Source of the DNA: Arthrobacter sp.
GTDB taxonomy: Bacteria; Actinomycetota; Actinomycetes; Actinomycetales; Micrococcaceae
Assembly (NCBI RefSeq): GCF_031179985.1
Contig: NZ_JAPSHJ010000017.1
Coordinates: 1 to 64,000 of the forward strand
Direction of reading: 5' to 3'
Length of the DNA: 64,000 nt
Positions 1 through 64,000 of this stretch are shown here, piece by piece. The position numbers were made by a program, and so were the translations under genes. Numbering within the stretch: the first letter of the stretch is position 1; every line of letters begins with the position of its first letter. The notes under the pieces were generated by a model. It worked only from the letters and a program-made list of their open reading frames with translations, searched no databases and was not told the DNA's origin.

Positions 1-1
1 C

Positions 2-145
2 ACCCTCCTCTGCACCCACCACCACCACCTCATCCACAAAGAACACTGGACCATCCACATGCCCCACGGCATCCCCTGGTTCATCCCGCCACCACACATC
101 GACCCCACCCAACAACCCCGACAAAACAACTACTTCCACCAATAA
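2..145 (+). CDS. DUF222/HNH endonuclease family protein, C-terminal fragment (cut by window edge)
   Basis: Only the last 47 codons lie in the window. They begin LLCTHHHHLIHKEHW, the typical end of the HNH nuclease domain of 13E12-repeat/DUF222 proteins (a His-rich C-x-x-H-H stretch), and continue into the usual Pro/His tail ending in FHQ and a TAA stop. Members are putative HNH nucleases found in many copies in actinobacteria; their cellular role is poorly known. In related genomes I would expect truB directly before ribF, so this gene may have inserted between them. Whether the gene is intact upstream cannot be judged from here. Confidence 0.75.
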   Translation, partial: TLLCTHHHHLIHKEHWTIHMPHGIPWFIPPPHIDPTQQPRQNNYFHQ

Positions 146-376
146 GCAGCAAACCGAACAGACAAGCGGAAAGGTGGTTCCAACACGGATTGACGCGAGG
201 AGCGCCCAGGCCTTCCGTTCTCAGATGCGGCCCGTTCCAGCTCTCACCTCCCGCGTAGCAGGTACGCAAGCAACGGCTGCCGCGTCGGTTCCCACTTGGA
301 TTTGCGGGTAATCTAAAAGTGTTCCGGGCCCAGAGCGGCCCGGTGCGACTCCATGGCAGGCAGTAAGGCGAGGTTG

Positions 377-1381
377 ATGGCCCACATCTGGAACGATCTG
401 ACTGAGGTCCCGGCGGACTTCGGCCCCTCGGTTGTAACAGTCGGAAATTTCGACGGCGTGCACCGCGGGCATCAGCAGGTGCTTTCGCAGCTCATCCGGA
501 CCGCCCGCCTCAACGGTGCCAAGTCCGTAGCAGTCACTTTCGATCCCCATCCCGCTCAAGTGCACAGGCCTGAATCCGCGCCCGAACTCATCATGGGACT
601 GCAGGACAAACTGGATGCCCTGGGAGAACTTGGCCTGGACGCAATATTGGTCATGAAATACTCGCTGGAACTCGCGAGCCTGACTCCAGAGGAATTCGTC
701 GAGCAGGTCCTCGTCGGTGCTTTGAAGGCCAGCCACGTAGTGATCGGCCATGATGCCCGGTTCGGTCGAGGCAATTCCGGCGACCTTTCCACTATGCAGG
801 CACTGGGGGAGAAGTTCGGCTTCAACGTCCAGGTCATCAGCGAGTTCGGTTCCGAAGGCTATCCCTTGCATGACCCCGAACCCGGGGAAGGCAAGAACGA
901 CGACGGAAACCGCCGCTGTTCTTCCACTTGGGTAAGGGAAGCCTTGCGCGACGGCGACGTCGCCACCGCAGCGGCTGTGCTGGGGCGTCCACACAGGATG
1001 CGCGGCCAGGTGGTCCATGGCGCAGCAAGGGGGCGCGCCCTTGGATTTCCTACCGCCAACCTGTCCTCGGATGCCACTGGCTATATCCCTGCTGACGGCA
1101 TCTACGCGGGCTGGCTGGTGGACCAGGCGGGCACGCGGTGGCCTGCTGCTATTTCCGTTGGCTCCAACCCCACTTTTGAAGGTGTAAGCCGACAGGTGGA
1201 AGCACACGTCATCGACAGGCCGGAAGAGTCGGCCGATGACTTCGATCTGTATGACCAGACAGTAGTGGTTGAATTTGTGGCCAGGCTGCGGGGAATGGTG
1301 GCGTACCGTGGGCCTGAAGCGCTCGTCGAGCAGATGCGCCTGGACGTTGTCCAGGCTCACGATCTGCTGGTGAGGCGCTGA
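377..1381 (+). CDS. ribF: Bifunctional riboflavin kinase / FAD synthetase
   Basis: Converts riboflavin to FMN and then FMN to FAD in the cytoplasm. The N-terminal nucleotidyltransferase domain has VTVGNFDGVHRGHQ near the start and VIGHDARFGRGNSGD; the C-terminal kinase domain has GRALGFPTANL and DGIYAGW. An ATG at 353 is in frame, but the ATG at 377 follows a Shine-Dalgarno-like AGGCGAGG and puts the conserved HIWNDLTEVP at the N-terminus, so 377 is preferred. At 334 residues it is slightly longer than usual. A hydrophilic insert (HDPEPGEGKNDDGNRRC) sits just before the SSTWVREAL motif. It is followed at 29 bases by kynA. Confidence 0.95.
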   Translation: MAHIWNDLTEVPADFGPSVVTVGNFDGVHRGHQQVLSQLIRTARLNGAKSVAVTFDPHPAQVHRPESAPELIMGLQDKLDALGELGLDAILVMKYSLELASLTPEEFVEQVLVGALKASHVVIGHDARFGRGNSGDLSTMQALGEKFGFNVQVISEFGSEGYPLHDPEPGEGKNDDGNRRCSSTWVREALRDGDVATAAAVLGRPHRMRGQVVHGAARGRALGFPTANLSSDATGYIPADGIYAGWLVDQAGTRWPAAISVGSNPTFEGVSRQVEAHVIDRPEESADDFDLYDQTVVVEFVARLRGMVAYRGPEALVEQMRLDVVQAHDLLVRR

Positions 1382-1410
1382 TTTCCGGTCCTTGGAAGGA
1401 AGGCGGCACC

Positions 1411-2265
1411 GTGGCTGTCGAAAACAACACCAGAAAGCTCGACAAGGGGATTGTGCGCGACTTCAGCTCGCGCATGAGCTATGCCTCCTACCTGCAGCTG
1501 CCGACATTGCTCAGCGCACAACAGCCTGTGAGCAGCCCCGAACATCACGATGAAATGCTCTTCATCATCCAGCACCAGACCACCGAGCTCTGGCTCAAGC
1601 TGGTGCTTCACGAACTCCAGAGCGCGGCCGAGCACCTCCGCGCGGACAACCTCGGTTCGGCCCTAAAGGAAATTGCCCGCGTCAAGCACATCCAGAAGAC
1701 GCTGACCGAGCAGTGGTCCGTCTTGGCTACCCTCACACCCACCGAATACGCCCAGTTCCGCGACTTCCTCGGTAACTCCTCAGGGTTCCAATCCAGCCAG
1801 TACCGCGCCGTGGAATTCGTACTGGGCAACAAAAACCGCAAAATGCTCCCAGTCTTCGAATCCGATCCCGAAGCCCACGAACAACTGAGGCTCCTCCTGG
1901 AGGCTCCGAGCATCTATGACGAGTTCCTCGCTTATCTGCACCGGCAAGGCTTCGACATTCCTGAGTCGGTGCTGAACCGTGACGTCACCCATGCCCACGA
2001 ATTCAGCCCTGAACTGATCCCCGTGTTCAAGCACATCTACGAAAACGCCGTGGACAACTGGGGGGCCTATGAGGCGTGTGAGGAACTGGTGGACCTTGAG
2101 GACAACTTCCAGCTCTGGCGGTTCCGGCATCTGCGGACAGTTCAACGGACCATCGGCATGAAAACGGGCACTGGCGGATCCACAGGGGCTGCCTTCCTGC
2201 AGAAAGCCTTGGAACTGACCTTCTTTCCCGAGCTGTTCGCTGTCCGGACGGAGATCGGGAAGTGA
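1411..2265 (+). CDS. kynA: Tryptophan 2,3-dioxygenase
   Basis: Heme enzyme that opens the indole ring of L-tryptophan to N-formylkynurenine, the first step of the kynurenine pathway. Signature stretches are MSYASYLQLPTLLSAQQP, EMLFIIQHQTTELWLKL and, near the end, FRHLRTVQRTIGMKTGTGG, which holds the proximal heme His. The length (284 aa) is normal. It starts at GTG after GGAAGG. The stop overlaps the kynU start (GTGA), so the two genes are translationally coupled. No kynurenine formamidase (kynB) lies beside them, so that step must be encoded elsewhere. Confidence 0.95.
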   Translation: MAVENNTRKLDKGIVRDFSSRMSYASYLQLPTLLSAQQPVSSPEHHDEMLFIIQHQTTELWLKLVLHELQSAAEHLRADNLGSALKEIARVKHIQKTLTEQWSVLATLTPTEYAQFRDFLGNSSGFQSSQYRAVEFVLGNKNRKMLPVFESDPEAHEQLRLLLEAPSIYDEFLAYLHRQGFDIPESVLNRDVTHAHEFSPELIPVFKHIYENAVDNWGAYEACEELVDLEDNFQLWRFRHLRTVQRTIGMKTGTGGSTGAAFLQKALELTFFPELFAVRTEIGK

Positions 2266-3551
2266 AGCGACCAACCCCGGCAGACGTCGGACAGCAGCCA
2301 TTGGCCGAGCGGACGGCCAGCGATGACAGCCTTTTGGCCCGCGCGAAGCAACTCGACGCAGAGGATCCCCTGGCTGCCTCCCGAGGGCGGTTCATCGGCG
2401 CCGAGAGCACCTTGTCCTATCTGGACGGCAATTCGCTGGGCCGCCCTCTGAAAAGAACGCCTGAAGATCTCAGCCGCTTTATCGAGGATAGCTGGGGCGG
2501 CCGGCTTATCCGGGGCTGGGACGAGGAATGGCTTGACCTGCCGCAGGCCATCGGCGACCAACTCGGACGCGCTGTTCTGGGCGCTGCCCCAGGACAAGTA
2601 ATTATCGCGGATTCCACCACCGTGGTGCTTTACAAGCTCATAAGGGCGGCGCTTGCAGCAAGCACCGATCCCGGCCGGAACGAAATCGTCCTGGACACCG
2701 AAAACTTCCCTACGGACCGGTACCTCGTCGAAGGGATTGCCCGCGAGCAAGGCCTCGCCCTGCGATGGATCACACCGGATCCCGCCGCGGGCGTCACTGT
2801 CGAAGAGGTGCGCGCCGTGACCGGGCCGGCCACCGCCGTCGTCGTCCTGAGCCATGTGGCTTACCGCTCAGGCCACCTCGCGGACCTGCGGGGCATTACC
2901 AAAGCAGTGCATGATTCCGGCGCCCTGGTGGTCTGGGATCTCTGCCACTCCGCCGGATCGGTAGAAATTGGGTTGGATGCCAGTGAAGTGGACTTCGCTG
3001 CCGGCTGCACCTACAAGTACCTCAACGGCGGACCAGGGTCACCGGCGTTCGCCTATGTCAACGCCCGGCACCTTCCCGGGCTGACTCAACCCATCTGGGG
3101 CTGGATGGGCCGCAAGGATGCTTTCGAGATGGCCGCCGGTTATGAAGCAGCGCCCGGAATCCGAGGCTTCCTCAGCGGAACACCCGCCGTATTCGCCATG
3201 ATAGCCATGCGCGGCATGTTGGACCTGATTGAAGAGGCCGGCATGGAGGCAATCCGCCGGAAGTCGTGTCTGCTTACCGCATTTGCCGTGGAACTTCACG
3301 ACTCGTGGCTTGCGCCGCGGGGGGCCCAACTTTCCACTCCACGGGATCCGGATCAGCGGGGCAGCCACATCACGGTGGACCATCCTGCGTTCCGGGAGAT
3401 GACGACGGCGCTCTGGGAACAGGACATCATCCCGGACTTTCGCGCTCCGCACGGGCTCAGGATCGGTTTGTCACCGCTTAGCACGTCGTTCCATGAGCTG
3501 TTCGAGGGCATGGCTGCCATCCGTCAACTGATGGGCGCGACTGACGGGTGA
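2262..3551 (+). CDS. kynU: Kynureninase
   Basis: PLP enzyme that cleaves L-kynurenine to anthranilate and alanine. Recognisable stretches are YLDGNSLGRPL near the N-terminus, DLCHSAGSVEI and the PLP-lysine region AAGCTYKYLNGGPGSPAFAYV in the middle, and GLRIGLSPL near the end. The length (429 aa) fits the family. The GTG start overlaps the kynA stop by 4 bases. Together the pair converts tryptophan to anthranilate apart from the formamidase step. The operon sits between ribF and rpsO, genes that are usually adjacent in related bacteria, which suggests a lineage-specific insertion (inference). Confidence 0.95.
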   Translation: MKRPTPADVGQQPLAERTASDDSLLARAKQLDAEDPLAASRGRFIGAESTLSYLDGNSLGRPLKRTPEDLSRFIEDSWGGRLIRGWDEEWLDLPQAIGDQLGRAVLGAAPGQVIIADSTTVVLYKLIRAALAASTDPGRNEIVLDTENFPTDRYLVEGIAREQGLALRWITPDPAAGVTVEEVRAVTGPATAVVVLSHVAYRSGHLADLRGITKAVHDSGALVVWDLCHSAGSVEIGLDASEVDFAAGCTYKYLNGGPGSPAFAYVNARHLPGLTQPIWGWMGRKDAFEMAAGYEAAPGIRGFLSGTPAVFAMIAMRGMLDLIEEAGMEAIRRKSCLLTAFAVELHDSWLAPRGAQLSTPRDPDQRGSHITVDHPAFREMTTALWEQDIIPDFRAPHGLRIGLSPLSTSFHELFEGMAAIRQLMGATDG

Positions 3552-3627
3552 ACGATGACTGATGGTGAACTACGGACGGCTGCAAGACCAACAACAGTTG
3601 GCAGCTTCTGCCCAGTCGTGCTCTGTT

Positions 3628-3657
3628 TCGACAAGATTAGGCCGCTGCCGGTAAACT
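3628..3657 (+). promoter_or_regulatory. Predicted promoter of rpsO
   Basis: TCGACA (3628-3633) and TAAACT (3652-3657) are separated by 18 bases, a good actinobacterial housekeeping arrangement. Transcription would begin near 3664, giving about 125 bases of 5' leader before rpsO, long enough for the autogenous control known for S15 in other bacteria. The rest of the kynU-rpsO gap shows nothing further. Confidence 0.5.
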
Positions 3658-3788
3658 AAACGATGGATCCGGCTGCAGTCCGTGGTGGCTGGCTCCTGTT
3701 GCGTCATGGCCTTCTCTGGAAAGTCGGACCAGCATCCCCGGCAGTGAATTACTGATTCGGGCCTCACGGCACATCTCTAGGAGTTATT

Positions 3789-4058
3789 GTGGCACTTGAC
3801 GCCGCTGTAAAGCAGTCCATCATCAAGGATTTCGCAACGTCCGAGGCCGACACCGGTTCACCGGAGGTCCAGGTTGCAGTCCTGACTCAGCGGATCAAGG
3901 ATCTCACTGAGCACATGAAGGAGCACAAGCACGATTACCACACCCAGCGCGGCCTGCTGGCCATGGTTGGGCGTCGTAAGCGCATGCTGACCTACCTCAA
4001 GAACACTGACATTGCCCGCTACCGTGCGCTCATCGAGCGCCTCGGCCTGCGCCGCTAG
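3789..4058 (+). CDS. rpsO: 30S ribosomal protein S15
   Basis: Primary-binding protein of the small subunit; binds 16S rRNA and helps form the bridge to the large subunit. The 89-residue sequence is typical: [41 protein letters not shown] and [13 protein letters not shown]. It starts at GTG behind TAGGAG. It is followed by a terminator-like hairpin and then pnp, the classical rpsO-pnp order. Confidence 0.98.
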
Positions 4059-4070
4059 TCAGATTTAGGG

Positions 4071-4107
4071 GGCGGCCCTTTCCTGCACGGAACGGGCCGC
4101 CTTCTTC
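4071..4107 (+). terminator. Hairpin after rpsO (terminator or read-through attenuator before pnp)
   Basis: Perfect 8-bp arms GGCGGCCC (4071-4078) and GGGCCGCC (4094-4101) are followed by a short T-rich TTCTT. The weak T-tract suggests partial termination, with some read-through into pnp. Confidence 0.65.
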
Positions 4108-4176
4108 ACAATAAAATTCAACAGGAGGATCAACCGCATCACGCATTCGCGGTCCTCGGTAGTGATCCCCGGGAAC

Positions 4177-4195
4177 GGCTTCGAAGAACGAAGCC
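4177..4195 (+). promoter_or_regulatory. Hairpin in the pnp 5' leader
   Basis: Arms GGCTTCG and CGAAGCC flank a 5-base loop inside the roughly 200-base untranslated stretch before pnp, with further GC-rich pairing outside it. In enterobacteria the pnp leader folds into a hairpin cut by RNase III for autogenous control. This is a candidate counterpart by position only. Confidence 0.35.
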
Positions 4196-4306
4196 CCGGC
4201 CCGTGGGTCTCGATCGATGACCGGGTGCAGTGCAATCCAGTCGACAGATGCTGGGTTGGGTTGATGCGGCTGGACTTCCGTTAAACAAGAAACGGAGGTG
4301 ACTCTC

Positions 4307-6574
4307 TTGGAGGGTCCCGAAATCCAGTTCTCAGAAGCAGTTATTGACAATGGCCGCTTCGGCAAGCGTGTAATCCGCTTCGAAACCGGCCGCCTCGCCA
4401 AGCAGGCAGCCGGCGCAGCAATGGTGTATATCGACGAAGACACCGCGCTGCTCTCCGCAACCACCGCAGGCAAGCAGCCGCGCGAAGGTTTTGACTTCTT
4501 CCCGCTGACGGTAGACGTCGAAGAGCGCATGTACGCTGCGGGCCGTATCCCGGGTTCGTTTTTCCGCCGCGAAGGCCGCCCGTCCACCGAGGCCATCCTG
4601 GCCTGCCGCCTCATGGACCGCCCCCTGCGCCCGGCCTTCGTTAAGGGCCTGCGCAACGAGGTTCAGATCGTTGTTACCGTCCTCGCCATCAACCCGGACG
4701 AGCTCTATGACGTTGTAGCCATCAACGCTTCCTCGATGTCCACGCAGCTCTCGGGCCTGCCTTTCTCCGGCCCCATCGGCGGCGTGCGCGTTGCCCTCGT
4801 GGCAGACGAGAACGGTTCCCAGTGGGTCGCGTTCCCGAAGCACTCGCAGCTCGAAAACTCGGTGTTCAACATGGTCGTTGCCGGCCGCATCGCTGGCGAC
4901 GACGTCGCCATCATGATGGTCGAAGCCGAAGCAACGGATAACTCCTGGAACCTCATCAAGGAACAGGGCGCTACTGCCCCCACCGAAGAGGTTGTTTCAG
5001 AGGGTCTCGAGGCTGCCAAGCCGTTCATCAAGGCTCTGTGCGACGCGCAGGCTGACCTCGCCGCCCGCGCGGCCAAGCCCACCGTCGAGTTCCCGGTTTT
5101 CCTGGACTACGAAGACGACGTCTATGCAGCAGTTGAGTCTGCTGCAGCTGACAAGCTGGCCGCTATCTTCCAGATCGCCGACAAGACGGAGCGCAACGAC
5201 GCTTCGGACGCGCTCAAGGACGAGGTCACCTCCTCACTCGCCGGCCAGTTCGAAGGCCGTGAGAAGGAGCTCTCCGCAGCATTCCGCTCGGTCACCAAGC
5301 AGGTTGTGCGCCAGCGCATCCTCAAGGACCAGATCCGCATTGACGGCCGTGGCCTGACGGACATCCGCCAGCTCACAGCCGAGGTTGAGGTTCTGCCCCG
5401 CGTGCACGGTTCCGCGATCTTCGAACGCGGCGAAACCCAGATCATGGGCGTCACCACCTTGAACATGCTCAAGATGGAACAGCAGATCGACTCCCTGTCA
5501 CCTGTGACGCGCAAGCGCTACATGCACAACTACAACTTCCCGCCGTACTCCACCGGTGAGACCGGCCGCGTCGGTTCTCCGAAGCGCCGCGAAATCGGCC
5601 ACGGTGCCCTTGCCGAGCGCGCGCTCGTTCCGGTGCTGCCGTCCCGGGAGGAGTTCCCGTACGCCATCCGCCAGGTATCTGAGGCTCTCAGCTCCAACGG
5701 TTCGACGTCGATGGGTTCAGTTTGTGCATCAACCCTGTCGATGCTCAACGCAGGTGTGCCGCTGAAGGCCGCTGTTGCAGGTATCGCCATGGGCCTGGTC
5801 TCCGACCAGGTCGACGGCCAGACCCGCTACGCAGCGCTGACCGACATCCTCGGTGCCGAAGACGCCTTCGGCGACATGGACTTCAAGGTCGCCGGTACGT
5901 CCGAGTTCGTCACAGCCATCCAGCTGGACACCAAGCTCGACGGCATCCCGGCATCGGTCCTTGCAGCAGCCCTGAAGCAGGCCCGCGAAGCCCGCCTGCA
6001 CATCCTCGAGGTCATCAACGCAGCCATCGACACCCCGGACGAGCTCTCCGAGTTCGCCCCCCGCGTCATCGCCGTGAAGATCCCCGTGGACAAGATCGGC
6101 GAGGTCATTGGCCCCAAGGGCAAGATGATCAACCAGATCCAGGAGGACACCGGCGCCGACATCTCCATCGAGGATGACGGCACGGTCTACATTGGCGCCA
6201 CCAACGGTCCGTCTGCAGACGCAGCACGTTCCGCCATCAACGCCATTGCCAACCCCCAGGTTCCGGAAATCGGCGAGCGCTACCTCGGCACTGTCGTCAA
6301 GACCACCACCTTCGGTGCGTTCATCTCCCTGACCCCGGGCAAGGACGGCCTGCTGCACATCTCCGAGCTGCGCAAGCTGGCCAGCGGCAAGCGCGTGGAC
6401 AACGTCGATGACGTTGTTTCGGTGGGCCAGAAGATCCAGGTGGAAATCACCAAGATCGATGACCGCGGAAAGCTGTCCCTGTCGCCCGTTGTGGCTGAAG
6501 AAGAAGGCGCGGGCGAAGAATCAGAACGCGTCCACGCTTCGGCTCCTTCCGAGGGCGCTGACATCTCCGAGTAG
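4307..6574 (+). CDS. pnp: Polyribonucleotide nucleotidyltransferase (PNPase)
   Basis: Phosphorolytic 3'-5' exoribonuclease and RNA tailing enzyme that works in mRNA decay. Two RNase PH-like domains are present (the second has [18 protein letters not shown]), then a KH domain ([18 protein letters not shown]) and a C-terminal S1 domain ([17 protein letters not shown]), ending in an acidic tail. A GTG at 4298 is in frame but directly abuts the Shine-Dalgarno GGAGG. The TTG at 4307 lies 8 bases behind that GGAGG and gives the expected N-terminus [16 protein letters not shown], so it is chosen (755 aa). Confidence 0.97.
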
Positions 6575-6591
6575 TCAGCAACACCAGCAAT

Positions 6592-6632
6592 AACGGCGGG
6601 GCCGGTGGACGATCCACCGGCCCTCGGCCGTT
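6592..6632 (+). terminator. Two-level hairpin after pnp
   Basis: The inner arms GGGCCGGTGGA (6599-6609) and TCCACCGGCCC (6613-6623) are perfect, and an outer stem AACGGC/GCCGTT (6592-6597, 6627-6632) encloses them. There is no clear T-tract, so it may end transcription poorly or serve to protect the 3' end. Confidence 0.5.
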
Positions 6633-6708
6633 AAGCCCCTGAACCTTTAGAACAGCAGCCGCTGATAGCATTGCAGGCAGATTTGACCTGCATCATTGAA
6701 AGGCCTTG

Positions 6709-8052
6709 ATGACTGTCGTACCCCTGCCGCTCAAGCAGAACCAGCCCGGTGACACCCTGATCCACGGAGCCGACGGCGGGCCCGTGGTCCGGCGCTCTGT
6801 GCTCCCCGGGGGTGTGCGCGTCCTGACGGAGGAAATGCCGGGTCAGCGCTCTGCCACCATCGGGTTCTGGGTAGGCGTCGGTTCCCGCGACGAAGCTCCT
6901 GGCCAGCACGGTTCAACCCACTTCCTTGAGCACCTTCTGTTCAAGGGGACCCGCAGGCGTACCGCCCTCGAAATCGCCTCCGCCTTTGATGAGGTGGGAG
7001 GGGAATCAAACGCTGCCACTGCCAAGGAAAGCACGTGCTACTTCGCCCGGGTGCTGGACACGGACCTCCCCATGGCAATCGACGTCATCGCCGACATGAT
7101 CACCGGTGCCGTCCTGGATCCCCAGGAGATGGAGCAGGAGCGCGACGTCATTCTGGAAGAGATCGCCATGGACAGCGACGACCCCACCGACGTCGCCCAC
7201 GAGCACTTTGTGGCGGCCGTGCTGGGAACGCATCCCCTCGGCAGGCCCATCGGCGGAACCCCTGAAGCAATCATGGCGGTGGCCCGCGACTCCGTCTGGG
7301 ACCACTACCGGCGCTATTACCGCCCTGACGAATTGGTGATTACCGCCGCCGGCGGTCTGGATCACGACGTCGTCTGCCGCCTTGTGGTGGACGCCCTGCG
7401 CGCCGCGGGCTGGGAACTCGAAAGTGGTGCCGAGCCCGTCCAGCGACGCTCCACGGCGCCGGCCAAAATTACCGGCACGGCGGGGTTGCACGTCATCAAG
7501 CGACCGGTGGAACAAGCCAACATCATTGTGGGTTGCCCCACCATCGTCGCGACGGACGACCGCCGGTTTGTCATGAGCGTGCTGAACGCTGTCCTGGGCG
7601 GCGGGATGTCCTCCCGGCTGTTCCAGGAGGTCCGTGAAAAGCGCGGGCTGGTCTATTCCACGTACTCCTTTGCCTCCTCTTACGCCGATGCCGGATACTT
7701 CGGCATGTATGCAGGCTGCACTCCATCCAAGGTGCGGCAGGTCCTCCAGCTCCTGGGCGCCGAGCTCGATAAGCTCGCCCAGGACGGAATCTCGGAGGAC
7801 GAACTCCGTAAAGCCGTGGGCCAGCTCTGTGGCGGAATCGTCCTTGCCCTGGAAGATACCGGGTCACGGATGTCACGGCTGGGCCGGGCCGAGTTGGTCT
7901 CGGGGGAGTACCAGGACATCGACGAGACCCTTCGCCTCATCAAGTCCGTGACCGCAGCTGAAGTCCAGACGCTGGCGCGCGAGCTCGCCGCGGCTCCACG
8001 TACCGTGACCGTGGTGGGCCCGTTTGAGGAAAGCGAAACGTTCGGGCTCTGA
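6709..8052 (+). CDS. M16 family zinc metallopeptidase
   Basis: Insulinase/processing-peptidase-like protease. The inverted zinc motif HXXEH appears as HFLEHLLFKG near residue 70, with the downstream glutamate region (ESNAATAKESTCYF) conserved. The C-terminal half carries the VLGGGMSSRLFQEVREKRGLVY signature. The length (447 aa) matches the single-chain bacterial group that commonly follows pnp. The ATG at 6709 follows GAAAGG; a TTG directly before it is less likely. The natural substrate is not known from sequence. Confidence 0.9.
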   Translation: MTVVPLPLKQNQPGDTLIHGADGGPVVRRSVLPGGVRVLTEEMPGQRSATIGFWVGVGSRDEAPGQHGSTHFLEHLLFKGTRRRTALEIASAFDEVGGESNAATAKESTCYFARVLDTDLPMAIDVIADMITGAVLDPQEMEQERDVILEEIAMDSDDPTDVAHEHFVAAVLGTHPLGRPIGGTPEAIMAVARDSVWDHYRRYYRPDELVITAAGGLDHDVVCRLVVDALRAAGWELESGAEPVQRRSTAPAKITGTAGLHVIKRPVEQANIIVGCPTIVATDDRRFVMSVLNAVLGGGMSSRLFQEVREKRGLVYSTYSFASSYADAGYFGMYAGCTPSKVRQVLQLLGAELDKLAQDGISEDELRKAVGQLCGGIVLALEDTGSRMSRLGRAELVSGEYQDIDETLRLIKSVTAAEVQTLARELAAAPRTVTVVGPFEESETFGL

Positions 8053-8131
8053 CTCACTCCAACCATGGGGGGTGGGTCTGACGCTGGTCCCGACCTCCCG
8101 CTGACTCGCGCCGGGGCACACCGCTCTGGCC

Positions 8132-8167
8132 ACGGTCTGTTGCTCTGGACACCGTCTGTTGCTGTGG
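8132..8167 (+). repeat. Imperfect 19-base tandem repeat upstream of the DUF1579 gene
   Basis: ACGGTCTGTTGCTCTGG (8132-8148) is repeated as ACCGTCTGTTGCTGTGG (8151-8167) about 40 bases before the next gene. It could be a tandem regulator site or a chance duplication. Confidence 0.4.
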
Positions 8168-8206
8168 CAATGATGGTGCCATAAGCGGCTCCAGTCGGGA
8201 GGAAGC

Positions 8207-8668
8207 ATGGACGGTGGGCAGCCCGGCAAGGGGCATTCGGCTCTGGAGGTGTTCCTCGGACACTGGACGGGCGTCACAGAGCTCGCTGCGACCGCCTGGA
8301 GTCCGGCGCGGACAGCGGACGCAGAGGTGACATTCACACGCGCGGCAGGAGGCTTCGCCGTCGTTCAGAGCTACCGCCACGTCGAGGCAGACGGCACCCA
8401 CTTCGAGGGCCACGGAGTCTTCACAGTGGACCCTGACCACCACGAAACCCTGTGGTACTACGTGGACAGCATGGGAGGGCCGCCCGGGACTCCCGCCCGC
8501 GGCTCCTGGCATGAAGGAACACTGACGGTTGAGCGTCGCAGTGAGGATGGAACGGCCAGGCACCGGTTCCGAGTGGACGACGGCGTGTTGACGCACACTG
8601 CCGATCTCAGGCTTCGGGATGACCACCATTTCCGCCCCTTCATGACGTCAGTCTGCCGGCGCGCCTGA
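8207..8668 (+). CDS. DUF1579-like protein
   Basis: A 153-residue soluble protein with the pattern of the DUF1579 family: LEVFLGHWTGVTEL near the start, an alternating beta pattern of a small barrel (FAVVQSYRHVEADGTHFEGHGVF), and DPDHHETLWYYVDS. Neither a signal peptide nor a membrane segment is visible. Function is unknown. The start is well supported by GGGAGGAAGC before the ATG. It stands alone between the peptidase gene and a converging protease gene. Confidence 0.75.
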   Translation: MDGGQPGKGHSALEVFLGHWTGVTELAATAWSPARTADAEVTFTRAAGGFAVVQSYRHVEADGTHFEGHGVFTVDPDHHETLWYYVDSMGGPPGTPARGSWHEGTLTVERRSEDGTARHRFRVDDGVLTHTADLRLRDDHHFRPFMTSVCRRA

Positions 8669-8706
8669 CTCGTTCACCCCGCCGTAGCCTTTGACGCCGG
8701 CTGCAG

Positions 8707-9511
8707 CTAAACCTCCACGAAGCTGATCTGGGCGAATTGATCCTCAGTCAGGACAGACCGGATCCATTCGATGACGGCCACCGTGTCCGTGCGGAAAGAG
8801 AAGTCGATACCCCGGCACCATGGGTTCAAGCCGAACGACGTGACTGCCACGATCGTGTTGGAAGTGACGTCACCGAGGAAAACGGGACCGCCGGAATCGC
8901 CTGAGCACGCTCCGCCCCGACCCTTGCCGTTGCCATTGGTTTGCAGGTTGAATCCGCTGGTCAGCGCATTATTGAGGTTGATCAACCTGCTTTCGCCCAT
9001 GAGACGCTGACCAAGAGATGTCACGTCTACCGGGTTGATCTCAATGAGGCCGTAGCGAGCCGTATTCGTCGAGAAGGATGGGCTGGTCCAGGATGACAAG
9101 GCCGGCATCGCGAGTGTTGGGGAAGGTAACGCCATCGAACCCGAAATTGTACAGCTCGGCGGAAGTGGCACACAGTACTCCGAGCGTTCCCGCAGCGCAC
9201 GTCTCCGGAAAACCAGTGAACGGGTCAACCAGGGTGGCAGGGTCGAAGCGGGCCGCCGCATCCTGCTGGAAGTAGACGCGGGCGGCAGCTGCTCCTGCAG
9301 TGCAATGGCCAGCGGTCAGGAACACCGTGGGGGATAGGAGGGAACCCGAACACCCATGGCTGACCTCTCCAGTCTCGTCATAGAAGACAACCAGCCCAAC
9401 AAAGGGGTGTTCAAAGTCTTCGACAAAATCGCCGGTGATGGCTGTCGCTGGTGTTGAATACCCAATCACCAGGGCCGTTGCCAGGACGATCACAGCAAAT
9501 AGTTTCCGCAT
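8707..9511 (-). pseudogene. Secreted trypsin-like serine protease, interrupted by a frameshift
   Basis: The first reading frame (9511 down to 9041) starts MRKLFAVIVLATALVIGYST with a signal peptide likely cut after ATA, has the catalytic His in FLTAGHC and the Asp in DAGLVILDQP, and stops soon after LLDEYG. A second frame continues with YGLIEINPVDVTSLG and holds the Ser motif GACSGDSGGPV, ending at 8707. Removing one base at about 9058 joins them as DEYGRYGLIE and restores a roughly 267-residue secreted S1 protease with a full triad. A good GGAGGAATC precedes the ATG. A recent mutation or a sequencing error are both possible. Confidence 0.8.
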
Positions 9512-9646
9512 GATTCCTCCTCAGCCGTGGCCGGAGGTCTTAGTGGACTTTCCGCCACTCATTGGCAGGCCGGTCCTGCCTCTTTCAAAGTTAAAGGAAA
9601 GGCGTTCGGGAGCGCCACAGCCTGCGGAAGCTGAATGAGGGGGAGC

Positions 9647-9913
9647 CTAGCCGCCGGCGAAGGGCGGAAGCACATCGACGACGTCGTCCGGTCCCACCAC
9701 AACTGACCGGTCCCGGACAGCTACCTCATTCAACAGGAAACTGCTCCGTGACAGGAGGCGCGCCAGCGGCGGGGTCCCGGCAGGAGGTTCAGGACGTTCC
9801 ACCTCGAGCACAGCTGCGAGGAGGTCCTTCACCGAAGATCCCGCGGGCAGTTCGAAGCGCTCCTCCTCTACACCTGCCGCGGCGCGCGCGGCAGCGAAGT
9901 AACGGACGTTCAA
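9647..9913 (-). CDS. moaD: Molybdopterin synthase sulfur-carrier subunit
   Basis: Ubiquitin-fold small subunit of molybdopterin synthase. Its C-terminal Gly-Gly is thiocarboxylated and gives sulfur to cyclic pyranopterin monophosphate. The sequence is 88 aa, begins MNVRYFAAARAAAGVEEE, and ends DVVDVLPPFAGG, the diagnostic terminus. It starts 4 bases after moaA stops on the same strand. The large subunit partner, moaE, is encoded 7 kb away in the opposite arm of the cluster. Confidence 0.92.
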   Translation of the reverse strand: MNVRYFAAARAAAGVEEERFELPAGSSVKDLLAAVLEVERPEPPAGTPPLARLLSRSSFLLNEVAVRDRSVVVGPDDVVDVLPPFAGG

Positions 9914-9917
9914 GGGT

Positions 9918-11051
9918 TCAGCCTCCGATGGCGCTCATGCTGCGGTCCGGCTGGACGAAGTCCGGGGCGTCAAGTCCTACATGTTCCATGCCGTGGGCCT
10001 TGGGCTTGAGCCACATCGCGTCCTGCCACCGTTCGGCGAGCTGTTGGTCAGTGGCTCCTGCCCGCAGGTGTCCCAAGAGGTCGAACTCCTCCCGGGAGAA
10101 CAGGCAGCTCATGATCTTGCCCTCTGCGGTGATGCGCGTCCGGCGGCAGTCTGAACAAAACGGCTCAGTGACAGATGCGATGATGCCAACAGTGCCGAGC
10201 ACGGGACCGGTGGCATCACCGGAACCAGTGTCCCGGCGTCGTACTTCAAAGCGTTCGGCAGGAGCGCCGTCCCGGGCACGCGGGTCCGGACCCAGGACGT
10301 AGTCCACCGAAAGCAGTTCGCGGATTTCCGCAGCCGTGATCATGTTCCGGCGGGTCCACCCGTGGTCGGCGTCGAGAGGCATCTGCTCGATGAAACGCAG
10401 CTCGTAGCCGCGCTCAAGTGCCCAAGCGAGCAACGACGGCGATTCTTCGTCGTTGATCCCGCGCATGAGAACGGCATTGAGCTTCACAGGCCCCAGCCCG
10501 GCGGCCCATGCGGCATCGACCCCGGCGAGCACCCGGTCCAGGAACGGGCGGCGGGTCAGCTGGGCGAAAGTCTCTTCGTGGAGCGAATCGAGGGAGACGT
10601 TGATGCGGGAAAGCCCCGCTGACTTCAGAGCAGCGGCCTTCTTGTCGAGCCCCACCCCGTTGGTGGTCATGGAAATGGGAAGTTCCGGATGCGCCTTGCG
10701 AAGGGCGGAAATGATATCGATCAGGTCGGCCCGGACGAGGGGCTCCCCGCCGGTGAGGCGAAGTTCACGGACTCCGAGATGGTCGACGCCGACCCGGACA
10801 ATGCGGACGATCTCCTCCGCAGTCATCACAGCCTGCTTTGCCAGCCATTCGAGGCCTTCTGCGGGCATGCAGTAGGTGCACCGCAGATTGCATTTATCTG
10901 TCAGCGACAACCGCATGTCCGTGGCTCGGCGGCCGTAGCGGTCCACCAGACCGGGTGCGAGACCGGCCGGACGGGCGCTGGGGAGAGGCGCCCGGTCACC
11001 CGGACCGGAGCCACTTTCGCGCGGCTGCGGCATGCCTAGCTGAACACTCAT
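9918..11051 (-). CDS. moaA: GTP 3',8-cyclase
   Basis: Radical SAM enzyme that rearranges GTP in the first step of molybdenum cofactor synthesis, together with MoaC. The N-terminal iron-sulfur motif is CNLRCTYC (with DKCNL before it), followed by LRLTGGEPLVR. The C-terminal cluster cysteines are in FCSDCRRTRITAEGKIMSCLF, and the essential C-terminal GG tail is present (MSAIGG). The length (377 aa) is slightly long because of a Pro/Gly/Ser-rich N-terminal extension. It is divergent from the response regulator gene across 132 bases. Confidence 0.96.
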   Translation of the reverse strand: MSVQLGMPQPRESGSGPGDRAPLPSARPAGLAPGLVDRYGRRATDMRLSLTDKCNLRCTYCMPAEGLEWLAKQAVMTAEEIVRIVRVGVDHLGVRELRLTGGEPLVRADLIDIISALRKAHPELPISMTTNGVGLDKKAAALKSAGLSRINVSLDSLHEETFAQLTRRPFLDRVLAGVDAAWAAGLGPVKLNAVLMRGINDEESPSLLAWALERGYELRFIEQMPLDADHGWTRRNMITAAEIRELLSVDYVLGPDPRARDGAPAERFEVRRRDTGSGDATGPVLGTVGIIASVTEPFCSDCRRTRITAEGKIMSCLFSREEFDLLGHLRAGATDQQLAERWQDAMWLKPKAHGMEHVGLDAPDFVQPDRSMSAIGG

Positions 11052-11183
11052 GAAATCAGGCTACGCCACCATCGGGGCATCCATCACGCATGTGACTTCC
11101 ATGGATCTTACGGAATCCCAACGTTTGGCCCTTCAGATGCTGAAACGGATGCCCGGCGGTGAACGCGAACCTATGCTGAAGAC

Positions 11184-11969
11184 GTGACCAAGCTCCCGGT
11201 GCCGGCCCACGAAAGCGGGAACCCGGCCGAAACAGGCAATCGGCGTATCCTCCTTGTCGAAGACGAACAGATCCTCGCGGATGTCGTCCGGAATTACCTG
11301 CTGCAGTCCGGATTCCAGGTGGACGTCGCGGGGGACGGCTTTACCGCCTTGCGGTTGGCGTCCGAGCGGAATCCGGACCTGGTGATCCTGGATCGTATGT
11401 TGCCTGGCCTGGACGGCGTGGAGGTATGCCGCCGGCTCAGGCAAAGCATGGAAGTGCCTGTCATTATGCTCACCGCACTGGGGACCGAAGATGACCGTAT
11501 TCTGGGCCTCGAAGCCGGGGCGGACGACTACATGACCAAGCCTTTTTCACCCCGCGAGCTGGTGCTGAGGGTCAAATCCGTCCTTCGGCGCAGTATCCAG
11601 GCCTTCAGCCCGGAACCTCCGGTTGAGATTGGAGGGTTTGATCTCAATCCGGCTGCCCGTACCGTGACGCACAACGGCCGGCCGCTCACGCTCACTGTCA
11701 GGGAGTTCGACTTATTGGCCTTCTTCCTGCGCCGGCCGAACCAGGCCTTCAGCCGGGAGAACCTTATCCGTGCCGTGTGGGGATGGGACTTCGGCGATCT
11801 CTCCACCGTCACGGTCCATGTGCGGCGGCTCCGGGAAAAGATTGAACGCGATCCTGCCCGGCCAACGCTCCTCAAGACGGTGTGGGGGGTCGGCTACAGG
11901 CTGGATCCCTCAGCCGACAGTGAATCCCGGCTAACCGGCCACGAGGGTGTTGCAGATGCAGGCCGCTGA
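11184..11969 (+). CDS. OmpR/PhoB-type response regulator
   Basis: DNA-binding output protein of a two-component pair with the kinase that follows. The receiver domain is RILLVEDEQILADVVRNYL with phospho-Asp in LVILDRMLPGLDG and the conserved Lys in DDYMTKPFSPREL. The C-terminal winged helix covers VREFDLLAFFLRRPNQAFSRE to VWGVGYRL. The GTG start is probably leaderless: TATGCT (11172-11177) lies 6 bases before it and no Shine-Dalgarno is visible. It overlaps the kinase gene by 14 bases. Targets are unknown; the neighbouring oxidoreductase and Mo-cofactor genes are the obvious candidates. Confidence 0.92.
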   Translation: MTKLPVPAHESGNPAETGNRRILLVEDEQILADVVRNYLLQSGFQVDVAGDGFTALRLASERNPDLVILDRMLPGLDGVEVCRRLRQSMEVPVIMLTALGTEDDRILGLEAGADDYMTKPFSPRELVLRVKSVLRRSIQAFSPEPPVEIGGFDLNPAARTVTHNGRPLTLTVREFDLLAFFLRRPNQAFSRENLIRAVWGWDFGDLSTVTVHVRRLREKIERDPARPTLLKTVWGVGYRLDPSADSESRLTGHEGVADAGR

Positions 11970-13182
11970 GCTGATCGGCATTGTCGCCTGGGCCTTGCTA
12001 TGGGCGGTGGTGATCGGTGGCGGCTCCATGCTGGTCCTCAGGTCCCTGCGCCGCACCTCCCTCGCCATTCAGATTTCCGTGGCCGTGCTTGCGACCGTTG
12101 CGGTGCTGACGGCGGGTATGGTGAGCGCCTTCAACGCTATGTTCATTTCCGCCCGCGACCTCGAAGTCATGTGGTACATCCTGGCCATTGCCGCCGTCGT
12201 CGCCGTAGCCATGTCCTTGATGCTGGGGGCACGGGTATCACGGAACGCACGCGCCCTGGCCGACGCCGCCCGCGATCTTGGCCGCGGCAAGAAGGCCGGC
12301 ACGGCCATTCCCGTGATGAGTTCCGAACTGGCAGCGCTCGCCGAGGAACTGCAGCTGAGCAGCAAAAGGCTCGAGGAATCGCGCCAGCGCGAGGCGGCCG
12401 TGGAAAAATCGCGCCGCGAGCTGGTCTCGTGGATTTCCCACGACCTTCGCACTCCGTTGGCAAGCATGCGAGCCATGGCCGAAGCGCTGGAGGACGGAAT
12501 GGCCGAGGATGCGGACAGCTACCATCGCCACATCATCTCGCAGACGGACCAGATGGCAGGAATGGTCAATGACCTCCTGGAACTCTCCAAGATCCAGGCC
12601 GGTACCCTGCAGCTGACCTCCGAACCACTGGACCTGTATGACCTTGCCAGTGACGCTATCGCCGACCTCGCCCCGTTAGCTGCCCAAAGGAATATAAGAC
12701 TCGACGGCGGAGGGGAACGGGAGTGCCTTGCCCTCGCGGACGGTCCATCAATGGGTCGGGCCATCCGCAACGTCGTCCTCAATGCGATTCTTTACAGCCC
12801 CAGGGGCTCACTGGTGCACGTTGAGGTTGGCCGTGAGGGTGAGGATGCAATGGTCTCTGTCAGGGACAGCTGCGGCGGGATAGCCGAAGAGGACCTGAAG
12901 CACGTTTTTGAGACCGGGTGGCAGAAGGACCTTGCCCGGACTCGTGCCGGGCAGAACGCCGGTACGGTCATGGACACCGACGAGAATGCACGCACGCCAT
13001 ACAGCGGGGCGGGGGTCGGGCTGAGCATGGTGGCAGGGATTGTGCGTTCACATGGTGGCACGGTAACAGTGCATAACGTGGGCGAGGGGTGCAGATTTTC
13101 CCTTCGGATACCGGCGGAGGGCTCCAAGCCGGTGGAACTGCCAGGCGACGGAAATCAAGGAGGCTCCCATGGAAAGGCCTGA
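11956..13182 (+). CDS. Sensor histidine kinase
   Basis: Membrane kinase paired with the preceding response regulator. Transmembrane segments lie at the N-terminus (LIGIVAWALLWAVVIGGGSM), then two more (IQISVAVLATVAVLTAGMV and a stretch ending in MSLMLGARV). A linker coiled coil follows, then the phospho-His motif SWISHDLRTPLASM and a HATPase domain with N-box NVVLNAILYSP and G-box GAGVGLSMVAGIV. A GTG at 11947 is in frame, but the ATG at 11956 is better spaced from GAGGG. There is little extracytoplasmic sequence, which suggests sensing within or close to the membrane. Confidence 0.9.
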   Translation: MQAAELIGIVAWALLWAVVIGGGSMLVLRSLRRTSLAIQISVAVLATVAVLTAGMVSAFNAMFISARDLEVMWYILAIAAVVAVAMSLMLGARVSRNARALADAARDLGRGKKAGTAIPVMSSELAALAEELQLSSKRLEESRQREAAVEKSRRELVSWISHDLRTPLASMRAMAEALEDGMAEDADSYHRHIISQTDQMAGMVNDLLELSKIQAGTLQLTSEPLDLYDLASDAIADLAPLAAQRNIRLDGGGERECLALADGPSMGRAIRNVVLNAILYSPRGSLVHVEVGREGEDAMVSVRDSCGGIAEEDLKHVFETGWQKDLARTRAGQNAGTVMDTDENARTPYSGAGVGLSMVAGIVRSHGGTVTVHNVGEGCRFSLRIPAEGSKPVELPGDGNQGGSHGKA

Positions 13183-14698
13183 GCGATGGGCGGCTGCAGC
13201 GGGCATCGTGGCCATTGGAGCCGGTGTGGCGGGTGGCGAGCTGGTAGCCGGTTTCCTTAGTCCCTCCCTGACCCCCATGACAGCCGTGGGTGGCGCAATT
13301 ATTGATGCCGTTCCTCCGGCAGTCAAGGACTGGGCGATAGCGGTGTTCGGAACCGGGGACAAGCTTGCACTGCTGACCGGCATGATGGTGATCATTGCTG
13401 CGCTTGCTGCGGTGGCCGGAGCCGTGGAGCGGCGGCGGCGTTTCGCAGGCGTATGGCTGATCGGCATTTTCGGCGTGGTGGGATTCCTCGCAGTGCTGAG
13501 CCGTGCTCAATTCAGTGAACAAGCGCTTGCCGGGCCCCTGGTCGCGGCCGTTCTGGGTATCGTGCTGCTGCGCCGGCTCATTCAGCAACTACGGGATTGG
13601 GAGGCGGCGGAACGGATTTCCCGACAGCCTGCCAGGCGCCGGTTTCTGCAGGGTCTTGCATGGGGAGGAGCCTTAGCGGCTGGCGGGGGCGCGCTCGGAG
13701 CGATCCTGAGCGGGGCCGTCGTCGGGGTGAATGACGTGCGGAGGAAGCTGATCCTTCCGCGGCCGCGCTCCGCAGCTCCGCCTATTCCTACCGGCGCCGA
13801 GATGGCCGTGGACGGAGTCGGACCGCTTGTGACGCCCAATGCCGACTTTTACCGGATAGACACTGCCTTGAGGGTGCCTGCACTGGATGCTGACGCCTGG
13901 ACCCTTAAAGTCACGGGCATGGTGGAGCGGGAGGTTCAGCTGGATTTTGCTGAACTTCTGGCAAAGCCGCTGATAGAACGACATGTGACTATCTCGTGCG
14001 TTTCCAATGAGGTGGGTGGGGATCTCATCGGCAACGCCTTGTGGCTTGGGTGGCCCGTGCGTGAGCTGCTGCTGATGGCCGGCGTCAAGAGCGGCGCCGA
14101 TATGGTGCTGTCGCGGAGCGCCGATGGCTGGACGGCGGGGACTCCACTGGAGGCACTGACGGACACCAGGGATTCCATTCTGGCGGTGGGCATGAACGGG
14201 GAGGCTCTGCCACTGGAGCACGGGTTCCCGGTCCGAATGATCGTCCCGGGGCTCTACGGCTACGTTTCGGCCACGAAATGGCTCACGGAACTGAAGGTAA
14301 CCAGGTTCGCGGACGACGTCGGCTACTGGACTCCACGGGGCTGGAGCGAACGGGGTCCCATCAAGATGTCGTCCCGGATCGATGTGCCTGCCACGGACAG
14401 GGTGGTGAAGGCGGGCGCCACCACCTTCGCTGGCGTCGCGTGGGCCCAGCACACCGGGATAAGCAAGGTGGAGCTCCGGGTGAACCGGGGGGAGTGGCAG
14501 GAAGCGCAGCTGGCCCCGGGGATTTCCCGGGATACCTGGTACCAATGGCAATTGCCCCTGGAGTTCACGCCTGGGCAGTACGAGGTCCAGGTTCGTGCAA
14601 CAGATCTTGACGGTGATGTGCAGGTAGAAGAACGCCGGCCCGTCGCCCCCGACGGCGCTACCGGCTATCACACGGTTAGAGTGGTCGTGACGTCGTAG
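13169..14698 (+). CDS. Membrane-anchored molybdopterin-dependent oxidoreductase (sulfite-oxidase-like)
   Basis: The first ~170 residues hold four hydrophobic segments (for example IVAIGAGVAGGELVAGFL and LLTGMMVIIAALAAVAG). A twin-arginine-like RRRFLQGLAWGGALAAGG then precedes the catalytic part. That part has the Mo-binding core of the sulfite oxidase fold, with the likely Mo-ligand Cys in ISCVSNEVGGDLIGNALWLG, and LVPGLYGYVSATKWLTEL-type sequence. A C-terminal Mo-co dimerisation-like domain (SKVELRVNRGEW) ends the 509-residue chain. It overlaps the kinase by 14 bases and precedes moeA. The substrate is unknown; heme and partner subunits are not encoded nearby. Confidence 0.9.
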   Translation: MERPERWAAAAGIVAIGAGVAGGELVAGFLSPSLTPMTAVGGAIIDAVPPAVKDWAIAVFGTGDKLALLTGMMVIIAALAAVAGAVERRRRFAGVWLIGIFGVVGFLAVLSRAQFSEQALAGPLVAAVLGIVLLRRLIQQLRDWEAAERISRQPARRRFLQGLAWGGALAAGGGALGAILSGAVVGVNDVRRKLILPRPRSAAPPIPTGAEMAVDGVGPLVTPNADFYRIDTALRVPALDADAWTLKVTGMVEREVQLDFAELLAKPLIERHVTISCVSNEVGGDLIGNALWLGWPVRELLLMAGVKSGADMVLSRSADGWTAGTPLEALTDTRDSILAVGMNGEALPLEHGFPVRMIVPGLYGYVSATKWLTELKVTRFADDVGYWTPRGWSERGPIKMSSRIDVPATDRVVKAGATTFAGVAWAQHTGISKVELRVNRGEWQEAQLAPGISRDTWYQWQLPLEFTPGQYEVQVRATDLDGDVQVEERRPVAPDGATGYHTVRVVVTS

Positions 14699-14721
14699 CA
14701 GCTCTCACCGAAGGCAGGACA

Positions 14722-15981
14722 ATGGACTCCACCCCGCACCGGCACAGCAGCGTGGAGGAGCACAGGTCTGTGGAGGAACACAGATCCGTAGAGGCGCACA
14801 GATCAGCAGTCAAGGATCTGCTGAAACCGCTCGCGTCATCCGGCCGGACAGAACGCCTTCCCCTCCTGGAAGCGTTGGGCCGGGCGCTCGCCAGCGACGT
14901 GCACGCGCCGCTCGACCTGCCGCCATTCGCAAATTCCCAGATGGATGGCTTTGCCATCCGCACTGCTGACCTTCCTCCGGGCGGCGCTGAACTGCGCGTG
15001 GCAGCTCCTGTTCCGGCAGGTGCCGGCGCATCCATCCTTGAGCCCGGAACCGCCGTCCCCATCATGACCGGGGCCATGATGCCCGCGGGGGCCGACGCCG
15101 TCGTGCCCATTGAGCGGGCAGTTCCCGATTCCTTTCCCGTCCCTGGTGCTGACGCTCTGGTCCGCTTGCCCGCCACAGTGGCAGGAACCTTCGTCCGCAT
15201 CGCTGGCAGCGATGTCGCTGCAGGCCAGTTGGCGCTCTCTGCGGGAACGCATCTGGGGCCGGGACAGCTGGGGCTCCTCGCCGGACTGGGGATGGCGGAG
15301 GTGGAGGTGCATTCGCCGGTGACGGTGCTGCTGATCACCACGGGGGACGAGGTAGTGGAACCTGGGCTTCCGCTTGATCCCGGGAAAATCTATGACGCCA
15401 ACGGCACCCTCCTGGCGGCCTCCATGAGGCAAGCCGGCCTTCAGGTGACCCGGACCGGGATCGCCACCGACGACCCACGGGAACTGCAAGCACTGCTGCG
15501 CAAACATTCCCACGGGATGGACCTCATTGTTTCTACCGGAGGCGTCAGCAAGGGCGCGTACGAAGTAGTCCGCCAGGCCATGGAGGATCGCGACGTTGAG
15601 TTTCTCCACGTCGCGATGCAACCCGGGGGACCGCAGGGGATAGGAACCTTCGACGGCGTCCCCTTCCTGGGGTTCCCCGGGAACCCTGTCAGTTGCCTGG
15701 TCTCCTTTGAGATGTTCCTCAGGCCCGCGCTGACCTCGTTGCTCGGAGCACCGGCCACGCGACCGCTGGTCAAAGCCCGCCTGGCGGATCCACTCACCTC
15801 CCCTGAAGGGAAGCACCAGGTCCGCCGGGGCACGTTCCTGGCTGACGGCACGGTCAGGCTCGAGGGCGGCCCGTCGTCCCACCTCGTCCACGCCCTGGCC
15901 CATTCCAATGCCCTGGTGCATATCCCTGAAGGGACCGCGGCGCTCGCTGAGGGCGCAGAAGTGGAAGTATGGATCCTGTGA
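14722..15981 (+). CDS. moeA: Molybdopterin molybdenumtransferase
   Basis: Inserts molybdate into adenylylated molybdopterin, the last step of Mo-cofactor synthesis. Signatures are [52 protein letters not shown] and [15 protein letters not shown]. The length is 419 aa. The N-terminus carries an unusual repeated stretch ([20 protein letters not shown]) encoded by an 18-base tandem repeat. It is followed by moaC with a 13-base overlap, consistent with one transcript from the response regulator through moaE. Confidence 0.95.
14743..14811 (+). repeat. 18-base tandem repeat inside moeA
   Basis: Three imperfect 18-base units and a partial fourth, each starting CACAG, encode the hexapeptide SVEEHR or close variants at the moeA N-terminus. 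The repeats keep the reading frame, so copy number can vary without breaking the gene. Confidence 0.75.
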
Positions 15982-16463
15982 ACGATCAAGACAACGCCAC
16001 CGCCCTGACCCATCTGCGCAGCGACGGAACCGCCCAGATGGTGGACGTTTCAGCCAAGGCCGAAACAACCCGCGAGGCAACAGCCACGGCCACCGTCCGC
16101 AGCACGGCCGAAGTGCTGACCCTCCTTGGGGCCGGAGGCCTGCCAAAAGGCGACGCCCTGGCAGTTGCCCGGGTGGCAGGGATTATGGCGGCAAAAAAGA
16201 CACCCGAGCTCATTCCGCTGTGCCACCCCTTGCCCATCTCCAAAGTGACCGTGGACTTCGAATTGGCGGAGGACTCAGTCATTGTGTTCTCGACGGTCCG
16301 CACCCGAGGGGTCACCGGCGTCGAAATGGAAGCCCTTACGGCGGCGTCGGTAGCCGCCCTCAGCGTCTACGACATGATCAAAGCGGTGGACAAGCACGCT
16401 GTCCTGACAGACATCAAAGTGCTCGCCAAAAGCGGCGGCAAGAGCGGGGACTGGGCACTGTGA
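15969..16463 (+). CDS. moaC: Cyclic pyranopterin monophosphate synthase
   Basis: Forms cyclic pyranopterin monophosphate from the MoaA product. Diagnostic stretches are [16 protein letters not shown] near the N-terminus, [18 protein letters not shown] in the middle and [27 protein letters not shown] near the C-terminus. The length (164 aa) is normal. It starts inside the end of moeA; a GTG at 15978 is an alternative start. The stop overlaps the GTG of the next gene. Confidence 0.96.
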
Positions 16464-16972
16464 ACACTACCGAACCACACCGTCACGGAGACGTCACCGG
16501 ACGGAAGGCCGGCGTCGTCATCGCCTCTACGAGAGCCGCGGCGGGCATGTACCAGGATGAAACGGGGCCGGTCATCATTGATTGGCTGACAGAGCACGGC
16601 TTTGAGCCGTTCCCTGCAATGGTGGTTCCGGACGGGGAACCCGTGGGAGCGGCCATCCGTGCCCTGCTGACCCAGCGGCCCGCCGTCGTCATTACCAGCG
16701 GTGGCACAGGACTCAACGCAGACGATCTCACCCCCGAGATGACCCTTCCCCTGCTGGATCGTGAGATCCCGGGAATCATGGAGGGCATGCGGCAGGCTGG
16801 CCGCGCGAAAACGCCCATGGCCATGTTGAGCCGCGGCTATGCCGGGGCGGCAGGATCAACGTTCATCGTGAACCTGCCGGGATCGCCGAAAGGCGTTATG
16901 GACGGACTGACGGTGCTTGATCCGGTCATCGGGCACCTCTGTGATCAATTGGAGGGAAGCAATGGGCATTGA
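16460..16972 (+). CDS. Molybdopterin adenylyltransferase-type protein (MogA/MoaB family)
   Basis: MogA/MoaB-fold protein that activates molybdopterin with ATP before MoeA acts. It shows [19 protein letters not shown], the MPT-binding [17 protein letters not shown], and [12 protein letters not shown]. The GTG at 16460 overlaps the moaC stop (GTGA). The reading frame is open much further upstream, but that part lies over moaC and moeA and is not coding. This gives 170 aa, normal for the family. The 3' end overlaps moaE by 11 bases. Confidence 0.93.
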
Positions 16973-17420
16973 ATCCGGATTCGAAGTGGTACATGCCGTC
17001 TTGAGTGAGCAACCCATCTCGGTGGATCAGGCCATCACAGCTGTTGAATCGGATACAGCCGGCGCAGTGGTCAGCTTCAGCGGAGTAGTACGGAACCACG
17101 ACGGCGGCAAGGCCGTTGAGCGGCTCAGCTACAGCGCCCACCCTACCGCCCACCAGGTAATGACCGACGTCGTCGCGCAGCTCGTTGCAGAGTATTCCGC
17201 GGACGCGGAGGGGCCCGCCGTGCGGATCTGGGCAGCACACCGGGTAGGCACGCTCGAAATCGGCGACCCGGCGCTTGTTTGCGCCGTTTCAGCGGCCCAT
17301 AGAGGCCAGGCGTTCGCCGTGTGCTCGGAATTGGTGGACAGGATCAAGGAACAGGTTCCCATCTGGAAGGAACAGTTTTTCAGTGACGGGACTGTTGAAT
17401 GGGTGGGCGCAGGCGCCTGA
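16962..17420 (+). CDS. moaE: Molybdopterin synthase catalytic subunit
   Basis: Large subunit of molybdopterin synthase, partner of MoaD. Typical stretches are AGAVVSFSGVVRNHDGGKAVERLSY, RIWAAHRVGTLEIGDPALVCAVSAAHR and VPIWKEQFFSDG with the catalytic Lys. The start is set by GGAGGG before the ATG at 16962, giving 152 aa. It is the last gene of the Mo-cofactor operon; dapB begins 23 bases on, probably with its own promoter. Confidence 0.95.
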   Translation: MGIESGFEVVHAVLSEQPISVDQAITAVESDTAGAVVSFSGVVRNHDGGKAVERLSYSAHPTAHQVMTDVVAQLVAEYSADAEGPAVRIWAAHRVGTLEIGDPALVCAVSAAHRGQAFAVCSELVDRIKEQVPIWKEQFFSDGTVEWVGAGA

Positions 17421-17443
17421 TCCCCGGCGGTAGGGTTAACGCC

Positions 17444-18202
17444 ATGACCGAACAACTCGCAGTCGCCGTCCTGGGCGCGAACGGGCGCATGGGCGCCGAA
17501 GCCGTCAAAGCGATCGAAGCCGCCTCCGACCTGAAGCTCGTAGCGGCGTTGGGACGCAAGGATTCCCTGGACTCGCTCGTTGACTCGGGTGCCGCTGTTG
17601 TAGTGGACCTGACTGTGCCGGAGAGCACTGAGGCAAACGTGCGGTTCGCCGTCGAACACGGGATGCATGCCGTGGTCGGCACCACCGGCTGGAACGGTGA
17701 ACGCCTGGACGCCCTTCGCTCCCTCCTGGCTGCCCACCCTGGTGTCGGGGTCCTTATCGCACCAAACTTCGCGCTCGGTTCGGTCCTTGCTTCCGCTTTC
17801 GCAGCCAAGGCCGCCAAGTACTTCGAGTCAGTGGAGATTATTGAACTCCATCACCCGGACAAGGTGGATGCGCCGTCCGGCACTGCAGTCCGCACCGCCC
17901 AGTTGATCGCCGCTGAGCGCAGCGCCGCCGGTGTCTCTGCAAGTCCCGACGCGACGACGTCGGAGCTCCCGGGGGCCCGCGGCTGTGACGTGGACGGGGT
18001 ACGGGTCCACAGCGTAAGGCTGCGCGGTCTGGTGGCTCACCAGGAGGTGCTGCTGGGTGGCCCGGGGGAGCAGCTGACCTTACGCCATGATTCGTTCGAC
18101 CGGGCATCATTTATGCCCGGAGTGCTGCTCGGCATCCGAGGCGTCGGTGGCAAGCCTGGCCTGACAGTGGGGCTGGACGGCTACTTGGATCTGGGGCTTT
18201 AA
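17444..18202 (+). CDS. dapB: 4-hydroxy-tetrahydrodipicolinate reductase
   Basis: NAD(P)H-dependent step of the diaminopimelate/lysine pathway, needed for the cell wall. The N-terminal nucleotide-binding motif is VAVLGANGRMG; the catalytic region reads ELHHPDKVDAPSGTA. The length of 252 aa fits. The ATG at 17444 is chosen over upstream in-frame starts because it puts the Rossmann motif at residue 8. TAGGGT ends 7 bases before it, so a leaderless transcript is likely. dapA lies 4 kb downstream and dapF 20 kb away. Confidence 0.96.
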   Translation: MTEQLAVAVLGANGRMGAEAVKAIEAASDLKLVAALGRKDSLDSLVDSGAAVVVDLTVPESTEANVRFAVEHGMHAVVGTTGWNGERLDALRSLLAAHPGVGVLIAPNFALGSVLASAFAAKAAKYFESVEIIELHHPDKVDAPSGTAVRTAQLIAAERSAAGVSASPDATTSELPGARGCDVDGVRVHSVRLRGLVAHQEVLLGGPGEQLTLRHDSFDRASFMPGVLLGIRGVGGKPGLTVGLDGYLDLGL

Positions 18203-18208
18203 GCGGCG

Positions 18209-18685
18209 ATGGCCAACGTCCTCCTAAGTCTAAGAAAAAACCGCACAAAGATCTGGGTGGGTGCTGTTACGCTCCTGCTCGTCTTTTATCTCGTGGTCGC
18301 CTTCCAGCGCTCTGTCTTGCTTCTCGGTGATCCCAACCTGGTTGCCAAGGCAATCGGTGCCGGCTATCTGGTGCTCCCCGTTATCGGTGCCTGGGCCTTG
18401 ATCCGTGAGCTGATGTTTGGTGCCCGTACGGAGCAGATGGCCAAGGTCCTCGAAGCCGAAGGCGGGCTGCCGGTGGACAACCTTCCCCGCACACCTGCCG
18501 GCCGGATCATCAGGGAAGCGGCTGACCTTGAATTCGAGAAGTACCGCGAGGAAGCTGAGGCCGCCCCTGGGGACTGGCGTTCCTGGTTCCGCCTGAGTTG
18601 CGCCTATGACGCGGCGGGCGACCGTAAACGCGCCCGGGCGTCCATGAGGGATGCCGTGAAGCTGTTTCGAGGGATGGCCGGCTGA
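18209..18685 (+). CDS. Membrane protein of unknown function beside dapB
   Basis: A 158-residue protein with two N-terminal transmembrane segments (WVGAVTLLLVFYLVVAF and AIGAGYLVLPVIGAWALI) and a charged cytoplasmic C-terminal half. That half has a tetratricopeptide-like helical pair: WRSWFRLSCAYDAAGDRKRARASMRDAVKLF. It begins 6 bases after dapB stops, so the two are probably co-transcribed. A helper or scaffold role is possible from the TPR-like end, but no function is established. Confidence 0.75.
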   Translation: MANVLLSLRKNRTKIWVGAVTLLLVFYLVVAFQRSVLLLGDPNLVAKAIGAGYLVLPVIGAWALIRELMFGARTEQMAKVLEAEGGLPVDNLPRTPAGRIIREAADLEFEKYREEAEAAPGDWRSWFRLSCAYDAAGDRKRARASMRDAVKLFRGMAG

Positions 18686-18754
18686 CCTGCCGATACGCTC
18701 GGTTATCGGGGCGTTCCCGGGCGGGTGGAGACCTGAGATCCCACAGCCGACGGG

Positions 18755-19990
18755 TCAGCGGACCCGTGGCGGCTGGTAACGGCCTGCTTGGTTTGCCGCA
18801 TGCGCCACCCATTCAAGTGGGCCGCGCCATTTGAGGATGGCGAAAAGGGTGCCAAGTAACACTGCAGCGGCCGCATGGGCGAAGTACATGCCGTCCTCGG
18901 TCCACCCTTTTGGCAGAGGTTGCCGGTACATCGCGGCGATCACCCACACGTGTGCCGTGTAAAGGCTCAGGGTCATGGCCCCCGCGCCCCTCAAGGGGAG
19001 GAGAAGGTCCAGGGCAAGCCATTCACCGAGCCTTCCCAGCAAGAGGAATGCACCAACAACTGCTGCCGCCACTGCCGAGGTATGAAGCAGGTCCAAGGTG
19101 GTGGCCGAGTGTGGAGCACTCGATGCCAGCCACCACCACGAACCGGTCTGCTGCACGCCGGACAAATTGACCTGCAGCACACTGTCCAGGGGATAGGACG
19201 GGTCCCTGATCAATTCCTGCAATGCTTCCCTGCCGCCCCAGTCATTCATCATCACCACGCCGAACCACTTGGCCAGAACGGCAACCCCGGTTCCAATCGC
19301 AACCAGCAGAACGGGAACCGCCGCTTTGATGAGGGCAAGACGTCCGATGACCAGCCCGACGAGCAGGTAGCTGAGCCACTGAAAGACCGGGTAATACCCC
19401 GTGAACAACAGGTCACCCAGCAATTGGGCCGGCGTCCCCAGGTCCTCCCATTTCGGATTGTGTCCCAGCTTCAGGGACGGGGAGGCTGAAAGGAGCCAGG
19501 GCCTCACCATAAATGCGACCAGGGGAGAAACCAGGATCCAAGTCCCTGCCATAATGCAAAGGCGCTTCAGGCTCATCCCCAGGAATGGCAGCACGCACAG
19601 GAACAACAATGCGTAGTGGACCAGGATCACTGCGACGTTGACTTCCAGCCCCCCAAGGAAAAGGCCGACGACGGCGATCACCAACACCCTTAGTGCGACC
19701 CCGCGCCTCGCGGCCCACAGCTGGTCCCCGGCCAGCGGGCGCTCTTTCCCTGTGGACAGGGCAAGCCCGATTCCTGCCAGCACCGCAAACAGGGCAGCCG
19801 CCCGGCCCGAAAAGGTCAGGCCCACCCATGTCGGGGTCAGGGCCGCGGTCCGCTCGAAGGTAGGCAGTAAATGGGTGGCCATCATGCCGAGCAGCGCCAG
19901 GCCCCGGGCTGCGTCTATACCTGACAGCCTGCCAGTTGATTGACCGCGCTTGATGGTCCGGCCGGCTGCAGCGGTGCCACGGGAGGTCAT
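18755..19990 (-). CDS. DUF418/heparan-alpha-glucosaminide acetyltransferase-like membrane protein
   Basis: Polytopic membrane protein of 411 aa with about ten hydrophobic segments. The N-terminal signature RLSGIDAARGLALLGMMATHLLP is that of the acyltransferase/DUF1624 group, and the C-terminal third (SLYTAHVWVIA...AILKWRGPLEWVAH) matches DUF418. Members are thought to move acyl groups across the membrane onto glycans, but the substrate is unknown. It converges on the dapB-linked gene; an ACGGGT/ACCCGT inverted repeat sits near the shared 3' ends. Confidence 0.8.
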   Translation of the reverse strand: MTSRGTAAAGRTIKRGQSTGRLSGIDAARGLALLGMMATHLLPTFERTAALTPTWVGLTFSGRAAALFAVLAGIGLALSTGKERPLAGDQLWAARRGVALRVLVIAVVGLFLGGLEVNVAVILVHYALLFLCVLPFLGMSLKRLCIMAGTWILVSPLVAFMVRPWLLSASPSLKLGHNPKWEDLGTPAQLLGDLLFTGYYPVFQWLSYLLVGLVIGRLALIKAAVPVLLVAIGTGVAVLAKWFGVVMMNDWGGREALQELIRDPSYPLDSVLQVNLSGVQQTGSWWWLASSAPHSATTLDLLHTSAVAAAVVGAFLLLGRLGEWLALDLLLPLRGAGAMTLSLYTAHVWVIAAMYRQPLPKGWTEDGMYFAHAAAAVLLGTLFAILKWRGPLEWVAHAANQAGRYQPPRVR

Positions 19991-20065
19991 GAGCCGATCG
20001 TCTCACATCGCGTCCCTGCAGGTCCGGTTGATGTTCAGGGCTTGGCCAGGAAGAGCCACTTGTTT

Positions 20066-20081
20066 TCGAATATATGTTCGA
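20066..20081 (+). promoter_or_regulatory. LexA (SOS) box before truncated DUF222 gene
   Basis: TCGAATATATGTTCGA matches the actinobacterial LexA site TCGAAC-N4-GTTCGA at 11 of 12 half-site bases. It ends 5 bases before the ATG of the DUF222 fragment, where bound repressor would block RNA polymerase. Confidence 0.8.
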
Positions 20082-20086
20082 ATAAC

Positions 20087-20533
20087 ATGAACGGCATGAG
20101 CAGTCCCATGGAGCCGGTCTTTCCTGAACGCAGCTTTCCCGAGCGCAGTTTTTCTGGACGTGAGGCCGGTCCCTCAGGGGTCCTCAAAGCGATGAGTCCC
20201 GGTGTCGTTGGCTTCCTGTTCCGGCGGCTGGTAGCCGGTGAGCCTTCAGAGGACGTGCAGTGGAACCGGGAAGGCACGGAGTTGGCGGCTCAGCCAGTGG
20301 GTGCTGAGCTCGCCCGGAGGCTGGCTGAGACAGATCTGGAGGCGCTGACCCCCATGGAGCTTTTCCATTATGTCCGGGCAGCCCAACGGCTCGCGGCGTG
20401 GGCTGAGTCGCTAAAGGAGGAGGCTGTGCAGCGATACTGCGACGGGTCTGATCCGCGCGATGGAGTGCCGCTTCACGAGGGCGGGAACGCCGGTGCCGGC
20501 AACAGTGGACGACGCCGGGGGAGTTCCACCTAG
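20087..20533 (+). pseudogene. N-terminal fragment of a DUF222/HNH endonuclease family gene
   Basis: Encodes 148 residues. The part LARRLAETDLEALTPMELFHYVRAAQRLAAWAESLKEEAVQRY is the conserved start of DUF222 (13E12-type) proteins, which are normally several hundred residues with a C-terminal HNH nuclease. Here the frame ends in a Gly-rich tail soon after, so most of DUF222 and all of the nuclease are missing. The intact LexA box indicates the parent gene was damage-inducible, as known for several 13E12 genes in mycobacteria. The N-terminus has a small FPERSFPERSF repeat. A short expressed remnant cannot be excluded. Confidence 0.75.
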
Positions 20534-20542
20534 AATGACGCT

Positions 20543-21295
20543 GTGACTTCCCCTCTGACTGTCTCTGTCGTCCAATATCGAGCCCTTTACGGGGGTGTGG
20601 CGGCCAACGTTCCAGAGCATGTGGCGCTCATTGAAGACGCCGCTTCTCACGGTTCCAGGTTTGTCGTTTTTCCCGAGCTTTCGATTACCGGATACTCACT
20701 GGCGCTGCTCCAGGAGCCGCAGCAGTGGATCACCGGTGATGACAGGCGCCTGGATCCCATCAGGGAGATCTGTCGTCGGACGGGAATTACAGCAGTTATT
20801 GGCGCCCCGTTGGCGGAGGAAGACGGTACGCGTCGGCTTGCCGCACTTGGCATTCATCCTGAAGGAACAATTGATCGCGCCTTCAAATCCCGGCTCCACG
20901 GGCAGGAACTGGAGCTCTTCACGCCTGGCGACGGGGTCAAGTTAATCGAGGTTGATGGCTGGACGGTGGCGCTGGCCATCTGCTACGACGCCGCGCACCC
21001 TGCCCACGCCGATTCAGCGGCCCAAGCGGGAGCCGATATTTATGCTGTCTCTGCCCTCTACACCGACGTCGAAAGTCACCGGCTAGGTCTGCATCTGGGC
21101 GCCCGCGCCATGGACAACAGAATGTTCACGCTGGTCGCCAATCTCGGAGGCAGCACGGCCCTGGGAACTTCATGTGGGCTGAGCGGGTTCTGGGGGCCCG
21201 ACGGCCTTGTTATGAAACAGGCCGCCGGCGTCGGCTCCGAAGTGCTCACCACCACTTTGCGGCACGGCGCGATCGAACGTTACCGCGCCGGATAG
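20543..21295 (+). CDS. Carbon-nitrogen hydrolase family protein
   Basis: Nitrilase-superfamily amidohydrolase of 250 aa. The catalytic triad is visible: Glu in FVVFPELSITGYSL, Lys in AFKSRLHGQELELF, and Cys in VALAICYDAAHPAHAD. No N-acyltransferase or synthetase domain is attached, so it is a stand-alone amidase or nitrilase of unknown substrate. The GTG start has TAGAAT ending 7 bases before it, suggesting a leaderless transcript. Confidence 0.9.
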   Translation: MTSPLTVSVVQYRALYGGVAANVPEHVALIEDAASHGSRFVVFPELSITGYSLALLQEPQQWITGDDRRLDPIREICRRTGITAVIGAPLAEEDGTRRLAALGIHPEGTIDRAFKSRLHGQELELFTPGDGVKLIEVDGWTVALAICYDAAHPAHADSAAQAGADIYAVSALYTDVESHRLGLHLGARAMDNRMFTLVANLGGSTALGTSCGLSGFWGPDGLVMKQAAGVGSEVLTTTLRHGAIERYRAG

Positions 21296-21313
21296 CCGGC
21301 CTCAGCAGGGGTG

Positions 21314-22138
21314 TCACACAGGGAGACCTGCAAGGAACCCATTCACATCAGAGGCAATCCGCTCTGGAAACTCCCAGAGGAGCATGTGCCCCGCTTCTTC
21401 GTAGACCACAAGCCGGGATTGCGGAAGCCGCTGCGCCAAAGTCTCCTCGTCCTGTCGGGACAGCAGATCGTCTCTGCCGCCCCAGAGAATCAGGGTCGGG
21501 GCAAGAATCTCTCCAGCCTCCGTGGGTGGAACGGCGTTACCGAGTCCAGCGAGGCTGCTCTTCCAGACCTGGGCGGGCAATTTGCAGCCATCGCTGACGC
21601 GGTCCTCGAGGTAATCCTTGGGTACCGGCTGAAACAGCGGGAACCAGGAGAGGGACTCGCGGACCCAGTTTTCAGCTACAGGTTCTGTCAGCTGGTCCAC
21701 CTCATCGGCAAAGCCGGGCCCTCCGCTGAGGCTCAACGGCGACCCAATCAACACAAGGGCTGCGACCTTCTCCGGATGCGAGATTGCCAGCTGCTGGCCG
21801 GCGTACCCTCCGCTGGAGGAGCCGATTATCACGGCCTTGGGTATGGCCAAAGCATCCAGAAGCGCAGCAAGATCGTCGGCGACCTCGGCCAGGGAATAGC
21901 CGGAAGCCGTCTTGTCTGAATCTCCGTGCCCGCGAAGGTCAGGGACAACCACGCTCCGCCCTCTCAGCAGTGGACGCAAGCGATCAAAGCTGCCCCTGGA
22001 CTCCGTCCAGGCATGAACAAGAAGAAGAGGGGTGTCAGCCAGGTTCCCGGCGCCGGGGTCGTCCCGCTGACGGTCTTCGACCAGGCACGCCAACGACACC
22101 TCCGTGCCAAGGCGTAGAGAGCGGACTTCCGGCATCAT
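21314..22138 (-). CDS. Alpha/beta hydrolase
   Basis: 274-residue alpha/beta-hydrolase fold protein. The oxyanion region PLLLVHAWTES, VVPDLRGHGDSDKTASGYSL, the nucleophile elbow VIIGSSSGGYAGQQLA and the late His in EEAGHMLLWEFPE form a full set. Substrate cannot be told from sequence; esterase, lipase and epoxide hydrolase relatives share this pattern. An ATG one codon in is equally possible. It is divergent from dapA. Confidence 0.9.
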   Translation of the reverse strand: MMPEVRSLRLGTEVSLACLVEDRQRDDPGAGNLADTPLLLVHAWTESRGSFDRLRPLLRGRSVVVPDLRGHGDSDKTASGYSLAEVADDLAALLDALAIPKAVIIGSSSGGYAGQQLAISHPEKVAALVLIGSPLSLSGGPGFADEVDQLTEPVAENWVRESLSWFPLFQPVPKDYLEDRVSDGCKLPAQVWKSSLAGLGNAVPPTEAGEILAPTLILWGGRDDLLSRQDEETLAQRLPQSRLVVYEEAGHMLLWEFPERIASDVNGFLAGLPV

Positions 22139-22288
22139 GGCCTCAGTCTAGGAGCCTTCTGCCGGCAACAGAACCTCCTCCCGTCCGCTTGCAAAGTGAC
22201 CCAAGACCGCTCGCAGCGCAGTCCGATTGACGTTCATCACTCCGATGCCGTTGTTCTAACACGCCGCAGACAAGGTAACGTTTTTCCT

Positions 22289-23197
22289 ATGGCTGACTCT
22301 GACATTCGCTCGCACCGCTTCGGGACCCTCCTGACCGCTATGGTCACCCCTTTTACTTCCGACGGTGAGGTCGACTATAAGCAGGCCGCTGAGCTCGCCA
22401 ACAAGCTGGTCGACGACGGCTGCGACGGCCTGGTGGTAACCGGAACCACCGGGGAAACCTCCACGCTCACTGACGAGGAGAACCTCGGCATGTTCCGCGC
22501 GGTCAAGGATGCAGTCGGAGGCCGCGCCGCCATCATCGCAGGCACCGGGACCAACGACACAGCCCATTCGGTGCATCTTTCCCAGCAGGCTGCAGCCCTC
22601 GGGGTTGACGGCCTCCTGATCGTCACGCCGTACTACAACAAGCCCAGCCAGGGCGGCGTCCGCGCACACTTCGAGAAGATCGCCTCATCAACGGATGTCC
22701 CTGTCATGGTCTACGACATCCCGGGCCGCTCTTCCATCCCGATCCACCCCGAAACAATGATCCGGCTTGCCCAGCACCCGAATATTGTCGCGGTCAAGGA
22801 CGCCAAAGCCGATTTCGCTGCTGCCACACGGGTTATGGCTGAAACTGACCTCCTCTTTTACTCCGGCGACGACGGACTGACCCTTCCCTGGATGGCGATG
22901 GGCGCAGTGGGCCTGGTGGGCGTCACAACGCACGTGGCCACCCGCCGCTTCCGCGAACTGATTGACGCCGTCAATGCGAACGACCTGGGAACGGCACGCA
23001 AGATCCACCTGGAGCTTGAGCCCGTGGTGCGCGCAACCATGACCCGCGTCCAAGGGGCCGTCGCGGCCAAACAAATTCTTAAATGGCAGGGAGTCCTGCC
23101 CAACTCGATTGTCCGTTTGCCCCTCGTGGAGCCGGACGAAGCCGAGATCGAAACCATCCGCGAGGATTTGGCGCAAGGAGGGCTGGTCTTTTCCTAA
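22289..23197 (+). CDS. dapA: 4-hydroxy-tetrahydrodipicolinate synthase
   Basis: Condenses pyruvate with aspartate semialdehyde at the branch to diaminopimelate and lysine. The 302-residue TIM barrel shows FGTLLTAMVTPFTSDGEVDY, GTTGETSTL, the tyrosine in LLIVTPYYNKPSQ and the Schiff-base lysine in IVAVKDAKADF. The ATG at 22289 is preferred to an upstream in-frame start at 22196 because TAACGT ends 7 bases before it (leaderless pattern) and the upstream part does not resemble DapA. RNase J follows after 42 bases. Confidence 0.97.
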   Translation: MADSDIRSHRFGTLLTAMVTPFTSDGEVDYKQAAELANKLVDDGCDGLVVTGTTGETSTLTDEENLGMFRAVKDAVGGRAAIIAGTGTNDTAHSVHLSQQAAALGVDGLLIVTPYYNKPSQGGVRAHFEKIASSTDVPVMVYDIPGRSSIPIHPETMIRLAQHPNIVAVKDAKADFAAATRVMAETDLLFYSGDDGLTLPWMAMGAVGLVGVTTHVATRRFRELIDAVNANDLGTARKIHLELEPVVRATMTRVQGAVAAKQILKWQGVLPNSIVRLPLVEPDEAEIETIREDLAQGGLVFS

Positions 23198-23239
23198 GGG
23201 ACTAAGATCAGGACTCTTTCGCCTGGAAAGAAGTGCATT

Positions 23240-24931
23240 ATGACTCAAGTAGCCCTACCCGGCCTTGTCACGCCTCCGAAACTTCCGCAAGGAACCCTTC
23301 GCATTGTTCCGCTGGGAGGTTTGGGGGAGATCGGCCGCAACATGGCGGTCTTCGAAATTGACGGCAAGCTCCTCATTGTCGACTGCGGTGTCCTCTTCCC
23401 TGAGGAAACCCAGCCGGGCGTGGACCTGATCCTGCCCGATTTCTCCTACATCGAGGACCGGATGGACGACGTCGTGGCTGTCGTCCTCACACATGGCCAC
23501 GAAGACCACATCGGTGCTGTTCCCTACCTGCTCCGTCTCCGCAGCGATATCCCCCTGATCGGATCGCAACTGACCCTTGCCCTCATCGAAGCGAAGCTGC
23601 AGGAACACCGCATAAAGCCCTACACCCTCACTGTCACCGAAGGGCAAGTGGAGAAGTTCGGCCCCTTCGAATGCGAATTTGTGGCCGTGAACCACTCCAT
23701 CCCCGATGCTTTGGCTGTCTTCATCCGCACGGCCGGCGGCACCGTCCTGCACACTGGCGATTTCAAAATGGATCAGTTGCCCCTGGACGGACGGATCACG
23801 GACCTCCGTCACTTTGCCAAGCTTGGCGAGGAGGGCGTGGATCTGTTCATGTCGGACTCGACCAACGCCGACGTTCCCGGGTTCACCACCGCTGAAAAGG
23901 AAATCGGACCCACCCTGGACCGCCTCTTCGGCCAGGCCACGAAACGCATCATTGTTGCTTCGTTCTCATCTCACATCCACCGGGTGCAGCAGGTCCTCGA
24001 CGCCGCGGTCAAACACAACCGTAACGTCGCCTTTGTTGGCCGCTCCATGGTCCGCAACATGGCGATTGCCGCGAAACTTGGCTACCTGGACGTGCCGGAC
24101 GGCGTCGTCGTAGATATCAAGAACATCGACAACCTTCCTGACAACCGCGTGGTCCTTATGTCCACCGGCTCACAGGGCGAGCCGATGGCTGCCCTGTCGC
24201 GGATGGCCAACGGAGACCACCGTGTGATCGTGGGCGAGGGCGACACCGTTATTTTGGCGTCAAGCCTTATCCCCGGCAATGAGAACGCCGTGTACCGCAT
24301 CATCAACGGGCTGCTTAAGCTCGGTGCCGACGTCATCCACAAGGGCAACGCCAAGGTCCACGTTTCCGGCCACGCAGCCGCAGGCGAACTCCTCTATTGC
24401 TACAACATTCTTGAGCCGCTGAACGCAATGCCGGTGCACGGCGAAACGCGGCACCTGATCGCCAACGGCAAGATCGCCGAGGAATCCGGAGTGCCGGCGG
24501 AGAGCATTCTGCTCGCTGACAACGGCACTGTAATCGACCTCAAAGACCACCGTGCCGACGTCGTAGGCCAGGTCGAGGTCGGATTCGTCTACGTCGACGG
24601 ATCGAGCGTCGGTGAAATTACGGACGCCGACTTGAAAGACCGCCGCGTCCTGGGCGACGAAGGATTCATCTCCATCATCACTGTCATCAACCGTGCAACG
24701 GGCAAGGTAGTCTCCGGGCCTGAAATCCATGCCCGCGGCGTTGCCGAGGACGATTCTGTGTTCGATGACATCATTCCGAGGATCAATGCAGCGCTGGAAG
24801 AAGCAGTGCTCAACCACACTGATCACACAACCCATCAGCTCCAGCAGGTTGTCCGCCGCGTGGTTGGAACGTGGGTCAACCGCAAGCTCCGCCGTCGTCC
24901 CATGATCATCCCGGTGGTTCTGGAGGCATAG
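23240..24931 (+). CDS. rnj: Ribonuclease J
   Basis: Metallo-beta-lactamase/beta-CASP nuclease with endo- and 5'-3' exonuclease activity in RNA maturation and decay. Zinc-binding THGHEDHIGAVPYL is at about residues 80-95, HTGDFKMDQLPLDG and MSDSTNADVPG follow, and the beta-CASP part holds IVASFSSHIHRVQQ and VHVSGHAAAGEL. The length (563 aa) is normal. The ATG has AAAGAAG before it. dapA and rnj form a probable operon that ends at a strong terminator. Confidence 0.96.
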   Translation: MTQVALPGLVTPPKLPQGTLRIVPLGGLGEIGRNMAVFEIDGKLLIVDCGVLFPEETQPGVDLILPDFSYIEDRMDDVVAVVLTHGHEDHIGAVPYLLRLRSDIPLIGSQLTLALIEAKLQEHRIKPYTLTVTEGQVEKFGPFECEFVAVNHSIPDALAVFIRTAGGTVLHTGDFKMDQLPLDGRITDLRHFAKLGEEGVDLFMSDSTNADVPGFTTAEKEIGPTLDRLFGQATKRIIVASFSSHIHRVQQVLDAAVKHNRNVAFVGRSMVRNMAIAAKLGYLDVPDGVVVDIKNIDNLPDNRVVLMSTGSQGEPMAALSRMANGDHRVIVGEGDTVILASSLIPGNENAVYRIINGLLKLGADVIHKGNAKVHVSGHAAAGELLYCYNILEPLNAMPVHGETRHLIANGKIAEESGVPAESILLADNGTVIDLKDHRADVVGQVEVGFVYVDGSSVGEITDADLKDRRVLGDEGFISIITVINRATGKVVSGPEIHARGVAEDDSVFDDIIPRINAALEEAVLNHTDHTTHQLQQVVRRVVGTWVNRKLRRRPMIIPVVLEA

Positions 24932-24964
24932 CCTTAGAGCACCGTCTCAGCTGCATCAGCTATG

Positions 24965-25002
24965 AAAAGGCCCGGTTCTGCGAACCGGGCCTTTTCGTTT
25001 TT
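24965..25002 (+). terminator. Rho-independent terminator after rnj
   Basis: Perfect 14-bp arms (AAAAGGCCCGGTTC and its complement) enclose a 3-base loop and are followed by CG and a run of seven T. It also lies at the 3' end of the converging anthranilate synthase gene and may serve both. Confidence 0.95.
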
Positions 25003-25014
25003 TTGGCGCTTGTC

Positions 25015-26901
25015 CTATACCGGGGCTTTGTCCCTCGCAAAGGCGGAAGCCACGAGGCGCTCAAGTATCGCAAGGCCGTCGGAGGAAAGAACCGACTCCA
25101 GATGTCCCTGGACGGATGCGACTCCGGCTCCTCTTAATGCCATGACGACACCGTCCTCGGCGGAAATGTCGAGATTGAGCCTGGGCGTGACAAGTTGGCC
25201 TCTTTCTGCAATGGAGGTGAAGGTGTTGTAGAAGCCGAGGGCAGCCCGCGTCCCGAACACATCTGTCTGTAGCCGCACGCCCTGACGTGGTACCGGCAAC
25301 GCCTCGACAGGAAGCCCGGCAAGCATCGACAGGATCTGGTGGCTGAGGCAGACGGCGAGCAACGGCCTGCCCAGATCCAGCCTGGAAAGCAGGTGAGAGC
25401 GGACCGTCTCAAGCCGAACATTGTTGACCTCGCGGGGGTCTCCCGGGCCAGGGCCGAATACCACCAGATCCGGACCGGAAACATCTGCCACTGAATCCCA
25501 GCGGGCCACAGAAGTCCGCAACCCCAAGTGACGCAGTTGGTGGGCAAGCATTTCGGTGAACTGGTCCTCGCAGTCGATGACCAGGGCCGTGCTGCCGGCG
25601 AAGGGAGGATGTTGTTCCCATTCCTGGGAGCGGATCCAGAAGGAGGCCAGCTGGTGATTCCGTTCGGCGAGCGCTTCTGCAACTCCGGGCTGGGCGTTCA
25701 GGTCAGTCGCCGGCGGCAGGGGAACCGGCGGGATAAGTCCCAGGGCGGCGAGGATACCGGATGCCTTTGCGTGCGTTTCGGCCACCTCGCCTTCCGGCGT
25801 GGACAACCGAACAAGAGTGGCCCCAGCCGAGACAGTGACAAGTCCATCGCCGTCGAGGTGGGCAGTGCGGATCAGGATCGGTGCATCGAGTTCATACGAA
25901 ACGGCACCACTCTCATCAGTCCGCGACTCGAACAACGCCAGGACCCCTGAGTAGTATCCGCGTCCGCCACGTTCATGGCGTTCGATAACGGCGCAGGCGT
26001 TCTCCATGGGGGATCCGGTGACGGTCGGGGCAAACATTGTGGCCCGGAGAATATCCCGAAGGTCCGAATCGGTACGCCCCTCGAGCAAATACTCTGTGTG
26101 GCTGAGCCTGGACATTTGCTTAAGATACGGGCCGAGGATGCGTCCACCCGCCGGGCATACGCTGCTCATCATCTTCATTTCCTCGTCGACCACCATAAAG
26201 AGTTCATCGCTCTCCTTGACGTCGGACAGGAACTTCAGGACGCCTCCTGCCGTCGGGCCTCCTGCCGGGTGCCGGAAAGTTCCCGAGATCGGATTCATCG
26301 TCACCAACCCGTCCCTGACGGAGACGTGGCGCTCTGGGGTTGCTCCTACCAGGGAATGGCCGGGGGAGTGGACGGCGAAGGTCCAGTAGGCGCCCTGCTC
26401 AGAGAGGAGCAGCGTGCGCATCCAGGCGAGCACCGCTGTTGCCGGCGAGACAGGGGTGGTGCCGCGGAACGATCGGCGGATGACGAAGTTGGCGCCTTCT
26501 CCCCTCCCGATTTCGTCCCTGACCACCCGTCGCACTATCTCCGCGTAGTCCTCGTCGGTGGTATCGAACCCCAACGACTCGATGGGTACCTCAGCCTCGG
26601 GAAGAGCCGCCAGCGCTTCGTGCAAGGAGACGGTTTCACGCTCTTCCACCAGGAGACAGCGGAGCGGGGCGCCGTCGTCGGTCGCAGCGAATCCACGCTC
26701 CCGGACCTGACGAAAAGGCACAAGAACAAGTACGTCACGCCCGCTCCGGCTCCCGTCCAGCGGGATGTCGGCCAGCTTGTCCACGTCGACGATCCCGCCG
26801 GTGAGGACGTCGACGAGGTCAGACTCGTGCCGCCGGATAACGGCGAAGGGAATTGAAGCATCGCCCGAGGTTTCGACGATGCGGGAGAGGAGCGAGGTCA
26901 T
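25015..26901 (-). CDS. Fused anthranilate synthase, components I and II (TrpEG/PhzE-like)
   Basis: The N-terminal ~430 residues are a chorismate-binding domain (WTFAVHSPGHSLVGATPERHVS, MNPISGTFRHP, MFAPTVTGSPMENA, RGGRGYYSGVLALFES). The C-terminal ~190 are a class I glutamine amidotransferase (VVFGPGPGDP, nucleophile in AVCLSHQILSML, His-Glu in QGHLESVLS). The family is often labelled phenazine PhzE. Here a tryptophan attenuator precedes it, so making anthranilate for tryptophan is far likelier; no phenazine genes are nearby. The ATG at 26901 is chosen, since the frame further upstream runs through the attenuator. Confidence 0.88.
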   Translation of the reverse strand: MTSLLSRIVETSGDASIPFAVIRRHESDLVDVLTGGIVDVDKLADIPLDGSRSGRDVLVLVPFRQVRERGFAATDDGAPLRCLLVEERETVSLHEALAALPEAEVPIESLGFDTTDEDYAEIVRRVVRDEIGRGEGANFVIRRSFRGTTPVSPATAVLAWMRTLLLSEQGAYWTFAVHSPGHSLVGATPERHVSVRDGLVTMNPISGTFRHPAGGPTAGGVLKFLSDVKESDELFMVVDEEMKMMSSVCPAGGRILGPYLKQMSRLSHTEYLLEGRTDSDLRDILRATMFAPTVTGSPMENACAVIERHERGGRGYYSGVLALFESRTDESGAVSYELDAPILIRTAHLDGDGLVTVSAGATLVRLSTPEGEVAETHAKASGILAALGLIPPVPLPPATDLNAQPGVAEALAERNHQLASFWIRSQEWEQHPPFAGSTALVIDCEDQFTEMLAHQLRHLGLRTSVARWDSVADVSGPDLVVFGPGPGDPREVNNVRLETVRSHLLSRLDLGRPLLAVCLSHQILSMLAGLPVEALPVPRQGVRLQTDVFGTRAALGFYNTFTSIAERGQLVTPRLNLDISAEDGVVMALRGAGVASVQGHLESVLSSDGLAILERLVASAFARDKAPV

Positions 26902-26944
26902 TGGCAGTCCCTGAAATTGAGTCCACCTCACCGACCGGTGCCGC

Positions 26945-27020
26945 AAAAAAACGACCGCCTGGCGAGGCGGTCGTGAGCGTAATGGTGCGCGCGTCTGTCC
27001 GCCTAAGGGGCGGGCCACCA
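26945..27020 (-). promoter_or_regulatory. Tryptophan transcription attenuator
   Basis: Read on the minus strand. After tandem Trp codons (27020-27015) comes segment 1 with CCGCC (about 27014-27008), then segment 2 AGGCGGAC (27004-26997), segment 3 ACGACCGCCT (26974-26965) and segment 4 AGGCGGTCGT (26960-26951), followed by T7. Segments 3 and 4 form a perfect 10-bp terminator with loop CGCC. Segment 2 can instead pair with segment 1 or with segment 3 (AGGCGG/CCGCCT). This is the standard ribosome-mediated layout: ribosome stalling at scarce Trp frees segment 2 to sequester segment 3 and allows read-through. Confidence 0.92.
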
Positions 27021-27044
27021 AGAGGAGCAGATCGAGAAGCGCAT
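27003..27044 (-). CDS. trpL: Tryptophan leader peptide
   Basis: A 13-codon frame, MRFSICSSWWPAP, with two adjacent Trp codons placed right before the first pairing segment of the attenuator. TACAAT ends 6 bases before its ATG, so the transcript would start at the ATG and the peptide would be translated leaderless. It is a sensor of charged tRNA-Trp rather than a functional peptide. Confidence 0.9.
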   Translation of the reverse strand: MRFSICSSWWPAP

Positions 27045-27050
27045 GGCCCG

Positions 27051-27080
27051 ATTGTAGGCGGGTCCGTCGGATCCTGGCAA
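27051..27080 (-). promoter_or_regulatory. Promoter of trpL and the fused anthranilate synthase
   Basis: On the minus strand TTGCCA (27080-27075) and TACAAT (27056-27051) are spaced by 18 bases, a strong sigma-70-type match. The predicted start is at or next to 27044, the A of the leader-peptide ATG. The ftsK promoter faces the other way about 70 bases off. Confidence 0.8.
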
Positions 27081-27159
27081 GCCAGGCCGACGGGCAACAT
27101 GGATCAGTCCGGCCCGGAAATCCGCGGAATTCCGGCCTGGCTCAGGTAGCGTGGCAGCT

Positions 27160-30072
27160 ATGGCGACACGTACTTCCTCCACGCCTAGAGGAAACCCCCG
27201 CAACAAGTCAGGCACCGCCTCCGGCCGGGGCACAGGCTCCTCCGCGCCCAAAACCAGCCGGTCCACCACAGCCGCCCGGACCCGGCAGATGCCTGCTGTC
27301 GTTCCCCACCAGCCGTGGCCCGTGCGGATGCTCTCCGGTGCGTGGCTGGGGATCGGCCATCTCGTTGGGGGCGGGGTGCGGCGGATAGGACATGACGTCA
27401 GCGACCTGGCACCAGAGGACCGCAGGGACGGAGCAGCCCTCTTCAACCTCGCTCTCGCTGTCTTCATTGCAACGTTCGCATGGTGGGGAATGCAGGGCTG
27501 GTTCCCCGATGCCGTCTACGCCGTGGTCAACGGGACCTTTGGCTGGATGTCACTGCTGCTGCCGCTGATGCTGATGGTCTGCGCCGTCCGCCTCTTCCGC
27601 CAGCCGGCTGACAGCCGCGGCAACAACCGGATCGGCATCGGCTTCCTGATCATGACCTTCGCCGGGTCGGCCCTCGCGCATATCATCGGCGGCCAACCAA
27701 CCGTGGCGGATGGCTTCGAAGGCCTGAGGCAAGCGGGCGGAATGCTGGGATTCCTGGCTGCCTCGCCCCTGGCCGCCATTCACGTCGCCGTTCCCCTGGT
27801 GGTCTATGGGCTGCTGGCATTCACTTCGTTGCTGATCGTCACGGCAACTCCCTTCGGAGCTATTCCGCGCAGGCTCAAGAGCGCCTACGAACACCTCATG
27901 GGCATCGATCTCCAGGAGCCAGGGGACCAAGCGGACGGTCATGACCGCAGCTACCTGTACGGCGATTCAGCGGCCGGATCGCCGAAGAAGAAAAAGCGCA
28001 TGCGGCTCTTCGGCAAAGACCAGGACGCCGACGCCGGTCTGGAAGGCTATGTCGGGGATGAAGCCTTCGAGACCCCGGTCATCGACGACGACGAGCCCGG
28101 TTCCAAGGGTGACAAACGGTCGGCCTCCGCTGCGCCTGGTGTGCGTCGGCCCACCCAGGCTGAAATTGCCATCGAAAAGATCAAGGCGGCCCAGGGCCTT
28201 GGCTCCCGGGCTGCTGATGTGGCCGGGGAGAACGCCACCGAGGCCATTCCCCTCGTGACACCCGGCATGGTGGCCGCGGGATCCCTGAACACGGCCTCTT
28301 CGAAGCCATCAGGTGTTTCGGCGAGCCCCGTACCGGCGAATCCGGTGGCCCCCGCGCCTCCGCCCACTCCCATCCCGCAGCGCACGGAGCAGCTCTCGCT
28401 TGCAGGGGATGTCACCTACACTCTGCCGTCGTCGGATGTCCTGACCCCCGGATCCATCCCGAAAGAGCGCACTGAGGCCAACGACGCCATCGTGGCCTCG
28501 CTGACCGAAACGCTGAACCAGTTCAATGTGGAGGCGCAGGTCACCGGCTTCAGCCGCGGCCCCACCGTGACGCGCTATGAGATCGAACTGTCTCCCGGGA
28601 CCAAGGTGGAGCGCGTCACCGCTTTGTCGAAGAACATCTCCTACGCTGTGGCGAGCTCGGATGTGCGTATTCTCAGCCCGATTCCCGGCAAATCAGCCAT
28701 CGGTATCGAGATCCCCAACACTGACCGTGAGACGGTGTCCCTGGGCGACGTGCTCCGCAGCCAGAACGCCCGCCGTACCGACCACCCCATGGTGATGGGC
28801 GTCGGCAAGGACGTCGAAGGCGGCTACGTCGTCGCGAACCTTGCGAAGATGCCGCACCTGCTCGTTGCCGGTGCTACCGGCGCCGGTAAGTCTTCCTTCG
28901 TGAACTCCATGATCACGTCGATCCTGATGCGGGCCACCCCGGACGAGGTGCGGATGGTCATGGTGGACCCCAAGCGCGTGGAGCTGACCGCCTACGAGGG
29001 CGTACCCCACCTGATTACGCCCATCATCACCAACCCCAAGAAGGCGGCGGAAGCCCTGCAGTGGGTGGTGCGTGAGATGGACGCGCGGTACGACGACCTC
29101 GCCAACTACGGCTTCAAGCACATCGACGACTTCAACAAAGCAGTCCGTGCCGGGAAGGTCCACCCTCCGGTCGACTCAAAGCGGGTCATCCGCCCGTACC
29201 CGTACCTCCTGGTAATCGTGGACGAGCTCGCCGACCTCATGATGGTAGCTCCCCGCGATGTTGAAGATTCCATCGTCCGCATCACCCAGCTTGCCCGTGC
29301 CGCCGGAATCCACCTGGTGCTCGCCACCCAGCGACCGTCCGTGGACGTTGTTACCGGCCTGATCAAAGCCAACGTGCCATCAAGGATGGCCTTTGCCACT
29401 TCGTCAGTGACCGACTCCCGCGTTGTCCTTGACCAGCCTGGTGCCGAAAAACTCATTGGGCAGGGCGACGCGCTCTTCCTGCCGATGGGAGCCTCCAAGG
29501 CCATGCGTGTACAGGGCGCGTGGGTGACGGAATCGGAAATCCACAAAGTTGTTGAGCACGTCAAGAGTCAACTCCAGGCAACTTACCGGGACGACGTCGC
29601 CGCGGAGGCCCCCAAAAAGCAGATTGACGACGACATTGGCGATGACCTTGAGGTGCTGCTGCAGGCTACCGAGCTTGTGGTGACGACCCAATTCGGTTCG
29701 ACGTCGATGCTCCAGCGCAAGCTCCGCGTCGGGTTCGCGAAGGCGGGCCGCCTGATGGACCTGCTCGAGTCCCGGGGTGTAGTGGGCCCGTCGGAGGGAT
29801 CGAAGGCGCGTGATGTTCTGGTCAAGCCCGATGACCTCGCTCCTGTGCTGGCAGCAATGAAGGGGCAGGAAACCCCGGCCACGCCGGACTCACACACCGC
29901 GGCCCTGAGTGACAACGCCAATGCCAACATCGCCCAGGGCGGCTATGCCGAGGACCTGGTCGCTTCAGACATGGAGAACCGCACCCAGAACGTTGAGTAT
30001 TACGACGGCGCCGATGGCACCCCGGATGACGAAGACGGCTCCGAGGACGCCTGGTCGCTCACCGGACGGTAG
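27160..30072 (+). CDS. ftsK: DNA translocase FtsK
   Basis: Septal DNA pump that helps clear and resolve chromosomes during division. After a Ser/Thr/Arg-rich N-terminus there are about four transmembrane segments (for example FNLALAVFIATFAWWGMQGW and LVVYGLLAFTSLLIVTATPF), and then a linker rich in Ala, Pro and charged residues. The motor has Walker A LLVAGATGAGKSSFVNS and Walker B YLLVIVDELADLMMV, and the C-terminal gamma winged helix TSMLQRKLRVGFAKAGRLMDLLE recognises DNA polarity sites. The ATG at 27160 has TAGCGT ending 7 bases upstream (leaderless pattern); GTG 27151 is an alternative. 970 aa. Confidence 0.96.
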   Translation: MATRTSSTPRGNPRNKSGTASGRGTGSSAPKTSRSTTAARTRQMPAVVPHQPWPVRMLSGAWLGIGHLVGGGVRRIGHDVSDLAPEDRRDGAALFNLALAVFIATFAWWGMQGWFPDAVYAVVNGTFGWMSLLLPLMLMVCAVRLFRQPADSRGNNRIGIGFLIMTFAGSALAHIIGGQPTVADGFEGLRQAGGMLGFLAASPLAAIHVAVPLVVYGLLAFTSLLIVTATPFGAIPRRLKSAYEHLMGIDLQEPGDQADGHDRSYLYGDSAAGSPKKKKRMRLFGKDQDADAGLEGYVGDEAFETPVIDDDEPGSKGDKRSASAAPGVRRPTQAEIAIEKIKAAQGLGSRAADVAGENATEAIPLVTPGMVAAGSLNTASSKPSGVSASPVPANPVAPAPPPTPIPQRTEQLSLAGDVTYTLPSSDVLTPGSIPKERTEANDAIVASLTETLNQFNVEAQVTGFSRGPTVTRYEIELSPGTKVERVTALSKNISYAVASSDVRILSPIPGKSAIGIEIPNTDRETVSLGDVLRSQNARRTDHPMVMGVGKDVEGGYVVANLAKMPHLLVAGATGAGKSSFVNSMITSILMRATPDEVRMVMVDPKRVELTAYEGVPHLITPIITNPKKAAEALQWVVREMDARYDDLANYGFKHIDDFNKAVRAGKVHPPVDSKRVIRPYPYLLVIVDELADLMMVAPRDVEDSIVRITQLARAAGIHLVLATQRPSVDVVTGLIKANVPSRMAFATSSVTDSRVVLDQPGAEKLIGQGDALFLPMGASKAMRVQGAWVTESEIHKVVEHVKSQLQATYRDDVAAEAPKKQIDDDIGDDLEVLLQATELVVTTQFGSTSMLQRKLRVGFAKAGRLMDLLESRGVVGPSEGSKARDVLVKPDDLAPVLAAMKGQETPATPDSHTAALSDNANANIAQGGYAEDLVASDMENRTQNVEYYDGADGTPDDEDGSEDAWSLTGR

Positions 30073-30081
30073 CCTAGGAGG

Positions 30082-30708
30082 GTGACTAGCACCGAGGCCC
30101 ACAGCACCGGTTCCTCCTCGGGAATCTGGAATCTGCCGAACATCCTGACCATGCTCCGGATTGCGTTGGTGCCATTCTTCGTGTGGTTCCTCGCGGCTGA
30201 TAACAGCAGCCACGGTTTCTGGCGATGGGCAGCGGTAGTGGCGTTCGCCGTCGCGATCTATACCGACAAGCTCGACGGCGACATCGCCCGCAGCCGCGGC
30301 CTCGTGACCGACTTCGGAAAGATTGCCGATCCCATCGCCGACAAGTTGCTCATCGGTTCGGCACTGGTGATGCTGTCAATCCTGAACGAACTGCCGTGGT
30401 GGATCACTATCCTGATTCTTGTCCGCGAGTGGGGCATTACTGCCCTGCGTTTCTTCGTCATCCGCTACGGTGTGATTCCAGCCTCTCGAGGCGGGAAGCT
30501 GAAAACCGTGGTGCAGACCCTGGCCATCTTCCTGTACGTGATTCCGCTGGCGTCCCTGGCACCATGGCTGGGATTCCTCGCTCTGGGAGTCATGCTCGTT
30601 GCCGTTGTTATCACGGTCTGGACTGGGGTGCAGTATGTGGTGGAAGCGCTTAAACTGCGGGCACAGGGTCTGCCTTCCAAGCGGCAGCCGGACGGGAGCG
30701 CGTCATGA
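30082..30708 (+). CDS. pgsA: CDP-diacylglycerol-glycerol-3-phosphate 3-phosphatidyltransferase
   Basis: Makes phosphatidylglycerol phosphate, precursor of phosphatidylglycerol and cardiolipin. The CDP-alcohol phosphatidyltransferase motif is clear as DKLDGDIARSRGLVTDFGK followed by IADPIADK. Several transmembrane segments surround it (IPLASLAPWLGFLALGVMLV and others). The length is 208 aa. The GTG start abuts the Shine-Dalgarno-like GGAGG, an unusually tight spacing, yet no better start is visible. The 3' end overlaps cinA by 4 bases (ATGA). Confidence 0.93.
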   Translation: MTSTEAHSTGSSSGIWNLPNILTMLRIALVPFFVWFLAADNSSHGFWRWAAVVAFAVAIYTDKLDGDIARSRGLVTDFGKIADPIADKLLIGSALVMLSILNELPWWITILILVREWGITALRFFVIRYGVIPASRGGKLKTVVQTLAIFLYVIPLASLAPWLGFLALGVMLVAVVITVWTGVQYVVEALKLRAQGLPSKRQPDGSAS

Positions 30709-31184
30709 GCAACCTTCACAGAAGTGCGGAAGCCGCGGTAGCAAAGGCCAGGGAACACGGCCTCACGGTCGCGACAGGTGAATCACTCACAGCCGGCATG
30801 ATCGCAGCAGTATTAGCCGACACTCCCGGCGCCTCAGCCATGCTGCAAGGGGGCATTGTCGCCTACCAGAACGAGGTCAAGAGCGGTGTCCTTGGCGTAT
30901 CGGCAGAACTCCTGGCCGAAGTTGGTTCGGTGGATGGCAGGGTTGCCGAAGCCATGGCGGCAGGTACCCGCACTCTCTGCGGTGCCGATATCGGAGTGTC
31001 AAGTACAGGCGTCGCAGGCCCTGATCCGCATGACGGCAAAGCGGTTGGCCGGGTGTACATTGGCATTGCTACAGCGTCAGGATCCTTTGCGTCATCGTAT
31101 GACTTCGAAGGGAACAGGGCCGAGATTCGCGGACAGGCATGTGCGGCGGCACTGGAACAGTTGTTGAAGGCGCTTCCTTCGTAA
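30705..31184 (+). CDS. CinA C-terminal domain protein (nicotinamide-nucleotide amidohydrolase)
   Basis: A 159-residue stand-alone CinA-C domain, equivalent to PncC, which deamidates nicotinamide mononucleotide in pyridine-nucleotide salvage. Typical stretches are VATGESLTAGMIAAVLADTPGAS, GGIVAYQNEVKSGVLGV and GVSSTGVAGPDPHDGKAVGRVYIG. It overlaps the pgsA stop and precedes the clgR-like regulator, the usual actinobacterial order ftsK-pgsA-cinA-clgR. Confidence 0.92.
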   Translation: MSNLHRSAEAAVAKAREHGLTVATGESLTAGMIAAVLADTPGASAMLQGGIVAYQNEVKSGVLGVSAELLAEVGSVDGRVAEAMAAGTRTLCGADIGVSSTGVAGPDPHDGKAVGRVYIGIATASGSFASSYDFEGNRAEIRGQACAAALEQLLKALPS

Positions 31185-31430
31185 AGCTACCGGGCGTAAA
31201 GTTGCCGGGAACAAAAATCGAAACCCAATAGTTGTTACATTGTGTCGCTTCCGGATCGCGGAGGCGCCTAGGATAAAAAGACCACACTGGTTCCCCCGAG
31301 TGGAGAACCTGAAGTATGAGGGAGCAAGGCGATACAGATGGTAAAGCAGCCCGTATCCGTTAACGGCGTTGTCCGCTGGAAGGATGTGGGCCTCGCCGAT
31401 CAGGCTAAGAGTGAACAGAAGGAGCGCAAG

Positions 31431-31790
31431 ATGGTTGTTCTTCGTCACGAAATTGGTGATGTCCTTCGCGATGTCCGCCAGCGCCAAGGCCGTACCCTCC
31501 GCGAAGTCTCACACAGTGCCCGCGTTTCGCTTGGCTACTTGAGCGAAGTGGAGCGCGGCCAGAAGGAAGCCTCTTCGGAGTTGCTTTCATCGATCTGCTC
31601 GGCCCTGGATGTTCCCTTGTCCGGCATGCTCCGCGAGGTCAGTGACCGCGTGGCCATTGCCGAGGGCGTGGCAGTGCCGGACACCGTCCCGCAGGAGTTC
31701 TCCCAGCGCTATGGCCGTGACCTCGACCGCGAGCTGAACACGGACCTTAACGACGAACTCACCACGGGCCTTCTGTCAGGCGCCCGCTGA
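31431..31790 (+). CDS. clgR: XRE-family regulator of the ClgR type
   Basis: Small DNA-binding protein with one helix-turn-helix ([37 protein letters not shown] at about residues 22-58). In corynebacteria and streptomycetes ClgR activates clp protease and recX genes, and its position after pgsA-cinA is conserved. The ATG at 31431 has a strong AAGGAG at 7 bases. An in-frame ATG at 31338 would add 31 residues but lacks a good ribosome site. The C-terminus lacks the Ala-Ala degradation tag seen in some orthologues and ends GAR. Confidence 0.85.
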
Positions 31791-31876
31791 TCCGTTCCGG
31801 CGTAAGCTGTGACCCCGGATCTTGAGGTCGCCGGACTGGTTTCGACCTCATGACTTCATATCGACTGTTTGACTGA

Positions 31877-31915
31877 ACGAAGGGCCTGCCGCGGTTGCGT
31901 CAGGCCCTTCGTTTT
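31877..31915 (+). terminator. Rho-independent terminator after clgR
   Basis: Perfect 12-bp arms ACGAAGGGCCTG and CAGGCCCTTCGT with a 12-base loop are followed by TTTTC. It closes the ftsK-pgsA-cinA-clgR run and separates it from the converging marR gene. Confidence 0.9.
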
Positions 31916-31940
31916 CACGCTAGTTCCTGGGCCGGCCCCG

Positions 31941-32471
31941 TTACTGTGCCTGGTCTCTCTTCGATTCGTCCTTGGGGAAGCCATCCCGCTCGTAGGTACT
32001 GTTCAACTTCGCGATGTAGCGGGCCAGGGTCTCTAGCTCCGAGACCGGCCATTCCCCTAACCGTTCCCGGAACACCTGATTGCGGGCGTCCTGGACCTGA
32101 TGCATCTTCTCCTCGCCACGGGGCGTGAGCCGAATGGACTGTGCGCGGCCGTCCACAGGATCGGCTTCCTTGAAGATAAGGCCGATGCTCTCGAGAAAGG
32201 CAATCTGCCGGCTCACAGACGGTTTTCCAACGCCGACGCAGGACGCCAGATCGGTCAGGCGCATTGGTCCTTCCCTCCTGATGATGGTCAAGAGGCCGTA
32301 CGCCGCAGGCTCCATATCGGGGTGGACCTGCCGGGACAGTTGCTGGGAGACCGAGCGTGCCCTCCGCCAGAAAAGACTCAGTTGCTGTTCCACGGACTCC
32401 AGGGCGGCGTCGACGCCGTCGGCGCCCGTAAGATCTTCGGGCGGGCCTGGGCTGTCAACTGGGTTGCTCAT
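31941..32471 (-). CDS. MarR family transcriptional regulator
   Basis: A 176-residue winged-helix regulator. The DNA-binding part reads MRLTDLASCVGVGKPSVSRQIAFLESIGLIFKEADPVDGRAQSIRLTPRGEE, with the DGR-x-wing typical of MarR proteins, flanked by long dimerisation helices. Ligand and targets are unknown. It is divergent from the DUF3046 gene across about 40 bases, so it may control its own promoter and possibly its neighbour. Confidence 0.9.
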   Translation of the reverse strand: MSNPVDSPGPPEDLTGADGVDAALESVEQQLSLFWRRARSVSQQLSRQVHPDMEPAAYGLLTIIRREGPMRLTDLASCVGVGKPSVSRQIAFLESIGLIFKEADPVDGRAQSIRLTPRGEEKMHQVQDARNQVFRERLGEWPVSELETLARYIAKLNSTYERDGFPKDESKRDQAQ

Positions 32472-32512
32472 GGCAACAATTCTAGAGTCAGGGTCCGTGA
32501 GAGACTCTATTG

Positions 32513-32737
32513 GTGCGGATTAGTGAATTTTGGCGGCTTATGGACGATGAATTTGGCGCCGGTTACTCACGCGTCCTGAGCAGTTCGTTGGTGCTGGCTG
32601 CTGTTGGCGGACGAACGGCGGACCAGGCCCTGGCTGCCGGCGTCAGCCCCCGCTCCGTGTGGCTTGCCATCTGCGAGTTGCAGGATGTTCCCCCGGAGCG
32701 GCGCCTAGGAAGGGACATCAGCCCCCGTCGCGATTAG
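32513..32737 (+). CDS. DUF3046 protein
   Basis: A 74-residue protein with the family pattern ISEFWRLMDDEFGAGYSRVL at the start and ADQALAAGVSPRSVWLAICELQDVPPERR towards the end. It is found directly before recA in many actinobacteria, but has no assigned function. The GTG at 32513 is chosen; a TTG one codon earlier is possible. The SOS box of recA begins 26 bases after its stop. Confidence 0.85.
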   Translation: MRISEFWRLMDDEFGAGYSRVLSSSLVLAAVGGRTADQALAAGVSPRSVWLAICELQDVPPERRLGRDISPRRD

Positions 32738-32763
32738 AACCGGCTGACACGCCGGGCACTTGT

Positions 32764-32779
32764 TCGAATATCTGTTCGG
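32764..32779 (+). promoter_or_regulatory. LexA (SOS) box of recA
   Basis: TCGAATATCTGTTCGG matches TCGAAC-N4-GTTCGA in 10 of 12 half-site bases. TATGCT at 32787-32792 lies 17 bases after its left half, so LexA binding here would cover the -35 region of a promoter. Confidence 0.85.
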
Positions 32780-32834
32780 GTAGGACTATGCTTTTTTCAG
32801 AGGTTATCCACATAAGCGATGTGTCCCGGCCATA

Positions 32835-32857
32835 ATGTCGGTGGGTGCAATTAGCGT
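32835..32857 (+). promoter_or_regulatory. LexA-independent damage promoter of recA (RecA-NDp / PafBC type)
   Basis: ATGTCGGTG, eight bases, then TAGCGT fits the mycobacterial RecA-NDp consensus tTGTCRgtg-N8-TAnnnT at all upper-case positions and at exact spacing. Transcription from it would start near 32864, inside the leader of the upstream LexA-controlled transcript. In mycobacteria this promoter class needs the PafBC activator. Confidence 0.75.
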
Positions 32858-32922
32858 CGTTGATGACAAAGAATCGGCCGCTAAGGCCACTCCAAAGCGA
32901 GAAAGCATTAGAGGTGTGAACC

Positions 32923-33975
32923 ATGGCGGCAGCCCCGGATCGTGAAAAGGCGCTTGAAGCAGCGCTCGCGCAGATTGACAAGCAGTTCGGCAAAGGCTCT
33001 GTCATGCGCCTCGGAGACGAGGTCCGGGCGCCGATTGAGGTTATCCCCACCGGTTCTATCGCGCTGGATGTCGCCTTGGGAATTGGCGGGCTGCCCCGCG
33101 GCCGGGTGGTGGAAATTTATGGACCGGAATCATCCGGTAAAACCACAGTTGCATTGCACGCTGTGGCCAATGCCCAGCGCCAGGGCGGCATAGCCGCTTT
33201 TATCGACGCCGAGCACGCCCTCGACCCTGAGTACGCCGCGAAACTGGGCGTCGACACCGATGCCCTCCTGGTATCCCAGCCGGATACCGGAGAGCAGGCG
33301 CTCGAAATCATGGACATGCTGATCGGCTCCGGTTCCCTGGATGTCATTGTCATTGACTCCGTGGCAGCCTTGGTTCCGCGAGCCGAAATCGAGGGCGATA
33401 TGGGCGACAGCCACGTGGGCCTCCAGGCACGGCTCATGAGTCAGGCACTCCGGAAGATCACCGGACGCCTGAGCCAAACCAAGACCACGGCGATCTTCAT
33501 TAACCAGCTGCGTGAAAAGATCGGTGTCTTCTTCGGATCACCGGAAACCACCACAGGTGGTAAGGCGCTGAAGTTCTATGCCTCCATCCGTATCGACGTC
33601 CGCAGGATCCAGACGCTGAAGGAAGGCGCGGATTCGGTCGGAAACCGAACCAAGGCCAAAATCGTCAAGAACAAAATGGCGCCCCCCTTCAAAATCGCCG
33701 AGTTCGACATCATCTACGGTCAGGGAATCTCCCGTGAGGGCGGCATCATCGATATGGGTGTCGAGCACGGAATCATCAAGAAGTCGGGTTCCTGGTTTAC
33801 ATATGATGGCGATCAGCTCGGCCAGGGTATGGAAAACTCGCGCCGCTTCCTGCGCGACAATCCCGAGCTTGCCGCCGAGCTGGAAAGGCTCATCAAGGAG
33901 AAGCTCGGCGTCGGAGTGAAGCCGGCAGCAGAGACTGAAGCCGCACCGAAGCTCAAGGCCGTTGACGGCTTCTAA
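32923..33975 (+). CDS. recA: Recombinase RecA
   Basis: Strand-exchange ATPase and co-protease for LexA self-cleavage. It shows [32 protein letters not shown]-type N-terminal sequence, Walker [41 protein letters not shown] and the L2 region [21 protein letters not shown]. The length of 350 aa is standard and no intein is present. Control appears double, by a LexA box and a PafBC-type promoter. The 3' end overlaps recX by 14 bases. Confidence 0.98.
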
Positions 33976-34504
33976 ACGCCCCATGGATCCGGCTGCGCTG
34001 GATGCGGAGCCGGATCCAGCGTCAGTCGCCCGCGCCATAGTTTTGCGGCAGCTGACCAATTCGCCCAAGAGCCGCCACCAGTTGGCCAGGAAGCTCGCAG
34101 AGCGGAACATACCCGAGGACGTTGCTGAAGCGGTCCTTGACCGCTTCGAAGAGGTGCGTCTGGTTGACGACGCTGAATTTGCTGATGCCTGGGTACGAAG
34201 CCGCTCCCAGTCGCGAAAACTGGCCCGTGGCGCCCTGAAAAGGGAGCTTGCGGAGAAGGGCATCGATTCCGAGACGGCATCCCAGGCGCTTGAGCAGATC
34301 ACGGATGAGGCCGAGGAATCCAAGGCGCGGGAACTTGTGATGCGGAAGCTGCGTGGTTCCGCCCAGATCCAGGACCGAAGCGAACGGGACAAGGTCACAC
34401 GGCGGCTCGCGTCCATGCTTGCACGCAAGGGCTACAACCCGTCCGCAGCCTTCAGGATTGTCGGCGAGGTCCTGGATTCGTCTGGCGATCCCGGCCTTGG
34501 CTGA
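33962..34504 (+). CDS. recX: Regulatory protein RecX
   Basis: Modulator that limits RecA filament growth. The 180-residue chain has three repeated three-helix modules: [56 protein letters not shown] and the C-terminal [21 protein letters not shown]. The TTG at 33962 overlaps recA and has AAGG upstream; an ATG at 33983 is the alternative but has no ribosome site. Tight coupling to recA is the rule in actinobacteria. Confidence 0.92.
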
Positions 34505-34603
34505 GTTCAGGACTGATTCCCCGATTCCGGATTCCAGGCCATGGAGAATGGCCATAACGGACCGCCACGAGCAGGCAACCGTTTCAACCGTTACCCTTAA
34601 TGG

Positions 34604-36160
34604 GTGAGTTTGACCATTCCTTCGCCGGCAGCCGGCACCCATTCCATTTCAGCCGCTTCCCCTGTCCCGGAAGCGCCAGGTCCTCGTACTTACGAGGTCC
34701 GCACGTTCGGGTGCCAGATGAACGTTCACGATTCAGAACGTATGGCAGGGATGCTTGAGTCTGCAGGGTACATTCCGGCTGGGGCGGAACAGGCTGATGT
34801 CGTCGTGTTCAATACCTGTGCGGTGCGGGAGAACGCTGACAATAAGCTCTACGGAAACCTGGGCATGCTGGCGTCGGTCAAGGAAGCCAATCCCGGTATG
34901 CAGATAGCTGTTGGTGGATGTCTGGCCCAAAAGGACCGTGAGACGATCCTCCGAAAAGCGCCGTGGGTGGACGCCGTCTTTGGCACACACAACGTGGGTG
35001 CCCTGCCGGCGCTGCTGGAACGGGCACGGCATAATAACGAGGCCCAGCTTGAGATCCTGGAATCCCTCGACGTGTTTCCGTCCACCTTGCCCACCAAGCG
35101 TGACTCAGTGTATTCGGGGTGGGTGTCCATCTCGGTTGGCTGCAACAACACCTGCACGTTCTGCATTGTGCCCGCGCTTCGTGGCAAGGAGAAGGACCGC
35201 CGCCCGGGCGATGTGCTGGCAGAAATCCAGGCCCTTGTTGATGACGGCGCCATCGAAGTGACCCTCCTTGGACAGAACGTCAACTCTTACGGCGTCGAAT
35301 TCGGGGACCGGCAGGCGTTCTCGAAACTGCTGCGGGCTTGCGGGAGCATCGAAGGCCTTGAGCGGGTTCGATTCACGAGCCCTCACCCTGCTGCCTTCAC
35401 CGACGACGTGATCGATGCCATGGCCGAGACGCCCAATGTCATGCCGCAGCTTCACATGCCGTTGCAGTCAGGGTCAGACAAAGTACTCAAGGACATGAAG
35501 AGGTCCTACCGGTCCACGAAATTCCTCGGAATCCTGGACAAGGTCCGCGAAAAGATTCCCCATGCAGCGATCTCTACCGACATCATCGTCGGATTCCCCG
35601 GTGAAACTGAGGAGGACTTCCAGGCGACCCTGGATGTCGTGGAGAAGTCTCGCTTTGCAACAGCATTTACCTTCCAGTACTCCAAGCGGCCCGGAACACC
35701 TGCCGCTGACCTGCCCGATCAGCTGCCCAAGGCAGTTGTCCAGGAGCGCTTCGAACGGCTCACCGCCTTGCAGGACAGGATCGCGGCAGAAGAGAACGCG
35801 CGGCAGCTTGGCAAGCGTGTCGAGGTGATGGTGACGGCCCAGTCCGGACGAAAGGCAGGGGAGACCCACCGGCTCTCCGGGCGTTCCCAAGACCAGCGGC
35901 TCGTACACTTCAGCGTTCCCGAAGGCGCAGAAGCTCCCCGGCCCGGTGATCTCGTCACGGTCACCATTACTGAGGCCGCTTCCTTCCATCTGGTCGCTGA
36001 CCCTTCGTCACCCGAGGATTACAGCCTGCGCCGCTCCCGCGCTGGCGATGCCTGGGACAGGTCCCAGGCCGACTCCTGTGGGCTGCCCGCCCCTTCAGGG
36101 AAATCAGGTAAGGCCGGAGTCTCCCTGGGAATGCCCTCACTTCCCGTCCGCGGACGCTAG
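34604..36160 (+). CDS. miaB: tRNA-2-methylthio-N6-dimethylallyladenosine synthase
   Basis: Radical SAM methylthiotransferase acting on i6A37 of tRNAs reading UNN codons, after MiaA. The N-terminal MTTase domain has cluster cysteines in [18 protein letters not shown] and VGGCLAQKD; the radical SAM motif is [14 protein letters not shown]; the C-terminal TRAM domain follows [21 protein letters not shown]. At 518 aa it carries a non-conserved C-terminal tail after TRAM. The GTG start may be leaderless (TACCCT ends 8 bases before it). It is followed 2 bases later by miaA. Confidence 0.95.
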
Positions 36161-36162
36161 GA

Positions 36163-37098
36163 ATGTCAGCCCCGTATACCGGCACAGCGCACATACCCGC
36201 CGGCGGGCCACCACCGGTGATCGCTGTCGTAGGGCCCACCGGATCCGGCAAGTCTGATCTGGCCGTCGGGCTGGCCCTGGAACTTGATGGTGAGGTCATC
36301 AATGCCGATTCCATGCAGTTCTACCGGGGCATGGACATTGGTACAGCCAAGATCAGCGTGGAAGAACGCAGGGGAGTGCCCCACCATTTGCTGGATACCC
36401 TCGACGTCACCGAGGAAGCCAGTGTTTCGGACTTCCAGCAGCAAGCCAGATCGGTGATCAATGCGATTCATCGCCGCGGAAAGAGAGCAATCCTCGCGGG
36501 CGGCTCCGGACTCTACCTGCGGGCTGCCTTGGATGTCCTTGAGTTTCCCGGTACGGATCCCGGCATCCGCCGACGCCTTGAGAACGAGGCCGCATCACAG
36601 GGCGAGGCCGGCCTGCGCTTCCGCCTTGAACGTCTTGACCCGGTATCGGCCGCACGCCTTGGAGACACCCGCCGGGTCATCCGCGCCTTGGAAGTTTATG
36701 AGTTGACCGGTCGCCCTTTCAGCTCCTACATGCCAAAGCGCGAGTACGTCCAGCCCGCTGTGCAAATCGGGCTTGAAGTGGATCGGGAGACGCTCCGCGC
36801 CCGCCTCGCCCAGCGCGTCCACCGCATGGTGGAGAGCGGCCTGCTGGAGGAGGTAAGCCGGCTCGAATCACGCGGATTGAGGCAAGGGAAAACCGCATCC
36901 CGCGCCCTCGGGTACGCCCAATTCCTGAAGGTACTCGACGGTGTCAGCGACATTTCGGAAGCGGCGGAAGAGACCATTCTGGCCACCAGGCAATTCGCAC
37001 GCCGGCAGCTGACGTGGTTCCGGGCGGATCCCCGGATCGCTTGGCTGGACTGGCAGGACCCTGCGCTGCTGGAGAAGGCGGCCGCTCTCTGTGCGTGA
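36163..37098 (+). CDS. miaA: tRNA dimethylallyltransferase
   Basis: Transfers the dimethylallyl group to A37 of tRNA, making the substrate of MiaB. The P-loop is [17 protein letters not shown] near residue 20, followed by [30 protein letters not shown], and the C-terminal [11 protein letters not shown]...[18 protein letters not shown]. The length of 311 aa is normal. miaB and miaA are adjacent and surely co-transcribed. Confidence 0.96.
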
Positions 37099-37191
37099 GG
37101 CCCCTTCAGGGGATGTGGAGCCTGATTTCCGGGGAAGGGGGTCCGGAGGACGGCTTTACGGCGAACACGACCAAGACGGTAACCTTGGACC

Positions 37192-38136
37192 ATGAATGAA
37201 ACCCTCGAAGAGACCCCCGCTCACGCTCACCGAGGCCTGAGCGGCTTAGCGTTCTCGAAGGGGCACGGCACGGGAAACGACTTCGTCCTGATAGCTGATC
37301 CGGCCGGCGTGTGGCCTGTTGGGCCTGAACAGGTAGCCGAACTGTGTGATCGACACCGTGGAATAGGCGGGGACGGCCTGATCCGCGCTGTTCCGTCACG
37401 TTTCCTTCCTGAAGGCCGGGACCTGCTGGCCCAGCATCCGGATGCCGAATGGTTCATGGACTACCGCAACGGTGATGGCTCGTTGTCCGAGATGTGCGGA
37501 AACGGAGTGCGTGTTTTCGTGCACTTCCTCATCGCCCAGGGACTTGTCCGTCTGGACGAAGGAGCCTCATTGACGGTGGGCACCCGCGGAGGCGTGAAAG
37601 TGATCGTCCGCAGCGGTTCGGGATATGCGGTGGACATGGGGCCGTGGGAATTCATCTTTCCTGAGGACGCTGCGGCCCGGGCAATGGACTCCCTCGTAAG
37701 CGCAAGCGGACTGGAGGTGGCCCGGCCTGCTCTCTCCGTCAGCATGGGAAATCCGCACACTGTGGTTGCCCTTGCAGAGCTTTCCGAGCTCGAGGCGACC
37801 CAGCTGTTTACCGCCCCTCACGTAGATCCCACCCCGCCCAACGGCACCAACGTCGAGTTCGTAGTTCCGTCCGAACCACTCGTTCACGACGGTGTGGGGA
37901 CCATCACCATGAGGGTTCACGAGCGGGGTGCCGGCGAAACACAGTCGTGCGGCACGGGCGCGTGCGCAGCAGCTGTCGCGATCCGGCACTGGGCCGGCGA
38001 GGGCGCTCCGAATGCGTGGAATGTCACAGTACCGGGCGGCATCGTCGGCGTGAAGTTTTTCCCCGGGCCTGACGGGCGCGAGCACGTCGAGCTTAGTGGT
38101 CCCGCCGTCATCGTTGCTAGTGGGACGCTTTCCTGA
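37192..38136 (+). CDS. dapF: Diaminopimelate epimerase
   Basis: Converts LL- to meso-diaminopimelate for peptidoglycan and lysine. It has both catalytic cysteines, in LSEMCGNGVRVFVHFL and ETQSCGTGACAAAVA, plus the N-terminal FSKGHGTGNDFVLIAD and the late TVPGGIVGVKF. The length is 314 aa with a short N-terminal extension. Its 3' end overlaps the converging methyltransferase gene by 20 bases. Confidence 0.96.
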   Translation: MNETLEETPAHAHRGLSGLAFSKGHGTGNDFVLIADPAGVWPVGPEQVAELCDRHRGIGGDGLIRAVPSRFLPEGRDLLAQHPDAEWFMDYRNGDGSLSEMCGNGVRVFVHFLIAQGLVRLDEGASLTVGTRGGVKVIVRSGSGYAVDMGPWEFIFPEDAAARAMDSLVSASGLEVARPALSVSMGNPHTVVALAELSELEATQLFTAPHVDPTPPNGTNVEFVVPSEPLVHDGVGTITMRVHERGAGETQSCGTGACAAAVAIRHWAGEGAPNAWNVTVPGGIVGVKFFPGPDGREHVELSGPAVIVASGTLS

Positions 38137-38731
38137 CCTTCAGGATCCGGAAGGACTTCGAGGTACTCTCGCGGGTAACCGTGAAGGATGAATCAAGCTC
38201 TGCGGCAAGCCAGCGCTGCAGCGAATCGGAACCGAGGTTTTTCTGGACCACCAGCCAGGCGGAACCACCAGGGGCGAGCCGGGGCAGCCAGCGCAGTAAC
38301 AGCGAATGGAGCTCGTCCTTACCGATCCGGATCGGCGGATTTGACCAGATGGTATCGAAGTGGAGCCCGGGATCTACCCCGTCCGGCAAGCTGGCCCGGA
38401 GATTCTCCAGCCCGAGTGCGGCGGCGTTCTCGTTCGTCAGGGTCACGCACCGCTCGTTGACATCTACGGCGTAGACGGTTGCATGGGGGGCCCGCAAAGC
38501 CATGGTCAGGGCGATTGGACCCCAGCCACACCCGATATCCAGCAGGTTCCCTTGGGGAGAGGGGGCTGGTACCTCGGCAAGTAGAACGGCCGTTCCCTTG
38601 TCGATGCCCTCGGGGCTGAAGATCCCCGACGACGTCTGGAGCTTCCGCGTTTCACCGGCAAGTTCGACCGTCAGCGGCTTGCGGGTGAAGGGCCCCGCCG
38701 GCTGGGCGCTGAAATAATGTGCAGACTCCAT
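38117..38731 (-). CDS. Class I SAM-dependent methyltransferase (RsmC-like)
   Basis: A 204-residue methyltransferase with motif I LLDIGCGWGPIALTMAL, acidic loop YAVDVNERCVTL, and catalytic IWSNPPIRIGKDELHSLLLRWL. The NPPIR form is typical of rRNA guanine-N2 enzymes of the RsmC/RlmG group, so rRNA is the likely substrate (inference). The ATG at 38731 starts the conserved ESAHYFSAQPAG; in-frame codons further up lie in the hflX leader region. Actinobacterial members are single-domain, half the length of E. coli RsmC. Confidence 0.88.
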   Translation of the reverse strand: MESAHYFSAQPAGPFTRKPLTVELAGETRKLQTSSGIFSPEGIDKGTAVLLAEVPAPSPQGNLLDIGCGWGPIALTMALRAPHATVYAVDVNERCVTLTNENAAALGLENLRASLPDGVDPGLHFDTIWSNPPIRIGKDELHSLLLRWLPRLAPGGSAWLVVQKNLGSDSLQRWLAAELDSSFTVTRESTSKSFRILKVRKASH

Positions 38732-39219
38732 AACTGGCCAGATTAGTTGCCCCGCAGCTGGATGGGAAACCGGGGGTTTGGCCCGTCTGGTATTCTTTAA
38801 TCCATGTTCTTGATCTTTGAGTAGCGGCGCAGCCCGGCGCAGGCGCGTTGGCATCATAGCCCGCCTCACGCCCCGCTTAGTGTCCCGCAGCGATGCAGGT
38901 AAGTCCTTCCGCTTAGCGCGCTCAGCACCAGTGCTTTCAAAGTCAATGAACCTTCAGATGAACTCTCCCGGACTCACACCACCCAGCTACCGTGCCGGGT
39001 CCGGAGCCTACGTCTATGAAACAGTGGCGAAAGATCCAACTGGCAGATCAACTGGGCGCCCGATCCCCATGGAGTCCATCATGATCAACCCAAGCATCTG
39101 ACATATCCGGACTGGAAATCACTCCGGCCAGCCGTTCCCTTTCCTGGGAACCGCAGACACACAAACGTCCCGAACCATACCTGCCACGGCGCCGCTGCCG
39201 TGGCCACCTGGAGGAACAA
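38732..39219 (+). promoter_or_regulatory. 488-base intergenic region: hflX promoter and long 5' leader
   Basis: TATTCT (38791-38796) is the best -10 box and would start RNA near 38804, leaving about 415 bases of leader before hflX. No convincing protein lies in it. A 94-codon frame (38817-39101) has mixed third-base composition and no family resemblance. Near the hflX ribosome site, CCACGGC and GCCGTGG flank 6 bases (about 39183-39202) and could form a hairpin ending just before the GGAGG. HflX genes in other bacteria are antibiotic-induced through leader or WhiB7-type control, so a regulatory leader is plausible. Confidence 0.5.
38804..38824 (+). CDS. Putative leader mini-ORF before hflX
   Basis: The frame MFLIFE and a stop begins exactly where transcription from TATTCT is expected (7 bases after the box), the same leaderless layout as trpL in this window. 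It could sense ribosome stalling, but six codons may arise by chance. Confidence 0.3.
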   Translation: MFLIFE

Positions 39220-40878
39220 TTGACCAGCAGCCGTCAGCCCACCGCGAATTCAGCACCACAGCCCGGCAAAGGGCACTATTCTGAAGATGTAGAACCTCTT
39301 AAGGAGACCATGACCAGTCAGCACAACACCGGACCAGATTCAGCCGCCGAGGATATGTCCCCCGAGGAGATTCAGGCTGTAATTGACCGGATTCTCGCCA
39401 AGGATGTACCTGCCAGGAACGTCCGGAAGGCGGACGAGGACAGCAAGGCTGTTTTCGGCAGGGCCCAGGCCATTTCAGGGCTCGACGACGAGCACACCAG
39501 CTACGACGGTGATCAGCAGGATCTTGAGGAACGTCGCGCACTGCGCCGTACTGCAGGCCTTTCCACAGAGCTGGAGGACGTTACCGAAGTCGAGTACCGG
39601 CAACTCCGGCTCGAACGGGTGGTCCTGGCGGGGTTGTGGTCGGAGGGAACCCTGGCCGACGCCGAGAACTCCCTCCGGGAACTGGCGGCACTGGCAGAAA
39701 CCGCCGGCTCCGAAGTGCTCGATGGCCTCGTTCAGCGCCGAGCCAAGCCTGATCCCGGAACTTTCCTTGGCTCAGGCAAAGCCCTTGAACTGAAGGACAT
39801 TGTTATGTCGACGGGGGCGGACACCGTTGTGGTCGACGCCGAATTGGCTCCATCACAGCGGCGCGGCCTTGAAGATATCGTCAAGGTCAAAGTCATTGAC
39901 CGTACCGCTCTCATCCTCGATATTTTTGCCCAGCATGCTAAGAGCCGCGAAGGCAAAGCCCAGGTGGAACTGGCCCAGCTCGAATACCTGTTGCCGCGAC
40001 TGCGTGGTTGGGGTGAGTCCATGTCCCGCCAGGCCGGTGGCCAGGTGGGTGGGGCAGCGGCCGGAATGGGTTCACGTGGTCCTGGTGAAACCAAGATCGA
40101 ACTGGATAGGCGCCGGATCCGGACACGGATGGCGAAACTGCGGCGGGAAATCGCGGCCATGAAGCCTGCGAGGGAGACGAAACGGGCCAACCGCCGTCGT
40201 AATGCGGTTCCGTCTGTTGCTATCGCCGGATACACCAACGCCGGCAAGTCCTCGCTGCTCAACAGGCTGACCGACGCCGGAGTCCTCGTGGAGAACGCGC
40301 TTTTTGCCACCTTGGATCCAACGGTCCGCAAGGCTGAAACTGCCGACGGATTGGGCTATACCCTGGCCGACACCGTGGGTTTTGTCCGCTCATTGCCCAC
40401 GCAATTGGTGGAAGCGTTCCGCTCTACGCTGGAGGAAGTGGCCGATTCCGACCTCATCCTCCACGTTGTGGACGCCTCACATCCGGATCCGGAAGGCCAG
40501 ATTGCCGCCGTCCGTGCGGTGTTCAGCGAAGTGGATGCGCGCAAGGTGCCCGAGATCATCGTGCTGAACAAGGTGGACGCTGCTGATCCCTTCGTGGTGG
40601 AGCGGCTGAAGCAGCGCGAACGCCGGCACGTTGTGGTTTCCGCCAGGACGGGCCAAGGCATCAGCGATCTGCTCAAAGCCATCAGTGACTCCATCCCCAG
40701 GCCAAGTGTCAAGCTGGAATTGCATATCCCGTACAACCGGGGTGATTTGATCAGTAAGCTCCACGAAACCGATGCTGAAATCCTTACCCTCGATCACGAT
40801 GAGCATGGCACACGAGCCGTTGTGATGGTTCGGGAAGGTCTTGCCGCTGAGCTGGAATCCTTCGTCAGCAATGACTGA
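39220..40878 (+). CDS. hflX: GTPase HflX
   Basis: Ribosome-associated GTPase that splits stalled 70S ribosomes. An N-terminal HflX domain (FLGSGKALELKDIVMSTGADTVVVDAELAP) and the Gly-rich linker GQVGGAAAGMGSRGPGETKIE precede the G domain: G1 VAIAGYTNAGKSSLLNRLT, G3 LADTVGFVRSLPTQLVEAF and G4 VLNKVDA. Two starts are possible. TTG 39220 lies 5 bases after GGAGG; ATG 39310 lies just behind AAGGAG. Both give a protein starting MTS. The 3' end overlaps the helicase gene by 8 bases. Confidence 0.94.
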   Translation: MTSSRQPTANSAPQPGKGHYSEDVEPLKETMTSQHNTGPDSAAEDMSPEEIQAVIDRILAKDVPARNVRKADEDSKAVFGRAQAISGLDDEHTSYDGDQQDLEERRALRRTAGLSTELEDVTEVEYRQLRLERVVLAGLWSEGTLADAENSLRELAALAETAGSEVLDGLVQRRAKPDPGTFLGSGKALELKDIVMSTGADTVVVDAELAPSQRRGLEDIVKVKVIDRTALILDIFAQHAKSREGKAQVELAQLEYLLPRLRGWGESMSRQAGGQVGGAAAGMGSRGPGETKIELDRRRIRTRMAKLRREIAAMKPARETKRANRRRNAVPSVAIAGYTNAGKSSLLNRLTDAGVLVENALFATLDPTVRKAETADGLGYTLADTVGFVRSLPTQLVEAFRSTLEEVADSDLILHVVDASHPDPEGQIAAVRAVFSEVDARKVPEIIVLNKVDAADPFVVERLKQRERRHVVVSARTGQGISDLLKAISDSIPRPSVKLELHIPYNRGDLISKLHETDAEILTLDHDEHGTRAVVMVREGLAAELESFVSND

Positions 40879-42949
40879 AGCGGATCCGGAGGCGAATGCA
40901 TCGGCCAGCGAGCGGTTGGTGGTTGAACTGCTCGACCGGGCTGTCTCCGGAATGGGCGGCGAGAGCCGCACCGGTCAGCACGAAATGGCCCGGCAGGTGG
41001 CGCGCGCAATAGACAGCGGCGACCACCTGCTGGTCCAGGCAGGAACAGGGACCGGTAAGTCCCTCGCCTACCTGATTCCTCTCATCGCCCACTCGCTTGT
41101 CAGCGACAAACCCACTCTCGTCTCGACGGCCACATTGGCCCTGCAGACTCAGATTGTGGGAAGGGACTTGCCCAGGCTGCTGGAAACGATAACTCCGGCG
41201 CTGGACCGGCCCGTGAAGGTGGCGCTCGTCAAGGGCCGAGCCAACTACGTCTGCAGGCACAAGCTCGAGGGCGGTTTCCCGTCCGAGGAGCCGGCAGAGG
41301 GACAGTTGTTCTCTTTGGGGGAGGACACCAGCGTGCCGCATTTTGCGGCAGCCATGGGTGGTCCTTCGTCCCAACTGGGCAAAGAAGTGGTCCGGCTGCG
41401 TGACTGGGCAGAAAAGACCATCACCGGCGACCGCGACGAGCTGATGCCAGGCGTGACCGACAGGGCGTGGCGGCAGGTATCCGTCACGTCAATGGAGTGC
41501 CTGGGGGCACAGAAATGCCCCATGGCCGCCGAGTGCTTCAGCGAACTGGCCCGTCAAAACGCAGCCGAGGCCGACGTTGTTGTCACCAACCACGCCATGC
41601 TCGCCGTCAGCGCTTTCGAGGGCCTGGCGGTGCTTCCTGAGTACGACGTTGTGGTGGTGGACGAGGCCCATGAACTGCAGGACCGGGTCACGGGTGCAGT
41701 CTCCGGGCAACTCTCCGTTGCCATGGTCCATGCGGCGGCATCAGGAGCGCGCAAGCATACGGGCATCACCGTTGACGCCCTCAACTCCGCGGCTGCCAAC
41801 CTCGAAGTTGCGGTTGCCGGGATCCCCAGCGGTCTCCTCCCCAGCGGGCTCAGCGACGAACAACTCGACTGTGTGGACCAACTCCGCGACGCATGCCGCG
41901 CTGCACTCTCTGATTCCAAGGGGGACAGTTCCACCACGGCCGACGGCGGGCGGCAGTTGGCGCGCTCCCGCCTCCTGGTGATTCTGGAACTGTGTGAACG
42001 ACTTATCGCAGCGCGGGAAAACGGCGAAGTGGTGTGGATTTCCCGAAACAGTACCTTTGATCCGCAACAGGGTTACTCCACACCGGATGACGCCTCGCCG
42101 GCGCTGATCAATGTCGCACCCCTAAGCGTGGGCGGCCGGCTCCGGGAGGGCCTGTTCGAGGGACACACCGTCGTGCTGACTTCCGCTACGCTCGCGATCG
42201 GCTCCGCCTTCGAACCTGCGGCGGGCGGCCTTGGTCTCGTGGGCCCGGGTGCGCCGAGCTGGACCGGCATCGACGTCGGCTCTCCTTTCGACTATCCGAA
42301 ACAAGGGATTCTCTACGTGGCGGGTCATCTGCCAAAACCGGGTCGAGGCACGTCACCTGAAGCTCTCGACGAGCTCGAAAAGCTGATTCTTGCCTCCGGG
42401 GGCGGCGCGCTGTGCCTGTTTTCCTCTCGCCGGGCAGCGGAGGACGCTGCCGAAGCCCTGCGTCCCCGACTCGACGTGAACATTCTCTGCCAAGGTGATT
42501 CAACGATGACGGCGCTGGTCCGGCAGTTTGCGGATGAGCCCGACACCTGCCTGTTCGGCACCATGTCCCTTTGGCAAGGTGTGGACGTTCCTGGGGGCTC
42601 GTGCCGCCTCGTAGTGATCGACAGGATTCCCTTCCCCCGTCCCGATGATCCCCTTATGACAGCACGGTCCCGGGCGGTAGCAAAGGCAGGCGGCAACGGC
42701 TTTATGTCTGTTTCTGCCACGCACGCCGCCATCCGGCTTGCCCAGGGGGCTGGCCGCCTTATTCGTTCCACAGGCGACAAAGGCGTGGTCGCCGTGCTGG
42801 ACTCGCGGCTATCAACTGAGCGATACGGCAATTTTCTGCGCGCTGCCCTGCCGCCCTTCTGGCCCACCACGGACTCTGCGATTGCCGTGGCTGCACTTAA
42901 ACGGCTGGCTGACGAAACCCGGGTGCCCAGTACCGGAGCGCGGGGCTGA
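40871..42949 (+). CDS. dinG: DinG-family ATP-dependent DNA helicase
   Basis: Superfamily 2 iron-sulfur helicase of 692 aa related to DinG/XPD. Walker A is LVQAGTGTGKSLAYLIPL, the DEAH box is VVVVDEAHELQDR, and cluster cysteines are visible in YVCRHKLEG and ECLGAQKCPMAAECF. C-terminal motifs include ALCLFSSRRAAEDA, MSLWQGVDVPG and AIRLAQGAGRLIRS. It is coupled to hflX by overlap and has no LexA box of its own. It converges on lexA with 15 bases between stops. Confidence 0.9.
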   Translation: MTEADPEANASASERLVVELLDRAVSGMGGESRTGQHEMARQVARAIDSGDHLLVQAGTGTGKSLAYLIPLIAHSLVSDKPTLVSTATLALQTQIVGRDLPRLLETITPALDRPVKVALVKGRANYVCRHKLEGGFPSEEPAEGQLFSLGEDTSVPHFAAAMGGPSSQLGKEVVRLRDWAEKTITGDRDELMPGVTDRAWRQVSVTSMECLGAQKCPMAAECFSELARQNAAEADVVVTNHAMLAVSAFEGLAVLPEYDVVVVDEAHELQDRVTGAVSGQLSVAMVHAAASGARKHTGITVDALNSAAANLEVAVAGIPSGLLPSGLSDEQLDCVDQLRDACRAALSDSKGDSSTTADGGRQLARSRLLVILELCERLIAARENGEVVWISRNSTFDPQQGYSTPDDASPALINVAPLSVGGRLREGLFEGHTVVLTSATLAIGSAFEPAAGGLGLVGPGAPSWTGIDVGSPFDYPKQGILYVAGHLPKPGRGTSPEALDELEKLILASGGGALCLFSSRRAAEDAAEALRPRLDVNILCQGDSTMTALVRQFADEPDTCLFGTMSLWQGVDVPGGSCRLVVIDRIPFPRPDDPLMTARSRAVAKAGGNGFMSVSATHAAIRLAQGAGRLIRSTGDKGVVAVLDSRLSTERYGNFLRAALPPFWPTTDSAIAVAALKRLADETRVPSTGARG

Positions 42950-42964
42950 GCTGGAGGGCGGGTT

Positions 42965-43714
42965 CTATATGGAGCGCAGGACTGAGACTACTTTGCCCAT
43001 AATGGTGGCATGATCGCCCAGGATGGGCTCATACTGCGTGTTCTGTGGCAGCAGCCATGTGTGGCCGTCCCGTTGGCGGAACGTCTTGACTGTCGCTTCA
43101 TCGTCCAATAGCGCGGCCACGATATCGCCGTTGACAGCGACGCTCTGACGGCGCACAACCACCCAGTCACCGTCGCAAATTGCGGCATCAATCATGGAGT
43201 CTCCCGCAACCTTCAGCATGAACAGCTCTCCGTGGCCAACCAGCTGGCGGGGGAGCGGCATAAACTCTTCCACCAGCTGCTCGGCGAGAATGGGACCGCC
43301 TGCGGCGATACGCCCGACCAGTGGGACCATGGCGGTGTCTGTTGCGCCTGCGAGTTCCGTCACCGGTTGACGGCCTACACTCCTGAGCCGGGTGGGCTTT
43401 TCCGGCCGTGAAGGCTCCGTTGTGCCTTCCTCCAGTGTCAGCGGCATCAACACTTCCATGGCGCGCGGACGCTTCGGATCGCGGCGCAGGTATCCGAGTT
43501 TCTCCAGCTGGGACAGCTGGTGGGTCACGCTGGACAGGCTCGCAAGGCCGACTGTGTCCCCGATTTCGCGCATGGATGGGGGATAGCCGTTGTCATTGAC
43601 GGACCGCTGAATGGTCTCCAGGATTCTCTTTTGGCGAAGAGTGAGGCCCTTGGGCGTCCGGGCATTCTGCGAGGCCCCTGCGGTGGCCTTGCTGCCCGCG
43701 GCTTGTGCTGCCAT
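42965..43714 (-). CDS. lexA: LexA repressor
   Basis: SOS repressor. The winged helix is [44 protein letters not shown] with [19 protein letters not shown]. The self-cleavage site is Ala-Gly in [17 protein letters not shown]; the catalytic serine is in [19 protein letters not shown] and the lysine in DDEATVKTF. The ATG at 43714 gives 249 aa; a TTG at 43723 would add three residues. LexA boxes upstream show autoregulation. Confidence 0.97.
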
Positions 43715-43864
43715 TTTCGCCAACGCCTTTCCATTTCTCCCAGCTTCTGAGCGCCAGCCGCCGGGGATGTTCTGCCTGAATGTCAGACCCTGCTGATCAA
43801 CTGCAGATGTGGTTGTCCTGATCTATGTTTCTTTGATCAAACGTAGGCCAGCCACGGGAGTTTT

Positions 43865-43880
43865 TCAAACATTTGTTCTA
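43865..43880. promoter_or_regulatory. LexA box 1 (lexA side)
   Basis: TCAAACATTTGTTCTA fits TCGAAC-N4-GTTCGA at 10 of 12 half-site bases. It lies about 150 bases before the lexA start. Confidence 0.75.
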
Positions 43881-43885
43881 GTGAG

Positions 43886-43901
43886 TCTCGACAATGTTCG
43901 A
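43886..43901. promoter_or_regulatory. Degenerate LexA box 2
   Basis: TCTCGACAATGTTCGA has a perfect right half (GTTCGA) but a poor left half. It lies between two better sites with 5-base spacing to the first, so cooperative binding is possible. Confidence 0.4.
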
Positions 43902-43931
43902 TCATAGATGCTAAAACTTAGTCAGTAAGGT

Positions 43932-43947
43932 TCGAATATGTGTTCTA
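43932..43947. promoter_or_regulatory. LexA box 3 (LysM gene side)
   Basis: TCGAATATGTGTTCTA fits the consensus in 10 of 12 half-site bases and is the site closest to the divergent LysM gene. Confidence 0.75.
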
Positions 43948-44077
43948 GTCAGTTTTCTCATTTGCTTGCTCCGGTGGCCGGATTCGTTCAGACGTTCGAA
44001 GCCGGAGGCCGCTGGCAATGAATACCTTGCCATCAATGAACACGACGGGCAGCACAGTATGGTCCAGGAGGACGGTC

Positions 44078-44599
44078 ATGTCAGCTACATCCGCGTTCCA
44101 CGAGTTCTTTCCGCAATCGGTCTCCGGAGAGTCTCAATCGGCGACGACGCTGCACAGTTCCCTCGCCCCACAGGGGCCCGCTGTGTATATGCCCGAAATG
44201 ACCTCTGCCGATCGAAGGGCCAGTGCCTGTGAAGAAGCGAGCGCTTACGGTGCCGACACCCCTGGCCAAGCCCATGGCCGGGTGCAGGCACCGCTGCGGC
44301 TTACCCGGCGCGGATGGATTGTCCTGGTGGTCTTGCCCCTTATGCTGCTGACTGCCTTGCTGATGTCACTCTCGGGTTTCCTTACGTCTCCGGCCAAGGC
44401 AGCTGACACCGCCGCCGAGCTCTCCCTGACTCCCACCGTGACCGTCACCGTGCAGCAGGGCCAATCCTTGTGGGCCATCGCCGGCACTGTTGCACCTAAG
44501 CGCGATCCGCGGGATGTCGTGGCTGACATCGTGCAGTTGAATAACCTCGATGGAGGTGCGGTCAGTCCGGGGCAGCAGCTCTTTGTCCCCTCCGCGTGA
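44078..44599 (+). CDS. LysM-domain membrane protein, probable SOS cell-division inhibitor
   Basis: A 173-residue protein with a polar N-terminal ~75 residues, one transmembrane segment (GWIVLVVLPLMLLTALLMSLSG at about 78-100) and an extracytoplasmic C-terminal LysM domain (VTVQQGQSLWAIAGTVAPKRDPRDVVADIVQLNN...PGQQLFVPSA) for peptidoglycan binding. Position and architecture match Bacillus YneA and mycobacterial Rv2719c, LexA-controlled division blockers divergent from or beside lexA. GGAGG at 6 bases fixes the ATG at 44078; an in-frame ATG at 44018 has no ribosome site. Function by analogy. Confidence 0.85.
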   Translation: MSATSAFHEFFPQSVSGESQSATTLHSSLAPQGPAVYMPEMTSADRRASACEEASAYGADTPGQAHGRVQAPLRLTRRGWIVLVVLPLMLLTALLMSLSGFLTSPAKAADTAAELSLTPTVTVTVQQGQSLWAIAGTVAPKRDPRDVVADIVQLNNLDGGAVSPGQQLFVPSA

Positions 44600-44665
44600 G
44601 CCCAGTCCTCGAAGCCCGGCTTTGCCTGGAGGCGTCACAGTTTTCCGGGCCCGGCATCAGGCACT

Positions 44666-44671
44666 TAAACT
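44666..44671 (+). promoter_or_regulatory. Predicted -10 box of hisC (leaderless)
   Basis: TAAACT ends 6 bases before the GTG of hisC, and there is no Shine-Dalgarno, so transcription likely starts at the start codon. No clear -35 box is visible. Confidence 0.45.
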
Positions 44672-44677
44672 GTTCTG

Positions 44678-45796
44678 GTGACTGACCAGCTAGCGCGCTT
44701 GAACCGACTGCCACTCCGCGACAATCTCCGGGGCCTGACGCCTTACGGTGCGCCGCAATTGGATGTGCCCATCCTGCTGAACGTGAATGAGAACACTCAC
44801 GGCGTGCCAGAGGATGTTCTGAAGGCCATCTCCGAGGCCGTAACCGCTGCAGCCGCCGGACTGAACCGGTACCCCGATCGGGAGTTCAGTGAGCTCCGGT
44901 CAGCCCTGGCGGAGTATCTGGGGCATGGGCTCGAGGCCGAAAATATCTGGGCAGCCAATGGATCCAACGAAGTCCTGCAGCAGACACTGCAGGCTTTTGG
45001 CGGACCTGGCAGGACAGCTCTGGGCTTTCCCCCCACGTACTCCATGTACCCCTTGCTTGCCAGCGGTACTGACACCGAATACGTTTCCGGCCTGCGCGCT
45101 GCCGATTACGGGCTAAGCGCAGAATACGCCGCCGAACAGGTCCGGGAGCTTGAACCGAACGTAGTTTTCCTGAGCTCACCCAACAACCCCACCGGCACCG
45201 GCCTCGGCCTGGACGTAGTGAAGGCTGTCTACGAAGCGGGTGAGGAAAGCCGCACCATTGTCATCGTGGACGAGGCCTACCACGAGTTTGCACACGACGG
45301 TACTCCCAGTGCACTCACGCTCCTCCCCGGACGGGAACGCCTGATCGTAACGCGGACCATGAGCAAAGCATTCGCCCTGGCCGGAGCCCGGCTCGGCTAC
45401 ATGGCGGCAGCGCCGGAAGTCACTGATGCCTTGCGCCTTGTCCGCTTGCCATACCACCTGTCAGCCGTCACCCAGGCAACGGCCCTTGCTGCACTTCAGC
45501 ACAGGGAAGCGTTGATGGCTGACGTCGAGGACATCAAAGCCCAACGCGACAGGATTGTCTCGGAGCTTACTCGAATGGGCCTGACACCTGCCGCTTCTGA
45601 TTCCAACTTTGTTTTCTTCGGGGGACTGGAGAATCCGCATGCAGTCTGGCAGGCACTTCTTGATTGCGGAGTCCTGATTCGCGACGTCGGCATTCCCGGA
45701 CATTTGCGGGTTACGGCAGGAACAGAGGCCGAGACCACAGCATTCCTTGAGGCACTGGAGCGCATTCTGACAAGGCAAACCGCAGTACCGGCCTAA
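44678..45796 (+). CDS. hisC: Histidinol-phosphate aminotransferase
   Basis: PLP enzyme for the imidazole-acetol phosphate transamination in histidine synthesis. Landmarks are LNVNENTHGVPEDVLKAI, NRYPDREFSELRSALAEYLG, WAANGSNEVLQQTLQAF, VFLSSPNNPTGTGL, and the PLP-lysine site RTMSKAFALAGARLGYM. The length (372 aa) is normal. It heads the operon hisC-hisB-hisH-small membrane gene-priA. Confidence 0.96.
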   Translation: MTDQLARLNRLPLRDNLRGLTPYGAPQLDVPILLNVNENTHGVPEDVLKAISEAVTAAAAGLNRYPDREFSELRSALAEYLGHGLEAENIWAANGSNEVLQQTLQAFGGPGRTALGFPPTYSMYPLLASGTDTEYVSGLRAADYGLSAEYAAEQVRELEPNVVFLSSPNNPTGTGLGLDVVKAVYEAGEESRTIVIVDEAYHEFAHDGTPSALTLLPGRERLIVTRTMSKAFALAGARLGYMAAAPEVTDALRLVRLPYHLSAVTQATALAALQHREALMADVEDIKAQRDRIVSELTRMGLTPAASDSNFVFFGGLENPHAVWQALLDCGVLIRDVGIPGHLRVTAGTEAETTAFLEALERILTRQTAVPA

Positions 45797-45857
45797 ACTT
45801 TAACCAAGACCCAGAAGCTTCAGGCTTTCAGGCCCTTCTTCCTAAGGACACATCACC

Positions 45858-46484
45858 ATGAGCAACACCGGATCCATTGCTGCCGCGGCACGGACTGCGC
45901 GCATGGAGCGCGCGACCAGTGAATCGTCTGTGCTGGTAGAGATCAATCTGGATGGAACCGGAACATCGGATATCGATACTTCGGTTCCCTTTTACGATCA
46001 CATGCTCACGGCGCTCTGCAAGCACTCCCTGATCGACATCACGGTCAAGGCCACCGGTGACACCCACATCGATGTCCACCACACAGTGGAAGACGTCGCG
46101 ATTACCTTTGGAGAAGTCCTGAAAGTGGCCTTGGGTAACAAGGCAGGCATCCGGCGTTTCGGAGAAGCCACCGTTCCCCTTGATGAAGCACTGGCGCACG
46201 CAGTTGTGGACGTCTCCGGCAGGCCTTATCTGGTCCACGGCGGCGAACCTGCCGGCCAGGAATACCACCTCATTGGCGGCCACTTCACAGGCTCACTCAC
46301 CCGCCATGTTTTCGAAGCCATCACCCTGCACGCGGGAATATGCCTTCACATGAATGTCTTGGCCGGCAGGGACCCCCACCACATTGTGGAAGCACAGTTC
46401 AAGGCGTTCGCCCGTGCACTGCGCGCGGCCGTGGAAACCGACCCACGCGTGGACGGAATCCCATCAACCAAGGGGGCATTGTGA
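45858..46484 (+). CDS. hisB: Imidazoleglycerol-phosphate dehydratase
   Basis: Mn-dependent dehydratase of the histidine pathway, 208 aa. The two metal-binding repeats appear as [17 protein letters not shown]...[13 protein letters not shown] and [28 protein letters not shown]...[15 protein letters not shown]. It is the stand-alone (monofunctional) form without the phosphatase domain. A 4-base GTGA overlap couples it to hisH. Confidence 0.97.
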
Positions 46485-47269
46485 CCGGAAAGCTCATCCA
46501 GGACGGCGCGATCCTTGATCCGGATGCCGCCGTCAAGCCCTCTTCGCCGGAGGGTAAGCCCACCGTCACTGTCCTGGACTACGGCTCGGGCAATGTCCGC
46601 TCTGCTGTCCGGGCGCTGGAACGTGCCGGAGCTGAAGTGATCCTGAGCGCCAAGCCGCAGGACGTCCTCAACGCCGATGGCCTGGTGGTGCCCGGCGTCG
46701 GCGCTTTCGAGACCGTTATGAACGAGCTGAAAGCCGTAGACGGTATCCGGATGATCGGCCGGCGTGTGGCTGGCGGCAGGCCTGTCCTGGCCATCTGCGT
46801 CGGACTTCAGGTGCTGTTCGAAGCCGGCGTTGAGCACGGCACAGAGGCCGAAGGAATGGGTGAATGGCCTGGGAAAGTCGAGTTACTCCCGGCCGACGTC
46901 GTGCCGCACATGGGCTGGAACACAGTGAAGGTTCCCGAGGGTTCGCACCTCTTTGAAGGTGTCGAGAATGAACGCTTCTACTTCGTTCACTCCTACGGCG
47001 TCCAGACCTGGGACTTCGATGTGATCCAGCCGCGGATGGCTCCGCCACTGGTCACCTGGTCAGAGCACGGGGCACCTTTCATCGCCGCGGTTGAAAACGG
47101 CCCTCTGGCTGCCACGCAGTTCCACCCCGAGAAGTCCGGTGATGCAGGTGCCCGTCTATTGCGTAACTGGGTCAACGGCCTGCGTCATGGGCGGCGTGCC
47201 GAGGCTCCTGCTTCCGCAGAAGCCGCTCCCGCCAACCCCTCTTCAGTTCAACCTGCAGCAGACGCATAG
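46481..47269 (+). CDS. hisH: Imidazole glycerol phosphate synthase, glutamine amidotransferase subunit
   Basis: Supplies ammonia to HisF. It shows [39 protein letters not shown], nucleophile [13 protein letters not shown], and the His-Glu site [14 protein letters not shown]. At 262 aa it is longer than usual: about 30 extra residues at the N-terminus and a C-terminal Ala/Pro/Ser-rich tail of about 25. The GTG at 46481 overlaps the hisB stop; an upstream open frame lies over hisB and is not coding. Confidence 0.95.
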
Positions 47270-47427
47270 TGTGGTCCATAGTGCTGATGGGCCTCGCCGG
47301 GTTGCTGGTCGGCGGGGCGTTGTCCTTCCGGCAACAGAAAGCACCACGCTGGATCCAGGTGGTGTTCTATACCCTTGCTGGAATGGCGCTCCTGGCCGCC
47401 TACATGCTGACGCTGCCTGCCGCCTGA
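47269..47427 (+). CDS. 52-residue membrane protein in the his operon
   Basis: The GTG overlaps the last base of the hisH stop. The product has two hydrophobic segments, [14 protein letters not shown] and [15 protein letters not shown], joined by a short positively charged loop (RQQKAPRW), the shape of a helical hairpin with its loop in the cytoplasm. GC-rich third codon positions and placement in the operon support coding. I do not recognise a named family. It could be an operon-specific membrane factor or an unrelated passenger. Confidence 0.7.
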
Positions 47428-47479
47428 CATCCCAGCCGGCTACATTTCCTACTCCGCTCCACCACCCTTGAGGACCATG

Positions 47480-48226
47480 ATGAACGACGAAACCCCGCTG
47501 CCGGTACTTGAACTGCTCCCGGCCGTTGACGTAGTGAACGGCCAGGCCGTACGACTGGTCCAGGGCGAAGCAGGAAGCGAGACCAGCTACGGGACTCCGC
47601 TCGAGGCTGCGCTGAACTGGCAACAGCAGGGTGCCGAGTGGGTTCACCTTGTTGACCTCGATGCTGCCTTCGGGCGCGGCTCGAACTCAGAGCTGCTGCG
47701 GGAAGTCGTTGGCCAGCTCGACATCAAAGTGGAACTTTCGGGTGGATTGCGGGACGACGAATCACTGGAGAGGGCCCTGGATCTGGGTGTCGCCCGGGTC
47801 AATCTCGGGACCGCCGCCCTCGAAAACCCGGAGTGGACGCAGCGTGCCATTGACCGCTTCGGTGACCGGATCGCCGTCGGCCTTGACGTCCGGGGCACCA
47901 CCCTTGCGGGCCGCGGCTGGACGAAGGAAGGCGGCGACCTGTGGGAGGTACTGGAGCGGCTTGAGGCGGCCGGTTGCGCCCGCTACGTTGTCACTGACGT
48001 CACCAAGGACGGCACGCTGCAGGGTCCAAATGTGGAGCTGCTGCGCCAGATGGTGGAGAAGACCCGCAAGCCTGTAGTCGCTTCGGGAGGAATCTCGACC
48101 CTGGAAGACCTCAGGGTGTTGCGTTCACTTGTTCCCTTGGGCGTCGAAGGAGCCATCGTGGGCAAGGCCCTCTATGCCGGCGCCTTCACCCTGCCCCAGG
48201 CGCTCGACGTCGCCGGCCGCCGCTGA
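47480..48226 (+). CDS. priA: Bifunctional HisA/TrpF isomerase
   Basis: TIM-barrel Amadori isomerase that in actinobacteria serves both histidine (ProFAR) and tryptophan (PRA) synthesis, since most lack trpF. The sequence has [72 protein letters not shown] and VVASGGIS. The GRGW region and the first Arg (VRLVQG) are typical of PriA. The ATG at 47480 lies 6 bases behind GAGG; 47477 is an alternative start. Confidence 0.92.
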
Positions 48227-48228
48227 CA

Positions 48229-49098
48229 GTGGAAGGCACACCCGGCTCCCGGCCCTTGCCAGGCCATATCGCTGCAGCCCTGGCCGGTGCCGGGGGCGCC
48301 GCCGATTCGGCGGGTCAGCCGTGGACAGGGCGCAGCCTCGCCGGTGAGGATGCCCGGATCCACAATTTTGAGGACGACGACGGCACAGCCGACGCCGGAT
48401 ACCTCGCCGCCGTTTCCGCCATGGTGTCGGGTATCGGTGATGAAGAAGACATCGTGAAGGCCTTGGCCCATGCCAGGGTTTTTGTCCCGATAGTCGCTCA
48501 GCTGGGTGAAGAGGGGCACGACGCTGCCGGGCTCCAGGCCGACAAACAGGCAGACATGGCACTTGTGACGCTGAAGGCTCCTGACGGACGCACAGCATTG
48601 CCGGTATTCTCCTCTGCCGAGTCCCTCCACGCTTGGCATCAGGAGGCCAGGCCTGTTGCGGTCTACGCTGCCAGGGCTGCCTTATCCGCAGCCGCTGAAG
48701 GCGCCGAACTGATGGTGATGGACCCAGGCTCGGAGGTCACCATAGTTGTCCGGCGGCCTGCGGTCTGGGCGTTGGCTCAACAGCTCCCCTGGTCACCGTC
48801 CTATGCAGACACCGATGTAGCGGAAGCTGTGGCAGCAACTGCCTCCGATGTTCCCCAGATTCGGCGTATCGAGCTCCACCGAGGCGGGGGAGTAGGCGCC
48901 CTGACATCCAGAGGCCTGCAGCTCAAAGGCGGTGGTGCAGGTCCGGAGCTGCGCGTCGTCCTGTATTTGGTGGACGGGCTGGACGCCGCCGGAGTCCAGG
49001 AAGTGGTGACAGCCTTGAATGGCGCCTGGGCCCGGAATGAATTGCTGGCCGAACGGGTTGACTCCATCGAGGTCAAGCTGCGGCGCGCAGTAGAGTAG
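48229..49098 (+). CDS. SseB-family protein
   Basis: A 289-residue soluble protein with an SseB N-terminal-like domain: EDDIVKAL-type helix (EEDIVKALAHARVFVPIVAQL), MALVTLKAPDGRTALPVFSSAESLHAW and LMVMDPGSEVTIVVRRPAVWAL. The C-terminal part (IELHRGGGVGALTSRGL...LRVVLYLVDGLDAAGVQEVV) is a second alpha/beta module of the same family. It starts at a GTG 2 bases after priA, so it is co-transcribed. Function is unknown. Confidence 0.85.
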   Translation: MEGTPGSRPLPGHIAAALAGAGGAADSAGQPWTGRSLAGEDARIHNFEDDDGTADAGYLAAVSAMVSGIGDEEDIVKALAHARVFVPIVAQLGEEGHDAAGLQADKQADMALVTLKAPDGRTALPVFSSAESLHAWHQEARPVAVYAARAALSAAAEGAELMVMDPGSEVTIVVRRPAVWALAQQLPWSPSYADTDVAEAVAATASDVPQIRRIELHRGGGVGALTSRGLQLKGGGAGPELRVVLYLVDGLDAAGVQEVVTALNGAWARNELLAERVDSIEVKLRRAVE

Positions 49099-49152
49099 CT
49101 TTCGGTCAGGGGATGGATCCTCCTGCCGCTGGCAAGATTAAGGATGTAACCC

Positions 49153-50451
49153 GTGAATTTCGCTCTGTACAGGGAGCTGCTTGCTGTCCGGCCCGTCCGG
49201 CGACTGTTGGTCGTCGGAATGATCGCCCGCATTCCACACTCAGCCGCGGGGGTACTTCTTACCCTGCATATAGTCCTGTCTCTGGGCCAGGGCTACGCAG
49301 CAGCCGGGGCGGCCGCCGCCGTCATGACCATTGGCATCGCCGTCGGTGCGCCATGGCGCGGCCGCCGCGTTGACACTGTCGGCTTGCGGAAAGCATTGAT
49401 ACCTTCGGTGATTTCGGAGGCCCTGATCTGGTCGATCGTGCCTCACGTCAGTTATGAGTGGCTGCTGCCTCTGGTCTTTGTGGGCGGACTGTTCACCCTT
49501 CCGATCTTCAGCGTGGTACGTCAGTCGCTCGGCGTCATGGCCACGGGCGAGCAGCGCCGTACTGCGTTCGCCCTCGACGCGATCTCCACCGAGATGGTTT
49601 TTATGATCGGACCGGCCGCTGCAGCGATTGTGGCCACCAGCGGATTCTCCGTTCTGGGGCTCACGGTGGTGGGCATAACGACGTCGGCCGCGGGACTTTT
49701 CCTGATGTGGTTCAACCCGCCCACCCGAAGCGAAGCGGCCGACGAGGACTGCGCGGCCGAGCAGCAGCAGGCAGCTGAACTGGCTGTCGTGGCTGCAGCC
49801 CCCGCCCACGTTCAGGAGGCAGCGGCCGGGTTGAAGCCGGCGGACTCCGGTGAGCGGGCTCCATCACGCCTTCGGGGCGCCGTAGCGCGGAACTTCACCT
49901 GGTTTACCGCTTCAGTGGCCGCGGTCTTTTCGGTCGCGGCCGGCGCCGGTATGGTCCTGAGCGGTACCGACGTCGGGATCGTCGCGATGCTTGAGAGAGG
50001 CGGTCACCAGGCCGAGATCGGGCTTGTCTTCTTCTTCTGGTGCGCCGCCTCGGTGGCCGGTGGTTTGATCTATGGAGCCATGCACCGCCCGGTTTCCCCC
50101 TTGGTGCTGCTGCTGGGAATGGCTGCCCTGACCATTCCCATGGGCTTCGCGCAGGATACGCTGACGCTCGGGCTCCTGTCACTCCTGCCGGGTCTCCTTT
50201 GCGCTCCCGTCTTGTCATCTGCTTCGGAAAAAGTAGCTGACCTCGTAGACGAGGCACGCCGGGGCGAAGCAATGGGTTGGTACGGCTCCGCCCTCACCGC
50301 CGGCGTCGCTCTCGGCGCCCCGCTGGCCGGGCTTTTCATCGACGGGATCGGACCCTCTGCAGGTTTTGTCTCCGTCGGTGTGGCTGGCGTAGCCATCTGC
50401 CTGTTGGGGCTTGTGCTCCAGCAGCGCCGCCGGAGCCAGGCGGCGTCGTAA
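49153..50451 (+). CDS. MFS transporter
   Basis: Major facilitator superfamily permease of 432 aa with about twelve hydrophobic segments in two halves, separated by a long acidic/Ala-rich central loop (SEAADEDCAAEQQQAAELA). The loop after TM2 (APWRGRRVDTVGLRKALIP) is a divergent form of the GXXXDRXGRR motif. No substrate can be read from it. It starts at GTG about 54 bases after the SseB gene. Confidence 0.88.
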   Translation: MNFALYRELLAVRPVRRLLVVGMIARIPHSAAGVLLTLHIVLSLGQGYAAAGAAAAVMTIGIAVGAPWRGRRVDTVGLRKALIPSVISEALIWSIVPHVSYEWLLPLVFVGGLFTLPIFSVVRQSLGVMATGEQRRTAFALDAISTEMVFMIGPAAAAIVATSGFSVLGLTVVGITTSAAGLFLMWFNPPTRSEAADEDCAAEQQQAAELAVVAAAPAHVQEAAAGLKPADSGERAPSRLRGAVARNFTWFTASVAAVFSVAAGAGMVLSGTDVGIVAMLERGGHQAEIGLVFFFWCAASVAGGLIYGAMHRPVSPLVLLLGMAALTIPMGFAQDTLTLGLLSLLPGLLCAPVLSSASEKVADLVDEARRGEAMGWYGSALTAGVALGAPLAGLFIDGIGPSAGFVSVGVAGVAICLLGLVLQQRRRSQAAS

Positions 50452-50480
50452 CCAAACCCCGGTTAAGTGACCAAACGACG

Positions 50481-50523
50481 ACGACGGCGACCCGAACCTT
50501 AAAAGGTGGAGGGCCGCCGTCGT
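50481..50523 (+). terminator. Hairpin between the MFS gene and DUF1844
   Basis: Arms ACGACGGCG (50481-50489) and CGCCGTCGT (50515-50523) pair perfectly, with an inner ACCTT/AAGGT hairpin between them. The lack of a T-tract makes it a weak terminator candidate for the two converging genes. Confidence 0.45.
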
Positions 50524-50569
50524 GGTCAGTCAGCAGTAAATGCTGTGTGTCAGGGGCAAACAGTAATGG

Positions 50570-50956
50570 CTAGTTGACCGGCCCGGTGTACTTTTCTCCG
50601 GGGCCTTTGCCAGGAGCGTCCGGGATGGTGGATTCCTCCCGGAATGCCAGCTGAAGTGAGCGCAGCCCATCGCGCAACGGACCCGCATGCTGGGATCCGA
50701 TTTCCGGCGCCGCTGCCGTGACAAGGCCTGCCAGGGCGGTAATAAGCTTGCGGGCTTCGTCGAGGTCCTTCAGTTCTGCTGCATTGTCCTCGGCGGCAAG
50801 GCCCAGCTTCACGGCTGAAGCGCTCATCAGATGAACTGCAGCAGTGGTGATCACCTCGATTGCCGGCACCTCGGAGATGTCCCGGATCTGCTGGGCCACA
50901 TTGCCCTGCTCATTCGCGGGCTCATACACGTGTGAATTACTGTCTGGAGTGCTCAT
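50570..50956 (-). CDS. DUF1844 protein
   Basis: A 128-residue soluble protein with the DUF1844 core EVITTAAVHLMSASAVKLGLA...LDEARKLITALAGLVTAA, ending in a polar tail. It is found next to infC in many actinobacteria, divergently as here. Function is unknown; the all-helical core and position suggest a translation-linked role (inference). The ATG at 50956 is chosen because the in-frame stretch above it lies in the infC control region and is not conserved-looking. Confidence 0.82.
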   Translation of the reverse strand: MSTPDSNSHVYEPANEQGNVAQQIRDISEVPAIEVITTAAVHLMSASAVKLGLAAEDNAAELKDLDEARKLITALAGLVTAAAPEIGSQHAGPLRDGLRSLQLAFREESTIPDAPGKGPGEKYTGPVN

Positions 50957-51301
50957 ACTGGTAAGCTTGTCACAGACCGACTGGATGTCGTTATTTTGCG
51001 ATGGATGCTCATTCCCGCCAACGTGCGGAGAACGGGTATCTTTCTGTAGAATTGGCATCTAGTTTGCAAGCGGAGATCTCTCCCACCCGCGTCAGCCGTT
51101 TTCCACGAGGAACTTTCCCAGTGGCAGCAAGGTTGCCGGGTAGCGGTCGGGCGCTTCAATCAGGCGATAGCCTGTTCGAAGCGCGTGCCACCTCACCCTG
51201 AGGCGGGCACATCCGATCCTCGAGGCCTTCGATTGCTCCGGCAATTGGGGGCCTTCTCTGTTTGCCGGTGGAGTACTCATCACAACCACAGGAGCTTTAA
51301 C
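50957..51301 (+). promoter_or_regulatory. infC promoter and structured 5' leader
   Basis: This 345-base gap separates DUF1844 from infC. TAGAAT (51047-51052) is the best -10 box, though its -35 is poor. That leaves a leader of about 240 bases. Within it GCGCTTC (51151-51157) pairs with GAAGCGC (51178-51184), and CAGGC (51161-51165) with GCCTG (51170-51174) around a GATA loop, a two-storey hairpin. An in-frame extension of infC upstream to 51185 runs through this structure and is not protein. Autogenous control by L20 or IF3 would be the natural role. Confidence 0.55.
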
Positions 51302-52477
51302 ATTAGCGAGCCAAGAATCAATGAGCGTATCCGCGTCCCCGAGGTGCGGCTGGTCGGCCCTGCAGGCGAACAAGTAGGGATCGTCCGTATTGAGGACGCG
51401 CTGCGTTTGGCTGCCGAATCCGATCTGGATCTCGTTGAAGTTGCGCCGCAGGCTAAGCCTCCGGTGTGCAAGCTGATGGACTTCGGCAAGTACAAGTACG
51501 AGGCTGCCGTCAAGGCACGCGAAGCCCGGAAGAACCAGACCAACACTGTTCTGAAGGAAATCCGTTTCCGTCTGAAGATCGACACCCACGACTACGAGAC
51601 CAAGCGGGGCCATGCGCTTCGTTTCCTCGGTGCCGGGGACAAGGTCAAGGCCATGATCCAGTTCCGCGGCCGTGAGCAGCAGCGCCCGGAGATGGGTATC
51701 CGCTTGCTTCAGCGCTTTGCGGATGATGTTGCCGAGGTGGGTGTGGTTGAGTCCAGCCCGCGCATCGACGGCCGCAACATGGTCATGGTTGTTGGTCCGC
51801 TGAAGAACAAGGCCGAAGCAAAGGCAGAAGCACGCCGTGCGACTCAGCGTGCAGAGGCCAAGGCGCAGAACGAAGCCAAGGCTTCCGGCCGCGTAGACAC
51901 CAGCGGCGAAAACCAGGATTCCCTGACGCAGACCTTGGGCGATCTTCTGCCTGAAGGTTTCCTGTCTTCAACCGATGAAACCACCGAGGGCGTTCAGCCG
52001 GAGGCAGTCGAAATCGATGGTGAAGATGCAGTCCAGGAACAGCAGGCATCCGCTCCCGACGCAGGGAACGAGGCTCCCGTAAAGGAGGCTCCCGTGGAAG
52101 AGGCGCCTGCTCAGGACGCTCCCGTCGCTGAAGCTCCGGCTGTCAAGGCTCCGGTAGCTGAAAAGGCTCCGGTAGCTGAAAAAGCTCCGGTTGCCGAAAC
52201 GGTGAAGGAAGAAGCCGCCGAGGCTCCCCGTCAGGCTGCTCCCAAGGCACCTGCCCCGAAGCGCGAGGCTCCGGCTGCACCTAAGGCATCACCGGCCAAG
52301 GCTCCCGTTGCCAAGGCTGCGGAAGCCCAGGCGCCTGCCTCTGAGGCTGCTGCGGCTCCCAAGCCGGCAGCAGTACCGTCGCCGCCGAAGCCGGTGGCCC
52401 GGCCAGCGGCACCGAAGCCTGCTGCACGGCCTGCAGCCCCCAAGGCTCCCAAGCCTGCGGGGAAGAAGACCAACTAG
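51302..52477 (+). CDS. infC: Translation initiation factor IF-3 with long C-terminal extension
   Basis: Checks start-codon pairing on the 30S subunit. The start is the rare codon ATT at 51302, seven bases after AGGAG, giving (M)[21 protein letters not shown] starts are a known trait of infC and let IF3 repress its own translation. The N-domain, linker ([28 protein letters not shown]) and C-domain ([21 protein letters not shown]...[11 protein letters not shown]) cover about 185 residues. A further ~200-residue tail rich in Ala, Pro, Lys and Glu, with repeated APVAEK units, follows. Such tails occur in actinobacteria; their function is not settled. Confidence 0.95.
52148..52201 (+). repeat. 18-base tandem repeat in the infC tail
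   Basis: Three near-identical 18-base units (GCTCCGGTAGCTGAAAAG type) encode repeated APVAEK hexapeptides. Related 15-base units lie just upstream. The repeats keep frame and may vary between strains. Confidence 0.8.
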
Positions 52478-52591
52478 TTCAAAGCTGCAGAGGCATTGCT
52501 TCCGCAGTAAGCAACCAGCATGCCGCTCCACAGGCGGCTGCTCGAAAGAACTGCAGACATTGTCTGCGGATACGTAAGGAGATCGGTTCCC

Positions 52592-52786
52592 ATGCCGAAG
52601 ATGAAGACCCACAGCGGTGCTAAAAAGCGCTTCAAGCTGACCGGCAGCGGCAAGCTGCGCCGCCAGCAGGCCAACCGCCGTCACTACCTCGAGCACAAGT
52701 CCTCGCGCCTGACCCGTCGCCTTGCCGGCGACAAGATCGTCTTCAAGGGCGACGCCAAGGTCATCCGCAAGATGCTCGGCATCTAA
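52592..52786 (+). CDS. rpmI: 50S ribosomal protein L35
   Basis: 64-residue basic protein: [20 protein letters not shown], then [16 protein letters not shown] and IRKMLGI. The ATG at 52592 follows AAGGAG; upstream in-frame codons are not L35. A short GCAGAC/GTCTGC hairpin (52553-52567) sits in the infC-rpmI gap, the place where L20 acts in E. coli. Confidence 0.97.
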
Positions 52787-52903
52787 TTTCCAAGTTCTCT
52801 GGCTGATGCCCCCTGGCAGCAGCCAACTACCAAAAAGCCTTCTCAGGCCGGCCGGGTTTCCGGCAGTAGACGCTTGGGATCAGAATTCTAAAGGAGTACG
52901 CAC

Positions 52904-53353
52904 GTGGCACGTGTGAAGCGGGCGGTAAACGCCCACAAGAAGCGCCGGGTTATCCTCGAACGCGCCAAAGGTTACCGTGGACAGCGCTCACGCCTGTACC
53001 GCAAGGCAAAAGAGCAGCTGCTGCACTCGTTTGTGTACAGCTACGGCGACCGCAAGAAGAAGAAAGGCGATTTCCGTCGCCTCTGGATCCAGCGCATCAA
53101 CGCTGCATCGCGCGCCAACGGTCTTACCTACAACCGTCTGATCCAGGGCCTCAAGGCCGCTGAGGTCGAGGTTGATCGCCGTATGCTGGCCGAACTCGCA
53201 GTGTCCGACGCCAACGCGTTCGCCGCTCTGGTGAAGATCGCCAAGGACTCCCTGCCTGCTGACACTTCAGCTCCTGCCGTCAAGGCAGAGACGGCACCTA
53301 AGGCCGCAAAGGCCAAGGCCGCCAAGAAGCCGGTTGCTGCAGCCGCTGAGTAA
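52904..53353 (+). CDS. rplT: 50S ribosomal protein L20
   Basis: Early-assembly 23S rRNA-binding protein and known feedback regulator of infC-rpmI-rplT operons. Typical sequence: [37 protein letters not shown]...[46 protein letters not shown]. At 149 aa it carries an extra Ala/Lys/Pro C-terminal tail of about 30 residues, as IF3 does here. It starts at GTG with AAGGAG. Confidence 0.97.
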
Positions 53354-53390
53354 TTCAGGAACTGCTGGCAACAGCAACTAAAGTTCTTGT

Positions 53391-54287
53391 ATGAACGAAA
53401 CCGGGCGCCCGCAAGTCTTTCCACTCTCCAATCCCCGAGCTGATCGGGTGAGGGATGTGGCAAAGCTTGCAGGGCGCCCGGCCCGTTTAAAGCGGGAACA
53501 GTTCCTTGTTGAAGGGCCGCAGGCCGTCCGGGAAGCCCTTGTCCTCCATGCAAAACGAATTGCAGCCGGTGAGCCGGGGGTGGTGCAGGAGGTTTTCGCC
53601 AGCGAGGCATGCCTGGACCGTTATCCCGAGTTTGATGAGCTGGCCGAGGGCACCAACGCCAGGCTCGCCAGTGACGAAGTCCTTGCAGCCATGGCAGATA
53701 CAGTCAATCCGCAGGGCATCATCGCCGTCTGCAGTTTTATTGATGTGAGCCTTGAATCTGTTCTGGAAGCCTCACCACGATTGATCGCTGTTCTGTGCCA
53801 GGTCAGAGATCCCGGAAATGCGGGAACAGTCCTTCGGGCGGCTGATGCAGCCGGCGCCGACGCCGTGGTGCTCACCCAGTCCAGCGTGGACGTCTACAAC
53901 CCCAAGGCGGTTCGGTCGACTGCCGGTTCCCTCTTCCACCTGCCGGTCGTGCTCGGCGTCGACGTCCAGGACTTCGCGGAGCAATGCCGGGATCGCGGGA
54001 TCGGAATTCTGGCGGCGGACGGCTACGGACAGCTCAACCTTGACAAACTGCAGGACGAAAACGCAGCCCGGCGTCTTGGCCTGGGTGAGGGCCCTTCTGG
54101 CTACCACCTGGAACGGCCCACAGCCTGGCTCTTCGGAAACGAAGCCCAAGGCCTGTCAGAAGAAGAACTTGCCTTGGCTGATCATCGGGTGGCCGTGCCG
54201 GTGTACGGGGCAGCGGAGAGCCTGAATCTTGGCACTGCCGCTACTGTCTGCCTCTACGCGAGTGCCCGGTCGCAACAGCGGGGATAG
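53391..54287 (+). CDS. TrmH-family RNA 2'-O-methyltransferase
   Basis: SPOUT methyltransferase of 298 aa. An N-terminal substrate-binding domain (KREQFLVEGPQAVREAL) precedes the knotted catalytic domain: IAVLCQVRDPGNAGTVLRAADAAGADAVVL, SVDVYNPKAVRSTAGSLFHLPVV, TAWLFGNEAQGLSEEELALADHRVAVPVYGAAESLNLGTAATVCLY. It probably modifies rRNA or tRNA; the exact site is not evident. In many bacteria it lies between rplT and pheS, as it does loosely here. Confidence 0.93.
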   Translation: MNETGRPQVFPLSNPRADRVRDVAKLAGRPARLKREQFLVEGPQAVREALVLHAKRIAAGEPGVVQEVFASEACLDRYPEFDELAEGTNARLASDEVLAAMADTVNPQGIIAVCSFIDVSLESVLEASPRLIAVLCQVRDPGNAGTVLRAADAAGADAVVLTQSSVDVYNPKAVRSTAGSLFHLPVVLGVDVQDFAEQCRDRGIGILAADGYGQLNLDKLQDENAARRLGLGEGPSGYHLERPTAWLFGNEAQGLSEEELALADHRVAVPVYGAAESLNLGTAATVCLYASARSQQRG

Positions 54288-54340
54288 TCGCCTAAACAGC
54301 AGCACGGCAGTCGAACAGCGGGGATAGCCGCTCAAGCAGC
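54271..54340 (+). repeat. Imperfect 40-base tandem duplication at the trmH stop
   Basis: AACAGCGGGGATAG at 54274 (including the stop codon) recurs at 54314, with the flanking bases also similar (TCGCCTAAACAGCAG against CCGCTCAAGCAGCGG). The second copy lies outside the gene. Confidence 0.6.
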
Positions 54341-54374
54341 GGCGGGGCCCACCTGGTGGTGAACCCCGCCTCTT
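54341..54374 (+). terminator. Terminator of the infC-rplT-trmH operon
   Basis: GGCGGGG and CCCCGCC enclose a second stem CACC/GGTG with loop TGGT; TCTTATT follows. It separates the operon from the converging glsB-type gene. Confidence 0.65.
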
Positions 54375-54418
54375 ATTCCGCCCTGACGTTCAGCCGTCAG
54401 CGGCTGTCAATTCGTTAG

Positions 54419-54688
54419 TTATGTAGTGGTCTTGTTGCGGCCGGTAATTGCGCCGTAAATGCCGGCTACGACGAGGCCGCCGACAATAGCGAGGATCCAG
54501 GAACCAAGGTTCCAGAATTCCATCCTGCCACCGCCGAACAGAAGGTCGCCGATCCAGCCGCCAACAATCGCGCCGACCACGCCGAGCACAAGACTGGTTA
54601 CCCAGCCCCCGCCGACGCGCCCAGGCATTACTGCCTTGACGATTGCTCCAACAATGAGTCCGAGAATGATCCAGCCGAGAAAGCCCAT
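54419..54688 (-). CDS. GlsB/YeaQ/YmgE family stress membrane protein
   Basis: An 89-residue Gly-rich membrane protein with three hydrophobic segments: FLGWIILGLIVGAIVKAVMPG, VTSLVLGVVGAIVGGWIGDLLFG and GSWILAIVGGLVVAGIYGAI. This is the transglycosylase-associated family often linked to stress or envelope change, without a proven mechanism. Its ATG follows GGAGGAG. Confidence 0.9.
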   Translation of the reverse strand: MGFLGWIILGLIVGAIVKAVMPGRVGGGWVTSLVLGVVGAIVGGWIGDLLFGGGRMEFWNLGSWILAIVGGLVVAGIYGAITGRNKTTT

Positions 54689-54863
54689 TTCTCCTCCTAC
54701 ATATTCGTCGGGATTCCTGTACAGCTCCCGATTATGGCTTCAAGCTAACACACCGCCTTTACCTTGTCAGTAGGCTTACTTGTGCGTCGTGGGGCTGTCT
54801 GAGCCTCCGAAAGCGCAGTCCCGGAAATTCTTCGAAGAGACCGATGGCTGCCTTGAGGGGCAG

Positions 54864-56075
54864 CTAAGGGGCCAGAGGCTTTTTTCGTTCGAGGAGGCCA
54901 CTCAGCAGGGCTACGCCCAAACCGAGGACGGCCAGGACCGCGCCCACCAAGGCCGGAGCCACGTAACCCCAGCCCCAGGCGATGACCAGGCCACCAAGGA
55001 ATGCCCCGAGGGCGTTGGCAACGTTAAGGGCAGCGTGGTTCAGGGATGATGCAAGCGAGGGTGCGTCCGGTGATGCATCGAGCAGCCGGGTTTGAAGCGC
55101 GGGGATGAGCAGGGAGCCCGCGGCGCCGACAACGAACACCATAATCAACGCGGACCACGGCCAGTGGGCGGCAATGGCATAGACGACCAACGCCACGGCA
55201 ATCCCCGGTAGCACCCAATAGATGGTGCCCATCACCGATTTGTCTGCAACCCTGCCTCCGATGATGTTTCCTGCCACCATCCCCAGGCCGTAGAGGGCAA
55301 CCACCACTGGCAGTAGCGAGGCTGGAATCCCTGCCACCGACGTCATGGTGTGGGCAATGTAGGTGTAGGTGGCAAAGAAGCCGCCGAAGCCGACGATGCC
55401 GATCAGGATGGCAAGCCACACTTGGAGACGCTTCAACGCGCCGAGCTCCCTGCGGATGCTTGCATCGGCATGAGCTTTTTCAAACGGCACGTACTTCCAT
55501 AGGCAGGCGAGGGTGGCGAAGCCGATCACGCCGACCAGGACAAACAGGAGGCGCCAGCCAAAGGTCTGACCCAGCCACGTTGCGAACGGAACGCCCACCA
55601 CGTTGGATATGGCCAGGCCGGACATCACCATGGAGATTGCCCATCCGCGCTTTGTAGGCGCCACCAGGGAAGCAGCGATGACGGCTGCGACTCCGAAGAA
55701 TGCGCCATGCGGGAGCCCGGCAGCGAATCGCGAGACAAGCATGGTGCCGTAGTCCGGGGCAATATATGAGGTGAGATTTGCCAGGGTGAAGAACAGCATC
55801 AGTCCCATCGCCAGGTACTTCCGCGGGAGCTTTGCGCCCACCGCGGCCAGCAGCGGAGCTCCAATGACCACGCCCAGCGCATAAGCCGAGATCAGGTGAC
55901 CTGCCTCAGGAGTGCTGATGTTAAGCCCGAGCTCCACTTCCTTCAGCAGGCCCATCATGGTGAATTCCGTCACTCCAATGCCAACACCACCCACGGCGAG
56001 CGAGAAGATTGCCCAAGCAAGCTGCCTGCTGCTGAGCCTGGGCTTGAGGGCGGGGACGGTGGCGGCGACGGACAT
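54864..56075 (-). CDS. MFS transporter (DHA1/arabinose-efflux-like)
   Basis: A 403-residue permease with twelve hydrophobic segments. It resembles drug/sugar efflux members: AIFSLAVGGVGIGVTEFTMMGLLKEV at TM1, SAYALGVVIGAPLLAAVGAKLPRKYL at TM2-3, and LPHGAFFGVAAVIAASLVAPTKRGWAISMVMSGLAISNVVGVPFATWLG, the antiporter motif C region. A proton-driven efflux pump of unknown substrate is likely. The ATG at 56075 is preferred to a GTG at 56090. Confidence 0.88.
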   Translation of the reverse strand: MSVAATVPALKPRLSSRQLAWAIFSLAVGGVGIGVTEFTMMGLLKEVELGLNISTPEAGHLISAYALGVVIGAPLLAAVGAKLPRKYLAMGLMLFFTLANLTSYIAPDYGTMLVSRFAAGLPHGAFFGVAAVIAASLVAPTKRGWAISMVMSGLAISNVVGVPFATWLGQTFGWRLLFVLVGVIGFATLACLWKYVPFEKAHADASIRRELGALKRLQVWLAILIGIVGFGGFFATYTYIAHTMTSVAGIPASLLPVVVALYGLGMVAGNIIGGRVADKSVMGTIYWVLPGIAVALVVYAIAAHWPWSALIMVFVVGAAGSLLIPALQTRLLDASPDAPSLASSLNHAALNVANALGAFLGGLVIAWGWGYVAPALVGAVLAVLGLGVALLSGLLERKKPLAP

Positions 56076-56214
56076 AAGCCTGCTTTTCACGAGACAACGA
56101 TGGAAGGCGCGGCAATGGCACCAATAAATCAGATTTTAGCTGCTTGTGTATAACCTCGACCCTGCGAGGCGTATTCCCCGAAAAGGAGAGCAGTTGCTTC
56201 TCCATTGTCCCCCA

Positions 56215-56220
56215 TAGACT
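56215..56220 (+). promoter_or_regulatory. Predicted -10 box of the Nudix gene (leaderless)
   Basis: TAGACT ends 6 bases before the GTG start at 56227 and no ribosome site is visible, so translation is probably leaderless. Confidence 0.45.
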
Positions 56221-56226
56221 GATGCG

Positions 56227-56682
56227 GTGACTGGACTGATCAAAGTGGTGGGCGGGGCCGTCCTGGATTCGCTTGAAGAACCGACGCGCCTGCTTAGCGC
56301 CCGCCGTACGTCGCCACCGAAATTCGCCGGTATGTGGGAGTTCCCCGGCGGCAAAGTGGAACCTGGCGAGTCAGCAGAGAACGCGCTGCATCGTGAGTTG
56401 AGGGAAGAACTAGGCATAGGGGTTCGCCTGGGTGCAGAGCTTCATTCAGGGCTGGAGGACGGGTGGCCGCTGAACCCCAACGCCTCAATGCGTGTGTGGT
56501 TCGCCGAAATCGCTGAGGGCGTCCCGGCCCCTCTGGAGGACCACGACGAATTGCGCTGGGTGGAACTTGGTTCCGACGCCCAGGCGCTTGATCTTCCGTG
56601 GATTCCGGCCGATCTTCCAATCGTGCGCAGGCTGCTGGAAACAGTAACGCACCAGGCAAGGAGTGGAGTCAGAACAACATAG
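56227..56682 (+). CDS. MutT-type Nudix hydrolase
   Basis: 151-residue (d)NTP pyrophosphohydrolase of the MutT group, which removes 8-oxo-dGTP from the nucleotide pool. The Nudix box is complete: GGKVEPGESAENALHRELREELGI, and LSARRTSPPKFAGMWEFPGG before it is typical of MutT. Its end overlaps the converging radical SAM gene by 14 bases. Confidence 0.9.
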   Translation: MTGLIKVVGGAVLDSLEEPTRLLSARRTSPPKFAGMWEFPGGKVEPGESAENALHRELREELGIGVRLGAELHSGLEDGWPLNPNASMRVWFAEIAEGVPAPLEDHDELRWVELGSDAQALDLPWIPADLPIVRRLLETVTHQARSGVRTT

Positions 56683-57835
56683 GCTGCGCGGGGGCCTGGC
56701 TTGGCCGGGTGCGAACGGCTGTTTCCTCTTCCGGTCCGGGAATAAGGCCCGCCGGATACTGGGCTTCTTCATCCCTGGCATCAAGCGTGCCAGCCGACTG
56801 AGCCCCAGCGTTTTGAGTGGCTCCGGCCTCCATGTCCCTATGGCTGAAACCTGAAGCGTCAGTGAAACCGTGCAGCTTTTTGAAGTATTTGACCCGGCCC
56901 GCGAGCCACATCCGGTATTCCTTGGACGCATACGAACCTGAGGCATACAAGCGGCCGTATCTACCTGCGAGTTCCGGGTGGTGAGCGGCGATCCACTTCA
57001 TGAACCATTCCCTTGTTCCCGGTTTCAGGTAAAGCGCCCCGGCGGTAACCCCGGTTGCGCCGGCTTGTGCGAGCGAACTGAAGAGGTGGTCCAGTGCCTC
57101 GTCGCTATCGGAAAGCCACGGCAGAATGGGCATTGCCATCACTCCGCAGGGCAACCCCGCTTCCCGCAGGCGCATGACCAGTTTCAAGCGGGCCCGGGGT
57201 CCGGGCGTCCCCGGCTCGATAGCCTCTGACAATTTTTCGTCCGTCATTGCCAGGGAGATGCCTATGCCCACAGGTACCTGGGTTGCGGCATGTTTGAGCA
57301 GCGGTATGTCCCTGGCAAGGAGCGTGCCCTTGGTAAGAATGGATAGGGGAGTACCCGAGTCCGCCAACGCGCCGATAATGCCCGGCATGAGCTGATAACG
57401 CCCTTCGGCCCGCTGGTAAGGGTCCGTATTGGTGCCCAGCGCCACTTGGTGGTGCCCCCACGAGGGCTTGGCTAATTCCCTTTTGAGGACCTCGACTGCA
57501 TTGATCTTCACTACCACCTGACTGTCAAAGTCAAGGCCGGCGTCGAAGTCCAAATAGGTGTGGGACTTGCGGGCAAAGCAGTAGACGCAGGCGTGACTGC
57601 AGCCACGGTAGGGGTTGATGGTCCATTCGAAGGGCATCCGGGATCCGGCAGGGACCTTATTGAGGACCGATTTGGCAGCCACCTCGTGAAAGGTAATTCC
57701 CGCAAATTCAGGCGTGGTGACGGATCGGACAAGCCCGGCGAGAGGCAACAAAGCGTCGGACGGCGCGGCTGCGGCAGCCTCATCCTTGTTGCCGTCTTCA
57801 GCAACCGGGGTGATTGCCTGTGCGTCCCATCTCAT
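56669..57835 (-). CDS. Rv2578c/PA0069-type radical SAM protein, SOS-controlled
   Basis: A 388-residue radical SAM enzyme. FEWTINPYRGCSHACVYCFARKSHTYL holds the CX3CX2C cluster motif at about residues 80-87; VALGTNTDPYQRAEGRYQLMPGI and SILTKGTLLARDI follow. The family resembles spore photoproduct lyase but its reaction is unknown. Two things point to DNA repair. A LexA box lies 8 bases before the ATG. The C-terminus is QPMLF, fitting the sliding-clamp-binding pattern QxxLF, after a low-complexity tail that would let it reach the clamp. It ends inside the mutT 3' end. Confidence 0.85.
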   Translation of the reverse strand: MRWDAQAITPVAEDGNKDEAAAAAPSDALLPLAGLVRSVTTPEFAGITFHEVAAKSVLNKVPAGSRMPFEWTINPYRGCSHACVYCFARKSHTYLDFDAGLDFDSQVVVKINAVEVLKRELAKPSWGHHQVALGTNTDPYQRAEGRYQLMPGIIGALADSGTPLSILTKGTLLARDIPLLKHAATQVPVGIGISLAMTDEKLSEAIEPGTPGPRARLKLVMRLREAGLPCGVMAMPILPWLSDSDEALDHLFSSLAQAGATGVTAGALYLKPGTREWFMKWIAAHHPELAGRYGRLYASGSYASKEYRMWLAGRVKYFKKLHGFTDASGFSHRDMEAGATQNAGAQSAGTLDARDEEAQYPAGLIPGPEEETAVRTRPSQAPAQPMLF

Positions 57836-57843
57836 ACGTCTAT

Positions 57844-57859
57844 TCGAATCTATGTTCTA
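57844..57859 (-). promoter_or_regulatory. LexA (SOS) box of the radical SAM gene
   Basis: TCGAATCTATGTTCTA (plus-strand reading) matches TCGAAC-N4-GTTCGA in 10 of 12 half-site bases, the same score as the boxes at lexA. It ends 8 bases before the ATG at 57835. Confidence 0.78.
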
Positions 57860-57886
57860 ATAAAAGTCAAGGTGCGGAAGGGATCC

Positions 57887-58531
57887 TCAGTCAGGGGAGC
57901 GGAGCTCCCACACCACATGGACCTGTGCGTTGATGCTGGTTTCCCCGGCTTCCACTGTCAGCGAGTCTGCGGCCAGTGCCCTTTCCATTTTCGCGACGGG
58001 AATGGGAATGGACGACGACGGCTGCTGCGTGAGTGAAACCACCCTGCCAAGCGCAGTGCCCGAGAGCGCTGCGTATTGTTGCCCTGCCGCAAGGGCGTCC
58101 GTCCAGGCGGCTTCCCGTGCCCGTGCCTGGACGCCTGCAGGATCGGTGAAGCCGCGTTCCAGGCCGTTGAGCCGCACATCGTTTCCCCCGGCCTCAACGG
58201 CTGCAGCGATAGCTTCAGCCGAACGCGCAAAGTCGCGAAGGCGTACTTGGAGAATGCTGCTCGCGATGTATCCCGTCACGGTCTGCCCATGGCCCTCTTG
58301 CCAGGCCAGGTCAGCCCTGACGTTCAGGCCTGTGGTGCTGATGTCCGCTGCACTGACGCCAAATTTGCGGAGCGAAGCTGAAATCTGCCCGGACAATCTT
58401 CCTGCTTCACCATAAGCAGCAGCAACATCCTGGCGATGGCAGTCAACGCCGATCGACAGGATCAGCAGGTCCGGTGCAGCTTCAGCCGTGCCGGTGCCGG
58501 TGACCGAAATGGTCCGGGGAAGGCTCTTCAT
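57887..58531 (-). CDS. SIMPL-domain (DUF541) protein
   Basis: A 214-residue protein of the SIMPL family: ISVTGTGTAEAAPDLLILSIGVD, IST-TGLNVRADLAWQEG and GYIASSILQVRLRDFARSAEAIAAAVEAGGNDVRLNGLERGF are characteristic. Most relatives are exported or periplasmic, but no signal peptide is seen here, so it may act inside the cell. Function is unknown. The SOS box lies just beyond its 3' end, on the side of the radical SAM gene. Confidence 0.85.
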   Translation of the reverse strand: MKSLPRTISVTGTGTAEAAPDLLILSIGVDCHRQDVAAAYGEAGRLSGQISASLRKFGVSAADISTTGLNVRADLAWQEGHGQTVTGYIASSILQVRLRDFARSAEAIAAAVEAGGNDVRLNGLERGFTDPAGVQARAREAAWTDALAAGQQYAALSGTALGRVVSLTQQPSSSIPIPVAKMERALAADSLTVEAGETSINAQVHVVWELRSPD

Positions 58532-58540
58532 GGTTTTGCC

Positions 58541-59059
58541 TCATTTCTCTTCTTGGCCGGGCTGCTTCCTGGCAGCCCCGGTTCGACGGGGCGTGCCAAT
58601 GTGGTTGATCCGGTGCCGGTTCTTGGTCAGGCTTCGGTTGCCGGCCAGGCGGTACCCATGTGACTCCACGTACCCGCCGGCCTCAAGGCCGGCCATCCGC
58701 TCAAAGATGTTGGCGCTGCCGGCGCTGCCGGTGCGAAGGAATGACCAGCCCGCAGCGAGGAAGTACAAGGGAAGAAACGGCAATCCGAGGCACCACGCAT
58801 ACTGCGTGCAGTGCCGCTCCTCGTGCTCAAGCAGGACCGGGTTTCCCCACACCTGCCCGGCATCACTCCGGAAGAGCACCACATTGCCGACGGCGAACGC
58901 CCCGGCAACGGGCAACCGGGGCCGGTAGCTGGTGGCGATGACCAGTCCATGTGGTCCCTTACAGACATTGCATCCCGCGAAGCGTGCCAGCAGCAGACCC
59001 AGGACGGTAGATCCATTGAGCAGGTTGGCAACCTGCCGGAGCCGCTGTGCTGGCGTCAT
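58541..59059 (-). CDS. Hypothetical protein with HEXXH-like motif
   Basis: 172 residues. A HEERH motif (LLEHEERHCTQYAWCLGLPFLPLYFLAAGW) is followed by a hydrophobic segment, and a CNVCKGPHG cysteine pair lies near residue 30. A metallopeptidase-like or zinc-binding site is possible, but the usual third ligand is not obvious. The C-terminus is strongly basic. It ends 9 bases before the SIMPL gene begins on the same strand, so the two are probably co-transcribed. I do not recognise a characterised family. Confidence 0.7.
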   Translation of the reverse strand: MTPAQRLRQVANLLNGSTVLGLLLARFAGCNVCKGPHGLVIATSYRPRLPVAGAFAVGNVVLFRSDAGQVWGNPVLLEHEERHCTQYAWCLGLPFLPLYFLAAGWSFLRTGSAGSANIFERMAGLEAGGYVESHGYRLAGNRSLTKNRHRINHIGTPRRTGAARKQPGQEEK

Positions 59060-59299
59060 GTGGCCATGGTAGCGAACGCAGGAAATGGAACAATCAGGTT
59101 CAGGCCAACCGCTGCTCTCTACTAGACTGGGAAGGAGCGCGTCCCGGACTAAATCCGGTACGCCCTGCCCGTTGTTGTTTTGCCGGGACCTTCAGGGGAG
59201 CCGTCGAACAACTTGTCAGTGCAGAGACTATTGCCGGACCGGACAGGCCACGGCGCAATCAGGCACTGACGCCATCCGACTCGTAGCTAAGAACAGTAG

Positions 59300-60361
59300 A
59301 TGACTGAAACTTTGCCGGACGCTGCCATCCCGAACCCTCTGGATGAAGCTGCCATCACAGCCGCCGTTGAAAACGCCATTGCCGCCATCGCCGCCGCGGC
59401 CACCCTCGAGGAGCTTAAGGCCGTTCGCCTGGCCCACACGGGGGAGAAGGCGCCTCTCAGCCTTGCCAACCGTGAAATCGGTTCACTGCCGAAGGACCAG
59501 AAGGCCGTGGCCGGGAAGCTTTTGGGGTCCTCCCGCGGACGGGTCAACCAGGCACTCGCAGCCCGCACAGCGGAGCTTGAGGCAGAGAACGACGCCCGGA
59601 TCCTTGTTGAGGAAACAGTTGACGTCACGGCTGCACCGCGCCGTCGCCGTGCCGGCGCCCGCCATCCTTTATCCACCCTGCAGGACCGCGTCGCGGATAT
59701 TTTTGTGGGGATGGGCTGGGAAATCGCCGAAGGCCCTGAAGTCGAATCCGAATGGTTCAACTTCGACGCCCTTAATTTCAAGCCGGACCACCCTGCCCGG
59801 GAAATGCAGGACACATTCTTCGTGGAGCCCCCCGAAGCCCACCTCCTGATGCGTACGCACACTTCACCCGTGCAGGTCCGCTCCATGTTGGAACGCGATC
59901 TTCCCATCTACGTGCTGTGCCCCGGCAAGGTGTTCCGCACTGATGAACTGGACGCCACCCACACCCCTGTTTTCCACCAGTTCGAAGGCCTCGCCATCGA
60001 CAAGCACCTCAGCATGGCGGACCTTCGCGGTACCCTTGAACACTTTGCCCGGCAGATGTTCGGTGACGAAGCCCAGATCCGGCTCCGCCCCAACTACTTC
60101 CCGTTCACCGAGCCGTCCGCTGAGCTGGACATCTGGCACCCGGGTGCCAAAGGCGGTCCGCGCTGGATCGAGTGGGGCGGCTGCGGCATGGTCAACCCCA
60201 ACGTCCTCAGGGCAGCAGGCATCGATCCGGACGTCTATTCAGGTTTTGCCTTCGGCATGGGCATCGAGCGGACCCTCATGTTCCGCAACGAGGTTGGCGA
60301 CATGCGCGACATGATCGAAGGCGATGTACGTTTCAGCGAGCACTTCGGGATGGAGATCTAA
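59300..60361 (+). CDS. pheS: Phenylalanyl-tRNA synthetase alpha subunit
   Basis: Catalytic subunit of the (alpha-beta)2 enzyme that charges tRNA-Phe. An N-terminal coiled coil precedes the class II core: [75 protein letters not shown] and the motif 3 region [16 protein letters not shown]. The length (353 aa) is normal. The 240 bases upstream hold no gene; a TAGACT box near 59122 could be its promoter, leaving about 165 bases of leader. Confidence 0.97.
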
Positions 60362-60363
60362 CA

Positions 60364-62907
60364 GTGCGTATCCCACTTTCCTGGCTGCGTGAATTCGCGC
60401 AGGTACCGGCCGGAGCCACGGCCGAGGACGTTATGGCCGAGCTGGTCAAGGTCGGTTTTGAAGAAGAAGCAGTCCACCGGCCTACAGACACCCTTCAAGG
60501 TCCCATCGTGGTGGGCCAGGTGCTCAGCCTCGTAAAGGAACCGCAGTCCAACGGCAAGACCATCAACTGGTGCCAGGTCCGCGTTGTCCCCGAGGGACGG
60601 GAACAGACCCTCACCGGTGACGGCATTGATCCCTCAGGAGTCCAGGGCATCATCTGCGGTGCCCACAACTTCGTTGAAGGGGACAAGGTGGTGGTCACCC
60701 TGCCCGGCGCTGTGCTGCCCGGCGACTTTCGGATCTCCGCGCGCAAGACCTATGGCCACCTCTCGGCCGGGATGATCGCCTCCGTGCGCGAACTCGGGAT
60801 CGGCGAGGACCATGACGGCATCCTCGTTCTGTCCCGTATAGGCCTTGACCCTGAGATCGGTACGGACGCCATGGAGCTCTTGGGGCTCTATGACGAAGCT
60901 GCCGAGATCAACGTCACCCCGGATCGCGGCTACGCCTTCTCCATCCGCGGTGTTGCCCGCGAATACGCTCATGCTACGGGAACTGCTTTCACGGACCCGG
61001 CTGCCAAGGTGCAGGCACCCGCGGTGCTCGCCGGTGGTTACGGCGTCAAGCTCAACGACGACGCCCCCATCTACGGCAAGCCAGGTTGTGACCGTTTCGT
61101 CGCCCGCACTGTGCGTGGTGTTGATGCTTCCCGGCCGACGCCGCCATGGATGTCCGCACGCCTCCGTCTGGCGGGTGTGCGTTCCATTTCTCTTCCCGTG
61201 GACATCTCAAATTACGTCATGTTTGAGCTCGGCCAGCCCCTGCACTTTTATGACCAGGACAAGCTGTCGGGCGAGATCGTGGTCCGGCGTGCTGTGGCGG
61301 GGGAGACGCTCACCACTCTCGACGGCAAGGAACGCGCGCTTGATCCCGAGGATCTGCTAATCACGGACGATACGGGCCCCATCGGTGTCGCGGGCGTCAT
61401 GGGCGGCGCATCCACCGAAGTCTCCGAGGCCACGTCCACCGTGCTGATAGAGGCCGCGCACTTCGAGGAAGTCTCGATCGCCCGCTCACGCCGTCGCCAC
61501 AAGCTGCCGTCTGAGGCGTCGAAGCGTTTTGAGCGCGGCGTCGACTGGCAGGTGGCGAACATCGCCGCCCAGCGCGCCGTAGACCTGCTCGTAGAGCTTG
61601 CCGGGGGCACCGCTGACGAGGCGGGGACCGACGTCGGAACCGCACCGGACGCCGTGTCCATTGCCCTGCCGGCGGCTTTCGCCGGCGAGCGGATCGGCAT
61701 CGACTTCACGGAAGAGCAGATCGTCACCTCGCTGGAGGACCTCGGTGCAGCGGTTGAGAAGTACGACGGCGGATGGCGGGTCACTGCGCCGAGCTGGCGC
61801 AATGATCTGGAAACCAAGGAAGACCTGTCAGAGGAGATTGCCCGTCTGGTCGGATACGACCAGATTCCTGCAACACTTCCGGTAGCCCCGCCAGGCCGCG
61901 GCCTGACCCGTGTGCAGCAGCAGCGCCGGAGGCTCATCCAGGCCTTCGCTGATGCCGGGCTCACTGAAGTGCTGGCCTACCCGTTTGTTTCCAAGGCAGC
62001 CAACGACACATTTGGCATCGCTGAGGAGGGGGCCCCCCGTTCCGCGGTCAAACTGGCCAACCCCATCAGCGAGGAACAGGGCTTCCTGCGGACGTCCATC
62101 CTTCCCGGACTGATCGAGGTAGCCAAACGCAACCATTCACGGGGTTTCCGCGACCTCGCTGTTTTTGAAGCCGGGCTGGTGTTCCTTCCGGCCGGCCAGG
62201 TGGGGACAGCTTCCATACCGCCGCTTGGCGTCAAACCTGCTGATGAGGTGCTGGATGCGCTGTACGACGGCGTTCCGGACCAGCCGCTGCACATCGCCGC
62301 GGTGTTGACGGGGCACGATTCACCGGCGGCGGCCAGTCACACGCCCCGTCCCTGGGACTGGGCAGATGCGTTGGACATAGCACGCCTCGCCGGTGACGTC
62401 CTCGGAGTGGAACTGGTTGTCAGCCAGGGGAGGCACCAGGCCTTCCATCCGGGCCGGGCAGCCCGGCTGTCACTGCGCTCCGGAGAAGTAGTGGGTTACG
62501 CCGGCGAGCTTCATCCGAAGCTGCTAGCGGCCCATGACATGCCGGAACGCTCGGTAGCCGTGGAAATTAATGCCGACGTCCTGTTTGAGGCCGCGGCTGA
62601 CGTGATCGTGGCCCGGCATATTTCAACGTTCCCTGTAGCTACCCAGGACGTTGCCCTCGTTGTGCCGCAAGACGTGCCTGCAGATGACGTCCTGACCGCG
62701 CTGCGTGAGGGTGCCGGGGAACTGCTTGAGGATGTCGCGCTGTTCGATGTTTATGCCGGCAAAGGCATTGAGGACGGCAGGAAGTCTCTGGCGTTCAGTC
62801 TCCGCTTCCGCGCCGCTGACCGCACCCTGACGGCAGAAGAAGCGTCGGCTGCCCGTGGGAGCGCTGTTGCCTTGGCGGCCAGCCGGTTTGGTGCCGTTCA
62901 GCGCTGA
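60364..62907 (+). CDS. pheT: Phenylalanyl-tRNA synthetase beta subunit
   Basis: 847-residue partner of PheS. Domains in order: N-terminal MRIPLSWLREFAQVPAG, tRNA-binding OB fold (about 40-150), B3/B4 editing region, B5 domain, catalytic-like core (LIQAFADAGLTEVLAYPFV, GFLRTSILPGLIEVAKRN) and a C-terminal ferredoxin-like anticodon-binding domain (STFPVATQDVALVVPQDVPADDVL). The GTG at 60364 is 2 bases after pheS; the open frame upstream lies over pheS. Confidence 0.97.
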   Translation: MRIPLSWLREFAQVPAGATAEDVMAELVKVGFEEEAVHRPTDTLQGPIVVGQVLSLVKEPQSNGKTINWCQVRVVPEGREQTLTGDGIDPSGVQGIICGAHNFVEGDKVVVTLPGAVLPGDFRISARKTYGHLSAGMIASVRELGIGEDHDGILVLSRIGLDPEIGTDAMELLGLYDEAAEINVTPDRGYAFSIRGVAREYAHATGTAFTDPAAKVQAPAVLAGGYGVKLNDDAPIYGKPGCDRFVARTVRGVDASRPTPPWMSARLRLAGVRSISLPVDISNYVMFELGQPLHFYDQDKLSGEIVVRRAVAGETLTTLDGKERALDPEDLLITDDTGPIGVAGVMGGASTEVSEATSTVLIEAAHFEEVSIARSRRRHKLPSEASKRFERGVDWQVANIAAQRAVDLLVELAGGTADEAGTDVGTAPDAVSIALPAAFAGERIGIDFTEEQIVTSLEDLGAAVEKYDGGWRVTAPSWRNDLETKEDLSEEIARLVGYDQIPATLPVAPPGRGLTRVQQQRRRLIQAFADAGLTEVLAYPFVSKAANDTFGIAEEGAPRSAVKLANPISEEQGFLRTSILPGLIEVAKRNHSRGFRDLAVFEAGLVFLPAGQVGTASIPPLGVKPADEVLDALYDGVPDQPLHIAAVLTGHDSPAAASHTPRPWDWADALDIARLAGDVLGVELVVSQGRHQAFHPGRAARLSLRSGEVVGYAGELHPKLLAAHDMPERSVAVEINADVLFEAAADVIVARHISTFPVATQDVALVVPQDVPADDVLTALREGAGELLEDVALFDVYAGKGIEDGRKSLAFSLRFRAADRTLTAEEASAARGSAVALAASRFGAVQR

Positions 62908-62925
62908 TTCGTCTCGGCCGTAACA

Positions 62926-62978
62926 CTGAACGCAGAAGATCCCCCGCAAATATCTTGCGGGGGATCTTCTGCGTTCAG
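62926..62978. terminator. Long perfect hairpin between pheT and the converging oxidoreductase
   Basis: Arms of 24 bases (62926-62949 and 62955-62978) are fully complementary around a 5-base loop ATATC. No T-tract follows on either strand. Placed between two converging genes, it may act as a two-way terminator or an RNA 3'-end block. Confidence 0.8.
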
Positions 62979-63006
62979 CACAGCTACACGCCCATAAGGG
63001 TGGATG

Positions 63007-63972
63007 CTAGGGAACCAGCAGTACCTTCCCGGTGGTGCGCCGGCCTTCGAGGTCGCTGTGGGCCTGATGGGCATCCTTTAGCGGATAGGTGGCGCCGATC
63101 CGGACCTTGAGGTTTCCGTTGGCGGCAGCAGCGAAGATTTCCCCGGAGCGCCATCGGCGTTCCTGAGGGTTACCGAGGAAATGAGCCAGTGAGGGGCGTG
63201 TCAGCGTAAGCGAGCCGGCTGCATTGAGGCGTTGCGGGTCAAAGGGCGGAACCGGGCCGGAGGCTGCCCCGAAAAGCACCAGGGTACCCCGGGTGCGCAG
63301 GCACGAGAGTGAACCATCAAAGGTGTTGTGGCCGACGCCGTCGTAGACCGCGTCCACCCCTCTGCCTCCGGTCAGTTCGCGGACGCGGTGGGGAAAGCCG
63401 ACGTACCGCAGAACTTCGTCGGCGCCTGCTTCCCGTGCCAGTTCTTCTTTAGCATCCGAAGAGACGGTGGTGATGACGCGGGCGCCTCTCTCCTTGAGCA
63501 GCTGAATCAGGAGCAGGCCGACGCCGCCGGCTCCGGCATGCGCCAAAATGGTGTGGCCCGGCTCAACCCTGAAAGAGGAATTGATCAGGTAGTGGGCGGT
63601 CATGCCCTGCAGCGGCAGGGCGGCTGCGGTGAGGTCATCGACGTTGTCCGGCACAGGCAGGGCCTTGCCCGCATCAAGCACGGCATAGCCGGCATAGCAG
63701 CGGGAGCCTTCTGCCGTGGCGACGCGGTCACCCACGGCAAGATCGCTCACTCCTTCGCCAAGTTCCTCCACGGTACCCGACGCTTCGGAGCCCGGAGTGA
63801 ACGGAAAAGGGACGTTGTACGTGCCGCTGCGGTGGTAGGTGTCGATGAAGTTGACGCCTGCTGCTGCAACCTTGACCAGCACCTGGCCAGGGCCCGGTTG
63901 CGGGCGGTCAACCTCCGCGTATTTCAGGACTTCAGGTCCGCCCGGCTGCTGGGCGAGGATGGCATGCGTCAT
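63007..63972 (-). CDS. NADPH:quinone oxidoreductase (zinc-free MDR family)
   Basis: A 321-residue medium-chain dehydrogenase/reductase that reduces quinones one electron at a time with NADPH. Landmarks are AAAGVNFIDTYHRSGTYNVPFPFTPGSEASGTVEELGEG and the nucleotide-binding ILAHAGAGGVGLLLIQLLKERGARVI. Structural-zinc cysteines are absent, as in the QOR branch. ATG at 63972 with AAGGAG before it. Physiological substrate unknown. Confidence 0.92.
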   Translation of the reverse strand: MTHAILAQQPGGPEVLKYAEVDRPQPGPGQVLVKVAAAGVNFIDTYHRSGTYNVPFPFTPGSEASGTVEELGEGVSDLAVGDRVATAEGSRCYAGYAVLDAGKALPVPDNVDDLTAAALPLQGMTAHYLINSSFRVEPGHTILAHAGAGGVGLLLIQLLKERGARVITTVSSDAKEELAREAGADEVLRYVGFPHRVRELTGGRGVDAVYDGVGHNTFDGSLSCLRTRGTLVLFGAASGPVPPFDPQRLNAAGSLTLTRPSLAHFLGNPQERRWRSGEIFAAAANGNLKVRIGATYPLKDAHQAHSDLEGRRTTGKVLLVP

Positions 63973-64000
63973 GGGAACTCCTTCTCCGAACAGGGACTTC

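Follow-up and report, generated by a model that had tools for sequence, protein, structure and literature searches.

The window analysed here, a 64,000-nucleotide stretch of DNA from Arthrobacter sp. (contig NZ_JAPSHJ010000017.1, positions 1 to 64,000), carries at 56669–57835 on the (−) strand an open reading frame for a 388-aa protein, which has its ATG at 57835, begins MRWDAQAI and ends APAQPMLF before a TGA stop. The protein matched NF038135, the equivalog model of the Rv2578c family, over positions 1–316 of 317 (506.4 bits against a cut-off of 430), and the radical SAM superfamily model PF04055 (56.4 bits against a cut-off of 29.5). The NF038135 match stops at residue 324, so the family definition does not extend to the terminal motif. 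An earlier interpretation made without database searches (the sequence-only reading) had recognized a CX3CX2C radical SAM core, and this was borne out: residues 79–86 (57578–57601, (−) strand) read CSHACVYC, the motif of a [4Fe-4S] cluster, and its three cysteines are invariant in all 56 aligned relatives. It had also placed the gene in an Rv2578c/PA0069 group without a known reaction, and NCBIfam indeed assigns no reaction to either family. By the PA0069 model, NF033668, the window protein fell below the cut-off (218.6 bits against 360), with identity of about 30% in alignment, but the cores are homologous, and the PA0069 members examined have clamp-type ends and often LexA-type boxes. Within the Rv2578c family, the MRW/VRW N-terminus, the upstream box and the C-terminal tail described below are common to most relatives examined. 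Several orthologues (L050, L057, L052, L008 and others) are 500–700 aa long, as expected for inteins, and an intein-containing Rv2578c model exists in NCBIfam.

The gene converges on a mutT gene at 56227–56682, and the 3′ ends of the two overlap by 14 nt. This repair-type neighbour had been offered as support for a role in repair. Among 51 other loci from the window’s GTDB family, 41 gave a tblastn match to mutT; none did among the other loci searched, which include only about 1–2.5 kb of flank. The adjacency is lineage synteny; the convergence is real, but we rejected it as functional evidence.

Upstream of the gene, a LexA-type box had been proposed 8 bases before the start, and this was confirmed. 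The box, TAGAACATAGATTCGA (57859–57844, (−) strand), matches TCGAACN4GTTCGA at 10 of 12 positions and leaves 8 nt before the ATG. It is preceded by a −35-like hexamer, TTGACT (57870–57865, (−) strand), beginning 11 nt upstream of the box, and its end is overlapped by a −10-like hexamer, TCGAAT (57842–57847, (−) strand), which lies 17 nt after TTGACT and has its last base 6 nt before the ATG. The order toward the gene is TTGACT, TAGAACATAGATTCGA, ATAGACGT and ATG. Judged from sequence, this arrangement fits a sigma-70-type promoter with a LexA site that sits in the spacer and extends over the −10. It also suggests a leaderless or nearly leaderless message starting at or near the ATG, the start site being an inference.

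A tighter pattern, GAAYNTNTGTTC, occurs four times in the window (shuffle mean 0.20), and three of the four sites are upstream of recA, lexA and the radical SAM gene. The first two serve as internal controls: the core at 32766–32777 ((+) strand) is upstream of recA (32923–33975, (+) strand), and that at 43934–43945 ((+) strand) is upstream of lexA (42965–43723, (−) strand), whose product has an S24 peptidase domain. On another contig of the window genome, the identical 12-mer GAACATAGATTC stands just upstream of a umuDC-like operon in which a UmuC-like ORF comes after an S24 peptidase gene. We assigned the names recA and UmuC from translations; the S24 domains are Pfam matches. UmuC, Pol IV and Pol II are under SOS control, and Rv2578c itself presumably belongs to the LexA regulon of Mycobacterium tuberculosis. 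With the same core before recA, lexA and the umuDC-like operon, SOS control of the radical SAM gene is very likely, LexA binding and induction at this gene being inferred. The fourth core, GAATATATGTTC (20068–20079 of the window), lies either within an ORF at 19940–20533 ((+) strand) or immediately upstream of its true start; by eye this ORF resembles a DUF222/13E12-repeat protein. A looser pattern, GAAYN4GTTCG, was not enriched genome-wide (38 + 40 occurrences against 43 + 34 for its reversed control), so we read no regulon from it.

Conservation of the box was examined in Actinobacteria. Matches to the gene, weak and partial ones counted, were present in 208 genomes (137 of 296 in one search, 75 of 120 in a second, with four in both), from which we examined 141 loci in 139 genomes, made up of 60 best-scoring loci, 80 chosen across genera and the window. 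We excluded seven loci that scored below 450 bits against our own profile, which left 134 members from 15 GTDB families and 51 genera, the window included, with start codons guessed as those nearest to the profile start. A box matching at least 9 of 12 positions within 100 nt was found in 130/134 members, whereas shuffled sequences gave a mean of 6.6 and a maximum of 15 over 200 rounds. Of the four loci lacking one, L138 has a 10/12 box 123 nt upstream of a start that is probably misplaced, L106 reaches a score of only 8, the start of L128 is unclear, and the LexA-like site of L112 is built on a 5-nt instead of a 4-nt spacer. The 5-nt spacing recurs in L150, from a Tsukamurella plasmid; at both loci the site lies shortly upstream of the gene (TCGAACAAAATGTTCGA and TCGAACGAGATGTTCGA).

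The promoter arrangement of the window recurs as well. Among the 106 members with a box at −28 to −20 (window included), the gap between box and start is 8 or 9 nt in 96, the −10 position is filled by TCGAAT or TCTAAT in 80, and in 31 a TTGAC precedes the box by no more than 16 nt. One genus, g30, which by inference is Streptomyces, departs from this: in its 22 core loci the box is mostly near −46 and a GAGGAGG leader is present instead. In S. venezuelae, ChIP-seq and mitomycin C RNA-seq have placed vnz_31145 in the LexA regulon; its radical SAM product has been compared with enzymes that repair thymine cross-links (PMC9380542). As the box and distance listed in the part of that paper available to us differ from those of the g30 loci, we do not claim that it is the same gene.

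At the other end of the gene, the sequence-only reading had described a flexible tail closing on QPMLF, a fit to the beta-clamp-binding pattern QxxLF. The tail was supported on both counts available: residues 342–388 (56672–56812, (−) strand) are predicted to be disordered, with pLDDT below 50 in the structure model, and the corresponding region is variable, with high entropy, in the 134 members. The window protein thus meets the description of Qxx[LM][FLIMV] on a flexible tail, its terminal QPMLF (56672–56686, (−) strand) being the candidate motif. Across the actinobacterial set, position entropy drops clearly only over the last five residues, where Q is found in 89, L in 119 and F in 82 of 134. 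The C-terminus is Qxx[LM][FLIMV] in 88/134 members, and in a further 12 Qxx[LM] lies among the last 16 residues; a terminal [LM]F without the Q is kept by 30, and four have neither. Permuted tails gave the terminal form in a mean of 0.09 cases (maximum 2) and either form in a mean of 2.3 (maximum 8), while 284 control ORFs from the same loci gave 0 and 2, respectively. Box and motif were found together in 98/134 members counting either form, and in 86/134 counting the terminal form alone. Lack of conservation of either QxxLF or the box among orthologues would have refuted the initial proposal, and it did not occur.

The seven excluded loci contain a diverged form of the gene, L114–L119, in GTDB family f21. 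All six have QL[TSA]L[VLI] ends and four of the six have a 10-of-12 box; in genomes G252 and G114 the diverged form stands beside a normal copy. The seventh excluded locus, L120, has neither feature.

We then considered PA0069-type relatives, taking the best 80 of 590 loci confirmed for a proteobacterial lead sequence, a sample that leans to the relatives of that lead and is mostly Proteobacteria with a few MAGs labelled as other phyla. In these best 80 of 590, the end is Qxx[LM][FLIMV] in 66, the motif lies within the last 16 residues in 12, one has a six-residue form and one has none by our patterns, giving a motif at or near the end in 79/80. Shuffled tails of the same 80 gave the terminal form in a mean of 0.23 (maximum 3) and any form in a mean of 3.6 (maximum 10); among 315 control ORFs of these loci the counts were 0 and 5. 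The near-terminal pattern is loose, as its presence in 2/284 and 5/315 control ORFs and in shuffled tails indicates. Two other operator designs were found in this sample: exact GTTCN7GTTC at 46/80 loci (shuffle mean 0.3, maximum 3) and exact CTGTN8ACAG at 14/80 (shuffle mean 0.16, maximum 2), which we take to be alpha- and gamma-proteobacterial LexA sites, respectively. No exact box of either design was present at 20/80 of these loci, and motif and box occurred together at 59/80. Seven PA0069-type members from a plasmid collection, three of them annotated PA0069, end in QLSLF, QLTMF, QLSLL, QGELF, QLRLF, QLRLL and QLSLGI; by eye, GTTCN7GTTC precedes the start in Paracoccus, Sphingomonas and Azospirillum, CTGTN8ACAG precedes it in Aeromonas, and no such box was seen before the start in the other three. 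Together with the GAACN4GTTC type, three LexA-type designs therefore stand before the same kind of gene, and the finding of all three across the relatives indicates that SOS-type operators and the tail are both kept as operator design changes.

That the window merely combines a random LexA-like site with a random QxxLF end could be entertained for one genome, in which both patterns are short and the looser operator pattern is not enriched over its reversed control. We give this possibility almost no weight, since conservation across the family exceeds both the shuffled and the control-ORF comparisons, and we rejected a chance motif at the family level. The expectation that a QxxLF end and a LexA box would co-occur across genera was instead met in both Actinobacteria and the best 80 of 590 PA0069-type loci, and conservation of box and motif supports an SOS-regulated, replication-linked role.

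Whether the conserved pentapeptide addresses the clamp is less clear for the window than for the family. The published clamp consensus is QL[S/D]LF, revised as Q-aliphatic-x-[L/M][F/L] (PMC3716654, PMC9690074, PMC13254535; available in part). The commonest ends among the best 80 of 590 PA0069-type loci are QLSLF (13), QLALF (10) and QLSLL (8), which on sequence fit the published consensus or its revision; the revised consensus is met by 49/80 of these ends, and by 64/80 if Met is allowed at position 2. Only 32/134 actinobacterial ends meet it. Among the terminal motifs, position 2 is L in all 22 from g30 and P, A, D or G in 27 of the 32 from the window’s family. The window’s QPMLF fits QxxLF, but it fails the revised consensus, having proline at position 2 where an aliphatic residue is wanted, and by its letters is a weaker clamp motif than the commonest proteobacterial forms. 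The pattern match claimed for it therefore stands, as does family-wide conservation of the motif, with the reservation that its proline lies outside the revised consensus. These deviations, shared by most actinobacterial ends, and the lack of binding data leave room for an SOS-regulated enzyme whose conserved C-terminal pentapeptide serves a partner other than the clamp. We think this improbable, as the motif is preceded by a variable tail with predicted disorder and the commonest ends in the best 80 of 590 PA0069-type loci are textbook clamp motifs. For the family, recruitment to the clamp is likely; for the window’s QPMLF we are less sure of it, DnaN binding being inferred in either case. 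UmuC, Pol IV and Pol II also carry a beta-clamp motif (PMC3716654, available in part), but these clients are polymerases, whereas the window protein is a radical SAM enzyme.

Of eight more distant relatives examined, one (L237) is without a properly read end. Three short clostridial relatives (L231–L233) end in EQLGF, QQSLFD and EQLSFF, of which only QQSLF fits the pattern, and no LexA-type box matching at least 9 of 12 positions was found in the stretch searched at these three loci. Loosely clamp-like ends without a LexA-type box suggest that the two traits can part. Radical SAM mobile pair protein B and the relatives from a Paenibacillus, a haloarchaeon and an archaeal virus have other ends.

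The sequence-only reading had likened the family to spore photoproduct lyase (SPL), a DNA repair enzyme. Our structure model, which has a mean pLDDT of 81.7 and is confident for the greater part of residues 30–330, supports this resemblance at the level of the predicted fold. Its best matches among solved structures are six SPL entries (VIA Z 20.3–20.8; Foldseek E 2e-9 to 1e-8), with the next non-SPL structure at Z 16.2. SplB (PDB 4fhc, 4fhf, 4k9r), an enzyme of UV-damage repair, is the closest solved fold, aligned over model residues 28–331, and the top alignment covers 266 residues at an rmsd of 3.5 and Z 20.8, meeting our criterion for an SPL fold. In contrast to SplB, the window protein’s family has an added clamp-type tail. 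The link to SPL in sequence is weak (E 0.0036–0.012) and consists of an EPGT...RL stretch and the cluster loop.

The catalytic residues tell a different story. SPL Cys140 (4fhc) is the hydrogen donor. Outside the cluster, no conserved Cys was found in the 56 aligned members, the best other Cys column reaching 54%, so Cys140 is without a conserved counterpart. Because hhalign against SPL covered only the half containing EPGT...RL, the residue equivalent to Cys140 could not be placed, and the argument rests on the absence of any conserved Cys. SPL has Tyr98 after the third cluster Cys, where 50/56 relatives have Phe. Conserved candidates for another chemistry include Tyr85 (55/56), Lys169 and Arg216, and in a GTNTDPYQ loop Asp138 is present in 56/56 and Tyr140 in 55/56. 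Beside the invariant Asp138, Pro139 is replaced by Cys in 7/56 aligned relatives. We conclude that, as modelled, the protein has an SPL-like fold but, judged by the catalytic residue, is no SPL; the resemblance proposed earlier holds for the fold and stops short of the catalytic cysteine.

These data bear on two further alternatives. One is a bona fide SPL that repairs the 5-thyminyl-dihydrothymine dimer under SOS control. To our knowledge, most carriers of the radical SAM gene make no spores. The closest fold is that of SPL, the EPGT...RL stretch is shared, and such genes have been named splB (PMC3323433, PMC8565304; available in part). Without a conserved counterpart of Cys140, we rejected canonical SPL chemistry and hold this alternative to be very improbable. 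The other is a LexA-regulated, clamp-bound radical SAM enzyme whose substrate is not lesion DNA and may be, for instance, a nucleotide, a replisome protein or a tRNA, with the clamp serving merely to position the enzyme at forks. Radical SAM folds accept many substrates, the reaction of the family is unknown, and PFL-activating enzyme, NifB, SuiB and RlmN are among the structural matches that follow SPL. Yet the SPL entries outscore the other matches by a clear margin and the promoter indicates regulation by damage, and we regard a non-lesion substrate as unlikely without dismissing it. A DNA-lesion chemistry is our best guess, drawn from fold and regulation only; there are no activity data.

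SOS control of SplB-like genes is already published. In both alpha- and beta-Proteobacteria (PMC3323433) and Bacteroidetes (PMC8565304), splB/COG1533 genes are predicted to have LexA sites upstream and to be SOS-controlled; a clamp-binding tail is not mentioned in the available portions of these two papers. In some archaea, SplB-like genes lie beside nreB, which encodes a protein with a PCNA motif of less clear-cut form, and a part in cross-link repair has been proposed (PMC4929162). As far as the accessible part of that paper goes, the clamp link there runs through the neighbouring NreB, a possible PIP-motif protein, so that the motif is in a partner and is for PCNA, whereas in the window protein it is in the enzyme itself and would be for DnaN. 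An Rv2578c-family gene serves as the integration site of a Streptomyces prophage; the authors of that study describe a link to repair as speculative (PMC12924846, available in part). We found no paper joining the Rv2578c/PA0069 family with the bacterial clamp, older subscription papers such as the Dalrymple motif survey being outside the search.

A strict dependence on DnaE2 was also considered and rejected. Co-occurrence was modest (72 genomes with both, 51 with the radical SAM gene only, 59 with DnaE2 only and 114 with neither; Fisher p 3e-5) and is confounded by lineage; 51 of the 123 genomes with the gene have no DnaE2, and in the window’s genome no DnaE2 match above the cut-off was found.

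Taken together, the conserved operators of three designs and the clamp-type tail indicate where and when the enzyme probably works. We favour, with a probability of roughly 0.6, an SOS-induced radical SAM enzyme that is recruited by the clamp and acts on damaged DNA by a chemistry other than that of SPL; clamp binding and substrate are unproven. In such a scheme, LexA bound in the core promoter, between the −35 and −10 and over the −10, would repress the gene, and DNA damage would release it. The last five residues of the tail would dock the SPL-fold enzyme in the DnaN (beta-clamp) pocket and so bring it to stalled forks or to freshly replicated, damaged DNA. There it would most likely direct radical chemistry at a DNA lesion, whose type we can only infer: a base that is cross-linked or modified in another way would be directly restored or processed, along a hydrogen-transfer route that would differ from the cysteine of SPL.

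A bolder version is possible, though we advance it only tentatively: that the family is a widespread and unrecognised radical SAM lyase of replication-coupled repair, SOS-induced and clamp-tethered, which at the fork or behind it directly reverses a DNA lesion, such as an intrastrand cross-link, by a radical mechanism that does without the SPL cysteine, in Actinobacteria, Proteobacteria and perhaps further. For a family of uncharacterised ‘radical SAM proteins’, the favoured reading supplies a concrete, testable role. If right, it would add a radical SAM enzyme to the partners of the clamp and open the search for its lesion.
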